Source: Lophium mytilinum (Eukaryota; Ascomycota; Dothideomycetes; Mytilinidiales; Mytilinidiaceae). Taken from it: DNA of 64,000 bases. The position numbers and the translations under genes were made by a program. How positions within the stretch are numbered: the first letter of the stretch is position 1; each line of letters starts with the position of its first letter. The DNA is taken from contig MU004184.1 in the NCBI GenBank assembly GCA_010093605.1, positions 126,179 through 190,178 on the forward strand. The letters run 5' to 3'. The notes under the pieces were generated by a model. That model ran no database searches and had not been told where the DNA came from. It saw nothing but the letters and a program-made list of their open reading frames with translations. Positions 1-64,000 of the stretch are shown here, piece after piece.

Positions 1-974
1 ATCTCCAGCAGCATGCCCACCAACCCCACCGCCGCTTCCACCGCCGAAACAGCCCACCACGCGGCCGGCACCAGCTGGAAGTACGCGTTCTTCTCCAAAC
101 TCCCATACACTCCCGGCAGTCTTACGTCCATTCCCCCCAACACCGCGTCCTGCACTCCCCAACCTTCCGCCCCAAGAACCATCGGAACGCCAGGCTGCCC
201 CCGCTGCGCCAACAGCGCGTGCTGCACCGCGCGTGCGCCCGCGTCGGCGACTTCCCAGCTCTTTCTGCCGGATCCAGGCACGCGGAGGGCGCCAGCGTCG
301 GCCCACGCGTTGGAAAGAGCGGCGAGAGCGTCTTCTTCCGAGAGCTCGAGGAGGTGAGACACACACGCCGTGGCGGCGACGTTGGCGAGCAGGGCCGGGG
401 AGAGCGTGGGATTGTGGGCGGCCAGGCAGCCGTAGAGCTCGTAGGCCTCGATTTGGACGGTCAGGAGCGTTCGCAGCGACACGCCGGTTGGCGGCTCCGG
501 GGAGGCGCTGGCGTGCGGGAGGGAGCTGACGGAGCTCGCGGTCGGGGTGGAGGATCCGGAGCGCGAGGACGGGGCTGGGCGGGTGCGGGTGCGGCTGAGC
601 CAGTCTGCGGTTGCGAGGAGGGCGCCGAGGGTGGAGGAGGGGTGGCCTGGGGTGGTGGTGGGCGGGCCAGAGGTGCTGCCGTGGGGGTGGGTTATGAGAG
701 CCCCGAGGTCGAAGGCGCCTTTGACAGGGTCGAGCTCGAAGCTGGTGCCGGGGAGGCGGAAGCCGCAGAGGACGGTGGTGCCGGGGACCATGGGGCCTAC
801 GAGGCGGCGGTAGGTTGGGTCGGGCGAGGAGAGGTTGGCGATCGCGGTGCCGAGGGCGTCGAGGAGGGAGAGGCGCGCGAGGTCGTAGGCAGAGGCGGAG
901 GTGATGGGCGCGTGGTGGATGTAGTCGAGGGTGTCTTGGAGGACGCGATCGTAGTCTGAAGCTTGGGCCGCCAT
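1..974 (-). CDS. MmgE/PrpD-family protein (2-methylcitrate dehydratase-like), truncated by window edge
   Basis: The frame opens at the ATG at 972-974 and stays open without introns for 324 codons to the window edge, so the C-terminus is outside. Family landmarks: LLDALGTAIA (residues 37-46), GPMVPGTTVL (60-69), LPGTSFELDPV (74-84), GHPSSTLGALLATADWLSR (110-128), GSGRKSW (234-240) and SLEKNAYF (292-299). PrpD enzymes dehydrate 2-methylcitrate in the methylcitrate cycle that clears propionyl-CoA. Oddly, three stretches conserved in known PrpD proteins are replaced: the WLDFND/AEW loop before GHPS is a Ser/Thr/Pro-rich segment, the RHAPN stretch before RKSW is missing, and the FHSQTA-like stretch reads WWAVSA. 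Homology is clear; the classical activity is doubtful. A TATA box lies 80 bp upstream of the start. Confidence 0.85.
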   Translation of the reverse strand, partial: MAAQASDYDRVLQDTLDYIHHAPITSASAYDLARLSLLDALGTAIANLSSPDPTYRRLVGPMVPGTTVLCGFRLPGTSFELDPVKGAFDLGALITHPHGSTSGPPTTTPGHPSSTLGALLATADWLSRTRTRPAPSSRSGSSTPTASSVSSLPHASASPEPPTGVSLRTLLTVQIEAYELYGCLAAHNPTLSPALLANVAATACVSHLLELSEEDALAALSNAWADAGALRVPGSGRKSWEVADAGARAVQHALLAQRGQPGVPMVLGAEGWGVQDAVLGGMDVRLPGVYGSLEKNAYFQLVPAAWWAVSAVEAAVGLVGMLLE

Positions 975-1052
975 CGTGAGGTTTGGTGATGGTGATCAGA
1001 CGGTTGTTGAAGGAGGTTGGAGGTTGGACGAGAAAGCTGAGGGCCTGGTGGG

Positions 1053-1061
1053 AATTTATAT
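1053..1061 (-). promoter_or_regulatory. TATA box for the PrpD-family gene
   Basis: On the minus strand the sequence reads TATATAAAT about 80 bp upstream of the ATG at 974. This predicts a transcript leader of roughly 50 nt. The rest of 975-1329 shows no convincing gene; the open frames there are low-complexity and out of frame with PrpD. Confidence 0.55.
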
Positions 1062-1339
1062 ATCGGGTGAAGTGGATGAGGTTTGTGCGCCGACAACACA
1101 CGTGTGGGAAGGGACTGGTTGAATGTTGGGATTTGACGGCGGAGAAGTGTCCGTCGGTGAAGGTGGTAGCTGGTGTCGATCATCAATGAACCAAGGCCTT
1201 GAATGGAGCAGTCTGAGCGTCGATCTCTTAGGAGGGCTCCGATTGATATACAATTGAGCTTATTCTGACATTTCTTTGGTGGTGTACCGTGTGTCTTGGT
1301 TGACTAAGTAGAGGAGTATCAAGCATCCGCCACCTTTCG

Positions 1340-1900
1340 CCTGTTTTGTGGAGTGTAGGAGTGATGGAGGTGGAGGAGCCGCCAACCCTCTCTTATAGCT
1401 CTATTCGGAGCCACGAAATGCTACGGAGGAGGCGAACTCTTCGTAGCCGCTCTAGTTCTGCTCGATGTAACGTATTGCCACGAAGCAGGCAAGCTGTTTG
1501 TAGACTCTTGAAACAATGATTTGTGGAGTGTAGGAGTGATGGAGGCGGAGGAGCCTGAAAGCTCTCTTATAGTTCTGGTCGGAGCAACGACATGCTACGG
1601 AGCAGGCGAAGTATTCGTAGACGCCTGACGTGATGGTTTGTGGAGTGTAGGAGTGGTGGAGGTGGAAGAGTCGGAAGGCTCTCCTATAGTTCTGTTCAGA
1701 GTAACGAGATGCTACGAAGCAGGCGAGCTGTTCATAGACTCTTGACGCGATGATTCGTGGAGCGTAGAGGTAATGGAGGTGGAAGAGATGACAGCCTCCC
1801 TCAAAGTCCTGTCCGAAGTGATGACTTTTTACGGAGCAGGCGATTTGTCTGTAGACGCCTGACGTGACGAGCGGAGTTGTAATGTGTCGGAATTCAGTCT
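1340..1900. repeat. Degenerate tandem repeat, 120-bp unit, about four copies
   Basis: The string TTTGTGGAGTGTAGGAGTG starts at about 1343 and recurs with small changes at about 1516, 1636 and 1756. The last three copies are exactly 120 bp apart. Each copy also carries the phrase GGAGCAGGCGA followed by a GTAGACTC-like string. Because 120 is a multiple of three, the minus strand stays open across the copies as a 40-residue repeat, but that frame starts at TTG (1958) rather than ATG. Weaker copies of GAGCAGGCAA continue at 2100-2260. Confidence 0.75.
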
Positions 1901-2340
1901 TGCCAGAGTGGACAGGTGTGGAAGACACTTCTAGACACTTTAAATTCTTCGACGGCAATTACATTTTCCTTGATGCCATGAAAGAGACCAGGGACTTTGG
2001 GAAGAATTTGGGTCTATGGTTAGGAGTAATTCAGTGAAGAATAAATGGGATCATATTCTATGTCGTCCCCCGCCTACTCAGCACAGCACACCATCGAGAA
2101 AGCAGGCTGCTTGTAGACAATTGGAAACAGAGCAGTGTGAAAGGTTCACTGGCTTTGGCGATTTTATGGACGTTGGGTGGTAAGGGGTGGAGGAGACAGA
2201 AGCTTGTTTTATATTCCCTATCTATTTGGGGCAAAGACATTCTAGGGAGCAGGCAAACTGACTCTAGCGGTCTGCTCGATACGATGGTGACAATCGTCAC
2301 CTATGGTCCAGTTCACGAAACGTAAGAGTGATGGAGGTAG

Positions 2341-3637
2341 ATGAGAAATGAACCTTGTCTAAATTTTCGACTGTTTAGATCAATGAGCGTCTTTGAAGGC
2401 GGCACATCGTAAGTGGAGACGCGAGCTAGGGATGAAAATTATAAACGGTAAAGAATTGGGATTGATCTAGAGTGCATCGAGACTTGATCTTGTACGATAT
2501 GTCTAATTAAAACAGAGGCTAATCTACTCTAGTGATTCTCGAGTTTCCCGGAGTAACTTTTGATGGCATAATGGGTCGAGTAACAGGCTTGCGTAGAGTT
2601 TGATGATTGAGTTTCGCAGTGGGGATTCATACGGATCGGGGGTGAAGATACGGAGCGAACTCTGGACATGATCTCGTAGAACAGTTCAGATATTTGCACA
2701 TTGAAGTCTTTTCTGAACGCTGTTTGAGGCGCCAGGGCGTTTCTCGAAGTACTATTGAGCTGGGCAAGGACACACTATGAGGCAGCGAGTTGGCCTCGTT
2801 ACGCGGTGCTTGCGATCCATTGACCCGATTGCGAAGACCGAACCTGGTACCGGACAAGATAATTCGAATTGCAGCTATATTGACTTTCTTTGGTTACCTC
2901 GCGGAATAAAGCGACTGGGATTTGAGATTCGACAAAGAAAAGCGTGTTCCTACTTGAGCTGAAGCAAAGCATGAGAGGAAAGCATGCGTTCTTCCTGATT
3001 CCCAGATTGCTGAGAGTGAACGCTCCGTATCGACAGGTTTTCATTCACCTGGCATAAATCCTCGGTTAAAGAGTGGCACATGTTGGGATTGCTCCAAAGT
3101 CTCGATGAAGCAGTGGCTTGAACGCAGATCTCCATATTTAGTAGTTACTTGTCTGTGTTGCCGATCGAAAAGCGCCATGTAAAGCTTCCTGAAGTGACAT
3201 CTATCGGCGCAGGTGATGTCGGATGAAGCTCGCCGCGGTATTGGGCCGGTGATAATGAATTAATGGTGACGGAGCAGTCATTGGAAACAGAACTTCTGAG
3301 ACATTACCCTGATGAGAAGTTTGCATTCCATCGCTGACTGGCCAATAATGGTGCTTCTCTAGCGGCAAGGGAAGTCTACACGACTATGCAATCGTGTAAG
3401 TTACCTACGGCGACGATTAACGAGGGGAAAGAGAAGAAATAGGGCATTATTCGAAGGAACTCTATATGCATATCACATTCGAAGTCTGGTACCACGTGGA
3501 AAGGAGGCAGCTCATTTGGGCAGTTCTTGGAGGCTGTGCTGGGCTTTCTGAAAATCGATTGAGTCGGATGATTGAGATATGTTCACTACTTGAGACTGAG
3601 GTAGACACAATATTATTGATAGGAGAGCAGTACTTGA
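2341..3637. other. No gene recognised
   Basis: Only short frames on both strands, none with recognisable motifs, good start context or splice-linked continuation. I see nothing else supportable here. Confidence 0.5.
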
Positions 3638-3670
3638 AAAATCGAAATCGAAATCGAAATCGAAATCGAA
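3638..3670. repeat. Hexanucleotide microsatellite AAATCG
   Basis: About 5.4 perfect copies of AAATCG in a row. It lies roughly 90 bp past the 3' end of the cutinase gene. Confidence 0.9.
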
Positions 3671-3762
3671 TGAATCCAAACCGGCGAAAGATCTTACACC
3701 TAGACCATGCACTGCCTTGATTTGTTTGAAATGTTCTCCGCTACCCGAGAAACCCGTATCCC

Positions 3763-4597
3763 TTACAACCCAGCTGCCGTCTTCACAAACGCCGCCGCGG
3801 AGGCCGCATCCTGAGAGTACGTCAAATGCGGCAACAGTATCGTATCCTGCCCCTGACAGATCAAATCGCCAGTATGGCAGATGATATCCACCTTCGCAGC
3901 ATCGACATTCGCGACCGCCTGACCATCATCCGGATCGCCAAAGATGACCACTGCACAACGTTAGCAAGCCATTCCCACTCAAATGCTCCTACCACACCAC
4001 TTTGGAATAAAATCGTACCTGAGCTCACCGCCGCCCCCTGCGCCGCCGTGATCCGCTTCGCAGCATTATGCACCAACTGTCCCCCCTGACTATACCCGCT
4101 CATGACCACCTTCGTATCCGGACACTGCGTCTGCGCCTGTCCGACTAGCTGCGCCATGAGCTTGCTTCCCGCTGCGTCGCCGCCGGCTAAGAAACCGGCG
4201 ACGTCGGCGGGGTAGTCCACGCCTTGAACGGCGAGTTGGTCGGCGCCGATGGAGGTGGCGAGGGCTTGGAAAAAGGGGGGGCCTGCGAGGGAACGGGTTA
4301 GATGGGGCGGACATGGGTATAGTCATGATAACAGGCGAAAGAAGTGTTGATAGCCCATTGGAACGGAGCGGGAACGGTGATGGTACGAGTGGGTTTGGGC
4401 TTACCGGCGATAGATCCCACATTCCCGCTCTCGAGGGTGCCGCGCGCGAAGATAATGGTGACGGCTTTGCAGCCAGTATTGTCGACGACATCGTTTTGAG
4501 TGTCGGAGGTCAAAGGGGAGGCGCGGGGGGCAAGGAGAGGGTGGGTGTAGGCGAGAGGGAGGGAGAGGAGAAATAGGAGGATGGTTTGGTGGTGCAT
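3763..4597 (-). CDS. Cutinase (carbohydrate esterase family 5), secreted, two introns
   Basis: Three exons join to 214 residues: 4597-4405, 4282-4019 and 3950-3763 (stop TAA). Introns are GTAAGC...TCGCAG and GTACGA...GTGCAG, both in phase 1. Cutinases are serine esterases that hydrolyse cutin polyester outside the cell. The N-terminus (MHHQTILLFLLSLPLAYTHP) is a signal peptide. The catalytic triad is complete: Ser129 in GYSQG, Asp181 in GDLIC and His194 in LPHLTY. The oxyanion region FARGTLESGNVG is at 50-61. Cys43/Cys118 and Cys177/Cys184 fit the two family disulfides. Length is usual for the family (about 200-230). The gene appears intact. Confidence 0.93.
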
Positions 4598-4738
4598 ATT
4601 GACGAAACGGATGGGAAACGATGATATAAGGGCCGAGTACAGCGAAAAGAATGATAGAGCTTGTTGAAACGAAGAATGATTGTAAAAGTTCGAATCGAAA
4701 CTGGACGCTTGTGGTAAAGGGGAAGAATCCCTTGCAGT

Positions 4739-5047
4739 TCAAACAAAGCTCTGCGACACCCATCGACCAGTATTTATTCTTCCTCGCGCCCTCCCAACCT
4801 CTGGTAGGAAAGATTCCGAGGCATGACTATAGCGTGTAGTGGAAGATGCTGCGCTAGCCCGTCTACTTCCCCGACGTCCATGCATCTCGTGTCCACGGGA
4901 GTTGTTTCGTGCTTTAGTCAAAAGCAGCATCCATGCTTCCCTCGGCAGTGCTTCCTCGATGCTGTTGCTGATAGGTTCAAAAAGGTCATCGCAAGCGGCA
5001 GACTGGGATAGCCTAGATTGGCGACGCCAGCGGAGCGGAGCCGACAT
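4739..5047 (-). CDS. Hypothetical open frame, 102 residues
   Basis: ATG at 5045-5047, stop at 4739. The product has a plausible mixed composition with an amphipathic stretch CDDLFEPISNSIEEALPREA and a basic Arg/Ser-rich middle. No family is recognised. It sits head-to-tail 142 bp upstream of the cutinase, so it could also be spacer. No intron or TATA box is evident. Confidence 0.28.
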   Translation of the reverse strand: MSAPLRWRRQSRLSQSAACDDLFEPISNSIEEALPREAWMLLLTKARNNSRGHEMHGRRGSRRASAASSTTRYSHASESFLPEVGRARGRINTGRWVSQSFV

Positions 5048-5935
5048 TGCACAGGCTGTCGTGGGACGGGAGCGACCAGGGACGAGGCGTTGACAAGTTA
5101 TCTGAAAGAACCACTCAAATCAGGAGATAGGTGCCAGGATGTTCATTGTCGATGGGTCTGCCCGGAGGACACTTGAAACGAGTATTGTTTCGCCGGGTAG
5201 AATAACGTGTGATCTTAGTAAAAGGTGTTGGCGATGCCTCGGATACTCTCTTTCTAGATAGTTGCCGAAGGTGCTAAAAGTTTGTTATATAACAATGTAG
5301 ATCAATGCGGGGAAGATTACGCTGCGTTTGCGCGGGGTAGTGTGCCTGACTTAGACGAAAAGGTCGGATGTTGAGGAGGTGTCCGCGGACTGGAAGATCA
5401 TCAACCTCGGCACGTTTCATGTCAACTTAGCGCCCGTTTGAAACGTGATTCATGCAGCCTTAATGGCGCCGTGGCACGTCGGAACTTGGGGCGATTGTTC
5501 CAAGATCACCCTTGCATGGTTTTGGGGATCACGGCGTTGAGTAGTGGGACGTGCATTTCCTGGGAGAGTTTGATCTTGAGGGACACAACAAAAAAAAAAT
5601 GCGGACGCTGCATAAGGTAGAAATCTTAGCTACTCTGTAAACTGTGGCCCTCTAGCTAGAGGAGATGTTTCTTCTAGTCGCAGCAAGGCTGGCTCATAGC
5701 AAGTCGAAAGATGCGTGTGGTGTTATGATCGAGATGGTGACATCAATACTCCGAGCGGATGCAATTGAGAATGAGTGGCGTTATCTGATTATAGAGATCG
5801 AGCTGCTAGAAGCAGCAATTTCGTGCGTTGAGGAACCTCTCACGGCACTTGAACGGTTCAATCTTTTCCACACCCCCTCAGCGACCGCACCGAACAAGCA
5901 TCACAGTGTTACAAAAATCGATTTGTGGTTCTCGT
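5048..5935. other. No gene recognised
   Basis: Contains only short or unconvincing frames. The long plus-strand frame that starts at 5665 runs out of phase with the better coding signal after 5960 (see the relic at 5960-7170). Confidence 0.45.
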
Positions 5936-5959
5936 ATCATTCTTTGCCATCCAATAACC

Positions 5960-7170
5960 TAGCATTCTTCTCCGCTCTTCCTTCCCTCCAGCGGACTGGT
6001 CAGCACGACCTGCCTCTTCGCCGCGACCTACCTCAACTCCTACGCCGTCAACCCTCTGCCACGAAAAGGCCTGCGGCACACCTTCAAAACCGTCGACCGG
6101 GCTCAGAATCTTGGTCCCATCCGCAGCTGACATCGCGACACCCTCTGCCCGCTGCTGTCAAGACATTTTTCAGCGACCCAGTCCTGTCTAGCAACGCACC
6201 GCCTCACTTTTCACCTCCGCAACTTCAAACTTCTACCTCAAGATCTGGACTGCGATATCATGCGCCCCGAGTTGATCTATAGCTACAAAGGCGCTTGCTG
6301 AAGAAGAGTTGTCTTAGCGGTTTGACGAAGTCCGCAAGATCCGCGCGCTTCAGGAAATTCTCCTCCTTATCGCTCAGATAGAGGAAAACCGACTCCCAGT
6401 TTTTCTCGAGTCCAAAATCTGGACAGGCCATCACAGTCGAGGACGACAAATGCTAGCTCTCCGAACGTTGAATATGCCAATGCCATTATGACACAATGGG
6501 GTTTGCCACATTGGACTTGAGATCGAAACCGGATATAGATCTCAACGATTCGAAGCTTCTACAGCACATTGACCAGACCGAACATCTACATGGAACGAAA
6601 GAGACACGAGGTCTCGGGCACAACTGCCCCCAAGGCCGAGCTAATTCAAGACATATGGGAGATGGAGCTATGATTCCCTGTTTGCTCGTCAAGCAATGCA
6701 TTGTCTGGTGCAGCGCGCTGAGCGGGGCGGCACTGATAGTAGCAATCTTCGTGGACGGCCAGTACATACGGATATATTTCCAGAGCGTCCTCAGATATAG
6801 GCCAGCACAGGCTGCTTTTCCACGAACCGACCGATTACGAATTTGCGACGGCCGGCAAATTTGAAGACGGAACAAGCTTCACCTTCCCCCAAGGCCACCT
6901 CTCGTACATGAATGCGCTCTTCTTCCGCGCCCTCCTCCGAGAAAGATCGCCACTCATACTTCCGTTCCTTCAACAGCGCTCAAGCGACAGACCTTCAACA
7001 TGTCGCACGCGTACAAAAAGCCCACCCAGTCATTTCCTGGCTTTGGTGGAACAAGATCCGACAAGCAGCAGGCTCGCCGTCCGACCCTAGACTGGACATC
7101 ATCTCCACAAGCCATCGAAGCTCGTCGCCTGCCGCTTGCCGCGCTCTCTACACTGGTCTCTCATCACTAA
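5960..7170 (+). pseudogene. Decayed protein-coding relic of unknown family
   Basis: Good coding texture appears in pieces that change frame. Examples are GLVSTTCLFAATYLNSYAVN near 6000, RFDEVRKIRALQEILLLIAQ near 6320 (directly after an in-frame TAG), HEPTDYEFATAGKFEDGTSF near 6820, HLSYMNALFFRALLRE near 6900, and ATDLQHVARVQKAHPVISWL near 6990. Several frameshifts and stops separate them. I do not recognise the family. The pieces run in one order on one strand, so they probably come from a single ancestral gene. Confidence 0.5.
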
Positions 7171-7188
7171 ATCTCACCAGAAGCAACG

Positions 7189-7590
7189 ATGGCCGGTCCA
7201 GCTAAAAAGCGCGCTCGGGTGGAGCAGAGCAGCAGCAGCTCCTCCGATGATCAGAAGTCGTCTCGCAATGGCGGTTGTGAGGGTAGTCCTCAGCGTTCGT
7301 CCCTGACCACCCTCCAGCGTGCCTCACCGCAATCCATTCCACGCGTCGATGACAACCGGGACACGCAGGGCGGCGTCTCCGGCCGTCGGCCTCTGCCAAT
7401 TGAATATTTGAACCTGCGCAACCTGTCTGATGCTCTGGGTATGATGGGATGGGCCGCCGCTTCATATTGTGATGAAGATGGAAGCGAAAATGTGCTCACT
7501 GGGGTCAATTCCAACCCGCTCGCCGCACGCCGTCAGTCGTTCTCATGGCTGAACAACAGTCAACTCCCTGGAAAAGGCCTTACTCGATGA
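7189..7590 (+). CDS. Hypothetical Ser/Arg-rich protein, paralog of a segment near 50.1 kb
   Basis: ATG at 7189 and stop at 7590 give 133 residues. The N-terminus MAGPAKKRARVEQSSSSSSD contains a classic nuclear-localisation-like run (KKRARVE) and a serine tract. Residues from about 34 on (PQRSSLTTLQRASPQSIPRV) match, almost base for base, a minus-strand frame near 50.15 kb; this copy carries an extra ~50 codons before the shared AARRQS-SWLN stretch. The phrase SDKQQARRP just upstream (7053-7080) is shared too. It could be a real small gene or a relic of a dispersed gene family. Confidence 0.42.
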   Translation: MAGPAKKRARVEQSSSSSSDDQKSSRNGGCEGSPQRSSLTTLQRASPQSIPRVDDNRDTQGGVSGRRPLPIEYLNLRNLSDALGMMGWAAASYCDEDGSENVLTGVNSNPLAARRQSFSWLNNSQLPGKGLTR

Positions 7591-8085
7591 CGCCTCGCCG
7601 ACCGGCAACTTGTAGCCCCCCACCCCGTCCTCCGCATGTGTCGTTCCAAAGCCGTGTCCGCCAATTCCAGTCGATGTATCAATAGAACCTTTCGACGAGT
7701 CCCTTGATCGCGAGAGCAATCTAAAATGTGGTTACAAGAGGTGAGTCATCTAATAACTTGCTGAGTCCCCTCCACTCTGCCTTTCTAACACTCAAATCCA
7801 GCTTCTGCGCCAACATGTCTTTGGTTCTCTACATCTACGTGCTTTTCTAGAGAGAGAGGAGCGCTTTGGACACTCTCTCGGATGATGACATGGGTCCAGC
7901 TTCGGATGCGTGTCAAAAGCTGGGACGCGATGCATTGGGAGACACTTTTGCAGGTGATGATGATGGGGTTGCATGAGCAGTGGATGATTAAATCCGAGTA
8001 GTGTAGAGCTGTAGAACGCCGTCTGAAGTGGCTTGGCGTGTTTCTAGATCATTCAAAACGATCAATGCTCTATTCTTGATAATCT
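7591..8085. other. No gene recognised
   Basis: Frames are short. A GTGAGTCATC donor-like site at about 7741 and a plausible acceptor near 7800 suggest the decayed tail of the gene starting at 7189, but no continuous model can be built. Confidence 0.35.
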
Positions 8086-8094
8086 ACGGAGAGG

Positions 8095-8275
8095 CTTCAA
8101 ACGCTGGTGTCAAGATGCCCATGGGCTTATGATAGGAGGCCAGATTTTAGCTCACTGGAACCGAAGAAGGAAACAAGCCTGACATGCGGGCAGTGTAGAG
8201 CGGTGAAGTATAATTCAAACCATGTCTGAACAACTTCTCCTCTTTTCCTGAGAACTTGCAGAGGCACTTCAAACG
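8095..8275. repeat. Two repeat units 172 bp apart (reverse orientation to the 26-27.8 kb array)
   Basis: The string CTTCAAACG begins at 8095 and again at 8267, with similar flanks (GAGGC before, a GGTRTCA-like string and later a GCTTATGA string after). The reverse complement of the core resembles the CTGTTTGAGGTGCC core of the large array, and the 172-bp spacing is the same as there. Confidence 0.55.
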
Positions 8276-8380
8276 GTGGTATCACAATGTCAACGAGCTT
8301 ATGACGAGAGACTGATCTTCGATTCACTACAATTACAACGCAAAAACCGCCCGATCTCCACACCGGAAGCCACAGGCTCG

Positions 8381-8845
8381 CTAGGCCTCCTCGTCGACGA
8401 AGTCGAACACGACGCGTACCCTTCTACCCTCCACCTCTATCCTCATGCTAGTACATAAGACGCGTTCCATGACCAGAAGTCCCACCGAGGCCCGCAAAGA
8501 AGCGACGGAAGCGGCCGGCGCGGTCCACGCGATGAGAGAGAATGTGATGGCGACTTCTTCTGCGATTGCGGCAGTTGGTGCAAAAAAGACGGCGAGCGTG
8601 GCCTTGGCGGCGACGAAGACGGTTGGGAGGAGGTGTGCCATTTCGGCGAAGGTTTGGATGTTGTTACGTCTGCGTCGCATTTGTTAGCGTTCATCTTTAC
8701 GAGGCGTAGTTGATCATCATCAACTACAGCAGAAAGGGTGATTTGAAACTTACCTTTTGGTGTCGGAGCTGTTGCTGGGGTTAGAAGTGAACACCTTGGG
8801 TGAACTATCAAATAGAGGCTCCGGAACGAATGTCGGGCCGAGGGC
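8381..8845 (-). CDS. Putative membrane protein, C-terminal exons (possibly a pseudogene)
   Basis: Two exons link in frame: about 8845-8754 and 8669-8381 (stop TAG), separated by an 84-nt intron GTAAGT...GCTAAC...GCAG. Exon A reads FVPEPLFDSSPKVFTSNPSN; exon B contains two hydrophobic stretches (LLPTVFVAAKATLAVFFAPT and AITFSLIAWTAPAASVASL) and an acidic tail VVFDFVDEEA. No family is recognised. The upstream frame is closed by a TGA just before exon A and no start exon was found, so the gene may be 5'-truncated. Confidence 0.5.
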
Positions 8846-8906
8846 ACGTCATCACAAAGTCTAAATAAGTGGTAGTCACATCGTAAAAGCTGGAATATGT
8901 ACGAGA

Positions 8907-9690
8907 TACCACTGTTTGGAGTGCCTCTGTACTGTCTTTGATATGAATCTAAAGTACAGCTGAAGCCTTCTCTATCTGAACCTGCGAAGCGATATCAGTG
9001 AATTGCATCAACAGAGCACAGTGCTCGTTCTTGTAACTATGATGTTTCGTAGGTGACCACCATCCTCCTACTTCGTGGGCGCCAATCGCTACGTATCTGC
9101 CTGAATTTTCACCATCGCGGCACACGCTCCCCAGTACAGGAATCTATCCGAGGCTAAACCACAGAGTTCAAAGCACCAAGAAGCATGCAAGCAAGAAGAC
9201 AAAGACGCAAGCAAGCAGAAGGGCACACGCACATATTGCTGCTTGCACCCCAGCTTCGCTCACCTGATACGGCTGGGAGGGTTGGCCTGACTGAAAGGTG
9301 GTCGAGCCGTCAAAAGTGCACCCATTGTGTACCGCAGAAGTGAAGAGCATGTATGAGCGCTGTCACCACGACTACTTATAGGCCGTCATCGTCACAATAA
9401 ATCTATCTCCACAAGGTCGTGAACATCGCGATACCGCTGTTTGACGTGCCTCTGTACATTCTCTGATTTGTGTCTAAACTCCAGCTATGGCCCTCACGAG
9501 CTGAAGGACTCTTGAGCTCTGTGACCGCAAGCAGTTGTTAGGCCGTTATCGCCACAATCAATCTCTCGCAACAAGCCCGTGGACATCGTGACACGGCTGC
9601 TTGGTATGTCTCTGTACGTTTTTTTAAATGGATTCAAAACTCAGCTATAGACCTCTCGATCTGAAGTACTCATAGACTCTGTGACCGCAA
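8907..9690. repeat. Degenerate ~160-bp repeat carrying the GCTGTTTGAGGTGCC-type core
   Basis: Cores TACCACTGTTTGGAGTGCC (8907), TACCGCTGTTTGACGTGCC (9432) and ACACGGCTGCTTGGTATGTC (9591) are each followed by CTCTGTAC and later by a CTCAGCTATAG/CCAGCTATGG string and CTGTGACCGCAAGCA. The last two are 160 bp apart. The array is diverged but clearly tandem. Confidence 0.65.
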
Positions 9691-9699
9691 GCATTTGTG

Positions 9700-10965
9700 A
9701 CGCCGTCATCGTCACTGCCACAACCGTTGCGCCTGAAGAAGAAGAGAGTCGGTGGGGCTGGCGCGTACACACCACGCACAACAACAACAAGCAACAACAC
9801 CACAAAACACCAAAGCCCAACCACAACTTGCCTTACTCGAACCAGTAAAGGAAAGAGAAGCTTCTTCTTCGAGTACCCGCACAAGGCAGGCAGTTCAATG
9901 AAAAAGAGGTTTTGCGAAGAGATAGCTCATCCGACTTGGTCTGCAATCAAAAATTTGCCCGGCAGTTCGCCACACTGTACCCCCCCAGCTCGACCCGTTG
10001 TGCAATGAAGTCAGCCGAGGCCAGTAGGTCGAAGGAATTCATGAGCTCCCAGACCCCGAGCCGGTGGTGGTTTTTCCAGCACCGCCGCCAAGTATGAGGA
10101 AGGAAGGGGGGTCGGGGGCTGGCCGAGTTCTTATAGTCTGGCGGAAAGCCCGCTGACTCAGCTGACTCATCAGCGCTAGGCAGTTTAACCGAGCAGTATA
10201 ACCGTGTCTGCGTGCGGTGGAATGTCGTGGAAACTGGCGGAGCGGAAAGGGAGGAGTGAAGACGGGCGTGGGGGGGCGCGTGCCTGGTTAGTCATCCCCC
10301 AGGCCGTCAGTGAGGCGGCGAATTCCGCATAGGCCACCCCGGGGCTCGAGGAGCATCTGGAATGATTACAGAGTTAGATAGTGTCTCGCCTCAATGATTA
10401 GCGGCTGTGCCTGCTTGCGACGGCTATTGATGGGATGAGTCTTCAGCAGGCCGGATGTCGGTGTCAGCCCACCCACTTCAGCGAAATTTCAAAGTGCATC
10501 GCCGATAAAGCCTGTGAAAATGCAGCTAAATTCCGTCTTATTATTCTATAGGATCTACCAGCTGCTTTTGCGTCTCGTCAACGGGATTGATTCAACTTAG
10601 CATGAATCATGACGGGTCAATGGTACGCTTCTCTCTACATCCAGCTAGCATAGTATCTAGTTCACCTATCGAAAGCACAATTAACACCAGCGGGATAGAT
10701 GCGCCCAGACGAGGAAATCCTGAAGAAGAGTGTGGAGTCATAGGAAAAACCGGCACGCCGTGGGAGAGGGCCGGCAGAATGCTGGATTTCGGAGATGTCC
10801 AATTAGCACGAGATTGGGGAACCTTTTAAAATACACATGAAACAGCATATGCAGACAGTAAGTATCGATTGCCTTAATCATAGTAAGAGAAGCTACGTAT
10901 GGTACTTATCGACTATCCAATATACTAATTAAGTTCTACAGACAGCTTCGAACCCAAGGCAGATC
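9700..10965. other. No convincing gene
   Basis: A minus-strand frame near 10042-9947 (MNSFDLLASADFIAQRVELG...) has coding texture but gives only 31 residues, with an open frame continuing upstream to about 10100. A purine-rich block at 10090-10130 is low complexity. Nothing else is recognised. Confidence 0.35.
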
Positions 10966-10969
10966 CCTG

Positions 10970-11182
10970 CTTCCACTTCATCAGTGGCATATCACTGCAC
11001 TACCTCCTTTACCACCTCCTCTAGGCCCCCTTGCGCCCAGGTTCAGCTCCGTACCAACACCTTGTCGATACTTTGGACTCCTCCTCATTGACCGTCCACG
11101 ACTCTTTCCTCGTGGCGTACACCTTCGAGGTCATCAAATGCATCACGCTCTCTGACCTCTGCAAGCTCGTCGGCTTCTAGCT
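10970..11182 (+). pseudogene. Short coding relic with an in-frame TAG
   Basis: Reads ADPCFHFISGISLHYLLYHL, then TAG, then APLRPGSAPYQHLVDTLDSS and onward to a TAG at 11178. The texture is protein-like over about 70 codons, but no start, family or splice-linked neighbours were found. Confidence 0.3.
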
Positions 11183-11534
11183 TTGTTGCTAGACAACTGT
11201 AGATCCTTGCCACCCTACAAAAAGGCATTGGCGCTAATTACCTGCAACGTGGGGATGCTCGGATGTTTGCCCGTTCGTCAAGCAGGTAAGTTGGCGCAAT
11301 AGCTTTGGAGATCACTTGATGGGCGCCGCTGCAAGGGCAAGACACCAGAATTTAGCTAGAACCTCTCTCGTTATGGATATCTCCATGTGAGTGACGGCGC
11401 TGTAGAGCTCTCAAGCCCTAACAACGATGGGACAGACATTGGGAAGACCGAACATTGAAGGTGGGGAAAGCTGCGTAAATAGTAAAGCGGACGATTAGAA
11501 CAAATGAAATGAGATACCGAAGAAGGCAAAATGA

Positions 11535-11966
11535 ATGGCGTCCGCTGAAGTAAAACACAACCCATCGGTTCAGTCGGACGCCCCTCTTCCGAGCCCTAAG
11601 CATTCGACGTTGTCCAATCCACCTCTTACGAATAACGAAAGCGCTCAACAAGACCAGCTCGTTTCCCTGACCAAGATGTCTTCGAATATCCAACTGAGTA
11701 TCTCCAACCTCCATGCCCGACGGACCCTTGTCAAAGAAATTCGCATCTTCCTCAGTGCTCTCTACAGAGCTCAGTTTGAATGGAGCCCCATTCTTCTAGC
11801 GGTCTCTTCTGCTTTTCGTGATATTGAGATTGCCCTCAACTGTTCCATCACAAGAGGGTCCTTATCGCCGAGGCCATTCGTGTATTCCTTATCCACAGCG
11901 CTGGGCATTGCCCTTTGGGATACCGTGTTTTGCTTTACTCTGCTACCACCGGCCCTTCAACGGTAG
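11535..11966 (+). CDS. Hypothetical open frame, 143 residues
   Basis: ATG at 11535, stop at 11966. The N-terminal half is Ser/Pro/Asn-rich and the C-terminal half mixed hydrophobic. No domain recognised. Its end overlaps the end of the minus-strand relic at 11943, which has better coding support, so this frame may be spurious. Confidence 0.25.
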   Translation: MASAEVKHNPSVQSDAPLPSPKHSTLSNPPLTNNESAQQDQLVSLTKMSSNIQLSISNLHARRTLVKEIRIFLSALYRAQFEWSPILLAVSSAFRDIEIALNCSITRGSLSPRPFVYSLSTALGIALWDTVFCFTLLPPALQR

Positions 11967-12750
11967 AGGTTTTCGCTTGCGGCTCTTCTCATACCCAACT
12001 TCAGTATCCTTGGGTCTCTCGTTGCCCAAACACCTTGGGGTATCTCTGATCGCCGTCTGTAGTCCTCCCATGGCAAATTCGTTCGTGCCATGTGCCGCGG
12101 TCGCAGGGTGTTCATACTTTCGTCTTTTCGCCGCCTTCTCTTCCCGATATCGCTCGTTTGGTGAATGGGAGGAGCGCCTTCTCGGTATAGTCTTATGCGG
12201 GTTCGTGGAGTATGTGTGTTTTGTCCCGCTGCCGGCAAATGAAGGTTTATCGTAATCCAACCCATCCATATCATCATTTATCTCCGAAAAGGATTTCCGA
12301 GTGCCGTTTTTAGTAGGAAACGTCGGGGGTGAAAGGAGAGTTGTTTGGCTTTTCGACTGTTGCGGCAAACTGTTATGTTCATTAGTTCAGTTTAAACAAA
12401 TTAAGATAGGAAGTACGATGCACCAACAAGTAATCTATTTGATAAAATAGATAGTAATACCCGCTGATCTGGTTGTGAGACTCCCGGTGGATCTCTCCGT
12501 CGGCATATGCCGCCGTTTCGGACGCGGTAATGGTCCATGACGGTTGTGAGAGAAGTAACGCCGCGTGGTAGAATAAGAAAGGCGTGTCCTAAGTATTGGG
12601 GGTAAAGTCAAACTGCTTCGTCTCCGTGGATGATGTAGCGCAGTTCTCTGATTGTTTCTGAGCGCAATCGGTTTCTTCATCCATGTTTGAGTTGGGGCAG
12701 CGAACTTCGCCAATTCCGGCAGTGATTCGACGGCAAGCCGGACGACTCAT
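11943..12750 (-). pseudogene. Two-exon gene of unknown function with one premature TAG
   Basis: Exon 1 (12750-12461) starts MSRPACRRITAGIGEVRCPN. Exon 2 (12369-11943) is joined across a GTATTA...CTAAT...CAG intron whose phase fits exactly (290 nt, then 427 nt). The product would be 238 residues except for a TAG at codon 54, just before DTPFLFYHAALLLSQPSW. The C-terminal part is basic and polar (ERYREEKAAKRRKYEHPAT, EKSRKRKPLPLKGRW), possibly nuclear. With intact splicing and only one stop, disabling looks recent, or the stop marks an annotation-resistant allele. No family recognised. Confidence 0.55.
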
Positions 12751-12989
12751 GAAGCTTTAGAGAATACCAAAGCCTAGTAGGATTGGTGGATAGGCCGGCA
12801 TGGTGTTTGTGAAAGTTTAAAGATGAGATTGAGGTCGGAGAAGTTTGCGATCGGGAAAGCCAGGGACTAGCTAACCTATATCCCGTGGCGTGTTCGAGCC
12901 TTTTCAGTATTTAGGTAGGAGAAAATGGCCAAGGGTATCGAGTATTAGCTGCGACTGAGAAGAGGGAGTTGTTTGGGGGGCGTTTGAAG

Positions 12990-14127
12990 CCTTATGAGGG
13001 CGGTACCCTGGTGGAAGCCTGCACCGTAACGGTGCGATGTTTTAGAGCTCGAGTGGCGCATTTCGTCCACCGTTCAACAACGCCACACTCATTCTCGGCC
13101 CAGTAGCATCTGCTCTGATTCCGGCCAAGGTCGCAGGAATGGGGCTTGCGCGGATTTCGAGGCCTCTTTCTATCATCTTTATCAACACCTCCAATCCAAA
13201 ACCCGCCGTAAGTATTTGAAGTGTCTGTTGACATCTCAGCACTATGATTCACCCATCCAGTCCTAGTGAGAATTGAAATGATTTTGAAGTCCTTTACCTG
13301 CATCAAATTGTCAAAGTATACTCCCGTCACGTAATCTCTCGTATGGAAGTATCCCTTCAAGGTTTGCTAATCTCTATAGAGAGCAACGCTCACTTAATCA
13401 GTTGCGATAGCTAGGGCATTCTCCCCATCTCGATTCACTTATGACAGTGGAGACTTTGTCTATAGTCTTATAAATGTCGTCGCCAGAATATACTTGGAAT
13501 TTGCAAACAGCTTGTAGTCTGATCGAGGGTTTCACGTCATAAGTGCCACCACCCGACCAAAATCGAAAGCCGTACGGTGGAGCACCAGCCGGCTATCTTG
13601 ACGATATAGCAGACCTAAATTTCATCTTTGTCGACAAGCTGAAGGAAGAGTCCTCCATTGTGGTTCTCACTCGAGGGAAACAGCACTCGCATTATATCTT
13701 CGGCTAGCCATCAGCTCGCTGAAGAGGAACCTTGTCGCGACCTCTGGACATCATAGTCCCAGGTCCGAAGCAAGGGCGTGCGCAGATACCTATGGAGTAG
13801 ACCATCCCCCAGGGTTTGATATCGAGGTTTGAGGATGCGTAGACATGCAGGAAGCAGATGGGCGGTAGTGAGGACAGTCTAGAGCGACGCCGTGCAATAC
13901 TTCGTGACACGGGTATGTCTTGGGCTCCAAGATGATTTCTACCAGTGCAAGGTTAGGTGAAGATGAAGGTGAGAGAGTTGATATAGACTAGTAAAGTCTT
14001 AGAGCGAGAGACTAAGCCATCGCTCTGTTTCAAGATAGATCGTTCTCTTCCTTCCCCTGACCGTACCAACTCGAATCGTCCCCATCGTCTTTGATCTCTA
14101 CCCCCCGAACAGCGGTTTCCCGTCAAC
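12990..14127. other. Weak minus-strand coding texture, no gene model
   Basis: A minus frame at about 13242-13042 (GLEVLIKMIERGLEIRASPI) and an overlapping one at 13360-12992 (KGYFHTRDYVTGVYFDNLM) look protein-like, but neither has an ATG with good context, and I could not join them by introns. The remainder to 14127 shows nothing I can support. Confidence 0.3.
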
Positions 14128-14289
14128 ATGCCAATCTACTCTCGTTACGGCCCTCGAGAGACACTAACGATCGTTGCCCGCTCCGGAAGGTCAGAACGGA
14201 GTGTGGCATCAAAGCGTAAATCGCTTCGCCCTCGAAACGTTGTCTCGCAAGGAACCTACTCCACCTATGTCGTCAGCATCTGTATTTAA
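14128..14289 (+). CDS. Hypothetical small frame, 53 residues
   Basis: ATG at 14128 follows a pyrimidine-rich leader ending CGTCAAC. The product MPIYSRYGPRETLTIVARSG... is basic in the middle (SVASKRKSLRPRN). No domain seen. It may be a first exon or spurious. Confidence 0.28.
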   Translation: MPIYSRYGPRETLTIVARSGRSERSVASKRKSLRPRNVVSQGTYSTYVVSICI

Positions 14290-14330
14290 CAATCATGTAA
14301 ACATCGTCGTATTCTCAGAAATCAACATAT

Positions 14331-14459
14331 ATGAGCCCAGACACCTCCACCGGCGCCATGGATGCAGAGCAGTGCGGCGCCGTGGTAACTCCGGTGACTC
14401 GATCATCGCTAGGTGCTGCCTCGATTCTGCTCAATCTGCAGTCCCTGGAAAAGGACTAA
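14331..14459 (+). CDS. Hypothetical small frame, 42 residues
   Basis: ATG at 14331 gives MSPDTSTGAMDAEQCGAVVT... ending SILLNLQSLEKD and stop TAA at 14457. It looks like a real protein terminus but is very short; a link to the 14128 frame by splicing was not found. Confidence 0.28.
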   Translation: MSPDTSTGAMDAEQCGAVVTPVTRSSLGAASILLNLQSLEKD

Positions 14460-14739
14460 GAGGTGACTTGCGTGAGGTCTTACGCGCCAGAAACCGTTTA
14501 GGCCTGGCCCCTCGCCCACGCTCGATGACTTTGGTTTTCTCTTGGCTCTCCTGTCTGCGAGCGGGGCTATGGGAAGCCGAGCTCAGTGGATGTGGTGGAG
14601 CCGTATGGTATTGAAAGGGGGAGGTATTGGGGTTTCGGAGTAGGCGGAAAGGGGACGTACTGGGTGGTCTTGTCGGACTAGGCGGCGGCGTCGCATTGGA
14701 GGGGACTCAACAGAGCTCACTTGCTGGGCATTCGATGAA

Positions 14740-16214
14740 GGAGCAATACAGGAACTACATGATATTAGCTTTCACTTTGCGAGCTTGAAGTAAAGAGCGG
14801 ACGGATACCCTTTCACCTATTCTTATAGGGCTGGATAAAGTTGTAGAACTTGGCGGACGTTTCCTTGCCCGCTTTGGTCGGATCATTGGATTGATCTAGC
14901 GCTACGTGCGCGCCCATGTCACTGGCGAACTTCAGGAAGACTGGGGCCTGTGAGTGGTCGGTCCCCTAGACCGGGAAAACCTTCTCCAAGATTCCGAACT
15001 GCACGTACAATTAGCGGGTACACCGTATGCAAGAGGAGCAGATTGACGTACCTTCGCGAAATCCTCCCCAATCTCTTGCCGCATTGCTCCGACATTCCTA
15101 TTCTCGTCGTCTTTGGTGGTTGTGAGGAGAGCGTAGTCTTGGTGATAAGTCCCGTCGTAGGCGGCCTGAATCGAAGCCTCTGCGATACCTCGGAGGTGTT
15201 AGAAGGCTTCACTTTCTGGACATGCAGTGAAGAGCGAAATACCTAGAAGTCCCTCAAGAGGCTTATTCGATAGGCATGATGGCCGATTCCATAGGATGGT
15301 TCTCCCAGGCAGCGCGGATTGCTCCTGCGGGTGCGGCGTGCTATGTTCGGCACCCGGAGAAGAGATGGCAAAGTGTGGACGATGAGGTGCGGTCTAGAGG
15401 GCGCAGGAAGACTGTGGTATTGTTTCAAGTCTTAGAATACACTGGAGAGCGCAAAGTGAAGAGAGGATGCAGATCTGGATATCATGCCAGGTGGTAGGAC
15501 TGAAACTTCACACAGCATCTCTTCTCCGCGAGGGTGATGTCCAACGGCTCCATAAATGCCGCCTCCACAACCTGGGATGTGTGGTGTTTGGTAGAGAGAG
15601 AAATGAAGAGGGAGATGTTGCGGTTGGGAGTGGAGAAGACGGGACATCGCCGGCGAGAGCTCTACAGGCCATGCTCCCGAGTAAGATTCTCACGAGCGCG
15701 GCGGGCTGTGATAGAGTAGCTAGTGTGAGGAGCGAGGCCTCAGCGATGATGCTCGGTCTAGATGGCTGGAAATGCGGTAAGGGTTAGAAGATGTTGGACG
15801 TGCTCACTGCGTAGATAAAAGTAGGACTTACCAATGGACCTAAGATGGACTTCAAAGATCGAAGGTTCTCTCTCGCAGCTCTGGGTGAGGTTGAGTGCCC
15901 CGAGCTTACAGGCTGCTTCCTTATCGAATTGTTCCGACTCAGTGTGGATCGTAAGTTCGGCCTACTCAAGCTGAGCAACTGATGCAAGGAGCGAGGATCT
16001 TGCGCGGCGAAGGCTGTCGTGGGCGAGCTGAACAGTCATGTAGCCTGGATTTTGCAGCGGTTGTGGAAATGCAATTCTGGGCGCCGGTGACATCTCCGTA
16101 GACACCGGCGGTCTTGAGGTTGTCGAGGAGGCGGTCAAGAGGATAGTGCGGTCCTGGGACTTGTCGCGCTCTGTTGTCTAGGCAGGAAGGTTCTTTCGAA
16201 AGGCGGAGAATCAT
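14740..16214 (-). pseudogene. Decayed multi-exon gene; last part resembles an RRM/UHM domain
   Basis: Many coding-like pieces on one strand with frame changes: MTVQLAHDSLRRARSSLLAS near 16020, ESEQFDKEAACKLGALNLTQ near 15900, EASLLTLATLSQPAALVRIL near 15700, VVEAAFMEPLDITLAEK near 15560, and AAYDGTYHQDYALLTTTKDD near 15130. The stretch MRQEIGEDFAKFGILEKVFP, an intron GTACGT...CTAAT...GTGCAG within it, then TAG, then HSQAPVFLKFASDMGAHVAL and AKFYNF resembles a U2AF-homology motif (an RRM variant in splicing factors). At least one TAG and several shifts make it a pseudogene. The UHM call is tentative. Confidence 0.45.
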
Positions 16215-16219
16215 AAAGA

Positions 16220-17290
16220 GAGCAACTGAGGTGGGCGAGAAGAGTGGATATTATGGTGGGATGGGACGTGATTGATATGGTAGAGCGACCCGAGTGTGCT
16301 TCGGCGGGGGACGCGACCCAGACCCGAGAGTCACGTGAGGCTATCGCCTACGTCGCATTCCCGCTGGAGATATAGAGTAGCATATCCCTGCCCATGTATC
16401 CATGGTTCCTTGAGGCATCTTGGTAGAAGTCAGTTTCGCAACGAGATTTGCTAAGCCTCGATCTTGACGTTCAATCACGGTCGTCTTTGCAGCGGCCGGA
16501 GCATCCATAAATCAGCCTGCACGCTCTCAAAAGAACAGCCAACTCCACTTCTTCTGAATCCATCAGGGGTACGGCGTTCTTAATATGCTATCGCTCTAGA
16601 TAATGTAGTTCCAAATCTCTTGCATATTACGTTTACCCATTTCTTGCCCACGCCCACCGGAGAGTCTACATACATGTACAAAGGCTTATAGAAAGGGTCT
16701 AGACCCGCTTTCTAAGACGTCTTCTGTGAAACGTCTTTCAAACAAGTTCGTAGCCGAGAGTACGACTTTGTAGCCCTGGGACAAAGCATTCACTAGCGCG
16801 CCAAATGCGACGTTCAGATTGTCTACAAACCTTCCTATACAGGTTCAAGAGCAATATCTACGTACTTGACTTACATACTTGCTGTCAAGCTAATGTAATG
16901 GTCGCCGAGTCATAGCTTAGAGTGCAATTCAAAGGTGCGTGGTCGTGACTTTCACACGTGCTTAGCCCGCTTCGCCCTAGGCGTGGACAAATTGACACAG
17001 GCGAAGCCTGAGTCGCAACTTGATTTCATGCAAGCCATAGACTCAGCTCTATTAAGCCCAGTGACGCCCCTCTGTGCGGGAAGATTACTAGTTGAGTGTA
17101 AAATAGAGGCGGCAATGCGCAAGTCCTCGCAGTAGCACAAGGACAGGCTAAATTGAACGTGAAAGACGCACAATAACTGTTAAAGGCATCGGCGGTAATC
17201 GTGCGCAGGTGCTCTAGGGCAGCAGAAGGGTTGTGCAGCCGGCGTTAAGCCGTAGTAGTGGCCCAATAATAACAAACGCGCACTGACCCC
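16220..17290. other. No gene recognised
   Basis: Short frames only. No recognisable protein motif, repeat or RNA gene before the U6 promoter. Confidence 0.45.
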
Positions 17291-17304
17291 GCCCGCTTTT
17301 GGGC

Positions 17305-17310
17305 TATATA
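17305..17310 (+). promoter_or_regulatory. TATA box of U6 copy A
   Basis: TATATA lies 29 bp upstream of the conserved CGCCTTCGGGC stem-loop of U6. A TATA box at about -30 is typical of RNA polymerase III U6 promoters. Copy B has the same element at nearly the same distance (28 bp). Confidence 0.75.
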
Positions 17311-17330
17311 TTTGCTATAAATTCAACGCA

Positions 17331-17437
17331 CTTCGCCTTCGGGCATTTGGTCAATTTGAAACAACACAGAGAAGATTAGCATGGCCCCTGCACTAAGGAT
17401 GACACGCTTTATCAAAGAGTAGCTTCAAAATTTTTTT
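17331..17437 (+). ncRNA. U6: U6 spliceosomal snRNA, copy A (intronless)
   Basis: U6 is the catalytic snRNA of the spliceosome, transcribed by RNA polymerase III. All hallmarks are present: 5' stem-loop GCCTTCGGGC with UUCG tetraloop, GGTCAATTTGAAACAACACA, the ACAGAGA box at 17366-17372, the AGC triad at 17378-17380, GGCCCCTGCACTAAGGATGA with the U4-pairing and ISL region, and a T8 terminator at 17431-17438. The 5' end is placed from the TATA distance and is uncertain by a few bases. The RNA is uninterrupted, unlike copy B at 55.6 kb. Confidence 0.95.
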
Positions 17438-17462
17438 TGTGTTTTGTTTTGTGCTTAGACGA

Positions 17463-17472
17463 GGTTCGAGCC
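17463..17472 (+). promoter_or_regulatory. Downstream B-box of U6 copy A
   Basis: GGTTCGAGCC matches the RNA polymerase III B-box (core GTTCGANNC) and begins 24 bp after the T-run. Yeast SNR6 likewise uses a B-box downstream of its terminator. The identical ten bases follow copy B at nearly the same distance. Confidence 0.7.
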
Positions 17473-17479
17473 GCGCAGC

Positions 17480-17825
17480 GGTCATCTTTTTCTTTTTGCT
17501 AGTGAATAGTTTTGAGCTACACAACGACGTTGAAAACAGGTGTTGCTGCTAGATACGTAGAATAGTGAGTCTAGATTCGCGTCTGTCCTTATTCGCGATC
17601 TTATCTTCTCCATATTGAGTACGGATGTTATTCACGCCGCTAAAGCACTCAAACGCCACCATCACACATGCAGACCACTCTCCATTGGCGGATCCGCTGG
17701 CTCTGCATTATCCATGGGTACAGCTACTTCTATTGACATCTTTGCTAAGATACAACTTCCAATTCGATGCTTTGCGTTCGAGATGTGCTTGTCCCTACTG
17801 GGCGCCTCCACCGCCGCAATCACAG
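17480..17825. other. No gene recognised
   Basis: Plus-strand frames through here continue as antisense of the relic at 17830-18235 and lack motifs. Confidence 0.4.
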
Positions 17826-17829
17826 CTGC

Positions 17830-18235
17830 AAATCACGCACCCCCACCTCCCGAACGACAGCCGGTCTTTTGCAACAATTCCAAGTCTGACAATTCGACAC
17901 CGAATTCTGCTTTTTTTGTACCGTGGTACGGATGGCGCGGCAGCAGCGTCTGTAGTTGCGGACGGCGAGGGACGTCCGGAGGATGATCATGCTCCAGCCA
18001 AAGGGTTTGATTGCGGGCTCGCAATGGCTGCCGATATGAATGCTCGAGATGAAGGAGTCGAGGATGAGGAGGGAGATGCCGGCCTAGTCGCTGAGTAGGG
18101 CCACGGAGTTGAAGGTGAAGATGTCGCGGTCCAAGGGCGTAGAGATGACGGCTTTCTCTTGAAGACCTCCATCGGCAGGGAGCAGCTCACGCAGCTTCGC
18201 ATACCTTTGAAACCCACGTTCCTGCGACACTGTCT
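17830..18235 (-). pseudogene. C-terminal exon of an unknown membrane-type protein with one TAG
   Basis: A single frame gives SQERGFQRYAKLRELLPADG, then KAVISTPLDRDIFTFNSVAL, LSD, a TAG, and AGISLLILDSFISSIHIGSH running on through FGWSMIILRTSLAVRNYRR to a TGA. One hydrophobic segment follows the stop. Apart from the TAG the frame is open for about 130 codons. The exon probably starts after an AG near 18232. Family not recognised. Confidence 0.42.
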
Positions 18236-18499
18236 AGAGCTCTCGAGAACAACACTGCAACGGTGCAAGGGGGAAGATTGAATCGCAATTCATAACGTTC
18301 ACACCTCGACGTTCACCCCGTTCAACTGTCCACCTGCCAGAGGTGTCCCACGCAACTAGGCGTTCCCCAAAACATACGCTTATATGACCCGGTCTGGTGG
18401 ATGATGAGGAATCGGACCCAGTGGGACTGAATATAAAACGCAAGTGTGATACACAGCCTCGAGTCTTTTACATTCACGGTACTTGGCTCTCCCTCGGTT

Positions 18500-19960
18500 A
18501 GGGGGCTGTCTCATGCATCTCGGTATACCCTCAAAAGATACGCCCAGATGGACTGATCTAGCTCGTGTGAGATAAAGGGTGCGGTATAGCAAGATGTAGG
18601 ATACAATTTCAATTTACAGCGTCGAACTCCTCACACCCGTGTGAATGTATATCGACCCCAGGAAGCCACTCAAACGTCGTCATCTGAGGTGCAGTTCAAG
18701 CGCAAACTCTGCCCGATACCAAGAGCAGGGCAATTCTAATAGTATTGGATAGAATCCCGGGCTAGTTCAGATTCACGGTGTCGAGATCATTACATCGTGC
18801 TTACCACGTACCTTTCTCTACGAAGCGACTCAAACACCCTCATCCCGCAATCAATTCAGATGCATACGGGCCTTGAATTTCAGAGGACAGCCATTTCACG
18901 AGGTTCAGGTAGAGAAAGTACGTACGTTTCAATTTAAGACGTCGAACGCTTCACATCACGTGTGCATGCTATGCATTACCTTGAAGGCGCTCAAACCCCG
19001 TCATTCCGCGTGCAAATAGAGCCTACACATGCTCCAGGATCAACGTGATAGCAATTCCAGTACTTTCAGATCCTCATGTCATGTCTGTTCCAGTCCACGG
19101 CGTCGAAGTCTGACGTTCTTGGTCTCTTGGAGGGCGTGGACGAGGGTTTCTGGGGATAAGCCGGCTCCTAGCCTAGCATTCGCGATTACTCTGACAACTA
19201 GAGATAGTCAGGATTGGTTCGGGATCGACGTGGTCTGGTATAGAAGGACGCTATCGACGAGTTTGTTGATGGGTTCATTTATTTGTTACCAGAGCTTCGA
19301 TATTGCCTCCTTGTGCAGGTTGAACTTCTTGCAGACAGACCGCACCAATCGCCTGGGTCAATCGTGGCTGCGATAGTAACTCAAGAAAGCTTTTACCAGC
19401 AGGAGAAATTCGATGTTGATGTTCGAATTGAGAAGTACGAAATTTGAGGAGCCTAGGTTGTCTATAGGACTCATAGAGTTTGCAGTACTCGCGATAGACA
19501 CGACGTTCCGGTAGTCTGCAGGGATACCTCCACCTAAGTCACCTTCAGATGCTAACTGTTCGGAGGCAGTTGTAACGATATACTGACGATCTGGAGGGCT
19601 GGTGTCACGGAACAAGGAGCTGTAGGCCGTGTACGTGATGTATTGGATGAAGGATTGATGATGTAGGAGAGAAGAGAGGTCTAGAGGAAGCGAGGCTATG
19701 TACAAGAGGTAACACGTGCCTGCCTGCCGTAGCCCTACCGCTACTCCCTGACAGCTGGTTACCTTTCCCCAAAACCCCGCTGTCCCGCATGCAAAATAGA
19801 CACAACAAAGACGAAAAGTCAAGAAGAGAGGATTCTCATTAACGTCAGATTGGTAATTCGGGTTGATTTCCATTCACGGCATCAGAATCGTGTCATCATG
19901 CTCAAATTTATTTTGCAGCATCACAAACGCTGTCATTACTCACGCAACTGAAAGTAATAT
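18500..19960. repeat. Degenerate ~160-bp tandem repeat
   Basis: The phrase GAAG(C/G)CACTCAAAC-CGTCAT occurs at 18661, 18821 and 18982 (160 and 161 bp apart). A second landmark, CACGGYGTCGAAGTC-like, occurs at about 18616, 18773, 18935, 19097 and 19872. Weaker copies lie near 18520, 19769 and 19922. The core ACTCAAACG is similar to the reverse complement of the TTTGAGG(T)GCC core of the 25-28 kb array. Confidence 0.68.
19358..19873 (-). CDS. Hypothetical open frame, 171 residues, overlapping repeat DNA
   Basis: ATG at 19871-19873, stop at 19358. The first third (MEINPNYQSDVNENPLFLTF...) overlaps the repeat array. The rest (DTSPPDRQYIVTTASEQLAS, GGGIPADYRNVVSIASTANS) has better protein texture. 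No family recognised; it may be a relic exon extended by chance. Confidence 0.3.
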   Translation of the reverse strand: MEINPNYQSDVNENPLFLTFRLCCVYFACGTAGFWGKVTSCQGVAVGLRQAGTCYLLYIASLPLDLSSLLHHQSFIQYITYTAYSSLFRDTSPPDRQYIVTTASEQLASEGDLGGGIPADYRNVVSIASTANSMSPIDNLGSSNFVLLNSNINIEFLLLVKAFLSYYRSHD

Positions 19961-19986
19961 ACGTCTCGAAATAGGAAACACGATCA

Positions 19987-20028
19987 TCTCATTCAACTAT
20001 TTATCTCATTCAACTATTTATCTCATTC
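19987..20028. repeat. 17-bp direct tandem repeat
   Basis: TCTCATTCAACTATTTA is perfectly repeated at 19987 and 20004, followed by a partial third copy (TCTCATTC). It sits about 100 bp past the 3' end of the methyltransferase gene. Confidence 0.9.
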
Positions 20029-20128
20029 GCACTCCACAGCACGAAGAGCCCCAAAAACACCGCAAATCAGACCACAGAGATCGCCACGATTCCACTTCAT
20101 CCACTGCGCCGAAGTACCCCCCACCCCT

Positions 20129-21142
20129 CTACACCCTAGTCACAGAAAATACGACCTTCCTCTCATCTAGCTGCTCTCGGTGCGCATCGCTCAGCTCCTC
20201 GTACGGCACCTCCCGTCTAATCTTCTCCATCTTCTGGTGGTGCTCCGCGTTCCACCCCGCCCAAACGTCCACCTTGACCCCCTCTGCGTCCGCCACACGA
20301 TGCCACAACGCGGCCATGCTCTCACAATTGTGCCTATAAACGTACTTCTCCTCGCCCTGCCTACAAAACGGCGGTTCAAGTTTGTCATTCTTCGCCGTGA
20401 GTGTCCCCGTCTGCGTGCCAATGACCATCGCGCCCGGTTCCTTCTTCAACAACTTGAGGATGTTTGCGGCAGCCTCTTCCTGCTGCTCCAGCGGCCAGAT
20501 ATGTAGGAACATGGACACGTGGACGAAGAACCAACTGCCCCGCGTCTTCAAGAGCTTATCCTCCGCGTCGTCGTCGGCGGCGAAGATGTTCCCCTGAATA
20601 TAGTGCCCCCGCGTGAAGCGGTCCAAGTCACGGAACAGCGCGTGGCCTGCGGCCTCGAAGTCTAGGAGGTCGGCGCCGAGGAGGGCAGGAATAGGGGCGC
20701 CGTCGTAGGCCAGCTTGCGGAGGTCTTGGCCGAGGCAGGTTCCGAGGTCGAGGAGCTTGTACGGCGGGTTGGGGTCGTTGTGGGACTGGAAGCGCAGCGT
20801 GTCGAGGATGTGGGTGTACGCGGGGTGGCGGCTCAGGGAGAAGGTGAGGAACCAGAACTCTCCGATACAGGGCCAGGGGGAGATTGACCAGGCGGCGTCA
20901 CGCTAAGAAGCAGTGTTAGCTTGAGTTCTGGACAGAGAGTGTGGGAAGGTAAGTAGGAAGGGGAGACGTACAGCGCGGAGGATGTGAGCTTCGACCTCGT
21001 CGGGTCGGATGTCTGAGTACTGGATGAAGAAGAGCTTGACTTCGGCGAGCTGGTTGGGCTCGAGTTGCTCGGCGTACCAGGGCACGCTGGTGGAGCGGGC
21101 GGCGGAGTCGGCGGGGAGGTTGATCAGGCTGTTTGAGCTCAT
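20129..21142 (-). CDS. SAM-dependent methyltransferase, AusD-like fungal family
   Basis: Two exons, 21142-20972 and 20902-20129 (stop TAG), joined in phase 0 across a 69-nt intron GTACGT...GCTAAC...CTTAG; 314 residues. The family makes O- or C-methylations in fungal meroterpenoid and related pathways using S-adenosylmethionine. Visible landmarks: WYAEQLEPNQLAEVKLFFIQ (22-41), WSISPWPCIGEFWFLTFSLS (62-81), the SAM-binding motif LLDLGTCLGQDLRKLAYDGA (107-126), LLGADLLDFEAAGHALFRD, and FFVHVSMFLHIWPLEQQEEA. No polyketide synthase, cyclase or P450 is in the window, so it is a solitary member or a cluster remnant; its substrate cannot be told. The divergent neighbour starts at 21515. Confidence 0.9.
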
Positions 21143-21386
21143 ATTGGCGGTGGCGAGCGCAGATGAAGGAGATTGAGTGCGGTTGGGCGGTGCTTTGCGA
21201 GAGGTTGAAGCGGCTTGAAGACAGTTCGCGGACGTGAGAGCGAAGGAAAGAATTTTGCGCGGAGGGTGAAGTTCAAGTTAACGAGGAGGAAGCCTGGTAA
21301 CCTGCCTCATTGTGAGATGCTTGGGATATGCGGCCACCCACCTTCACCTTTCTGTCTTCACTTCACTGAATTTTCCTCTGACGGCC

Positions 21387-21393
21387 TATATAA
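21387..21393 (+). promoter_or_regulatory. TATA box for the small gene at 21515
   Basis: TATATAA lies 122-128 bp upstream of the ATG, followed by a C-rich leader. The leader contains a possible 5'UTR intron (GTACGT near 21443, GCTAAC near 21485, CATCTAG at 21506). Confidence 0.55.
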
Positions 21394-21514
21394 TGTCCCT
21401 TCCACCCACCGTCACTCACCAACATTCACGGCCACCTCCAACGTACGTACCTTCAGACCTCCCCCTGTCAGCTCTACCCACTTTGCTAACCCAACGTGCC
21501 ATCTAGTCAACACA

Positions 21515-21733
21515 ATGCCAACAACAGCCGGAGAAGCCGCCCGCCAAGCGCGCTACTTGCGCCGAAAACGTCGATTGGAGGCACGCGGCCGGTCCGCGAT
21601 CAGACACCTCCAGCAGCAGCAGCAGCAGCAGCGCCGGGCGCCCTTCGTGGCGACTCTAGACACCATTGAGGAAGAGTCAGAAGAATCCACGACGGACTCG
21701 GGGTGCTCCTTCTGCTCTTTGGCCTGGGTGTAG
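21515..21733 (+). CDS. Small basic protein with polyglutamine tract, 72 residues
   Basis: ATG at 21515 in good context (CACAATGCC), stop TAG at 21731. The product starts MPTTAGEAARQARYLRRKRR, has a Gln7 run coded by CAG repeats, and ends with an acidic Glu/Ser stretch and CSFCSLAWV. Codon usage and an ordered promoter (TATA, C-rich leader, possible leader intron) favour a real gene. No family recognised. It shares a 370-bp intergenic space with the methyltransferase and is transcribed away from it. Confidence 0.58.
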   Translation: MPTTAGEAARQARYLRRKRRLEARGRSAIRHLQQQQQQQRRAPFVATLDTIEEESEESTTDSGCSFCSLAWV

Positions 21734-21784
21734 GCCCTAAAAACCAACCACATCCGCGCACGCGTCGAGACTGTAGATATGGGG

Positions 21785-22420
21785 CGCCAAGAGGATCTTC
21801 GACCGCGACAGCTTGATATTGGGGGACTAGAGGGTTATGGTTGACGAGGAGATGACGCTGTCTGGGGGGCTTTGAGTTTATCGAATATATATATTAAGAA
21901 GTGTTTGCTGTCGGCTCGAAATGAAGCTTTGATGATCGTTCCTACCATCGCATGCCTTTGAATTGAGACCTCCACATGCTTTGCGGTATATATATGGCGT
22001 GATAAGAATGTCTTACCGCGGCAGCTTCACATTAGGGGGGGAAAAGGCGTTGTTTGCGAGGATGATGACACCGTTTGGGGGGTTCTATATGTTTTGAGTA
22101 GGAACATCCGAAAGCATTTGATGTTAGCTAGAAATGAATCGTCGAGGACCATACTCCTGGTGGCCTGCCTTCAGATTGTATCCTTAAAAACCTTAATCGC
22201 ACGTATCTGGCGCGAAGAGGATGTCTTACCGTGACGACTTCAGATTGGGGGCTCGGACAGCGCTGGTTGACGAGCTGGTGATGTTGTTTGGGGGGCTTTG
22301 GATTGATCCAATATGAATATTGGAAAGTATTTGGTATTGGCTGGAAATGAAGCCTCGAGGACGCATTCATACTGCCATGCCTTCAAATTGTGACCCCGAG
22401 CTCTTTCAATGAAGACGACA
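21785..22420. repeat. Three diverged tandem copies, ~212-bp unit
   Basis: Landmarks line up in three copies: (C/G)TTACCG-GACAGCTTCA-ATT(A/G)GGGGG near 21800, 22015 and 22225; GATGACRCYGTTTGGGGGG at about 21851, 22065 and 22277; and GAAAGTRTTTG followed by GAAATGAAGC at the unit ends. Spacing is 209-214 bp. Confidence 0.85.
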
Positions 22421-22461
22421 TTACAATTTGAGAGGCAGGCCATAAGTCTGTGTACACCCGT

Positions 22462-23200
22462 TTGCCACTGCTTGAGGCACCCTGACGCGCGTTCACTTCT
22501 CCATATGCGATGTAACTATCAACGCTGTGCAAATCACATTACGCTTTGATTCGTTACAGATGTGCTATCTGGGGCGCTCCCTACAGCGGTGTGGAGAGAG
22601 CAAGAGCGGAGCTATAGCAGTAGTGTATCCGAGTTCCTGAATTAGTGGCTTAGTACTGTAGAGACGTGGAAGCCATGGCGTTCAAAACAGGACAGTACCT
22701 AGACATAGGCTGCGCCCTTATTGCCACTGCTTGGGGTACCCTCTATGAGTCTCGGAAGCCTAGGCACAATGTCAAATTCCAAGCAATGCAGATCAGGCTG
22801 CTCCTTGACTCGTTGGTCACTGACCAGCTAGGCTACTCCTCTCAGTGGTGTACAGTGAGCAAGATTGGAGCCGAACAGTATCAATCTCGTGTACCTACAC
22901 TTATAACATTGTGTAGTACATATCTAGGCATAATGTTGAGTTTTGGGCAGTGCATATCAGAGTGCTGTTTAACTTACTGCCTTTTGATTAACTGGGCTAC
23001 TCCTCACAGCGGTGTCCAGTGAACAGTATTGGAGCCGAAAGGTGATAATATTCGTGTGCCCGATATATGGCAAAGTACTGTACACTGCATTTGCATCTGA
23101 TTTCAACATCTAGCTCCATTAATTTGCACTTTGACCGAGCGGGTAAGTCCTGGTTGGGCTACCCCGTACAGTGGCATCAAGAAAGAAAAGGTTATGCAAA
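22462..23200. repeat. Degenerate ~162-bp repeat with GCCACTGCTTGAGGCACC-type core
   Basis: TTGCCACTGCTTGAGG occurs at 22462 and TTGCCACTGCTTGGGG at 22720. GGCTACTCCTC-CAG-GGTGT occurs at 22831 and 22995, with a weaker copy (GGCTACCCC) at 23157, spaced 164 and 162 bp. Each is followed by ATTGGAGCCGAA in the two better copies. A plus-strand frame of 118 codons here (22666-23022) lies wholly within the repeat and is not proposed as a gene. Confidence 0.6.
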
Positions 23201-23416
23201 GTGTAGTCCGATATCCATGGCGGGGTTACTGCAGTGTGCGACAACATAGGTGAATGAGAGACAGGGGATCACAGGTTTCAAATTGCAACAAGAGATGAGC
23301 TTGAGTTCAGAAAATTCGATCAATTGAAGCCAGTCTATCCACAAGAACCCACTCCACCACCTAATGCTGAGCGTTCGGGGATGTAGCAAATATGAGGGCG
23401 GCAAGAGTCGGTGAAT

Positions 23417-23986
23417 CTAGTCGTAGCGGGTGGAGCCATGGCTAGAGCTGGAGGCATCTTCCACAGATGCCTTGACTGGTGTGGCCGGGGTGGTCTTGGC
23501 CTCGCCGTCATGGTCCGAGTTGGATCCGTCGCCCTCGACTTTGACAATCGATGGGATGCTGGACTGCGACATCGGGTGGCCACGATGCTGGCACTCCGCC
23601 ATCTCGTCCTCACAAACCTGCGCACCAGGGGCAGTTTTGTAAGAACGGGACGACGGAGTGCCAGCATCGAGGAGCTCCGTCTCCGGTTCCTCGGTGCTCC
23701 GAAGAGTTTCTCCGTCATCCAGCAAGTCTGGAAACCTCAGGGCGACCAATGCTAGTAGGAGTGGAATCTCGACGACAGCGACGAAGACTAGCGAGAATTA
23801 GCTTGATCGGTGGAGGTGGGTTTAGGCGAGCGATGAAAGCAGGTACTTGGGCTGGCCCAAGAGGGGCCAGGAGGACTTACGCTGGGGACGCGGACGGTGA
23901 CGAAGACGGTGCCATTGGCGGGCGAGGTGCACACTGTGCAGCTTGGACATTGCGAGCTCAACGCTGGCGGCTCGGAGGAAGGTCAT
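23417..23986 (-). CDS. Putative single-pass membrane protein, 158 residues
   Basis: Exon 1 23986-23881 and exon 2 23787-23417 join in phase 1 across a 93-nt intron GTAAGT...GCTAAT...GCTAG. The N-terminus is basic (MTFLRAASVELAMSKLHSVH, ARQWHRLRHRPRPQ), followed by a transmembrane stretch LFVAVVEIPLLLALVAL (36-52) and an acidic, Ser/Thr-rich tail ending SSHGSTRYD. No family recognised. Upstream on the same strand, 24300-24000 holds another coding-like frame (NISDHWESEDEDFHLVRKPL) whose TAA overlaps this ATG; the true first exon could lie there. Confidence 0.52.
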
Positions 23987-24704
23987 TATTGAAGCATGTG
24001 AAGCGGTGGGCGGCGCGGTGAGTGGTGGTAGTCTGATGGTTCTGGGGTTCTGATGTGGTCGGTTGGTGCTCCGGATGGGTGCGGAGGGAGTTGGAAGGGA
24101 TGGAGGATTGGTCGAAGCGGAGGGGTTTGAGGGAGTTTTCGAGGCCGCGGAGTGTTTCGTAAGGCGTAGATCTCGTGAGAGTCTCTAAGCGGTTTGCGTA
24201 CGAGATGGAAGTCTTCGTCCTCGGATTCCCAGTGGTCGCTGATGTTGTGGAGAGGAAGCGTGTTGCGGACGGTCGGGCTTTTAAGACGGGCGACAGTGGA
24301 CCGACAGTTAAGCGAGAGAAGCTAGGCCGATCTGGGAAGAGGCAGAGAGTATGGCAAAGCTCGAAGCATTATGAAGGGGAAACGTCAGCTAGAGGGGCGA
24401 GACCTCTACTCATGAATGAGCATAATGGCACCCAGACTCCTTATCTTGAGCATGTTTCAGGCTGCACTCCCTGAATGGCATCACACTGGACAAGTGGACG
24501 CGACGTTGAGCACGCCGGAGGCGTTCCGAAAGGCTATGCCTGACTTCAAGTCTGTTGAGCCGAACTCCACGGCGGGAGTGTGGACAGGCGGCTCCTGGAT
24601 GCCTGACGGGGTGTGGCCAGGAGCGCCGGTCTGGCACGCCAGTGTCCAGTCTTGTGCCAGTTCCCTTCACTCTGTACCTTCACCCTGGACCTTTCCTGGC
24701 AAAC

Positions 24705-24712
24705 TATATAAA
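24705..24712 (+). promoter_or_regulatory. TATA box for the small gene at 24903
   Basis: TATATAAA is about 190 bp upstream of the ATG. The space between is a CA-rich leader almost free of G, typical of strong fungal promoters and 5' untranslated regions. Confidence 0.65.
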
Positions 24713-24902
24713 CTCCCCCTCCCCCTCCCTTTGACAACCAAGTTCCAACAGCGCACATCATCACAGCCTCCACAACCTCGATCAATTTTCGACCAAGACT
24801 CACACAAACAACCACACTTCCGCGCAACGTTCCAACAAAACCACAACAACCAACCACACATCCACGCCAACTTTCTACAAATCAACCACAAACAACCACA
24901 CA

Positions 24903-25109
24903 ATGTCCAACTCCGCAATCCCGGTCGTCGAGCTGACCCCGGAGACCGACTACGACGCGGACGAGATGTTGTACTGGGAGGAGGCGGTGATCGCGGAGGG
25001 GCTCCCCTGGGAGGCGGAGGAGGAGGAGAAGGCGGAGGCGGAGGGAGAGGCGGAGGTGGAGGGGAAGAGCGAGGGGTCGGCGGAGATGGAGCTGGAGAGC
25101 GAGTGGTAA
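24903..25109 (+). CDS. Small, very acidic protein, 68 residues
   Basis: ATG at 24903 after ACCACACA, stop TAA at 25107. The product begins MSNSAIPVVELTPETDYDAD and becomes a Glu/Ala-rich run (WEAEEEEKAEAEGEAEVEGK) ending in SEW. Strong upstream promoter architecture supports expression. No family recognised. A larger overlapping plus-strand frame (24416-25144) and a proline-rich minus frame are shadows of the promoter and the GAG-rich coding sequence. Confidence 0.62.
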   Translation: MSNSAIPVVELTPETDYDADEMLYWEEAVIAEGLPWEAEEEEKAEAEGEAEVEGKSEGSAEMELESEW

Positions 25110-25460
25110 GTGACTGTCCTGTGAAATGGGTGAATGGCTGCTGACTTTTGACAGAGGGGTGACGCTGTCGGGGGTGGGCGGGGGAGCATCCCAGGGATTT
25201 GAAGTGGTTGCATTGCCTGCGAGCCTCGATCAACGGCGGTAGTGTGTCCTAGTAGCGCTCTAGCGAACGGGGGCTACCGTCGCGGGGCTCAAAGGCAATG
25301 TAGTCACGGAAGTCCCTGGTGGTGCTCCCTTGGGAGGTAGGGTTTGGCGGAGTGATGCCGGCGTGGGGGGGTGCCTGGCTCGGTAGCGGGAGGGGAGAGG
25401 AGATGCTGTGCCTGCGCGGCCGAGAATTGAGCCTGTTCCAATCTGCATAAGAGAATTGAC

Positions 25461-27790
25461 TTGCTGCTGCGTGAAGTGCCTTGTGATATGGTCGGAGAGG
25501 AGAAGTAGATGTAATGTTCTTGACAACGAGTATTGGAACTGTCCAATGACTGCAGAGATCTTATCTTGCCGCTGTATGAGGTGCCTTGCCTTGTAATCAG
25601 GAAACAAAGGAGGATGTAAGGATCTTAACAGCGTGAATGAGCACTATGTCGAATTTCTCTCTGTAGAGTTTTCTTGCCGCTGTTTGAGGTGCCTTGCAAT
25701 AGGATTGAAAATGAAATAAGATGTGATTATCTGGATAGCGAGTATTGGAGCAACTTCGAAAGCCTGTAGGGACCTCATCTTGCCACTGCATGAGGTGCCC
25801 TGTAGTAGAGTTGAAAAGACAATGAGATGTTATGTTCTGGATAACGTATATTGGAACACGTCCAGGCAAATGTAAAGAGTCTATCATGCCACCGCATGAG
25901 GTGTCCTGCCTGACGTTGATGAATCTAGATATGATGCAACTATTTCAAGATGGGGAATGAGAACGTAGTCAAATCACCTTGGAGTCATCTTGTCGCTGTT
26001 TGGGGTGCCTTGCAGAGAAGCCAAGAAGCATAGAAAACCCGAACGAAATGTAATGTTTTTGAGGGCGCGAATAAGAACGCGATCAAACCTTTCGTAATCC
26101 GCACATCACACCGCCGCGTGAGGACCCTTGTCATGAGATCTCCAATGTACTCAGGATGTAATCCTTTCTAGCACCTGGATGAGAGTAGGTCCGGTCCTAT
26201 ATTGAACCTGGCTTCGGACTATTTGAGGTGTCCTGCCATGGTATCATGAATCGGAGTGGCATGTCAAGTGCGTGAGACTGTGAAAAAGAGCAGCTTCACT
26301 TTAGCTGCATTTCGCTCTATAAATTGTAAGCCTCTACTCCTAGCCTTAGATGGAGCAACTGGATCAGCAGATCTGTACCCTTTTTTGCAGCTGTTTGAGG
26401 TGTCCTGCTGTGGTGACATGAATCAATACCTGATGTCAAAGTTCGGAGGGCGTGAAAGAGAGCGACTTCAGTTCAACGGCGATTAGCTTTGCAAACCGCA
26501 TCTCCACGCTCGTTGGCGGGAGATTCAGCGCCTGTATCAGCTTCTTTTGGGGCATTCTTGCCGCTGTTTAAGGTTTCCTGTCGTGGTGGTGCGAATCGAG
26601 GTCTGATCTCAAAGTTTAGAGCGCGCGAAATAAAGCCAGTTCAATTTGTTTGCGATCAGGTCTTGAAATAGCAACCCTATGCTCGTCGGCACGGCATGCA
26701 GCACCAGAATAAGAGATAGGTGCACTGCTTTGCAACCGTTTGAGGAGCCTGAGCCCGGCATTGGAAAAGAGGACGAGATGTCGAGTTCTACGCGATGTAA
26801 ATGAGAATAACTCCAAATCTTTTGTGATAACTCAACTAAATCGTAAGTTTGTCCCACATCCCATCAGAATCAGCATTTAGATGAATGCACAATAGATATA
26901 GCTTGCGACTGTATGAGGTACCTTGACACGGTGATAGAAAGAGAGGTGTGATGTAAAGTTTTCGAGAACGTAATCGAGAAGTGAGCCACAACTCACTCAC
27001 TAATTTACCTTAAAGCACGGCTGTATCCTCGGACTTGTAGTTCACGGTATCTAGATAAACGATGAACGCACTGGCTTGCAACCGTCTGAGGCGCCCGGTC
27101 ATGCTCCTGGGTTTCGAGATGAGATGTCACGTTCTCGCCAACGTGAGTGACATGAGGTTCGAAGCTTTTGCGTTCAGTCACCTCAATCGCAACCGCATTG
27201 GAGATACCGCGGTTTCTAGCGTGTAGAAAAATAGATGCAGACATTGGGTTGCCGCTGCATGAGGGGCCTCGTCGATGGACTGGACACGAGGATGGGATGT
27301 AACGGCTCGGAGGACGTGAGCGAGACCGCGTCCAAATCGCTTGTACTAAATCACCGCAATCGCAACAGTGCCGTCCTTGTTATGACCTTTACTGTGTTAG
27401 TAAAGGAATAGATGCAACGAGATGCCGCTGTATGGGGTGCCTCGTCAGCTGATTAGAAACGAAATATAAATGTATATCTGTAGAGCGCGTAAATGAGACC
27501 TGCTCTAGATTTCTTGCCCAAACTCACGATGATCGCACCAGCATTGTTCATCTCAGGATCCGTAGTGTCTGGGTAAGAGGATAGTGGTACGAGCTTACCG
27601 TCGCAAGAGGTGCCCCGTCACATGACCGGGGACGGGAATCGGATGGAAAAACTCAGACAACGAGGATGAGAGCAGGCTTAATGCGCTGCGCTATCACATC
27701 GCAAGCGCGCCTATGTCTTTCATGTGATGGCATCCAGCGCCGAAGCAAAAGGATGGATACATTATGACGTCGCTGCATGAGGTGGCTCAT
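25461..27790. repeat. Long degenerate tandem array: ~106-bp then 172-173-bp period
   Basis: The core TTGCCGCTGTTTGAGGTGCCTTG recurs with substitutions at 25461, 25566, 25674, 25780, 25886, 25990, 26108 and 26213 (spacing mostly 104-108), then at 26385, 26558, 26730, 26903, 27076, 27249, 27422, 27595 and 27767 (spacing 172 or 173 every time). Between cores the units are strongly diverged, though phrases such as GATGAGATGT and GAACG-GA-TGAGA recur. Flanking 25110-25460 shows no gene. Confidence 0.9.
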
Positions 27791-27938
27791 CACATGATCC
27801 TGACCGAGAAGAGGATGTCAAGTCCTAGAGGACGGTAATGAGCGCGAGTTCAAAAGGTTTTCATTCATACATCTGAGCCATAACTACATTCCTGGTCGCA
27901 CCCCGCATTCCTCTCGTGAGCTTCCATCCTCATCCACC

Positions 27939-28320
27939 ATGGCTCATCCGGTCCGACATCAGATTCTCGACGTTCCACTCGGCCTGCCACGAATCGTCAC
28001 CTCGCTGATGTGAAGCGCCGCATCTCCTCTTCGATTTTTCGAGCATGCTCCGACACCCTAGTAGTGTGACAGATGGCCCTTGCTGCCCACATGGGTGAGT
28101 AGGTGGGAGCCATCGCTGAAGTTCGGCTTTTTGGGGCAAATGTTGCAATGCAAGGGAATGATGCGCCGACCCAAGACACGCCGCACACCATTCTGCGCCG
28201 TTGCAGACCCCCTACATGGTAGTTGATGGCATCCTGGCGAGGCGATTGGAGCGAGAACAGACGGACATGGCTCATCCGGTCCGACATCAGATTCTCGACG
28301 TTCCATTGACCTGCCATAGA
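27939..28320. repeat. Direct duplication, 327 bp apart
   Basis: ATGGCTCATCCGGTCCGACA and the following 20 bases occur identically at 27939 and 28266. The surrounding sequence (GTGGGA-CATCGCTGAAGTTCGG, then a TTGCA-TGCAA stretch) is duplicated with more change. Confidence 0.9.
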
Positions 28321-28830
28321 TAGTTACCTCAGCCCTCCTCTTTGTCGAGCAGCCCCTGGCGATGAGGATGTGGGAAACATCGCTGAAGTTCGGTGCAGAT
28401 GTTGCAGTGCAAAGGCACGGTGTGACCGCCGTCTTCTGCAACGTCTAGCTCGCCCAATATACGTCCAATCAAGGCGAGCCGCACACCACTCTGCCCCGCC
28501 GGTGACGGGTATGCTGGCGAGGCAATTGGGAGTGGGATATAGAGGTAGTCGGCAGACAAGATCAGAGAGGTGCAAAGGAGAGTGCTTGGGTGCTGAGAGA
28601 GTGTATGGCGGAGAAGGCAGGCGTGGAGGCCCGTGAAGAAGCCTTGGGGGTGACCCGGAGTCGAATAGAGGGGCTGGTTCTACACAATTCAAACCGGAGT
28701 CGATACCGGAGTCGGTACCAAAATGTGGTGCGCGATGTACAACACGAATGGCAGGAGGAGGTAAGCTGGTGTAGAATCCTGGGTTCTTCGAGCATATGTT
28801 GGAGTGCGAGGGAGTGGTGCCGGGGACGGA
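28050..28830 (-). pseudogene. Three decayed copies of a C2H2 zinc-finger-like segment
   Basis: Copy 1 (28165-28075) reads PLHCNICPKKPNFSDGSHLL then THVGSKGHLSHY and a TAG: two Cys and spaced His residues fit a C2H2 finger. Copy 2 (28425-28330) keeps PLHCNIC in one frame and FSDVSHILIARG in another. Copy 3 (28825-28765) keeps TTPSHSNICSKNPGF. After copy 1, EHARKIEEEMRRF appears in a shifted frame. All are broken by shifts or stops. The parent would be a fungal zinc-finger protein; its identity is not resolved. Confidence 0.45.
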
Positions 28831-28839
28831 CATGCTGGC

Positions 28840-30395
28840 GAGGCAATCGGTTTTTGCCGCTGTCTGACCAGGCAGTCCCGCCAAGCTACCATCTGCCGGA
28901 TCATGACCGAGAGTATCGTACCGTACTCCGAAATGAGTCCGATGGCTGGGTTCCGCCGGCTGATGATGAAATTCAGGAGAATGAAGCAAGGAACAGGCAT
29001 GTTGGCGAGGCAGTTGGGAAACTCTGCCGAAGCACCATGCTGAAAACTGGCTTGTGGCAGCCGAGCGTTCATAGCGATGTTGCATGCTGATTCTCCGATG
29101 CTGGTGACGACAATCACGACACTGCAGAGATGTGAGCAAGGTCTCGACACTGTGAGGGCTTGAAGAAGTCATACCAAGCTCTCCCCTCCCTCAGATTGCG
29201 GAGCAGTGCTTAGATATGGCATACCTTTTGCCGCTCCGGACGTGAAGAGAAGGACATAAAGTGAAAGAAAGACTTGTCCAGGTGAAATGGGACAGGGAAG
29301 GCAGTGATCGGGCTGTTTCGAGGTTGGTCGGCAGCTAGTGCGAGGGTGCGTCTGCGGAGTCTCGTGGGCAGAGATCGACCTCAGCACTGTTTCTCGTAGG
29401 CTTCACTTGACGACTGCAGGTGTATCAGCATCAACGTGGTAGACTTACCCTCCTCCGTGGGGTTCAGAGCGGAGCGTCGTCAGGAAGCTTACCTGTGCGG
29501 CTGACAACATGGTCGGCAGCAATAAACGCTCGATGTTTCGACTGGATACGGATGCTGCAGTGATGCCTGGAGTATGCGGATGGGATAACTCGATAGAATA
29601 GGATGATGGTGATGATGATGGGAAGGGTGGAGTATATAGAGAGTGGAAGCTGGCGTTGAGGTTGGGGATGGCGTGAGAGGTCAGGCGGAGATATGGTTGG
29701 GCTCCTTCTCCGGCAGTGAGGAAGTGACGACTCTACGAGGCGGCCGGCATCGGCGACAAGATAAGGATTTGATGGCAAAGAAGAGCAGTCTGGCAGTTGG
29801 TAGTAGGCAAGGGCGAATTGGACGCATGCAGGCTTCAAGAAGTGAAGCAGAAGAGTCGCTTCAGGTCGTGCATGATGAGCCGTTCAGCATGATGATACTA
29901 GTGATAATCCGATGTGTAAAAGGCCAGTGACTCCGGCAGGTCTTTCAATTAATATACAACTGCTGCATGAAATAGAAGTTTGCACGCTGAGCTTTCAAAA
30001 AGCCTATTCGCGCTGCCGTTCTGCTAATCCCAGTGCTGAAATCTAGGATGAATCAGTCCATGACGTAGCTTTAGCTTCAAGCAAGCTACAAACCAGCCCT
30101 CTTGCTCCCAGCTTCGGTGATAGTACCGATATCTTCACCTATACAGGGTATGGAGGGTAGTATCGCTGTTGTTCCAAGCCAAACCTGAAGTCCCCATTGC
30201 CTCCTCAACAGCGGTGGGACTCTCGAACTTCGTGCAAATGATCGTATCCTCGATGTGCTACGCAAAACTACTCATGAGCATCTACATCCTGACCGCGACT
30301 GAGCTGAGGAAGGCGGAGAGAAACGCTTACCCGTTGAACATCTTGAACATCGTGCCATGGTCGCACGACTAATGCTATGGCTTTTGGTGACCAGT
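28840..30395. other. Mostly no recognised gene; possible minus-strand promoter at 29630
   Basis: Minus-strand TATATA at 29638-29633 is followed by a C-rich leader and ATG at about 29513 (MLSAAQ), then a GTAAGC donor and a CTGCAG acceptor near 29423, but the spliced frame closes after 16 codons. The motif CTGGCGAGGCAATTGG and variants recur at 28515, 28830 and 29000, showing small-scale duplication. No other support. Confidence 0.3.
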
Positions 30396-30398
30396 AGA

Positions 30399-30611
30399 TC
30401 AAACACGGATGCAAGGAGCTAGGTCAGTCATAATCCGCTTGCACTTGACCAGCTCTCCCAACGTAGTGTGAAGGGTGGAAAAGGTAGGCCCTAGATATGC
30501 CTCGGAATTCCTAGGGCCAAGACCACTACCGACCTTGCTCTTGGTGTCAAACCTCTCTCCCACCCACTGCCTCCGGTACTCCTGCGCAGCTCCAAGAATA
30601 TTAAAGCCCAT
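30399..30611 (-). CDS. Hypothetical small frame, 70 residues
   Basis: ATG at 30609-30611; MGFNILGAAQEYRRQWVGER, then KSKVGSGLGPRN and a Leu/Lys-rich end. The texture is convincing but no domain is seen. Upstream on the same strand near 30880 another coding-like piece (EFLKQIGKLVAITALVDGHR) may be part of the same decayed gene. Confidence 0.3.
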   Translation of the reverse strand: MGFNILGAAQEYRRQWVGERFDTKSKVGSGLGPRNSEAYLGPTFSTLHTTLGELVKCKRIMTDLAPCIRV

Positions 30612-30619
30612 CCTTCCTT

Positions 30620-31680
30620 CTGTTATTCCTCCACATCGTTTGTGATTTTGCTGGCTAGGCCATGTGGGTTCGTGACAAGGTCCTCGAAGCTAGAAAGGTT
30701 CCGTGGTCCGATCCACCAGGCTGTGGAATTCGACCGGCGCTTCCCTCCGAATCTTTATGGAATGTCGTCAGTCGCGTCGACGGGATCGCTGCTCTGATGG
30801 CGACTGTTGTTGGAGGGGGCGGGCAAGATGGTAGATATTCTCTAAAAGTCGATGCCCGTCGACGAGGGCCGTAATTGCGACGAGCTTGCCGATCTGTTTG
30901 AGGAACTCTACGTTAGGGCGACAACCATGAGGATACAACCCTAGCCGTTCCCAGTCAGTGATCTGGAAGGTTCTTCTAATTTGAAGAAGGTCACTCACAA
31001 ATAAAGAGACAGATGGTTGAATCTGGTAGGCAATATCACAGAGTTGAACTTGACAAAATCATTGCAGAGAGCTGCGTCGTCGGGATGCTAGGCAAGACTA
31101 CTTGCAGATATTATCGCGCGTGCTCGTAGGGAACGGAGAAAGGCTGGTATTTCGACCTTGACTCTTGATTGCCTTGGCCATGATGGCTGATGACAATGTC
31201 CAAGATGACCACGCCCCCGATCATTTGTTCTTAAAGAGCGGGAATCCCAGTCGTCCAGTAGCAACCATCTCGTCGGTCTCCGCTCTCTCAACGTGTAAGA
31301 GGTCATAGAGAGCGTCTATGAGAAGAACATTTAGCAATTGCATAAAGAACTACAGGCCGAACAAAGTGAGGATGGGCGTAGTGTCAGGCTCTTTGGTTTC
31401 CACAAGCTCAGCTAGCTATGCATGGAAAATGCGGTTGGGCGCTTCGGATAGTTCAAGTGATAAAGCTTCAGCATTCGAAGAAGTGGGGTGTGGGATGACG
31501 GGGTGGACATACTTACAGAATACAGGATGAGCTAAGATGTTTTCGGCGGCCAGCGACCTAGTAGATGAGCTCCTGCTCGACGAAGTGGAAACCAGCTCCC
31601 TAAGAAAATAATTCACCACTATCAGAACATGAATCCGACCATGACGTGCAAGCTTGCTGCCCACTCTTTGCTTCAGCAGC
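30620..31680. other. No gene model
   Basis: Isolated minus-strand coding texture near 30900-30770 (see previous entry). Otherwise nothing I can support. Confidence 0.3.
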
Positions 31681-31689
31681 ACCTCCTCA

Positions 31690-32046
31690 GGCGCGATCGC
31701 AGCCTCCTCTGCCGCCACGGTCTCCAAATCCACCACGTCGAAGAGGAGCACCTTGTCCTCAGGGAGCACTACAACCTCAATCGCAGAAACCGCCTCGAGA
31801 GCCGTCTCTACCATCGCTGTCTCCGAATCCACCTCTACCACCGCTGTCTCCAAATCCAGCTCCTCCGCGTCCGCGACCGCCGCGACCTCCTGTTAGTTGA
31901 ATGGACGGTGGCTTTGCCAGACGACATCGAGTTATCCAACCTTGGTATCCCAGGAACAGTGCACCTGAAGGAGAACTCATCCAAACAATCTTCCTTGAGT
32001 ATTCAGCCCGTCCCCTCGCACCATCACTGTTCTGGTTCCGAGCCAC
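31690..32046 (-). pseudogene. RGG/GFGD-repeat relic (fibrillarin- or Gar1-like low-complexity region)
   Basis: One frame reads QLTGGRGGRGRGGAGFGDSG, then GRGGFGDSDGRDGSRGGF, a TGA, then APRGQGAPLRRGGFGDRGGR. Such RGG/GFGD repeats occur in the nucleolar proteins Gar1 and fibrillarin. Two stops interrupt the frame, and neither the Gar1 core domain nor the fibrillarin methyltransferase domain is next to it. It is probably a copied and decayed fragment. Confidence 0.42.
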
Positions 32047-32049
32047 TAC

Positions 32050-33890
32050 TCTGGCGGGTTTGTTTCTGCGCTTCCGTGCTCACTGAGAGGCTAAGGGAAA
32101 AAAGGTGATCGAGCTCTCCGGAGCTTCGAAAGGCAGTATGAATGGACTCGTTCGACTCGAAATTGGGCCTGCCAACGTGTTAGCTTATGATGCTGGACAG
32201 GAGGGCCGCTGGGCGAGTTTCCGGCAACGGATTTCAGGTTTGCCGTACACTGGCGCAATGCTGACCTATTCCAACAGGATATAGAGAGTCGAGTCGTCGG
32301 TGCACAAGGCAAGAATGCTGCAAATTGTCAGAGCGCGTAGCCAATAGCTCAATAAAAGGCGTACCTTGTAGAAGGCTTGAAATCTGCTGTAGCTGTGAGT
32401 TCGACGGTGAATGGCCAGGTTCGCCAGCCTCCTCGCCGGCAGCACTCTTGCGAGCCACGGCTGACACTGTCCTGAGGCTTGCGAAGTACCTTATGTTTCT
32501 CATGTAACCTCGCCGCTGCGGCCAACGACGCTCCGAATGCAAAAGTCAGGGACATCGTCAGAGGCCGCGTATCTTCGCCAGCCGCGTTGTTTATCTAAGA
32601 TGCTTGAGCCTGATTGATTCCACGGCTTAGTGCTGTGGCGACGGCCGGAGGAGGTTGAAAGGATCGTATATTAGGCAAGCTGAGCGATTTGGATGTTGAA
32701 CTGCGGAAATCAGCACAACTCCACCGGGATATAAAAGATGAAATAGCAACTCACTGAGGAAAGCCAGATCTGGCGAGTATTCTTCTGGAAAGCCTCAGAG
32801 CGGAGAACTAGCGAGGAGATATGGAATTGCGACGGGGTGCTCTTGCAAATGCATGTCGAGCCCGTTGGTTAGGCATGAAGGGGTCGGTGGTGTCCGAAGA
32901 AGGTTATCCTCGCCGATTGAAGACTTCTTGGAGAAGCAGAGGAAGAGCGCTTCAATAGCAGCTGGCGGTCGTTGCTGTGTTAAACGTGGTGTTGAGGTTG
33001 GAAAAGAGTAGCGGTCGACCCGCGATATCCCATGGTTCAGCTGCCCCGCTACCGACGCCGCCGAGAGCGGCCCCTTCTTTCGGGTTATAGGACGACAAGT
33101 TACTCCACTTTGTGTATGCAACAGAGTACGGAAGGTGAGATGCGTAGGGCAAGGATAGTAACCGTGAGCAGCCTTGGTGGTGGAGAGGATGGGGAGCCCT
33201 AAGCCAAGATGAGGGATAGCCATAGGTAGGAATCGCACCACAGCTTCTTGATAGCCCTATGCTGTTCACTTGCAGACCAGAGGAGCTCTTGCGCCATTCA
33301 CTGCAGACCATGAACTATTGCTACCCTTCTATGCCCAAGTTGCAGGCTTCATGCAGAGGTGGGGGCACCGGACTGGTCCAACTGGGCGTCTCAGCATCCG
33401 CTCTTCCCAATTACAGCGGATTACGTCAGCCCGCCTTTCCTCCTCAAAAGCGTCCAACTTCCTTCTTCTTCTCTTCTTCCTCCACCTCATCAACACCAGC
33501 TTCACTTTTCATCCATCTCAACCCACTACTGAACCATCATCCATTTCATCTCCACTGCAATACCTCCATCTCTGCCTCATCCGTCGACGCTCAAAAGGCT
33601 TCATCACCGCTCTTCCAGGGCGAGTTTCCTTCTCATTGAGCTCCCGAGCCATCCACTCCGCTACCTTCTCTACGTCTTGCATCAAGACTCGCTACATGCC
33701 CATCAGCGTCTGTCCTCTTCATTGGTATGATAGTATCTTCCCCATCATCATTCCTGTCTGCGAGGTTGCTGTCCTCTGCCCGCTCCTCATGGCAGCCTGA
33801 CTCGAAACCAAAGCTGACTAAGCCAGGTCCACCGGCAGTGCTCCGACACCTCAACGACGTCCTTGCAGTTCCTTAGGCAGCGTCAAACAT
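32050..33890. other. Coding-like scraps, no gene model
   Basis: Minus-strand frames near 32550-32240 (SNSQLQQISSLLQGTPFIEL) and 33310-32800 (AAIEALFLCFSKKSSIGEDN) look protein-like but shift frame. Plus strand 33400-33700 is a C/T-rich stretch resembling a leader followed by ATG at 33696 with a very short frame. None is strong enough to annotate. Confidence 0.3.
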
Positions 33891-33994
33891 CCGCAGGTAC
33901 GTCTCCAGTCCTGGTTCTCTCTCCGGGTTTTCCATGGCAGCGGCTAACTACCATGAAGGCATCCTTGCAATTCATTCTGGTTTCCTCCTTGCAT

Positions 33995-34590
33995 CCACAA
34001 CAGCACATGGCTCTCGAAAGGGTCATCTGGCCTCGACTCACGGACGACACATCGACCATAGCACCTAGACACCCCCATCTGTCCAGCAGTGCCTCGATCC
34101 GATCGATGTGACGGTTCCGGTCCCTACTATCGCCGGCAGACAAGCGGCTGCTCAAGCCACCGGCAGTGGAAAAGCGGCTACTCAAGCCACCGGCAGTGGA
34201 GAAGCGGCTGCTCAGAATCTCCACCATTTCCTGCTGAACCGTATGGTCCCCAACCAAGAGCACATCGACCACAGCACCTAGATACCCATCTGTCAGGTAG
34301 TGCCTCGATCCGATCGAGGTGACGATTCCGGTCTCTACTATCGCCGGCAGACAGGCGGCTGCTCAAGGTCTCCACCCCTTCCTCACTGAACCAAGTGGTC
34401 CTCACCGACGGCACATCGACCATAGCACCTAGATACCCGTCCGCCATGCAGTGCCTCGATCCGAGCAAGGTGACGATTCCGGTCCCCACTACTGCCGGCA
34501 GACAAGCGGCTGCTCAGAATCTCCACCCATTTCTTGCTGAACCATGTGGTCCTCAACCAAGAGCACATCGACCATAGCGCCTAGATACAT
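33995..34590. repeat. ~150-bp tandem repeat (coding-like on minus strand) with a 30-bp subrepeat
   Basis: CATCGACCATAGCACCTAGA-like strings start near 34053, 34264, 34417 and 34566. Spacing is about 150 bp except the first, which is lengthened by three 30-bp copies of GCTCAAGCCACCGGCAGTGG. On the minus strand each unit keeps a frame reading SSRLSAGDSRDRNRHLDRIE and GAMVDVPSV. The frames do not join into one gene. Confidence 0.75.
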
Positions 34591-34773
34591 TTGTTTGGAT
34601 GGGGGTTTGGGGTGGTCGAAGTGCGCCATCCACCAGTGTTTCATATAGATCGATATCAAAACAACCTCTCAAATCATGCTGTCTCTCTTTTCGTATGTGA
34701 TGTGACTCTTCAATTCAGCTCCGCAACTCCGGTCTATCTATTCCAGCCTCTGATTCTTCTCACGCCCGAGACA

Positions 34774-35060
34774 CCTCTCAACCCCCACCGTCTCGTCTTT
34801 GACATCGACCTCTCCAGATCCTGCCACCCCCAGACTGTCCTCACACCCTCCACCCATTACCGCAGAACCGCCTCTCAATCCTCACCCTCTCCTCCTTGAC
34901 ATCCCCCCCTCCGAATCTCGCCACCCCCGGACTGTCCTCACCCCCACAGCCAGCAGCCGGAAAGCCTCCTCCCAAATCACGCCCTCCCACCCTCTACATT
35001 CCCCTCCCCCAATCTCGCCCCCCTCAGACCGCCCTCGCCTGCCCACCCGCCCCAGCAGCG
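34774..35060. repeat. Three ~97-bp tandem copies, C-rich on plus strand
   Basis: CCTCTCAAYCCYCACC begins at 34774 and 34871, with a third diverged copy at 34968 (CCTCCCAAATCACGCC). Each is followed by GACTGTCCTCAC or GACCGCCCTCGC. The last copy runs into the 3' coding end of the gene at 35024-35809. Confidence 0.7.
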
Positions 35061-35809
35061 CCCTCCCCATTCTCCCCCAATCTCCGCTGCCGCACGCACC
35101 CCGCCTTCGTTCTCCACACCCCCTCCAGCACACTCGCAACCGGGCAGACTGTTGAAATTAGCACATGATCCCCTATAACCCCAAGAACCCGCAAATGTCC
35201 TTGAAGCAATTGTTCAGGGTGGTACATACTCTCGTTCAGCGTGTAGACGCCGGGTGCCTTCATGAAGGCATTTCCAGCCACGTTGCCGCCAGCGCCGGCC
35301 GCGCGCACGAGCTCGATGACGCTGCGGGGGGTCACCCACGCGAAGAGGTCCTCCAGATCCGGGACGAGGGGGGCGGGCGTGGGCAGGGTGTTGTGGGGGG
35401 TGGGCCCTAGGACGCGGACGGAGAGGGCGGCGAAGTGGTCGTTCTGGGGGTGGGTTAGTTGGATGTTGAGGAAGAAGAAGAGGTTGAGGAAGTTTAGGAA
35501 GTGGAGGATGAGTAGGATAAGAAAGGAGTGGAGGTAGGGTAAGATAGAAAGAAGGGGAGGGAATGGAGGATATGTAGGCAGAAGAGAATATTTAAGAGTT
35601 TGAGGGGTTCTTACCTCCGGCTTGTGCACCTCACAGGCGCGGTAGATGGTGCCACAAGGGCAGCTCAGCATGATGCAGTCCGGGCACGCCGTGAGGTCCC
35701 ACGGGATCACGATGTCCCGGCGCAGGAACACGAAGTCGGCGCGGACAGGGGGGTTGGCGGCGTTGTAGGCGGCGGTGTTGGCGTTGTTGTTGTTGTTGGC
35801 GGCAGACAT
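35024..35809 (-). CDS. Conserved-looking Cys-containing protein of unknown function, three exons
   Basis: Exons 35809-35615, 35443-35230 and 35148-35024 give 177 residues (stop TGA). Introns GTAAGA...CCCCAG (171 nt) and GTATGT...GCTAAT...CAACAG (81 nt). The N-terminus is Asn/Ala-rich (MSAANNNNNANTAAYNAANP), then FVFLRRDIVIPWDLTACPDC and a Cys cluster (Cys42, 45, 50, 52, 59) that could bind zinc. Exon 2 holds LSVRVLGPTPHNTL and DLEDLFAWVTPRSVIELVR. No family recognised. Both introns are stop-free multiples of three, so unspliced RNA would code for 261 residues; the last exon could also be read otherwise. Confidence 0.68.
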   Translation of the reverse strand: MSAANNNNNANTAAYNAANPPVRADFVFLRRDIVIPWDLTACPDCIMLSCPCGTIYRACEVHKPEVRTPQTLKYSLLPTYPPFPPLLSILPYLHSFLILLILHFLNFLNLFFFLNIQLTHPQNDHFAALSVRVLGPTPHNTLPTPAPLVPDLEDLFAWVTPRSVIELVRAAGAGGNVAGNAFMKAPGVYTLNESMYHPEQLLQGHLRVLGVIGDHVLISTVCPVASVLEGVWRTKAGCVRQRRLGENGEGAAGAGGQARAV

Positions 35810-35814
35810 TGCGG

Positions 35815-35840
35815 CGATGTTGAGGTTGAGGTTGAGGTTG
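35815..35840. repeat. Short GAGGTT hexamer repeat upstream of the 35-kb gene
   Basis: About four copies of GAGGTT in a row, just before the start codon; on the coding strand this is an AACCTC-rich leader ending CATCGCCGCAATG. Confidence 0.7.
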
Positions 35841-36119
35841 TGGTGGTTGTAGTGACGAGAGTATAGTAGGAAGCTGTGGCTTTGGAAGATCTAACGTGCG
35901 ATGTGTAGTAGGATGTACGTGATCTATCGTGAGTTGTGTAGGCTGAAGAAGGAAAATTTGAAGCTGAGGTGGTGATGAAATAGGAAGCGAATTTGGAGCT
36001 TAGTCAGGTATCATTGCAGGGTGAAGTGAGAATTACAAGGGAAGACGGACTGTTTTGATACAGTGATCGTATCGTCTGAAGTGGATTAAGGGGTCAAGTT
36101 TGGTTGAGTAGTGATGTCA

Positions 36120-36430
36120 CGTTCTCCACACGCTAAATTTGAGGTTTGGGTGAAGGATACGGCTGAGAAGTGCGAATTGCGCTGGGGCTGAGATCACGTA
36201 CACTACGCAGCCGTTTTGATTGTGCCAATGGAGCTTTGAAGCACTTCTTGAGGTTGTATGAGGATGAGGAAGACGATGTAGCCTTCCAAATGCGCGAGAT
36301 TGGACATTTGGATCGGGAATGCCCTCAAGATATATGAATAGCGACCATGTAAAGATCACGTACACGAGGGGTCAATTTTGACAGCGCAGATATAGCTCTG
36401 AAGCACCTTCCAGGGGTGGAGATTCTTGAC
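36120..36430. repeat. Two ~162-bp degenerate repeat units
   Basis: GATCACGTACAC occurs at 36192 and 36354, each followed 40-50 bp later by GAGCTTTGAAGCAC or TAGCTCTGAAGCAC. Spacing matches the ~160-bp family elsewhere in the window. The 35841-36119 stretch shows no gene. Confidence 0.5.
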
Positions 36431-37600
36431 GTAGCAATGTAAGCTCGCCGGCGCTGCATATCGAACATGGTTCCGAGTAGATGCGAATGCTACCGCAAAG
36501 CGCTTGACTGAGGGGACTGAGTGCAAATCGAGTACGTCAGCGTAAGGTTGTGTATATGTGATCATACCGTCTGAGGTCCTTCAATGGGAAGTTGACGGTT
36601 GAGACAGAGTGCAACTGTTTCGCGACCAATATCCATCGCCCTCCAAAATTTACGCGCATTCTACCACATGACGCACCTTTGTAGCTGATGAGCCTGACGT
36701 CACAAGCTATCCCCCACGGTGTTGGCGTTGCATTAACATTGTTGAAGACCTTCCATATGCTCTACCAGGTCTCCAAGGCTGTGGCGTATCTAATGAGGGT
36801 GGGGAGGAGTGAAATTTGGAGGGGTGGGATGGGGCGTACTTGACCGTGATCACGACTACGCAGAGGCAAGATGCCTCAACCTCACCTCATGCCTTCATAG
36901 CAAACGAAGCAGCATTCAGGCACAGAAATATAGGGGTTTGCCATTCGAAATGCTAGGAAATTTACTGTGAATCTAGCCTCACTGCGGGTCTCGCTGGCCG
37001 GTCGGACTCGCCATCTCATCTTCCATCAGCTTACCGTTGAACACGCAAGCTTGCGCAGACTTCAGGCCTGCCCGTTTGACCCTTAGATTTGACGGAATGT
37101 ACTATGCTGATAGACTTACATCAAATGCTCATTTGCTGCGTTCTTGTGCCTGATCGCCCCGCTCGTGAGGTAAACTTACGATACACGAAGCGGTGACACG
37201 CTGAAACTTTCAGAGCTGATGTATCCTCTTTTTAGCTCCTTTCTCGCCCAATCCAGTGATCCCTCCATCCTTTGTCCCCGCGATGCTTTCTCGATTGCGG
37301 TCTCGCGCGGTATGCCCCTGATGGTTCTCGTAAGCAGATCTCCATGCAATGCCAAACGCACTGGTACATTTTATTCTTTGTCCGACAAGGAAACATCATG
37401 GGGGCCTACGGTTCCCCAATCCCACGGGTTCTGCTTTCGCGCGCGTTGGCCGGACGTGGGTTTTGGAGCGCTGGTGCGGGCGGAGGATATGGAGGAGTCT
37501 GTATAGCCAAAGCGGCGCAGGAAATCGCGCGTCTGTAGTATGTCAAGCATCAATTAGCTATGCCATGGCCGTCGTGATATATGCAGGGCTTTATTTGGTG
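36431..37600. other. No gene recognised
   Basis: Only short frames on both strands. A plus-strand frame near 37220-37500 lacks motif support. Confidence 0.4.
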
Positions 37601-37605
37601 TGTTC

Positions 37606-38720
37606 TCACCCTCCTCCGCCGCCTTCCCGGTCGCGCGCTGGCCGGCACTCGATGACGCTCGTTTCCAACCCCCTGAAACTTCGTGCGCTACTAGTATGGC
37701 CCCCAGGGACTCCACTCAGGCCCTGCTGAAGAGCCTCTCCGGTGTTGTGGTGTAGTGAGGCCGCAGAAGGGGTGCTGGACCAGCGCGCTGGCAGGGAGCT
37801 CCTGAGCTCGGCGGAGCTTCGCGATACCCTTCCAAAAGTCCCTATCGACCCAAGAAGCTCGGAGGAGAGAGTTTCGAGGTTGCCGAGAGCGATGAGAGGG
37901 TTCCGGAGGTCGATATGAGAGTCCGCGAGGCTCTTAGGAGGGCGTAGGAGACTGGCGAGGGGAGAGCTGTCGTCGAGAGCTGGCTTGGCGGCGGCCCACT
38001 GAAATTCCTCAACACCAGGCCGCCTTCTCTCCTCGTCTCTCACCAACCCTCCCTCATCACGACCCCTCAACATCGTCCACCGGTGCCTGGAGAACTGCCT
38101 CAGCTCGTCCAGGATACCCTCCGCATGCCCAGCAGCGGTCTTTCGACGGCCCTGAGGCGTGATGTCGCTCGTCAAAGGGGATCTCCGGATCTGCCTCTGA
38201 CTCCCCTCTTTGCCCACCCTACTCACTCAACGCGACTCACCCACAGCAGCAGCAGCTTGAGGGCCGAGAAGTCGACTCCCTCCAGCTCCTCCGACAGATG
38301 GCATCGCGGCTTCGAGCTCGATGGCCTCGTCGCAGGGGCTGGAGGGCCAGCAGGTACGCCAGGCGGGCAGCGACCGACCGCCGATAGCCTGGCAGCGACA
38401 ACCACGACTTGGCTCACCGTGAGCAGCGTTGAGAAGCTCTAGCAGAGCGAGGTAAGCCTCATCCCTAGTAGCTTCTCCACCGTGATAGCTCGTTGCTCGC
38501 TGCACCTCTTCTGACGCAGATCCTCCCCTCTTCCGCCGACCGGGCCTCAGCCAGCCTGCGCTCAAGACCGCTTCGGTCGATCACCTTGCCTCCCGAGCAA
38601 CTCCGCTAGCGATGTCGCATGCTCAGAGGCTTTGTTTCCAGTCGACAGCTGTCGTCGTCGACCCTCAATGCCTTGTCGACGGCCCCATCCCCTTACCCCG
38701 CCCAGCTGCAACAGCCCCAG
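37606..38720 (-). pseudogene. Decayed gene of unknown family
   Basis: Coding texture over about 1.1 kb with frame changes: SLAELLGRQGDRPKRS near 38600, EARSAEEGRICVRRGAASNE near 38540, RDEAYLALLELLNAAH near 38450, EEFQWAAAKPALDDSSPLAS near 38000, then LRNPLIALGNLETLSSELLG near 37890. The 37606-38226 stretch is open for over 200 codons but begins at a GTGAGT that looks like a splice donor. Not recognised. Confidence 0.38.
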
Positions 38721-38729
38721 CCATGAGGG

Positions 38730-39170
38730 TGGGTACCCAATTCCGACTCTTCAGTCTTTGCGCAAGCTCAGGTGGGATGTCTAACACGCCTCTTGCATCA
38801 TTCGAGTCCGAAAACTGCATCTCTTAACGTCTCCTCAACACCAAGCTGGCATCGCGACTTGGCATCGGCCGAAGTTTACCCGAAACTTGCCCCTTGCCTA
38901 CGGGCACAGCACAAGATCGCCTCCTAGGGCATCGATACTTCGCACGGAGGATCAGATGAGCATGCGAAACAAGCTGGTGGGCCTTGTTTCCGCTTCATTC
39001 GACTCCACCTCGCTGGCCGACGTCTGAGCAGGCTGCGGCATCCTGACTCCATCGGGTCCATGGGCATTCCCAGCGAGCATGGACAGGTAAAACCGCATCG
39101 TAGGTCGAAGGTAAGGTCTTCTGCATAATCTCAATGGCATCTCACGCCCGAGTCAGCTTCTGGACGCTTG
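38730..39170. other. No gene recognised
   Basis: Short frames only. Confidence 0.35.
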
Positions 39171-40644
39171 AAGATCATACCTCATCGTCAAGATCACCCA
39201 TCACAGTTAGGAATCGTGTTTCGTTTACGCAAATAGTCCGCGTCGCTTGGACTTTCTCGTCCTTCTGCGCGCATATCTCCTTCATCACGGACTCAAGCGG
39301 TATCTCAATGCCCTCGACGTCTTTTCCCTTCTCTCGCCTCCCATGGTAGGTTCCGTTTGCTCGTCTCTTGGCACCCATGGTGCTTCCAGACCATCTTTGC
39401 TTCAACTCTTGCGTCCATCTCTTTCTCTTCTGTCTTGTGGATTGCCTCCGGGTGTCTATGCCTCTGGGTTGGCATCTCTTTCGATTTTGTCGTGGCCTGC
39501 TCGGGCCGCCGTGTTTCAGCATCTTCAATCGTCATATCTCATCCGTCGATCGCGTTCGCTCTCCACCCATGTTAGATGCCATGTCATTTTCTTGAGGCCT
39601 TTTCTTGCGCTGAAGGCTTTTCCTTTCTACCTGCTCATCTCTTTCTTGGTCCTTATTCTCGTCTCAATGCTTCTCAGTCTTTTGCATATCACGTGACTAA
39701 CTTCATCATACCCCATCATAGGAATCAAGCTAGGTCGACTCAAGGGGAGGTTTGCGCATGATGGGAGCTGATGTCGGCGTAGAAAGAAGCGACTCTGCAT
39801 GAAGGTAAGCTGGAAGTGGGCCCAAGGTAGATATTTCTCTTCTCGGGGTTTGGTCGTTTTCCATACCAGTTCCAGATCAACTCTCCCGCTCGCGATCCGT
39901 CGCTTCCATGGTCTTTGGGGATTTATGCCTTCGTTAGCTAATGCGCCGTCACCTTCCTTTTCATGTCTTGATCCTTCTCAACTTTCGTGACGTCTTCAAC
40001 TTTCTTTTCACGTCGTGAACTTCATTTTCCTTGCACGTCCATCAGCTTTCGGCATGTCTCGGTCGCTGTCTGCTTTCAGATCTTCGGGTCTCGCTTCTCA
40101 TGCTTTCAGAACGTCCCGTCGCATGATTCTTCCGTCTTCATACGTTCATAGCTTTTTCAGCTCTCGCCTTTTAAAGGGTAAACCTTTCATTTCCAATGGC
40201 CCATGCTCTTCGTCCGCTTCCAACATTGGAATCCTAGCTAATTTGATGTGGGGGCATGCACGATCGGAGTTGGCAACCAAAGGTATTTCATGTGGAGTGG
40301 AGTTTGGAAACCTCGAAGGTGGGTCCAGTGAAGGTAGGATACCATCTCGGAGTGAGATCGTTGCTCGTTCCAGCGCTTTACGAATGCCAATGGCGAGTGA
40401 GGCATCTACTTTTCGAAGTCTTTCTGTCAAGCTTTCCTCCTGGTCATTCTTCATGCTTCCGATAGCTCCTTGTCGACTCAGTCATTGGCAGCCCATCAGT
40501 GGTTCCCTTTAGACTACATTTTCTCAGCCTCTTCTTCGTTCCCGTGCTCCTTTCCGCTTGCTATCTTTCATCGCGTCTTCAGCCCATTCCTGATTCGCTA
40601 TTCTTGTCGCCGACACTAGGTAGGCATTCCTTCCGGACACTCTC

Positions 40645-41065
40645 GGTGCACCGATGTTCTCTCCTGAGGTCATTTTTCGCGCTGGAGGCCTTTCTGCTTG
40701 ACTTCGCGTTTCGTCTTGCTCTCGATCAAATTTCTTTCGGCTCTTCAGTTGCAGCAACGAGTAGATTTCTTTCCCGCACACCTATAGTGCACCGATGATG
40801 CTCGTCTTGACGTCTTTTCGTGCCTTGATGGCAATTCTGCGTCGTCGGTTTCGTTCTTCGTCTCTGTATCACGATCAGCAGCCAAGCCTTCCCTACCGGA
40901 CACCAATGGTGCACCGACGACTCGTCATTTTCTAGGCCTCGCTCTCTTCGGTCATCCGAGGTAGTGGTCGAGGGATATGTCGGGTGGGTCTCCAAGGTAA
41001 GAAAGCACGGTAAGGTCTCCTCCACTTTCATCCCATCCTCATCGAACGTCAACGGTGCTCCGACA
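40645..41065. repeat. Repeat family 1, GGTGCACCGATG landmark
   Basis: Landmark at 40645, 40786, 40908 and 41053 (spacing 141, 122, 145), each with CGGACAC or CGCACAC just before it in three copies. Confidence 0.6.
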
Positions 41066-41150
41066 CTTCGAACTCCGCTAGACTCTATCCTTGCTCTTTT
41101 CGCATTGCTCGACCAAAATTCTTGTCGTACTTTTCCAGCCGAAACCAAGT

Positions 41151-41990
41151 CATTCTGTCGGCATCCGTCACCTATGGTGCGAGTGTAAGCCCGAGTTGCT
41201 CTGTTGGACACAACTCCACGCTATCTCATGCTTACCGTTCTCGCTCACCCTTCAGTACAGCTTCACTCTTCGATGATGGTGTCTCCCTGTAATTCCTGCT
41301 CGGTCAATGTCACTTCTCCCAGCTTCTGGTCGTCCATGGCGCCAGTGCAAGTCCGGCTTCGTCTTTCTTTTCCTCCCACTTACCTTCAGCGCTTTCCACC
41401 AGCATGGCTCCGTTCTTCTGCCCATGGCGTGTCCGCTTGTTGCTTCTGCTTCCTCGAGTCCTACCGGCATCCGCTACCCGTGGCACGAGTGTAAGCCCGA
41501 GTTGCTTTGCTTTGAATTGCATCTTACTTACCGTCCTCGCTCATCTCTCGGCACAGCTTCTCTTATCTGCGCACGGCGCATTGGTAGGTCATTTCTCTTT
41601 TATCTGAGTCGATTCTGCCGGCACCTCGTCGCCTTTGGCGCAAGTTGTAAGTCCGCATGCTCTTGCTTTGAAGTCTCTCATGTCTACCGAGCATACTCAT
41701 CGCTCAGAACCGGTTTGTGTTTCCATTCAAGTATCATTGGAAATGTCTCCAGTTTCATCGAGGTCGTTTTTGCCGGCTTCTCGTACCACGGTTGCGAGTG
41801 TAAGTCCTGAATGTTCTCGTCTCTCGAAATGGATTTGTGTTTCCGTCCAGGGCATTTTCTGGCGTGTTTCGGAATCCCCCCTAGTGTCGGCCATGTCGTT
41901 TTTGCCGGCATCTCGTACCACGGTTGCGAGTGTAAGTCCGGGTTGCTCTTGTCTTGTAGTCTCACGCTTACCGTCTGCGCTCACCCCTCA
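41151..41990. repeat. Repeat family 2, ~153-bp unit with GAGTGTAAGTCC landmark
   Basis: GAGTGTAAGYCCGRGTTGCT and variants at 41181, 41343 (weak), 41487, 41643, 41796 and 41928. The preceding TTGCCGGCATCTCGTACCAC and the following ACGCTTACCGT-CTCGCTCAC recur as well. Six units, spacing 132-162 bp. Confidence 0.7.
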
Positions 41991-42989
41991 GCTTGGTCTC
42001 TTCATCCGCCCATAGCGGCTTGCGTGTCTTTCCGGTTGCTTTATCTCAGGATCCAATTCTTGAGCTCCACCGCTTCTCGGACGTCGCTGGCGTTGACCCA
42101 CGCGCTTACACACATTTTGCACTAAACTTTCAGCTCGGCGTGACCTACATACCGGAGTGCTCGCATGCCGTTCTCGGCTGGTCAATTTTGTCTCTTTGCG
42201 ATGTTTCTTGAGGTTTCTCCCAGGAGAAGTCCAGACCTTTGTGCGGGCGCTTCTGCGGTCGCGCGATGCGCCGACCCTGGGGAGAATCCCAAGGTGTCTT
42301 GAGGGCTGGTTAGGTGTTGCCCGCGAAAGGTGTTCCGAGTCGCCGGCTGGTGGCATCCCCACGAGTCTACGAGGTTTGTCGATACGTGAGTCGTGAAATA
42401 CCTTTTTTTCCCTTTCAAGTCATTCCTCCAATTGTCGTGTTACCTGCGTGGTTTTGCTGTTCTTGTCAGCGTGCAACATCGTCTGTTCCTCATCGGTAGG
42501 CTCTGGGGTCTCTTTACTTTTCAGCATGCGCTTCCTTGTCATCCCGCAGTCTTTACATGTCTCTCGGACCGATGTGTCTACGAAAGGTAGGTCAGTTCCG
42601 CTCGTGGCTCCAGTTCTCGGGCTTGACTATACTCCCGGTGTCGATTTCAATCCTTTGCGGCTTCGCAACGAGGCTTCCCGGTGGTAACGGCGCTTCGATT
42701 TCTTTACACGTCTCACGCATCTTGGCCTTCTCTTCCTCAGGCTTTGAGTTTCAACCTTGGCAGCTCAGCTTGCTAATGGCATCCTTCCACATATCTCGTT
42801 AGCAGCTCGCTCTTTCTCCCTCATTCAGTGTCATAACGTTCTTACCTCTCATCTTTCATTTCTTTCCTCATGATCCGTAGGCCTCGTCACCGTCTCCGCT
42901 GCTTTCGTCTCTTCTTCTTTCCATATCCAGCAGGCAGGCTTTCCCCGAGCAGTTTGTTCTTGGGCACTGCCAACCGTTCTCCGCGCATC

Positions 42990-44110
42990 TTGATACTCAT
43001 TTCTCTCTGCAGCGGTAAGCGTTTTTCATACGTTTCTGGGGCATCGTCCCATGCTTTCTTGTCGCTCACGCCTCTGTTTTGATCTCTTTCGTTCTGCAGG
43101 TAGGCGATGTCGTATCCGCGTCTTCAATTCTTCCATCCTCAGAGTCATGCCAGGTAAGCTTTCCTGAAGTGCGTCTTTCTCGGGCACAGCCTAAACTCTC
43201 ACGCTATTTCTCTCATGTCAACTTTGCGTCTTTCTGGAACGGTAAGCTCTTCTCATACCCCTCCTGGGGGTTCTCACGTGCCCTTCCTTCCGCTGTTCTT
43301 GCCTTCGCTTCGTCTCTTCCGCCCCCCGGGTGTGTGATCGACGTCTTTCTTGGCGTCATCGATCTTTCTGTATTCAAACTCGCACCAGGTAAGCGTGTGT
43401 GGAGTCTTCTTTCTCGGGCATGGATCAATCCTCTCAAGCTATCTCTCTTACGTCAGCTTTGCGTCTTGTTCCGGAACGGTAGGGTCATCTCATACGTCTC
43501 CTGGGTGGGTTCCCACGTCCTTCCTTCCGCTGTTCTGGCCTCCGCTTCGTCTCTTTCGTTTTCCAGATATGTGATTTCCCGCCCTCTTTCTTGGCGTCTT
43601 CGATCTTTCCGTCCTCAACCTCATACCAGGTAAGCTTCTCCAGAGTACTCTCTTCTCGGGCATCGGCCATTCCTCAGCTATCTCTCATGTCAACCTCACG
43701 TCTTCGGCTCAAATCGTAAACTCATCTCATACGTCTTCCAGGCCTTGTCCCATGTCCTTTGCGCTCCTCTTTCCTCCGATTTCGATCTCACTCTTCTGCG
43801 GGTGGGTGATGCTTCTTCGTTCAATCTTTTCTTTTTCGATCATAGCAGGTAGGTCTTTCTTGAGCAAGTCCTCCCGATACATCTCACTGTCGACCATGTC
43901 GGATCTTCCTGTCGAACGGTAAGCGTACCTGATGTCTGTTAGCCGTCGTTTCATGCTTTTTTGTTACTGTCACCTTCATTCCGTGAGTTCCAGTAGGTAG
44001 GCTTTCCTTCAGCAGCGTTAGCTCCGGCATCGGCATTTCCTCAAAGTCTCGTTCTCGTCAACATCGCATCGTACTTTACGAAGGTAGGTGCCTCTCATCT
44101 TTCTTTCGTG
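42990..44110. repeat. Repeat family 3, 239-bp unit with two GGTAAGC sites per unit
   Basis: ACCAGGTAAGC or similar at 43147, 43386 and 43625 (239 and 239 bp apart), and GGAACGGTAAGC or similar at 43234, 43473 and 43711. Between them CATACGTCTCCTGGG, CCTTCCTTCCGCTGTTCT and TTTCTTGGCGTC repeat. More diverged copies go on to about 44600. Confidence 0.8.
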
Positions 44111-45084
44111 CATCGTCCCATGTGGTGATCGTCGTTCCATGATCTCTCCTTGCCGGTCGGTGTCTCTTCTTCTTTACGTCGGAACCCAATTTTCTTCTGC
44201 GCAGGGCATCGCAGGTAAACCGTCTCCGGTAAGTCTTTTCTTGGTCTTCGGGCCTCAGTGCCCTCACTTTATCATCTCGGTTTCCAATGGAGATTTCGCA
44301 TCGCCGGTCATTGCAGTTCAGACCTGATCTCTTCTCTCGCGGTCTCAATTCTTTTCTCAGTACAAGAGGGTATGGTAGGGATTCCATCAAACCTCCAGGG
44401 CTCCGAGCCTACGTTGTGGTGAGTCTTTTCATACTCAACTTCGATGCAAAGGTCTAGATGTCTCGCCGTCTCGCATGCTTCTTCGTCTCTTTCCTAGCCT
44501 CACATTGCATTCATTCCCAGGAAACGCGTCCGTTTTTCCGACAACCCAGGTAAGCAAGGTAGGTATTTCCATTCCTCATCCTGTTCTTTGGATTTGTCCT
44601 CCATGTTTCTTTGTTCTTCTCTGATGTCCCTGTCAAGCGCAATTTGTGAGGCGCTCCGTTATCCCCTCGCCTCGAGGCATCAAATGCATGTTTCTCCATG
44701 CCGTCCCGTCTTTCAATCACTCCGAAAAGTCGTCACATTTGTCTCTTTCACGTCATACTTGTGATATGGTGCATACCACCACCCTCCCCAAGGTATCGCT
44801 GGTCATGTTGGTGTTGCTAGGTAAGGAGATAGGGTCGTTTGACCTCGTGGTCTCGAAGGAGGGATGTAGGAGGTCGGAGGTAGGAAGTAGATAGGCTGGT
44901 ACGATCTCGTTGTGTCGCGGGAGGGAGGTGGGACATAACGTAGGCGGGAGGTAAATCTTCGCTCAATCGCAGGGTGTCGTTTGGGGAAGAGTGGTACGCG
45001 GTCTCGCTCGTGGGTTAAGATTGTGGAGGGTTTCGCATCGTGCAGAGAATGCCTGGATACTAGGTAAGACCCCATCATGTCAGT

Positions 45085-47020
45085 CTATGCTCCAAGCTAC
45101 TGATGGCATCGAACCTCAGGTCTAACCTTGTCAGATCTAGTCTTCGAAATTCCTGGTTTGGAGTCGCATATGGTACTAGGCCTTGGATCAAGTGGCTTGT
45201 CTCCTTTCCATGTCCGTTGCTAAAGAGGCTATGTCTCCGCCGATCTTCTTTTGGGCTTCATTGGTGTCCTATCTCAAGCTGTCTGCAGCTGAAGGGGTGG
45301 GATGCCAAAATCATGTCGCGAGAGCGCAGGACGGTCTCTGGAGGCCTCTTCGGTACCGGGAGCAGCGATTAGACGTGGGCAACGCTCTCTCGGCTCTTAT
45401 CTATGTGCGTGTGGTTACTCTTTCGAATTTACTTGATCAACTTTGGGCTCTGGGCTGGTTGTCGTGGAGCTGTGGTCTTGCAGGACGCCGTCAAAGCTAG
45501 TAGGAGGGTCAGTCATTGAGGAAGAGTGAAATAGGGATGTTGTTGCCCATAACCTGGCATATATCGAGGTAGGCGTTCTTCTGATATCCCTAGAGCTCCG
45601 TAATACTGACCAATCTTCAGATATGGGGCGGGCCTTGCCGTAATTCAAACTTCCGTGATGGAATGGGGTGTGTCTGGACTCGAAGGCTTAGAGAGGGAGG
45701 GAAGCAGGTCGATAGAGGTTAGTGGACTACTGTGCTCCAAACATTGTGTTATTGAATCAGTTAGATGTTATGGCACGTCGATGGTAGCAAGTCTGGCAAG
45801 GAGAGTTAGCTGTTGGTCTGAAATGATGGAAATCAGTCTAAACATACAGATTGGAGCGGTACCATGCTGATTTCCTAGACCACCAAAGCGGCATGGGTGT
45901 ATGCAGCTTCGGCTCTGCCTATCCTCTGTGTCCGGGAGTCAAGGCGGAGGCCCCCTTTCCGGCTGTTTTGGAAAGATTCACCAAGGTTGCCTCCACGAGC
46001 CATCCAGAGTCTCCAAGTGGACACCGGCAGTGTTTGTGCTTCCCTATCTACCTCCATAGATTACTGTATTTCATAGAAACGCGCCTCTGACTCGATGGTC
46101 TCCGCGGAGGAGTCCGAGACTGGTTTGACGGTCTGGGATAGGGGGCTTCGGCGTCGCAGGCTTTCTCTTCATTGCTGTAGTGTTTGAATCTGTGGTGCCA
46201 AGGAGATATCTGCCGTAAACTGTAAGTTTCATGTTGTCAACATGGGATCCAAAGGAAAGTTGAAAGAGAGACCTACTGTAGGTGGTGTTGACCGAAGAAG
46301 TCAAACCACTCCCGTTTTCTTTTTTGCTCTCCCTTCTCATGACGCCCATGCCCACTGCCCATACTCTCCACAAGTCGACGTCAGCGGGTCCCTCTGCCTC
46401 TTTCCAACGCTCTGTGCTGTCTGCCTCATCTCGACATGGAGGTAGTAGTGTTCTCGGTTTGTATCTGATCTGCACGTTGGCCCCGTAACGGCCCCCTGAG
46501 CGTGGATTTGCTGTCTTGTCTGACCGTCTCGTCCATGTTTCTGCACACTGTCCACTGCCACCTCCTCGCCTCCCCCAGTATCGTCAGTTCGTAGGTTTTT
46601 CTCGGGGCGGAGGTCCGCTACGGACCGTTCACTCTCTGGGAGCCAAAAGACAATTCACTGCGGCCTGCCATACCCATCGGCTTTGCCGATCGCAAAAGGT
46701 GTTCCCCTTGTGCCCTCCCCTCTGTTGTCTTCTCTCGTGGTCTTTGAAGCTGTCGTGTTGCTCTCGTCCCCGCCCCGACCCTCCAGTCTCGCCGCCCATC
46801 TCCGCCATCCACGCTCTCGTCTCGGGGCTCCGGCAACGACATGGCGATGAGGTTGGCAGCCCGATACCGCTATGGAAACGCATGAGGTGGGTTGGAGTAT
46901 CGTGTAGAGGAGCAGGACGTGTGGCGGAGGAGAGGTTGCGGGGGGTATGACGAAGGTTGAGACGGGAATCCCTCACCGCCAGTCTTGGAGATTCTAATCA
47001 TCATGTTTCTTCGTCTCGGC
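45085..47020. other. No convincing gene
   Basis: A minus-strand stretch near 46300-46100 has coding texture (HVDNMKLTVYGRYLLGTTDS) but no start codon and no domain. Everything else is short frames. Confidence 0.35.
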
Positions 47021-47025
47021 GGGCT

Positions 47026-48235
47026 TCAGCTTGATAGCGTGGCCTCTCTTGTTGCTCTGCTGGTATGCCTTGGGTGTGCAGGATGCCGTGCTTGGTGGGG
47101 CAGGTTGTAGAGATGGCGCGGGAGCCTTGGGTCACTTCTCGAATGGCTTTCTTCGCTGAGGTTGCTCAGGGGCGTCGGGGCGATGGCGGAGAGGATTAGG
47201 GTTCTCGTTGGTAGGTAGATGAGAGGCTTGTCGCTCGCTGGATGAAGACGGGCTGCCGTGGCGGCTGGGTGCTGGGCTACGGGGAGGGGTCTGGAGAGGA
47301 GGAGCGGGCATCGTGGGGCGGCCTTTGGTGTTGAGGGGCAGCGGTATCGTGAGCTGCATCGTGGCGAGGGCTTCACGCAAGGGCAATGAGGGTGTTCACA
47401 ATGCATGCAGACATTATAGATACAGTACTTCTTTGGCTATCTGGAGTACTGCCTGAGGGAAGAAAGGGATAGGCAATTTGGGTCCGGAGTGTGTTAGACA
47501 GCCAGCTTCCAAGGCCCTCGCCAAAGGACCTGAAGCCCATGGGTTCAAGGATATTACCGTGGAGGAGGCCATCTCCAGGTTATGTTTTCACCCTTCTTGT
47601 TCTTCACATGCAGCCGCTCGATGTTGTGGGCTGCCCTTGTCCCTCCGTTGTCATATGAGGCTCGCCGCTGGCCCTCTCCGTCCACATCAGAGAGGCTCAG
47701 AGGCGCCCGGCGCTGTCCCCTGGAGCCACCAGGAAGTATACGATGTCGTCCGTTAAGAAAGATGATACGGTATCGTAATGCGGAGGTGTGCGGAGTTCGT
47801 GAAGGTAGGGAGGCCATCCTGAAAGCTGGAGTCAGTGGGGTCAATGGAGTCAATCTTTTAACGGCTCGAGGTCCTGTAGCACCAGCTCGTGTCTTATGGT
47901 GTACCCTCGATCTCCGAGAGTCTTCGCCCTCTCCGAGAGTGTCTCCGCTGTCTTCTCCCGGTCCGAGGGCTCACAGAACGCGGTGGCGGCGTCTCGCTCC
48001 TCGATCTCCTCTCCCGCTCGCTGGAGGCAGCCTTAAGACGGACAATGGGTAGGCGGGCTTCGGCGGCCTCGATTGTACCTTGTTCATGCGTAATGCTTCG
48101 TGGGAGGGCCTGGCAGGAGTGGGTGATAGTGGTTGGAGGCTGCGCGGTCGGGTTGAAGTTGGAGAAGAGCTGCGGGCATCCTTTAGTGTTCAGGGGCGGG
48201 CAGCATCGCCAACGACCGCAGTGCGACATCCCCGC
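47026..48235 (-). pseudogene. Two related Pro/Ser/Arg-rich segments sharing PLNTKG
   Basis: Minus frames at 48229-47894 (MSHCGRWRCCPPLNTKGCPQ...) and 47386-47132 (...TIPLPLNTKGRPTMPAPPLQ) share the DNA phrase CCCCT-AACAC-AAAGG and a similar Pro/Ser-rich layout, about 850 bp apart. Between them a minus frame (RYRIIFLNGRHRILPGGSRG near 47760) also looks coding. They seem to be two diverged copies of one low-complexity gene. Function unknown. Confidence 0.33.
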
Positions 48236-48239
48236 GCTT

Positions 48240-48890
48240 CAATTCTCAGCCTCAGCTAGATGGTATGATGCAGCTGAGGCTATATATTTCTGTATTTGGC
48301 ATTTTGAGGCCTGAGAGACGAGCAAAGGGGCGAGGGCATGCTAATGCGGTGGGGTCGCCCTGGTGGTCGTGCGACCTTTGCCTCCTGCGCTGAGGATGTC
48401 GGGCTCCTCAAGATTCCGATCCCAGCCACGTGTGAAGCCCGGGGGAGATCATGATGGTGTTGCTTTGAAGTGACGATGGGAACAAATTTTGAAGACGCAC
48501 ATGGCGAGACAAATTCAACCCTCCAGCAGCGAGGCATTTCTCCGCGTCTGACCTGCTTGAGATGAGCATGTAGGGCATTGGATAGGGACCGCGACTCTTC
48601 ATAGACAGACTGCTACTCGAGTCACAATGTAAAACAAATTTCGAAGCTGGACAGTGTCCTTGGTGTCGCGATGCTCTGCTGTTACTTCGTGATCTTGCTT
48701 CCGGCGTTAGCAACTCTCGTCTTTTGATTCTTTCGTGGGTATGACATGGCCATACGACTCCCATTCGCATCGTTTTCCAACTCGCAATCATCACCAAGGC
48801 TTCCAACGGACAAGATCATCTCACTTAGACTTCAGTCGAAGATCAGTCATATCACAGCAGATCACGATTGCAAGGAAGATTGGAGTTTTT
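48240..48890. other. No gene recognised
   Basis: Short frames only; nothing else seen. Confidence 0.35.
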
Positions 48891-48945
48891 AGAGTTTTTA
48901 ATTTGCTAGAAGCCTTGGCCGGCCCAGTCCCCATGAGTCTTTTCG

Positions 48946-49625
48946 TAACATATACACCATATTGTGAGTGGTGATTGAGGACTGGACCGGCCGTGGCCAT
49001 GACGTCCACACCCGGGTCCATGACCATGACCGGCCTGGTCCCACTTGCGGAGCACGGTTACCCGTGATCGTCGCTGTTGGAGAAGATGGTTAGCAAGGTG
49101 AGGTTGAAAGAGGATAAGAAGTGGAAGAAACTCACTAGCAGACTAGACCGGCCATGGCCATGACATCCACACCCGTCTTCCGCCGTGACCGACCAGGTCC
49201 ACCGCACCGGCACATAACATATACACCGTGCTCGGTACTATTAGAGCGTCAGCAAGGTGAAGTCGGATGAGAAGAAGAAGGGTTGGAATAGGACTCACCG
49301 GTGATCCGGGTCGGTCACGGCCATCCCAAGCCACTCTCTCATCAAGCGCCCTAATCGATCCGGCCCACCGCACCAGAACATAACATATACGCCGTGCTCT
49401 GGGCTGCCAAAGGGTCAGTAAGGCGAAGTGCATAGACCAGAAGGAGGAAGAAGACTCACCGGTGGGACCGGATCGACCCGGGAACCACAAAACCACTCCA
49501 TCATCCATCGAAATGTGACCGGCCTGGCCCACACGGACATAACATATACACCGTGCTTGTCTGGTGAAGTGTCAGCAGGTGAAGTGGAAGAAGGATAGGT
49601 TGGAAGAAAGAAAACTCACCAGGGT
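48946..49625 (-). repeat. Tandem array of exon-plus-intron units
   Basis: ACGGTGTATATGTTATG recurs (plus-strand CATAACAT at 49213, 49379 and 49538, and a weaker copy at 48946). Each unit on the minus strand has a 5' splice site GTGAGT, a pyrimidine-rich stretch, a CTGAC or CTAAC branch site and an AG, then the shared exon-like block. Spacing is 159-166 bp for the three good units. Exon-like blocks also share CCGGCCTGGTCCAC. The coding frame is unclear. Confidence 0.68.
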
Positions 49626-50258
49626 GGACCAGGCCGGCCACGTCCCAAGAAGCTCCATCACCCGAAGGCATGGCCGACCTGGCTCCATCGCCGGGAAGGA
49701 GTCCAGGCCGACCAAGCCGCTGAAAAAAAACGCACCATTGCCCGCAGGCATGACCAGCCTGGCTCCCTCGCGGGGAAGAAGCCCAGACTGGCCATGCTGA
49801 GGGACTTGTCGACGAGTCGCCTTGACTGGAGTCAGCCGTGGTGGCGGCGGCGGACATTGCGGGGTGGAGGAGGGTAGGTCGTCTCGGGTTGAGGTGAAGA
49901 CGCCCGCGTTCCATGGGAAGCTGACTGGTCCAACGCGTGGTTGGTTCATGCCTTGTTCGGTAACCGGGGTGGGAGGTTGGGAATTGCCGGTCTGCGAGGC
50001 CCCGCTGCGTGAGACCTTTCGGTGCGGTTGAATGTCATTTAGCCACGAGGAGGACTGGCGGCGCGCAGCCTGCGTGTCCCGGTTGCCATCGACGCGTGGA
50101 ATGGATTGCGGTGAGGCACGCTGGAGGGTGGTCGGGGACGAACGCTGAGGAGGACGGCGAGCCTGCTGCTTGTCGAAAATACCCGCAAGCATGACCAGCC
50201 CGGCTCCCTCGTGAGGAAGAAGCCCAGGCTGGCCATGCTGATGCAGGCGGATCGACAT
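49572..50258 (-). CDS. Pro/Ser/Arg-rich hypothetical protein with internal repeats
   Basis: ATG at 50256-50258 opens a 228-codon frame. It begins MSIRLHQHGQPGLLPHEGAG and repeats the segment later as PQHGQSGLLPREGARLVMPA (about residues 152-171). PQRSSPTTLQRASPQSIPRV is shared with the frame at 7189. The upstream transcript start is suggested by the TATA box at 50757 and a 75-nt intron. Other frames of the same DNA are also open (50455-50039), so the true reading frame is uncertain. It could be a relic. Confidence 0.42.
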   Translation of the reverse strand: MSIRLHQHGQPGLLPHEGAGLVMLAGIFDKQQARRPPQRSSPTTLQRASPQSIPRVDGNRDTQAARRQSSSWLNDIQPHRKVSRSGASQTGNSQPPTPVTEQGMNQPRVGPVSFPWNAGVFTSTRDDLPSSTPQCPPPPPRLTPVKATRRQVPQHGQSGLLPREGARLVMPAGNGAFFFSGLVGLDSFPAMEPGRPCLRVMELLGTWPAWSTLVSFLSSNLSFFHFTC

Positions 50259-50545
50259 GTCGCCTTGACTGGAGGCAACCTTGGTGGCGGAGAACCGGCG
50301 GCGAAGGACCGGTACCGGGTAGCCTGGTCGAGTATGGGAGGATGAGTGGGCGTGTGATCTTCCACCTTGACAGCATACTCGGACAGACGAGGGTCGAGCG
50401 GGTTCAGCGAAGAGGGTGGCCGAGCAGGACCGGGATTTCTAGCATCTGAGCCCACGGCGTAGAGTTCGATGAGGCTCGGAGGAGGTCAAGGCCACTGGGG
50501 TGGGTCGGGGCCGGTTTTGGCCTCGCTGTCGTCGGCTGTGGTCAA

Positions 50546-50620
50546 CTGGGGAGTGTTAGTGAGAGCGACCAGAGGCGGGTGAAGTGAAGAGGTGATGAGA
50601 CAGACGGAAGGAGGACTCAC
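50546..50620 (-). other. Spliceosomal-type intron in the leader of the 50-kb locus
   Basis: GTGAGTCCTCC at the donor, CACTAACAC branch site and CCCCAG acceptor, 75 nt. It follows an ATG-free leader after the TATA box at 50764-50757. Confidence 0.55.
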
Positions 50621-50756
50621 TTGACCAAATGAGGATGAGGAGGATGGATGAGGAAGAGTCGTGATGGAGGAAGATTGAAGTGGGTGATTGATGGAGGAGA
50701 CGGTTGGTGGAGAAAGGTTGGTGGAAGACGGATGGTTTGAAGTGGGCGACGGCAAG

Positions 50757-50764
50757 AATATATA
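50757..50764 (-). promoter_or_regulatory. TATA box of the 50-kb locus
   Basis: Minus-strand TATATATT, followed by a C-rich leader of about 140 nt and the intron at 50620-50546. Confidence 0.5.
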
Positions 50765-50799
50765 CCTGGGCGGGGCCACCACACTCCGACGCCGGCCCC

Positions 50800-52310
50800 C
50801 AATCTTGCAGCCTGATATCGCGTCATCGGGGCAGGCGGAAGGCTGTGTCGGGTGAAGGTACGCCCAACGAAACGCCGGTGATGGAGGCGGGGCCAGTTAC
50901 AGGTGCCAGTGACTGAGCATTGAGCACTGTTGGGGGGAAAGTGCAGCGGATAGCTCTCCACATCGGGCTCGTGCTACCTTGAGGGCACCTCCCACCGGCC
51001 GATGCCAGGTGTCAGTGGCGGAGGTTAACAAAGTTCGGTGATTGCGAGTGGAGGTCTGCCGTCCGAGGATGCCATTGAGCGGAGGGGGCTGATTTGAGCG
51101 GCACTACAGAAGGCAGCGGCTAATTTGCCTCGTGTGGAGCTAGTGTGAGACTGCAGTGCAAGAATTGAAGTGCCATGTCATCCCCGTGGAGTCCAGCAAG
51201 ATGCAACTGCTGGCGAGCGGCGTCGCGGTGGGCGGTCGCCAGTGAGCAACAAGACAAGGTCCAATGGTAAGAATCACGCCATCGCCCTGGCGAGGACTCT
51301 TTGAGTGTCCTGAACCTTCCGCTGCCTGGTTATGTTGGTGCTGGTGGTCTTATCGGGGTGACGTTGAGCTCCTGCCGCCGCTTGCGGCGTGGCCAAACAG
51401 CTCACTTGACCTGTGCGTCACGCCGAAGATATGAAACCGATATCGCCCCACAACGGACACGGCAAAGACGGCATTGTACCCTTCTGACAGAGCTTGGACG
51501 TTGCACAGTGATGCATGACTTCACTGCCGCTCTGCCTGGTGATGAGGGGTATTGTCATGGGGTGGAAGTCGGCGAGTCGGCCTAAAGGGGCTTCGCAGGC
51601 GTCTCCACCGGCTGGGTAATACCAGCGCCGGTCTGATTGATGTGAAGAGGTGAGATTGAACGGTATCGAGGGCGAACATGTATAGCTGGTGGTTGCTCAA
51701 GTGATGGATGGTCAAGGATTTCGAGGCTTGAGGCGTAAGCGCCATGCTTTAGTTCCACAGATTCGCAGCGTGAGGAGTCTGGCTCGTGTCTTTTCGATGG
51801 ACAGGTCTCTTCTAGCATTCTTGATTTATCGAAGAAGAAGTGAGGGTCTTGTGTTCATGGTGAGGAAGACCGAGTTGTTCCCGTGAGGATGGTTCTTACC
51901 TCGACCAACAGCAGATGTAAATTGTACATTGTACGCTATATACACTGTGTTGCAAAGCTCAAAACTAGAGACATTCGACAGCTTGAACTTCACAGGAATG
52001 TCAAATTCAAGTTGTGTGCACTGTGATGAACAGGCTTATCTTTGGCTGTGATCCACCACTCGGGAAGGCCAGCTCCGCGAACATTCGTGAAATCACTTGC
52101 ATCCGCATACACGCAATCAGAAAGACGCCCTTGAGAACACAAGACTCTTTTCCCAAGTCCATACACCGCTCGCTATGCTGATCCGCTAGTAGCTACAACC
52201 AAAGAGCACCCATGACTTGGCAAGACTCGTGCAGTTCGGATCGATGCACTTAGTCTCGCCCTCAACAATGCTCCACCGGCTGCTCAAACGGAATGCACAA
52301 GGTCTTGACA
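50800..52310. other. No convincing gene
   Basis: A 78-codon minus frame at 51818-51582 with ATG (MLEETCPSKRHEPDSSRCES...) has moderate coding texture and no family. Otherwise short frames only. Confidence 0.33.
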
Positions 52311-52317
52311 CCCATCG

Positions 52318-52869
52318 TCATGGTCTTCGAGTCAACGGCTGTGTTGTCGCCTGCTTCTTTGCCAGCACTCGCGTCTTTGCTTTGCCTCCCTTGGTGACCC
52401 AGGCGACCTCAGCAGCGAAGCCTTCGATGTGTTCCTTCTCCCGCTCCAAGTTATCGGCACTAATGAAGATGGGGAAATAGCAGTTCTTGACTTTCACGGT
52501 GCTAATCTTCTTGTCAAAGAAGTCCTTGATAGACTCCCAGATGGCGTAGCTTCCGGGTTCGAGGATATAACAGCCAGCAACATCATCATAGGAAGTCGTT
52601 CCACCATTGGTGATGACTTGCTGGTACCATTCTCCAAGCTGCTGATGTGAATTAGTAAAGTGAATGTGCATTTCGCATGCCGGAGGATACTTACGTCGAC
52701 TTCCTTGTTCACGTCAATGCCAATGAGCGCGGCGCCCTGTGTCCCAGTCAGCATATGTTCATAGTATGATGGTTTAGGTAACCCACCTCAGTCTTCTTCT
52801 TCTGCTGCTGGGGTTTCTTCTCTTTCGGCGGCTTGGGCTCTTTCTTAGGCTTCGGCCCGCGCTTCTGAA
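52318..52869 (-). pseudogene. Prolyl-tRNA synthetase, N-terminal catalytic fragment
   Basis: Exon a (to 52787) codes for a Lys/Pro-rich linker (KPKKEPKPPKEKKPQQQKKK). Exon b (52736-52695) codes for GAALIGIDVNKEVD. Exon c (52641-52318) codes for GEWYQQVITNGG, then DDVAGCYILEPGSYAIWESI, KNCYFPIFI and EKEHIEGFAAEVAWVTKGGK. These match the start of the class II catalytic domain (motif 1 region) of eukaryotic prolyl-tRNA synthetase, which charges tRNA-Pro. After AWVTKGGK the sequence diverges and stops 22 codons later, so motifs 2 and 3 are lost. Two introns are retained, so the copy arose from DNA, not RNA. Confidence 0.86.
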
Positions 52870-52872
52870 CCT

Positions 52873-53260
52873 ACACTTGTCCCCATGGCAATGCGGGGAA
52901 AGCATGACGTTCATGCCAGAAGGCATTCGTCCCACCCGCTCCAGGGCTGATCCCGACATGGTGGGCACGGTACTCGGAGCCAGCTTTCTTGACCATGCCT
53001 GGTCCTTGCGGGCGCTCATGTCTTTGATCTCGTCTTCGCACTTGTTTCCGTGGCAGTGCGGGGAAAGCACAACGTTTCCGCCAGAAGGCAGTCGTCCCAC
53101 CCGCTCCAGGGCCGATCCCGACTTGGTGGGCACGGTACTCGGAGCCAGCCTTCTTGAACATGTCAGACTGGATGGTCTCGGAGAGAAAATGAGGTTCGAG
53201 GACGTCTTGCTGGAGGAGCATGGCGTTGGTTCAATGGCGGATCCGAAGCAGGATTGTTCG
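52873..53260 (-). pseudogene. Prolyl-tRNA synthetase, C-terminal fragment in two tandem copies
   Basis: Copy 1 (about 53221-53017) reads SETIQSDMFKKAGSEYRAHQ in one frame, then GGNVVLSPHCHGNKCEDEIK and DMSARKD in another, matching the C-terminal region after the anticodon-binding domain. Copy 2 (about 53010-52873), 166 bp on, repeats KKAGSEYRAH and SPHCHGDKC and then joins directly to the N-terminal fragment. The order C-term, C-term, N-term on one strand is the reverse of the gene, as expected from tandem duplication and deletion. Frameshifts disable both copies. Confidence 0.8.
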
Positions 53261-53269
53261 AAGGCAGAT

Positions 53270-54160
53270 TTCTTCGCTTGCAGAGGCTTTTGAGAGAGAG
53301 GACGTTCGTTTGGGAGAGCGGTGGCAGGAGTAGGCGGCGAGCTCAGCGGCGAGCTTTGGGCGGACAACGGCGGACTACGTGCTGTCAGCATCGGGTTTAA
53401 TGGTACCCCACCCCTTCTGTCCGTCGACCTACGCTTTCTGTGCACGAGAGATCGCTGTTGATGAGGCTGAAGTCGAAGGAGATGGCATGATGACGTGGCC
53501 TGAGACGAGCTGCCTCTTTCTGTGAGGCATGCTGATAGAGCGGGAGACGGTGGGCAGAAAACTCGAAAAATGAACGGCGAAGCAAGGTGCAGACAGAGCT
53601 AGATGCAACACATCGCTCGACCGAGGGCTGGTTGGTGGTCCATGAGGATGCTGAGTATTACGTGGGTGAGGCGGGTCGGGATGATGACATATTTCGCTTC
53701 GGGTCACATGACATGCGCACGTGATTTGTTACTTCTATCATCATTATCACAACGCAATACTAGGAAGGGGATCTCATTGAAGAGTGATACTGGCTCATGC
53801 AATTGAGTCCTTACAACTTCTGTGCGGTTTGGATCATGTCTCGCTCTTCGAGACCGCTCTGCGGCGTGGATAACAAACTCCAGCATTGAGCCCTCCAGAA
53901 CCGGTCCGGTCAGGCGGTCTCAATAGAGGAGTACTTTGCGATTGGCAAGCTTGTTGCGATAGGTATAGGAATGGGGATAGTAGTCGATAGGCAATACTGC
54001 GTGACACTGTAGGGGCGACTACTGCTGGTTAGGTGCGACGCCGCAGGTAAGATACTGGTCACATTGAGGGCGGCAAGAGGTTGTTCACGGCAAAGATTGC
54101 ACAAAATAGGTGAGGACAGTTCTCTTGCGCAATCAGACTCTTGCCTCTCGCAAGCAATTC
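53270..54160. other. No gene recognised
   Basis: Low-complexity Ser/Pro frame upstream of the synthetase fragment (53445-53270), then short frames only. Confidence 0.35.
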
Positions 54161-54670
54161 AACTACACTAACGCATATCCGTCTGTCCTCGGCCTGGACT
54201 CCTGCATTAACGAGGTCGCCTTCGCTTCCCGATCATTGCTCATGATGAGGTCCTCGTCGTCACACTTGCTCTCCACGAGGAGTGTCTCTGTGTTCTCCCT
54301 GGCGCATTGCTCTTGATCCACCACCGTCGGGCCTTGGCCAAGTTGGTCGCGTCCAGTATAGCAATCAGCCCCCGTCCTCAGAGAACCACTTGCACATGAC
54401 GGTGACCGCATCCTCTGCTGCGGCGCGACGAAACCGCGTCCTCCGGGGTTTGTGTTGTCGAAAAACTCTGCGGAGGGGTTTGGGGTGGCGGTACGGTGGT
54501 ACTGGCCGACATTGAAGGTCTCAGCGGTGATGAACAGCCAGTGGAGGTATCTGACGACTGCCCCAGAGAGCAAGGTTAGCGTTAGGTACGTGACATGAAT
54601 CTGTAGCACCCAAGAAGAAGAGGTTTACCTTTCTGCGCAATCAGACTCTTGCCTCTCGCGGGCAAGCCAA
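54125..54670. repeat. Direct repeat GCGCAATCAGACTCTTGCCT, about 510 bp apart
   Basis: The 20-base string plus CTCGC occurs at about 54126 and 54636 with matching flanks (GGGCAA versus AAGCAA). It brackets the 6-phosphofructo-2-kinase fragment, so it may be the footprint of the duplication that placed it. Confidence 0.75.
54163..54609 (-). pseudogene. 6-phosphofructo-2-kinase fragment
   Basis: Pieces of the kinase domain lie in order across three frames: VRYLHWLFITAETFNVGQYH and PNPSAEFFDNTNPGG; then AEDAVTVMCKWFSEDGG; then LIAILDATNLAKARRWWIK; then ENTETLLVESKCDDEDLIMS. In the intact enzyme, which makes fructose 2,6-bisphosphate to control glycolysis, these are one continuous stretch (RYLxW, FNVGxYRR, ILDATN, ESxCDDxxLI). 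The upstream ATP-binding GLPARGKS loop and the C-terminal part are absent. Frameshifts rule out function. Confidence 0.82.
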
Positions 54671-54679
54671 CCAAACAGC

Positions 54680-54955
54680 GCGGACACGCGTTTTCTCGAC
54701 CTGCGCTCAGGCAGTGAAAGAGGCGCTGTCCCGGGGTGAAGTGCAGGCCCTCCGGTAGTGAAAGACAACTTGTCTAGCAGTGAAAAGTCTGGCGTGCAAC
54801 AGTGAGAGACGAAGTGTCCTCCTTGTTCATCAGGGCCCCCATGGCCGAAGCGCCTGCCACTGCCTTTGTCCCCGCCGGAGAGAGCGGGAACAGTGATGCC
54901 TTCTTCTTGAGGCGCCCGTCAGCCATGATCCTTCCGTTGATTCCTGGCGTTTGAG
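54680..54955. other. No gene recognised; short GTGAAAG repeats
   Basis: CAGTGAAAG-like strings recur at 54714, 54756 and 54778 with related tails. No gene. Confidence 0.35.
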
Positions 54956-54972
54956 CAGTGGCTGGTTCCTAG

Positions 54973-55342
54973 CTAGGGCTTTTGGGCACGGCAGCGCTCA
55001 ATCTTAGCGTCTGCAGGTTGTTAGCACGATTGTTAAGGACAGGAAGGCGGTGGGAAGAGGCGTCTCTGAGGGCGTACCGAGCTGAGCCTTGCCCATCTGC
55101 GCTAGAGCATATGGGTGCGACATCTGCGAAGGCGAAGGAGCTGCACTGTCGCCAGCTAGGCAGCCTGGCGGTGGCGCTGTTGGAGATGCGCTGTCACTGG
55201 ATGCTGAATGTTGGTGCAAAGACTGAGGTGTGGTGGTGTGTAAGAAGGACGGAGGCGCTGACCAGCAAAGGCGGGGATGAAGCTCCAGGGCGGCGAAGGT
55301 CGATTTTGCAACACCACTCGACGCTCCTAATACCACTTGCAA
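54973..55342 (-). CDS. Putative gene 3' end, two exons
   Basis: Exon 1 (to 55078) reads HSASSDSASPTAPPPGCLAG and MSHPYALAQMGKAQL; exon 2 (55010-54973) adds DAKIERCRAQKP and TAG. The intron is GTACGC...GCTAAC...CTGCAG (67 nt). The C-terminal helix looks genuine, but the first exon starts without an ATG in good context. No family recognised. Confidence 0.35.
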
Positions 55343-55460
55343 ACCAAAATAATAGTGAGTATAAGATTTCTCTCATTGACAAGAAGAGTAGACCAGTTAG
55401 TAGATAGCGCTGTAGCGATAAAAAAAAGGGGAAAGTAAAAAGAAAACCCACCCCAAGCGA

Positions 55461-55470
55461 GGCTCGAACC
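55461..55470 (-). promoter_or_regulatory. Downstream B-box of U6 copy B
   Basis: GGTTCGAGCC on the minus strand begins 21 bases beyond the T-run, as in copy A. Confidence 0.7.
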
Positions 55471-55492
55471 TCATCCAGCCAAACAAAACACA

Positions 55493-55648
55493 AAAAAATT
55501 TTTTAAGCTACTCTTTGATAAAGCGTGTCATCCTTAGTGCAGGGGCCATGCTAATCTGACAGATATTAGTTTTGAAGCTGAGTGTTAGGGGGGATAGTGC
55601 ACACCTTCTCTGTGTTGTTTCAAATTGACCAAATGCCCGAAGGCGGAG
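55493..55648 (-). ncRNA. U6: U6 spliceosomal snRNA, copy B, interrupted by an intron
   Basis: Exon 1 (about 55648-55605) has the UUCG stem-loop, GGTCAATTTGAAACAACACA and the ACAGAGA box at 55613-55607. Exon 2 (55555 to about 55493) starts ATTAGCATGGCCCC, with the AGC triad at 55552-55550, and ends in a T7 run. Removing bases 55604-55556 gives an RNA identical to copy A from the stem-loop to the last few bases (AGCTTAAAAAA here, AGCTTCAAAA there). TATA, terminator and B-box are all intact, so it may be expressed and spliced, unless the insertion killed it. Confidence 0.92.
55556..55604 (-). other. 49-nt spliceosomal-type intron inside U6 copy B
   Basis: Starts GTGTGC and ends GTCAG, with a branch-site match ACTAAT whose branch A (55566) lies 10 nt from the 3' end; a second CTAAC occurs at 55588. 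It sits immediately after ACAGAGAAG. The coding-strand sequence has no run of more than two T, so RNA polymerase III would not stop in it. Confidence 0.88.
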
Positions 55649-55666
55649 GGTCTTATTTTGTAGTAA

Positions 55667-55673
55667 ATATATA
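55667..55673 (-). promoter_or_regulatory. TATA box of U6 copy B
   Basis: TATATAT on the minus strand, 28 bp before the conserved CGCCTTCGGGC stem-loop, the same spacing as in copy A within one base. Confidence 0.75.
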
Positions 55674-55699
55674 CTGTTAGAAAGAGCCCGTTTGCTTCC

Positions 55700-56025
55700 G
55701 CCGCTTGTTTACTGCCTACGTCATAGGCAGCGCAGTTATCACATGTGACTCTACCTCACTAGATCACGTCTGATAGAATTGCACGTCTCGCGCTGCTGGC
55801 GCAAATACAATAACAGTAGCTGGTGCGTCATGTGACATTCCGTCGCTGGCGAACAACGGCGGTGCCTTACATTGGCAATACTGCAACTGGGTAAGGCATT
55901 CTGAGCCGCACTACAAGAATATGTTCCCACTTGTAGTATTTTACTTCCTGAGGAGCATGCTGAAGTTTAAAAAGATACACGTGTTTATAAATCTCTATTT
56001 CCTCGCCCTTCTATATCTACTTAAT
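55700..56025. other. No gene recognised upstream of U6 copy B
   Basis: A plus-strand frame starting at 55921 (MFPLVVFYFLRSMLKFKKIH...) is hydrophobic but has no other support. Confidence 0.35.
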
Positions 56026-56029
56026 GAGA

Positions 56030-56670
56030 GTAGGCACTGCCTGCTAGTCGGGCTCGCTCTCCAGACTCGTGAGCCCATCGCCCAAGTCAACATCGTCTAC
56101 GGATTCCTGAGCTCTCTTGTGGACCCCCTTGCTGCGCTCACCTCTTCCGTTCCACCCATGATGCCGATCTCCACCTCGTTCTTCATGATGCTGGTGTCCA
56201 TCTTGTAACCCAGCATACCGATCTCCACATCTAGCCACTCACTTCATCGGTCCCCGTGCGCTTGAGGTATTCGACAGTGGTTTTGATCCCCCAGTCATCC
56301 GTCTTCACTGAGATCGATCATGTGACTGCTGGTACTTGGTCCATCGAGCAAGCCGGTAACGGTGCTGATGTTTCATTTCACGGCGACAAGGTGAGTCTGA
56401 CCATATAGCTGCTGAGGGACCATCCGCCATGACGTCTTGAAGTAAGCCTCATCAGCGACGACAACGGTGTTCATCCGACGTCTTGCGCTGGAAAACGGCA
56501 GCGGTTTTGATATTCCAGTCTACGGCTCGAGCTTGAGGTCGATTATGTGGCTGCTGAGGACCCATCCGCCACGACGTCTTGAAGTAAGCATACTCTGCTG
56601 TTCGCGTTGTCGATTGGCCCGGCAGGCTCGTCTGTTGTTGAGGACCTCGTGGCGTGGCCTTGTGCATGCC
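56030..56670 (-). pseudogene. Repeated coding-like exons of an unknown gene
   Basis: EAYFKTSWRMGPQQPHNRPQ (near 56600) and EAYFKTSWRMVPQQLYG (near 56440) are two copies of one segment. DWNIKTAAVFQRKTSDE (near 56510) and DDWGIKTTVEYLKRTGTDE (near 56290) are similarly paired. DVEIGMLGYKMDTSIMKNEV (near 56210) ends with GIMGGTEE at a GTGAGC donor. All lie on one strand with stops and shifts between them. Parent gene not identified. Confidence 0.36.
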
Positions 56671-56899
56671 GAAGCGGACGCGCTGGCTGAGGATGCAAGA
56701 TTGAAAGAAAGACCGACGGCAACTGAAGAAGACGAAAATTCACTCTCGGAAATCAAGTGAAGAGGTAACGGCAGTGAACGCAAGCCGAAGCAGCTCTCCG
56801 TTTCATCTCTCAAGGGGTATAGAGTCCGCGGTCTGTCGTCTCCCAATCACGAACCGGGAACGCGATGTCGTCCACCAGTGTCGTCCAAGCTTGTATACC

Positions 56900-57311
56900 T
56901 GCCCGACAGCGTCCATGCGGTGATATAGCTGCTCGTCATTGGGGTTTGTGGTGTCGGAGAACTCGGCCGGGGAGCGGGGGGGCGGGGGGGTTGGATTAGT
57001 AGTGGAGCAGTCGTTCGGTCGGGTTACGGCATCGAAGGAGTCGACGGAAGGCAGGGCGTGGAGTGGCAATGGCGGGTTCGTTCATCTTCTGGTTTTGTAG
57101 TGGCAAGAAACTCGTTGGAGGGAGGTAGGCTGGCAGCGGAGCAGTCGCACGTCTTCCGGACTTGAGGTATCGAGGAATCGGCGGAGGGGTTTGGGGTGGT
57201 GGGGCGGCGGCACCAGCCTTCGTTAAAGGTCTTATCCGTGATGGATAGCCAGTGGAGGTATCCGTCAACCGTTCTCAGGCGATGCCCGCTGGTGTCTGTC
57301 GTCGCCTCCAA
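56900..57311 (-). pseudogene. 6-phosphofructo-2-kinase, partial tandem fragments
   Basis: DGYLHWLSITDKTFN and RRPTTPNPSADSSIP (57270-57170), then PPSNEFLATTKPEDER (57120-57070), then SPAEFSDTTNPNDEQL (56980-56930) match the RYLHW...FNVG and NPSAEFFDNTNP parts of the copy at 54.5 kb. The second landmark appears three times, so a short segment was duplicated in tandem. No complete domain remains. Confidence 0.62.
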
Positions 57312-57314
57312 AGA

Positions 57315-57572
57315 TCACAGGTCCAAGGACGGTCGAGCCACAGGTAGAGATCCCGTTCTTGACCCAGCTGCTTGGAACACCGCGTCTACTGCCACGAAGA
57401 CCCCTCCGGAAACAGCTAGCTTGAAGGCGTCCAGAAGCTCGGGGAAAAGACAGACATGTGCAGGATGGAAGGTCTGCTTCTTGGCCTTCGAGATCTTTGG
57501 GCCGTCGATTCTGCCCAACTCTTTCCCATTGCCCGCCCGATTCTTCTCCGCAGTGTCGCACGTTATCCTCAA
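57315..57572 (-). CDS. Coding-like frame of unknown family
   Basis: A minus frame reads RITCDTAEKNRAGNGKELGR, KKQTFHPAHVCLFPELLDAF and KLAVSGGVFVAVDAVFQAAG to a stop at 57315. It continues upstream without a start (NKHHTYWWDEL). Texture is good; family unknown. It directly precedes the kinase fragment. Confidence 0.3.
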   Translation of the reverse strand: MRITCDTAEKNRAGNGKELGRIDGPKISKAKKQTFHPAHVCLFPELLDAFKLAVSGGVFVAVDAVFQAAGSRTGSLPVARPSLDL

Positions 57573-57599
57573 CTCGTCCCACCAATACGTGTGATGCTT

Positions 57600-58390
57600 G
57601 TTTTTGACGGCAGCTAATATATTTTCGATGGATGAGGCTGGCTTCCGAACCCTGAGCGGGATGTTCTTGCTCTGGCGGTGTCAAGGTGGCTGCTCCGTAG
57701 ATGAAGGCTGGAGACGAAGTAAGCCGGGGCGCCATCAAGCTGCCGAAGTATGGCTTGTTTCTGTTCCGATGCCAACACGATCTTCTCATCCTCGGAGTTG
57801 GGAGACTCGTGCGCAGGGTAGGTAGTACTCGGCGCCTAGGTCCAAGGACAAGTTTCAGCGACTCTGCGACAAGTTGGGGACGGGGCGGAGCTCATACCGA
57901 CGGAGTAGTGGTACTGAGAACGGTTCGCCGAAGTAGTGATGCAGACGATGCAGCCCAGGCTCATGAGTATGATGTAGATGTCGTAGTTGGCGTGTTTACT
58001 TGGCCGGAAGCATCGCCAGTCGAGGTTGCTGTGGTATCTATGGCAGCGCGGAGACCAAGAAATGCCTTCCGGTCCCATTGTCTGCTTGTTACTGGCGCCC
58101 TGACTTTATTGTTTTGGACAAGACCTTTTCGAGCTTGAGCGTAGCTCCTCGAGTAAAATGAAGGTGAAAGGAAGGTGAAAGGCAGTTGAAACAGGGGGCA
58201 GAAGTCGTTGGTATGCTGGGGTCCAGCGCGGCTGCAAAGGGGTGGAACTTTTGGTGGAGAAGGCCACGACCGACCGTGACCCCGCGGCATCACTTCCGCT
58301 TCACATGGTGCCCGACGGCTAGAAGAGGGACAACATTCATTGCAAGTTAGACTAAACAGAGCACGATAACTCGATCAACACTTCTCATCA
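57600..58390. other. No gene recognised
   Basis: Short frames only on both strands. Confidence 0.35.
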
Positions 58391-58514
58391 CGCTCTAAGA
58401 TGCAAAGTGAAATGACGGAAGGACAAAGCAAGGTTGAATTTGGTATTTCGACGAGGCACTCTCGTCCGCGAGAAGCAGCCCGGCACTCCCATCCATCCGG
58501 AGAAGCCCGGCCCA

Positions 58515-58702
58515 CCCATGATTACCATCGCAAATGACCAGACGCAGGAACCATCCACCTGGAACAGGACGGCAGCCCATGATTACCATCGCAATTGGCC
58601 AGACCACACCCCGTGATTACCATCGCAAATGACCGGAGGCCGCACCCATGATTACCATCGCAAATGGCCAGCAGGAACACCCATGATTACCATCGCAAGT
58701 GA
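58515..58702. repeat. Five tandem copies of CCCATGATTACCATCGCAAA
   Basis: Copies start at 58515, 58576, 58610, 58645 and 58680 (spacing 61, 34, 35, 35), with one more isolated copy at 59309. Each is followed by TGACCAG or TGGCCAG. On the minus strand the unit is the tail of the RNP1-like exon (CDGNHG). Confidence 0.9.
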
Positions 58703-59255
58703 CCAGCAAGACATGGGAGAAGCGCACGAAGCCGAGCCTGCAACCGCGTTAGCAAAGAGCCACTGAAGAGCAGAAACGTTGAAGTGGAAAGGAATGAACG
58801 CGAACGACAGCATGAGGTGTATGAGCTGGAGAACCCGGATACGGCAATAAGACTACCATCGATGGATTTGAAGCTCCACTTTTGCATTGTGTGCCATTTC
58901 GAAAGTGCAAGAAGTGCGACGATGTTGGTCATTCTCCAGCGTCACAGCTACGCGCGGGTCCGATGGCCTCAGTCCGGATGACACTCCGTCGAGCCATCCA
59001 CATCCGCTGCTCACGTAGCCTGCGTTGTTCTCCGGCACCCGAGTCTGTGGAAGGCTAAGAGGAAGCCGACCACTTTCGACGGGGCGATGCCGGGTGGGGG
59101 GGATGAGGAAGGAAGAGAAGGTGTTGGTTGAGAAGAAGAGAAAATCACGTACCAGTTCGCCGCAGGAGAGACTCGGGCGACCCGAAATTTCTTGACCTTT
59201 GTCTTTCAGTTAGTGACGCTGCAGTGAGGTGGTTCTGTCGTGTGAGCCGACGTAC

Positions 59256-59401
59256 CTGAAAAATGGTCCATTGCCAGGCCATCTCCTCCGCCGCACCAGC
59301 CAGCTCCACCCATGATTACCATCGCAAATGACCAGCGGGACATGGGAGAAGCGCACGAAGCCCAATCCACGGCTACGGCCAGTATCGCGGTCCTTCTCGG
59401 C
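59256..59401 (-). pseudogene. RRM (RNP1 motif) exon fragment
   Basis: The exon reads AEKDRDTGRSRGLGFVRFSH, which matches the RNP1 strand of RNA-recognition motifs (DRDTGRSRGFGFVxF in fungal glycine-rich RNA-binding proteins). The following residues (VPLVICDGNHGW) no longer match an RRM. A second copy (GLGFVRFSHVLLV) begins after an AG near 58737. Only about 19 residues carry the signal. Confidence 0.55.
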
Positions 59402-59459
59402 CTGTGCATTTTAGTTAGTGATGCCATAGTGAAATAGTCTTGTCGTTGGGCTGACGTAC

Positions 59460-59826
59460 CTGAAAAACTGCCTTGTCGCCAGCGCGAATTCCAAATCTCA
59501 ACGCGTCCCGGATGCCGCCACGGACATGCCGAAGGAGTTGATGCCGCAGGAGAATAGGCCGGAGCAAAGCCGACCACTGGTCTTGACCCGGATGGTCTTG
59601 CCTTCGTCGCAGAGGATATGGTTGTAGACCCGCTCGCGGACGGTCAAGGAGCAGCGGCACTGGCTCGACTTCAAGAGCAGCACAGATGTTGGCCAAAGCG
59701 CTCGAGCCGAAGGGAGGCGGCTCCGCATGATGAGCTTGCCAGCCTGGTATTCCGTGCGTAGGTCGAAGGTGCGCGAATGCTGTAGATACGGCGGCAAGAC
59801 CGGCCTTGTCGCGGGCCTCTCGGGGC
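59460..59826 (-). pseudogene. Frameshifted relic resembling fungal F-box-like (RERVYNHIL) proteins
   Basis: LPPYLQHSRTFDLRTEYQAG and KLIMRSRLPS, then LANICAALEVEPVPLL in another frame, then TVRERVYNHILCDEGKTIRV, then RHVRGGIRDALRFGIRAGDK in the former frame. The RERVYNHIL stretch resembles the start of fungal F-box-like/2EXR proteins, and the order of pieces fits one ancestral exon with at least two frameshifts. The family call is tentative. Confidence 0.4.
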
Positions 59827-60044
59827 CTGAGCGAAGACGTTAGATGGAGTGAAAGGGAAGGAATAGGATCTTGCTGAGCAGTGATTTTGATGGTTGTGGT
59901 GAAGGAGAGCGAGGACGAGTGTGTCGAGGAAGTGAAAAGATGATGACGAAACAGTGAACTTACCTCCCGCAGAGCACCCCGCTCCATTTCAAAACTGACA
60001 TTTCGCCAGTGGCGGTCAGGAGCCTGATGATCGAATGTCAGCAT

Positions 60045-62685
60045 GATGAAGAGAGGAGAGTGGAAGATGGCGTTGTTGGATGGTGCTGATGACTGTCCTC
60101 GACAGCGACCAGCAGCGCCATGTTGCGGAGATGAGAAGCATCGTCGACAAGGAGTGATGAAGGAGTGAACGTACCGCCCGCAGCTCCCGACCCCCACAAG
60201 AAAAAAACACACCATAACCAACTGCAATGCAGCAGTTGATGGCCCGTAGGCACCGCACCCAGTTGTGTCGTGTCGTGATGAAGGAAGAAGAGTGGGTTGA
60301 GCTGGGCGTGAGAAGTTTTTAAGGCAGCCCCCGCACTAGCGCCTTGGCGCCAACACGTGACGTGCTGCCTGCTGCTCCACTTCACTGTGGCCGAGCTGAG
60401 ATTGTGCTGCGCCGGTTGGTGCCGGTTGGGGTAGCACGTGACGGCTTGTGGGTAGACACAAAGTTTAGAGTCACTCCGATTCGAGTTTGAGGGGTGCAAG
60501 AGCAGTAGTCTTGCCTCTTCAACCATGTCGCCAGTAGCAGGATGGTGTTTCTGCTCATGCCTGACCGGGAGTGGTTGGTGGTGTTGCAGAGGCTGTCACA
60601 TGCACGGTTGAAGCAGCCCGGTTCAGGCGTTCCCGTTGAAGTCACTCATATCACGATTGATTCACGAGCACGTTGAAGTATACAGTCAGATATCTATTGT
60701 GTTCTTCTATCCAAGAGCATCCTCCCTTCAAACAGCCCCATTCGACCCACACGCCTGCACCCGCTCTCGCATCTTCATTACCCCCCCAGGCGGACAGTCC
60801 TGCATTGATCTCGAAGTCAGCATGTACTCGCAATGTGAAAGCTTGCTTGAAGAGATGTGATGATGTATCGCGATTCAGACAAGTGTATTGTAATCATTGA
60901 TAACCAGGTTCTGACACCTTTGCCAGGACGATCGCAAAACTAGGTTTACTGCTGTTCAGGTGACCCCAAACCAGAAACGCATGTAGTGGTCAACGCCAAG
61001 GCGCAGGGCAGAATAATCCCAGTCATCTTAGCAGTATCTGTTGGCCCGAGGGCCGTCATCCTGGTAGCGGGGGGGTGGGGAGGTGCAGTGATGAAGGGGA
61101 GACGGTACGTACTTTGCGGAGAACGGCTGCGCCCCCAGCTAGGAGTCAGCTGCGAGAGAAAACGGATCTGGTCCTCGTTAACAACGATAACAAGAGGAGA
61201 ATTTTTGTATCGCAGCTAAAAACCTGAGCTCATGTGAGTGGATGTATGAGCCGAGCGTCCATTGATACTGGTTCCGATCCTCCACGGATGCAATTAGGAG
61301 TCGGGGATCATGCCCAAGCGTCACGGTCATTGCGCGGGATCAGAGTGCTTCTTACTTCTTTCGAAGTGGCATGACCGGAACTACCGTAGTAGTGAACATC
61401 TGCCTCAAACGCAAGACGGGATATCAATCTTGGCATCGCCGTCGAGAGCTCGGCTATGGGGAAGCCGAGTCGGATAGATGGAACTCCACAACGGAGTGGT
61501 GCCGACAATGCAAATCGCAAAGATGTTGAATTGGGGAAGACTTACGGGCTTCTTTTGGCGCTCACAAGTGCTGAGCCGTCGAGATCCCCACCGGAGCCAG
61601 ACCGGCATCCCCAAGACCCTTGCGGGGTCATCCTCTCGTTCTATCGCGATTTCGAATTTTTAGGGGGGTTTCCTGCGGTCTTTACTTGCCCCTCGCTGCT
61701 GGCATCCATATCAGGAAGACCATCGGGCGTGGAGATAATCGTGATTGGTGGACGCTGCGCGACGGTGGTGGTTCGCGCTTGGCTCGATGGGGAAATTTTC
61801 AACGTCGTCTCTTGAAGCGCTTGAGAGACGACCCACATCTCCCACCACGACAGGGTTTGGTAGAGCTCAGAGAAAGTCGAAAAAGAGAGAGGACATATGT
61901 TCGATGCACCTCAGAGGGGTTGGTGATGTTGATGTCGACGTGGTGCGGCGGGTGGCGATGGCGGGGTAGTGGAGGGGATTTGCAGTCGAAAGTCGAGAGA
62001 GGACGAGAGGACGCCTGGCGTTTGTGGCATGGCCATCTAACCACAGATTAGTGTCAAGAAGAGCTGTGAGAGGCCTCCGGAGGGGAGTGGTGTGGTCATC
62101 CGAGCTGGCTTACATCGCCCGACGGCATCGAGTCAGCAACCGAAGCTGGCCTGAGGCGCCGAGCGATGTTGAGTCTGCACAGTAGCTCAACACCACGAGT
62201 TCTCTGTGGAAGCCCTTGCCAATTGTATGACTAAGACCGTGCTGAGGCCACGTCGCTCAGATGGATGTTGTCCCGTATGCCTCCTCTCGTCAACCAGGTT
62301 CTTCCCGACGACAATGTCCTGGCAATTTCCCAGCTGTGTGACGGATAGCATCGAATCGGACTGTGTTTGGATGATGAGGGTGGATATGAGGAAGAGGGTC
62401 GGAAGGTAGAGAGTTGGAAGGGTAGAGGGTCGGAAGATAGGAAGGGGCTAGCGGAGGTCTAGTCGGTATTTTCGAATGTCTGGTATAGACGTGGTGTCAG
62501 TACGGCTGGATGTTGAGAAAACGAGCGGTCGGACCTACTGGAATGTAACTCGATCTTCATTCGCCTACGCAAAAAGTCCCTGTGATCAATTCGAGTCGCG
62601 CCGTCACGATGCAAGGAGCACCCGAGGGCTAAGAGAGAAAGCTTTCGATTTCAACTACCCAGACTCCCTGACCCTTCTACCGCGA
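60045..62685. other. No convincing gene
   Basis: 60330-60045 (minus) is a plausible leader with three ATGs, each opening a short frame. A minus frame near 61840-61640 (PPITIISTPDGLPDMDASSE) looks protein-like without a family. The rest is short frames. Confidence 0.33.
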
Positions 62686-62689
62686 ACGG

Positions 62690-62895
62690 AAATCAAGAAA
62701 AGCTCATCGCTAAACGCATCGGGCTCTCTCCAGTTCTTGATCTCGACTCGGTGGGCGCCGAAGTCAGAGTCAGCCTTCTTGAACATGTCAGACTGAATAG
62801 TCTCCAGGAGTGCTGGGATGGCGTCCTTCAGGTCTGAGCTGGCTGTCTCTCGAGCTCGGTCCTTGTTGTCGATATCGCGGCGGGAGAGTTTCCAA
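62690..62895 (-). pseudogene. Prolyl-tRNA synthetase, third fragment (C-terminal region)
   Basis: One frame reads LSRRDIDNKDRARETASSDL, then KDAIPALLETIQSDMFKKAD and SDFGAHRVEIKNW, matching the segment from the end of the anticodon-binding domain (ARRDxGxK) into the C-terminal region. It overlaps the part found at 53.2 kb but is less altered (KKADS rather than KKAGS). Both ends break off; no start or splice-linked neighbours. Confidence 0.78.
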
Positions 62896-63272
62896 CAGCT
62901 AGCAGAGGTATCTTCTAGTAAGCTTCGAAAATTGGTTTGATTCCGGTGGGGCGCACAACGAACGCTCGGCTTGACTGGGGTGTTCAGAGGGAGGGGTCGA
63001 GTTGACTGTAGGAACGCGGCCAGGGCAGTGGGCGCTGGGGTTTGGCGAAACCGACTCCTTGTTTGTTGACCGACAGGGTATGAGAGCGAGCGCACCACCT
63101 TTCGAATAAGTCTCTGGTTAAGGATGGAGACGTAGGAGAGCGAGCGCACCGCATATCGGACGGTCTTCAGGTTGTAGGAACCCCATAGCTTGCTCTTGCT
63201 GGGTTACAGAGGACAAGGCGCTCGGAGCACAGCAACCATCACACAACTTCTTGATACGACGCTACACATCGA

Positions 63273-63390
63273 TGTTCTTGTCGTTCACGATGTAGACTGG
63301 AACATGAGGGCGAGAGGTGAACTTGTTTCTAGACACGAGCATCGCTGTATCCCTGTTCTTGTCGTTCACGATGCAGACCGGAACATGGGT
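63273..63390. repeat. Direct repeat GTTCTTGTCGTTCACGATG, ~80 bp apart
   Basis: GTTCTTGTCGTTCACGATGY plus AGACYGGAACATG occurs at 63273 and 63355. On the minus strand it reads HVPV-IVNDKN twice. Confidence 0.85.
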
Positions 63391-63459
63391 TCTGGCTCAC
63401 GATGGTGATCTAGCGACAGTCGTTAGTAGGTCGTTAGAAGCAGGAGATGGAGTGGACTT

Positions 63460-63650
63460 ACATCATATTGATACGTGGGCTTGGTGGGACGTACCCACTC
63501 CCGCCGCCAGTTCATCACGTCGAAGAAGAGGAACCGACCCCGCTCCTATTGCTACGAGATGCGGATTGGCTGTGGCAGCTCGGGGTCCTTCATCACCCAC
63601 TGCCGTAGGACCTTGTGCCACCGCCAGTCGCGACATGAGGGTGACGGCAA
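63460..63650 (-). pseudogene. NOT2-like fragment (CCR4-NOT complex, NOT-box region)
   Basis: The frame reads RDWRWHKVLRQWVMKDPELP and QPIRIS, then TAG-CAA-TAG, then ERGRFLFFDVMNWRREWVRP and TKPTYQYD at a GTAAGT donor. This resembles the C-terminal NOT box of NOT2/CNOT2 (DWR-HK...W...ERG...FD..NWR), part of the CCR4-NOT deadenylase complex. Two TAG codons disable it. The match covers about 60 residues only. Confidence 0.52.
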
Positions 63651-63659
63651 TCTCCCGGC

Positions 63660-64000
63660 TCATCCTCAGAACCAAGCTCTGCCGGAACGTTTCAAAGGGT
63701 CAGCACCAAGAGCGGAGGTGCTCAAGGCAAAGGCTGTACATCAGGTCCGTGACACTCCGATTCGAGGAGAGTATCCCCATCGGCATCTTCCTTGCCAACC
63801 ACGGTGAGATCTCCGTGCTCGGAAAATCTTCACTTCCTGCAAGCGATTATGCTCCTCCAAAGGCACCCGGAGTCTGGACCTGTGGAGCGGGGGTGCTGGA
63901 TGTTGACGGCGAAGCTTGGAGAGGCGGGCAGGGCACGTATTGGTCGGTTGGCTGTGGGAAGTGGAAGTCGCTGTTGCTGGCGTCGCGGTAGCAGACTTCC
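63660..64000. other. No gene recognised at the right edge
   Basis: A plus-strand frame to 63991 is open but lacks motif support. Confidence 0.3.

Follow-up and report, generated by a model that had tools for sequence, protein, structure and literature searches.

Spliceosomal-type introns in U6 and other small nuclear RNA genes of the fungus Lophium mytilinum

The U6 intron of Schizosaccharomyces pombe was reportedly described by Tani and Ohshima in 1989, and Canzler, Stadler and Hertel are said to have catalogued fungal U6 introns in 2016, with repeated insertion. An intron in the U2 gene of Rhodotorula hasegawae was reportedly found by Takahashi in 1993. Introns in U1, U5 and U6 are also reported for that fungus. 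In Schizosaccharomyces the U6 introns contain a B box, while in budding yeast the B box of the U6 gene lies downstream of the terminator. U6 introns are recorded for fission yeast and other fungi (PMC10484740, PMC5832005), the S. pombe intron being described in the former; a Trichoderma reesei U6 promoter with the first intron is tabulated in PMC9518982. For fungal U3 snoRNA, PMC5832005 places 133 of 138 introns in the 5' half.

The window analysed here is a stretch of 64,000 nt of a contig of Lophium mytilinum (Dothideomycetes, Mytilinidiales). One of its ORFs has a single protein match, in Mytilinidion resinicola at 85% identity, and another a single match to a Lophium mytilinum protein, at 75% identity over 57% of the ORF. 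The window contains two U6 genes, the sole matches above the gathering threshold in an Rfam scan (RF00026; cut-off 44 bits, exceeded by both). The forward-strand match (17335-17434) scores 86.5 bits (E 1.1e-20) and the minus-strand match (55644-55494) 56.1 bits (E 1.9e-11), the latter with 49 inserted bases. The initial annotation, which gave no strand, had proposed that this second copy is cut after ACAGAGAAG by 49 nt with GT...AG ends and an ACTAAT branch site, and that removal of the insert restores the copy at 17.3 kb. The Rfam alignment and the sequence bear out the insert, which reads GTGTGC...ACTAATATCTGTCAG. Once it is excised, nt 1-86 equal the intact copy with 0 edits, leaving ACAGAGA and the downstream core intact. 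The restoration is exact over these 86 nt; the 3' tails of the two copies are unlike (AGCTTAAAAAATTTTT versus AGCTTCAAAATTTT). Table 1 lists the parts of both genes. It is very probable that the minus-strand copy functions as a U6 gene transcribed by Pol III and split by a spliceosomal intron of the ordinary kind, as are six further copies in the genome.

Table 1. Features of the two U6 genes in the window
Feature	Position	Strand	Basis
Intron-bearing copy: TATA box at -29	55668..55673	-	hexamer scan
Intron-bearing copy: exon 1, 40 nt, 5' hairpin to ACAGAGAAG; identical to intact copy	55605..55644	-	RF00026 alignment
Intron-bearing copy: spliceosomal-type intron, 49 nt, GTGTGC...CAG	55556..55604	-	RF00026 alignment, sequence, splice-signal tally
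Intron-bearing copy: ACTAAT, motif of the branch site, its branch A (55566) 10 nt from the intron end	55565..55570	-	signal tally
Intron-bearing copy: exon 2	55494..55555	-	Rfam alignment
Intron-bearing copy: T-run, likely Pol III terminator	55492..55498	-	sequence and element scan
Intron-bearing copy: downstream B box GTTCGAGCC	55461..55469	-	GTTCRANNC scan
Intronless copy: upstream element CACTGACC	17281..17288	+	element scan
Intronless copy: TATA box	17305..17310	+	hexamer scan
Intronless copy: U6	17335..17434	+	Rfam alignment
Intronless copy: downstream B box GTTCGAGCC	17464..17472	+	GTTCRANNC scan

Splice signals were tallied in 27 snRNA introns of the genome, RCTRAY being sought 6-36 nt before YAG, with shuffled interiors as a control. 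All 27 introns end in YAG, 20 have GTRWGT donors, and 26 have an RCTRAY branch motif at 10-14 nt, compared with 4.9% of shuffled interiors. The single intron without the branch motif, in the U4 copy L037, counts against the reading of these inserts as spliceosomal introns, and two U4 introns start with a GC donor. In the window intron the branch site ACTAAT conforms to RCTRAY at 10 nt before the end and is followed by CAG (YAG); the donor GTGTGC departs from GTRWGT at the last position, making this copy one of two misfits among the seven U6 introns. A length of 49 nt is far below that of group I and group II self-splicing introns, and no family with a group I or II catalytic core is among the Rfam matches of the window at the gathering threshold. 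GTRWGT donors and RCTRAY branch sites are given as fungal consensus forms, and GC donors as a known minority form, in PMC5832005.

A whole-genome search with the Rfam U6 model, which the initial annotation had suggested as a check, returned at least 21 matches above cut-off. All 21 sequences were inspected; seven carry the intron (L014, L015, L016, L018, L019, L020, which is the window copy, and L021), always at the same site and 48-51 nt long, and 14 are intronless. The description of the window copies as a rare natural pair therefore does not stand. The initial proposal of a spliceosomal intron beside ACAGAGA is itself well supported by the splice signals, the restoration, the conserved exons and the Pol III elements; what it understated is the extent, since 7 of 21 U6 matches are affected and introns are also present in U1, U2 and U4. 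As an observation on gene arrangement, snRNA genes crowd a region of the window's contig, C4:49-463 kb, where they are dispersed and not in tandem; it holds 8/21 U6, 4/9 U2, 2/6 U4, 1/3 U5 and 1/16 U1 matches.

Measured against the main U6 sequence over nt 1-86, the spliced exons have 0 edits in five of the intron-bearing copies, one in L018 and two in L014. The intronless copies include five with 0 edits, one with two and eight with 6-15, so that all eight degenerate copies are intronless and the intron-bearing genes are among the best preserved. Mean pairwise identity among the seven is 0.93 in the exons and tail and 0.85 in the intron, falling to 0.41 in the upstream 130 nt and 0.35 in the downstream 130 nt. 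Exons with 0-2 edits between flanks that have drifted so far argue that these copies are unlikely to be dead insertions. Exon identity could partly reflect gene conversion with intronless copies and not selection on each copy. Within the intron, the C-rich 5' half is variable and the 3' core CACTCAGCTTCAAAACTAAYATCT is invariant apart from Y.

Changes in four of the intronless copies (L010, L012, L013 and L017) cluster just 5' of or in ACAGAGA, with the 3' part nearly intact; a TATA box is present in all four and a B box in three. Another intronless copy, L011, has within the gene a T8 run at which Pol III transcription should stop.

A TATA-like hexamer lies 28-31 nt upstream of 20 of the 21 U6 genes, being missing in L014, and GTTCRANNC occurs 10-38 nt beyond the T-run in 17/21 (reverse-strand control, 0/21); no perfect B box was found for L009, L012, L014 and L018. 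Both window copies have the TATA box, T-run and B box. The element CACTGACC accompanies 9/21 U6 genes and, of the window pair, the intronless copy only. Because the distance between B box and terminator is constant, the box is about 50 nt farther from the start in the intron-bearing genes. Inspection by eye of the seven U6 introns revealed no GTTCRANNC, the nearest sequence being CTTCAAAAC, one base off. The intron core was considered as an internal B box, from which it differs by one mismatch; a perfect box lies downstream in five of the seven genes. The core sequence AGCTTCAAAA, which equals the U6 3' end, was considered as a mimic of the telestem partner and rejected, as single-sequence folding gave pairing probabilities of 0.00-0.25 over the seven copies. 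A U5 copy, L044 (C4:82780-82886), ends in T6 followed by GTTCGAGCC, a Pol III-like arrangement that possibly reflects a changed promoter class.

Introns are not confined to U6. The genome family search gave nine U2 matches, of which eight have a first intron between AGCTCTCTT and TGCC, one of these (L062) being a degenerate copy. In the ninth, L033, AGCTCTCTT and TGCC are joined without an intron, and the copy is otherwise diverged. A second U2 intron, in L034, L035 and L036 (3/9), lies directly 3' of GTAGTAT. Family and pattern searches located six U4 loci in the genome, and all six are interrupted, by inserts of 53-68 nt; five are split after ATCCTAGTGCAAG (CATG in L040) and L037 four bases earlier. 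Ungapped searches of the genome at up to 3 mismatches found no uninterrupted U4 and no uninterrupted standard U2, the diverged L033 being invisible to the U2 pattern. The 16 U1 matches are all below the family cut-off and were all inspected: three (L064, L065, L066) are split after ATACTT, L067 appears by eye to be a degenerate fourth split copy that the intron pattern did not match, and twelve, some of them degenerate, are without such an intron. None of the three U5 matches has an intron, and a loop pattern with up to 1 mismatch gives only these three copies. The family searches score the best candidates only, and parts of the genome may be absent from the assembly; an snRNA copy may therefore have been missed in these counts.

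The exon parts are conserved, whereas mean identity is 52% for the first U2 intron (seven of eight), 55% for the second (three) and 62% for the U4 intron (six). As to the roles of the split elements, the first U2 site belongs to the U2 side of U2/U6 helix II, and GTAGTAT, which the second intron adjoins, is the branch-binding element; the U4 sites fall where U4 pairs with U6 in stem II, and the U1 site is within the sequence recognising 5' splice sites. In an energy model, the U4/U6 duplex is at -24 to -25 kcal/mol with spliced U4 and at -10 to -19 with unspliced U4, in 6/6 copies; on this model, splicing restores U4/U6 stem II. The difference is small for the U2/U6 3'-end duplex (helix II), at -13 spliced against -10 unspliced in the seven tested, which is a weak point for the preferred reading. 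No uninterrupted U4 was found and the fungus needs U4, which makes it very probable that the U4 introns are spliced, and probable that L. mytilinum splices its own U4.

The U2 and U4 model matches start inside the 3' end of the intron, treating it as the start of the RNA, a warning that 5' ends can be misplaced when snRNAs are annotated. The flanks of U1, U2 and U4 share a 3' element, TTTTTCATTGA...CTCGCCTTGTGCGGG...TTGAAGAAGA, perhaps a signal for RNA 3'-end processing, and TAGCGCTGATGAGT is found upstream of several U2 copies and of the U1 copy L051.

On the preferred reading, the TATA box and the B box downstream would drive transcription of the intron-bearing U6 gene of the window, the transcript would terminate at the T-run, and splicing would yield mature U6. 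The spliceosomes responsible would draw their own U6 from intronless copies or from other intron-bearing ones. Transcripts of U4, of most U2 and of some U1 genes would likewise be spliced, and assembly of the spliceosome would then need prior spliceosome activity.

As to origin, excised introns may have been reverse-spliced into snRNAs in the spliceosome, with subsequent reverse transcription and recombination. This is compatible with the preferred reading, and we regard it as possible but rather unlikely. In its favour, the six sites (U1 after ATACTT, the U2 helix II strand, U2 after GTAGTATCT, two in U4 stem II and U6 after ACAGAGAAG) fall within, or border on, elements that pair with pre-mRNA or another snRNA, and the three U5 copies have no intron. 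The chance of all sites falling in such elements is 6e-4 (five sites) to 1e-4 (six), a rough and post hoc figure based on assumed lengths, and the element boundaries were set after the data had been seen. Against this origin, four of the six sites are no more than about 14 nt from the 5' end of the RNA, and the introns of U3 snoRNA, which works outside the spliceosome, crowd towards the 5' end too, according to PMC5832005, so that site position alone is no proof of reverse splicing.

A broader form of this idea seems improbable: introns would move as RNA from one snRNA gene to another, excised introns being reverse-spliced into the elements by which U1, U2, U4 and U6 pair, and one intron would have passed between U2 and U4; the spliceosome would thus rewrite its own RNA genes and be self-dependent for U4. 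The exchange between U2 and U4 concerns the first U2 intron of L036 and the U4 intron of L040, whose alignment score of 27 exceeds the maximum of 25 in whole-intron shuffles (0/300 reach 27); when only the stretch 5' of the branch site is compared, the best score is 20, a value reached by 3/300 shuffles. Against 124 kb of other genome DNA, from which the window's own U6 intron was set aside, the L036 and L040 introns reach 18 and the U4 intron of L042 reaches 20; the first set used for the U2/U4 comparison comprised just 10 intron-like stretches. The likeness suggests, but does not prove, a shared origin of the L036 and L040 introns.

It is very unlikely that the intron-bearing U6 copies are pseudogenes and that the intronless copies alone work. 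Perfect intronless copies do exist (5 of 14 with 0 edits), L014 is without both TATA box and B box, and the window copy combines an off-consensus donor with an altered 3' tail. The exons of the seven nevertheless match those of the best intronless copies in conservation, the degenerate copies are all intronless, a TATA box is kept in 6/7 and a perfect downstream B box in 5/7, and the 3' core of the intron is near-invariant beside a variable 5' half.

Least likely is that the 49 nt are one copy of a mobile or introner-like insertion family: the same core recurs at seven U6 loci and the L036 U2 intron resembles the L040 U4 intron beyond dinucleotide shuffles, but the core pattern is confined to these loci when up to 3 mismatches are allowed, and other pairs of snRNA intron groups score 14-20, the range of single introns against the 124 kb of other DNA. 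The initial annotation had noted that finding the 49 bp elsewhere as a repeat would change the interpretation; a 27-nt pattern from the 3' part of the intron, searched over the whole genome with as many as 3 mismatches allowed, 2 of which occur in the window copy, matched at the seven U6 sites only, with 0 matches elsewhere and 0 for the reversed pattern. Exact-pattern relatives numbered 0 in viral contigs and in bacterial and archaeal genomes, a result silent on distribution among fungi.

To trace the history of the U6 intron, the intron sequence was left out and a tree was built from the rest of the 21 copies, together with 200 bootstrap trees. Intron presence requires six changes on the tree, against a mean of 6.0-6.1 for shuffled labels, and a single-change history is allowed by 0% of the bootstrap trees. 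The tree is weakly supported, with 11/18 inner branches open, and its well-supported branches force at least two changes. Since the seven introns align, at 85% mean identity, the intron was probably gained once, its presence then being reshuffled among the copies by precise loss or gene conversion, although the same intron may have been inserted repeatedly.

U6 introns were already known; what the sequences add is that many snRNA genes of L. mytilinum apparently carry introns whose removal would fall to its own spliceosome. If these are spliced, there is no U4, nor any U2 except the diverged L033, without a working spliceosome, and one cell must hand this self-dependence on to the next. With its 7 interrupted and 14 uninterrupted members, the mixed U6 family offers a natural comparison for studying the entry of introns into snRNA genes and their loss, and for asking whether introns are really gained through reverse splicing into spliceosomal RNAs. 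A limited search of the open-licence literature found no report of U4 introns.

Among described systems, S. pombe U6 likewise has an mRNA-type intron near the catalytic nucleotides; L. mytilinum differs in that seven interrupted and fourteen intronless U6 genes coexist. The fungal U6 introns reportedly catalogued by Canzler et al. are of the same kind and include those of filamentous ascomycetes. The B box, inside the intron in Schizosaccharomyces, is downstream of the terminator in L. mytilinum, as in budding yeast. Rhodotorula hasegawae is similar in that several snRNA genes of one fungus have spliceosomal introns, U1, U5 and U6 among them; L. mytilinum differs in being a filamentous ascomycete, in having its U4 genes split and in carrying two introns in some U2 genes. 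Fungal U3 snoRNA genes, as presented in PMC5832005, offer a further parallel: the introns of this small structured RNA are normal spliceosomal ones, with intron-bearing and intronless paralogues mixed and with positions that vary slightly in Dothideomycetes. U3 is not a part of the spliceosome, and its introns entail no self-dependence.
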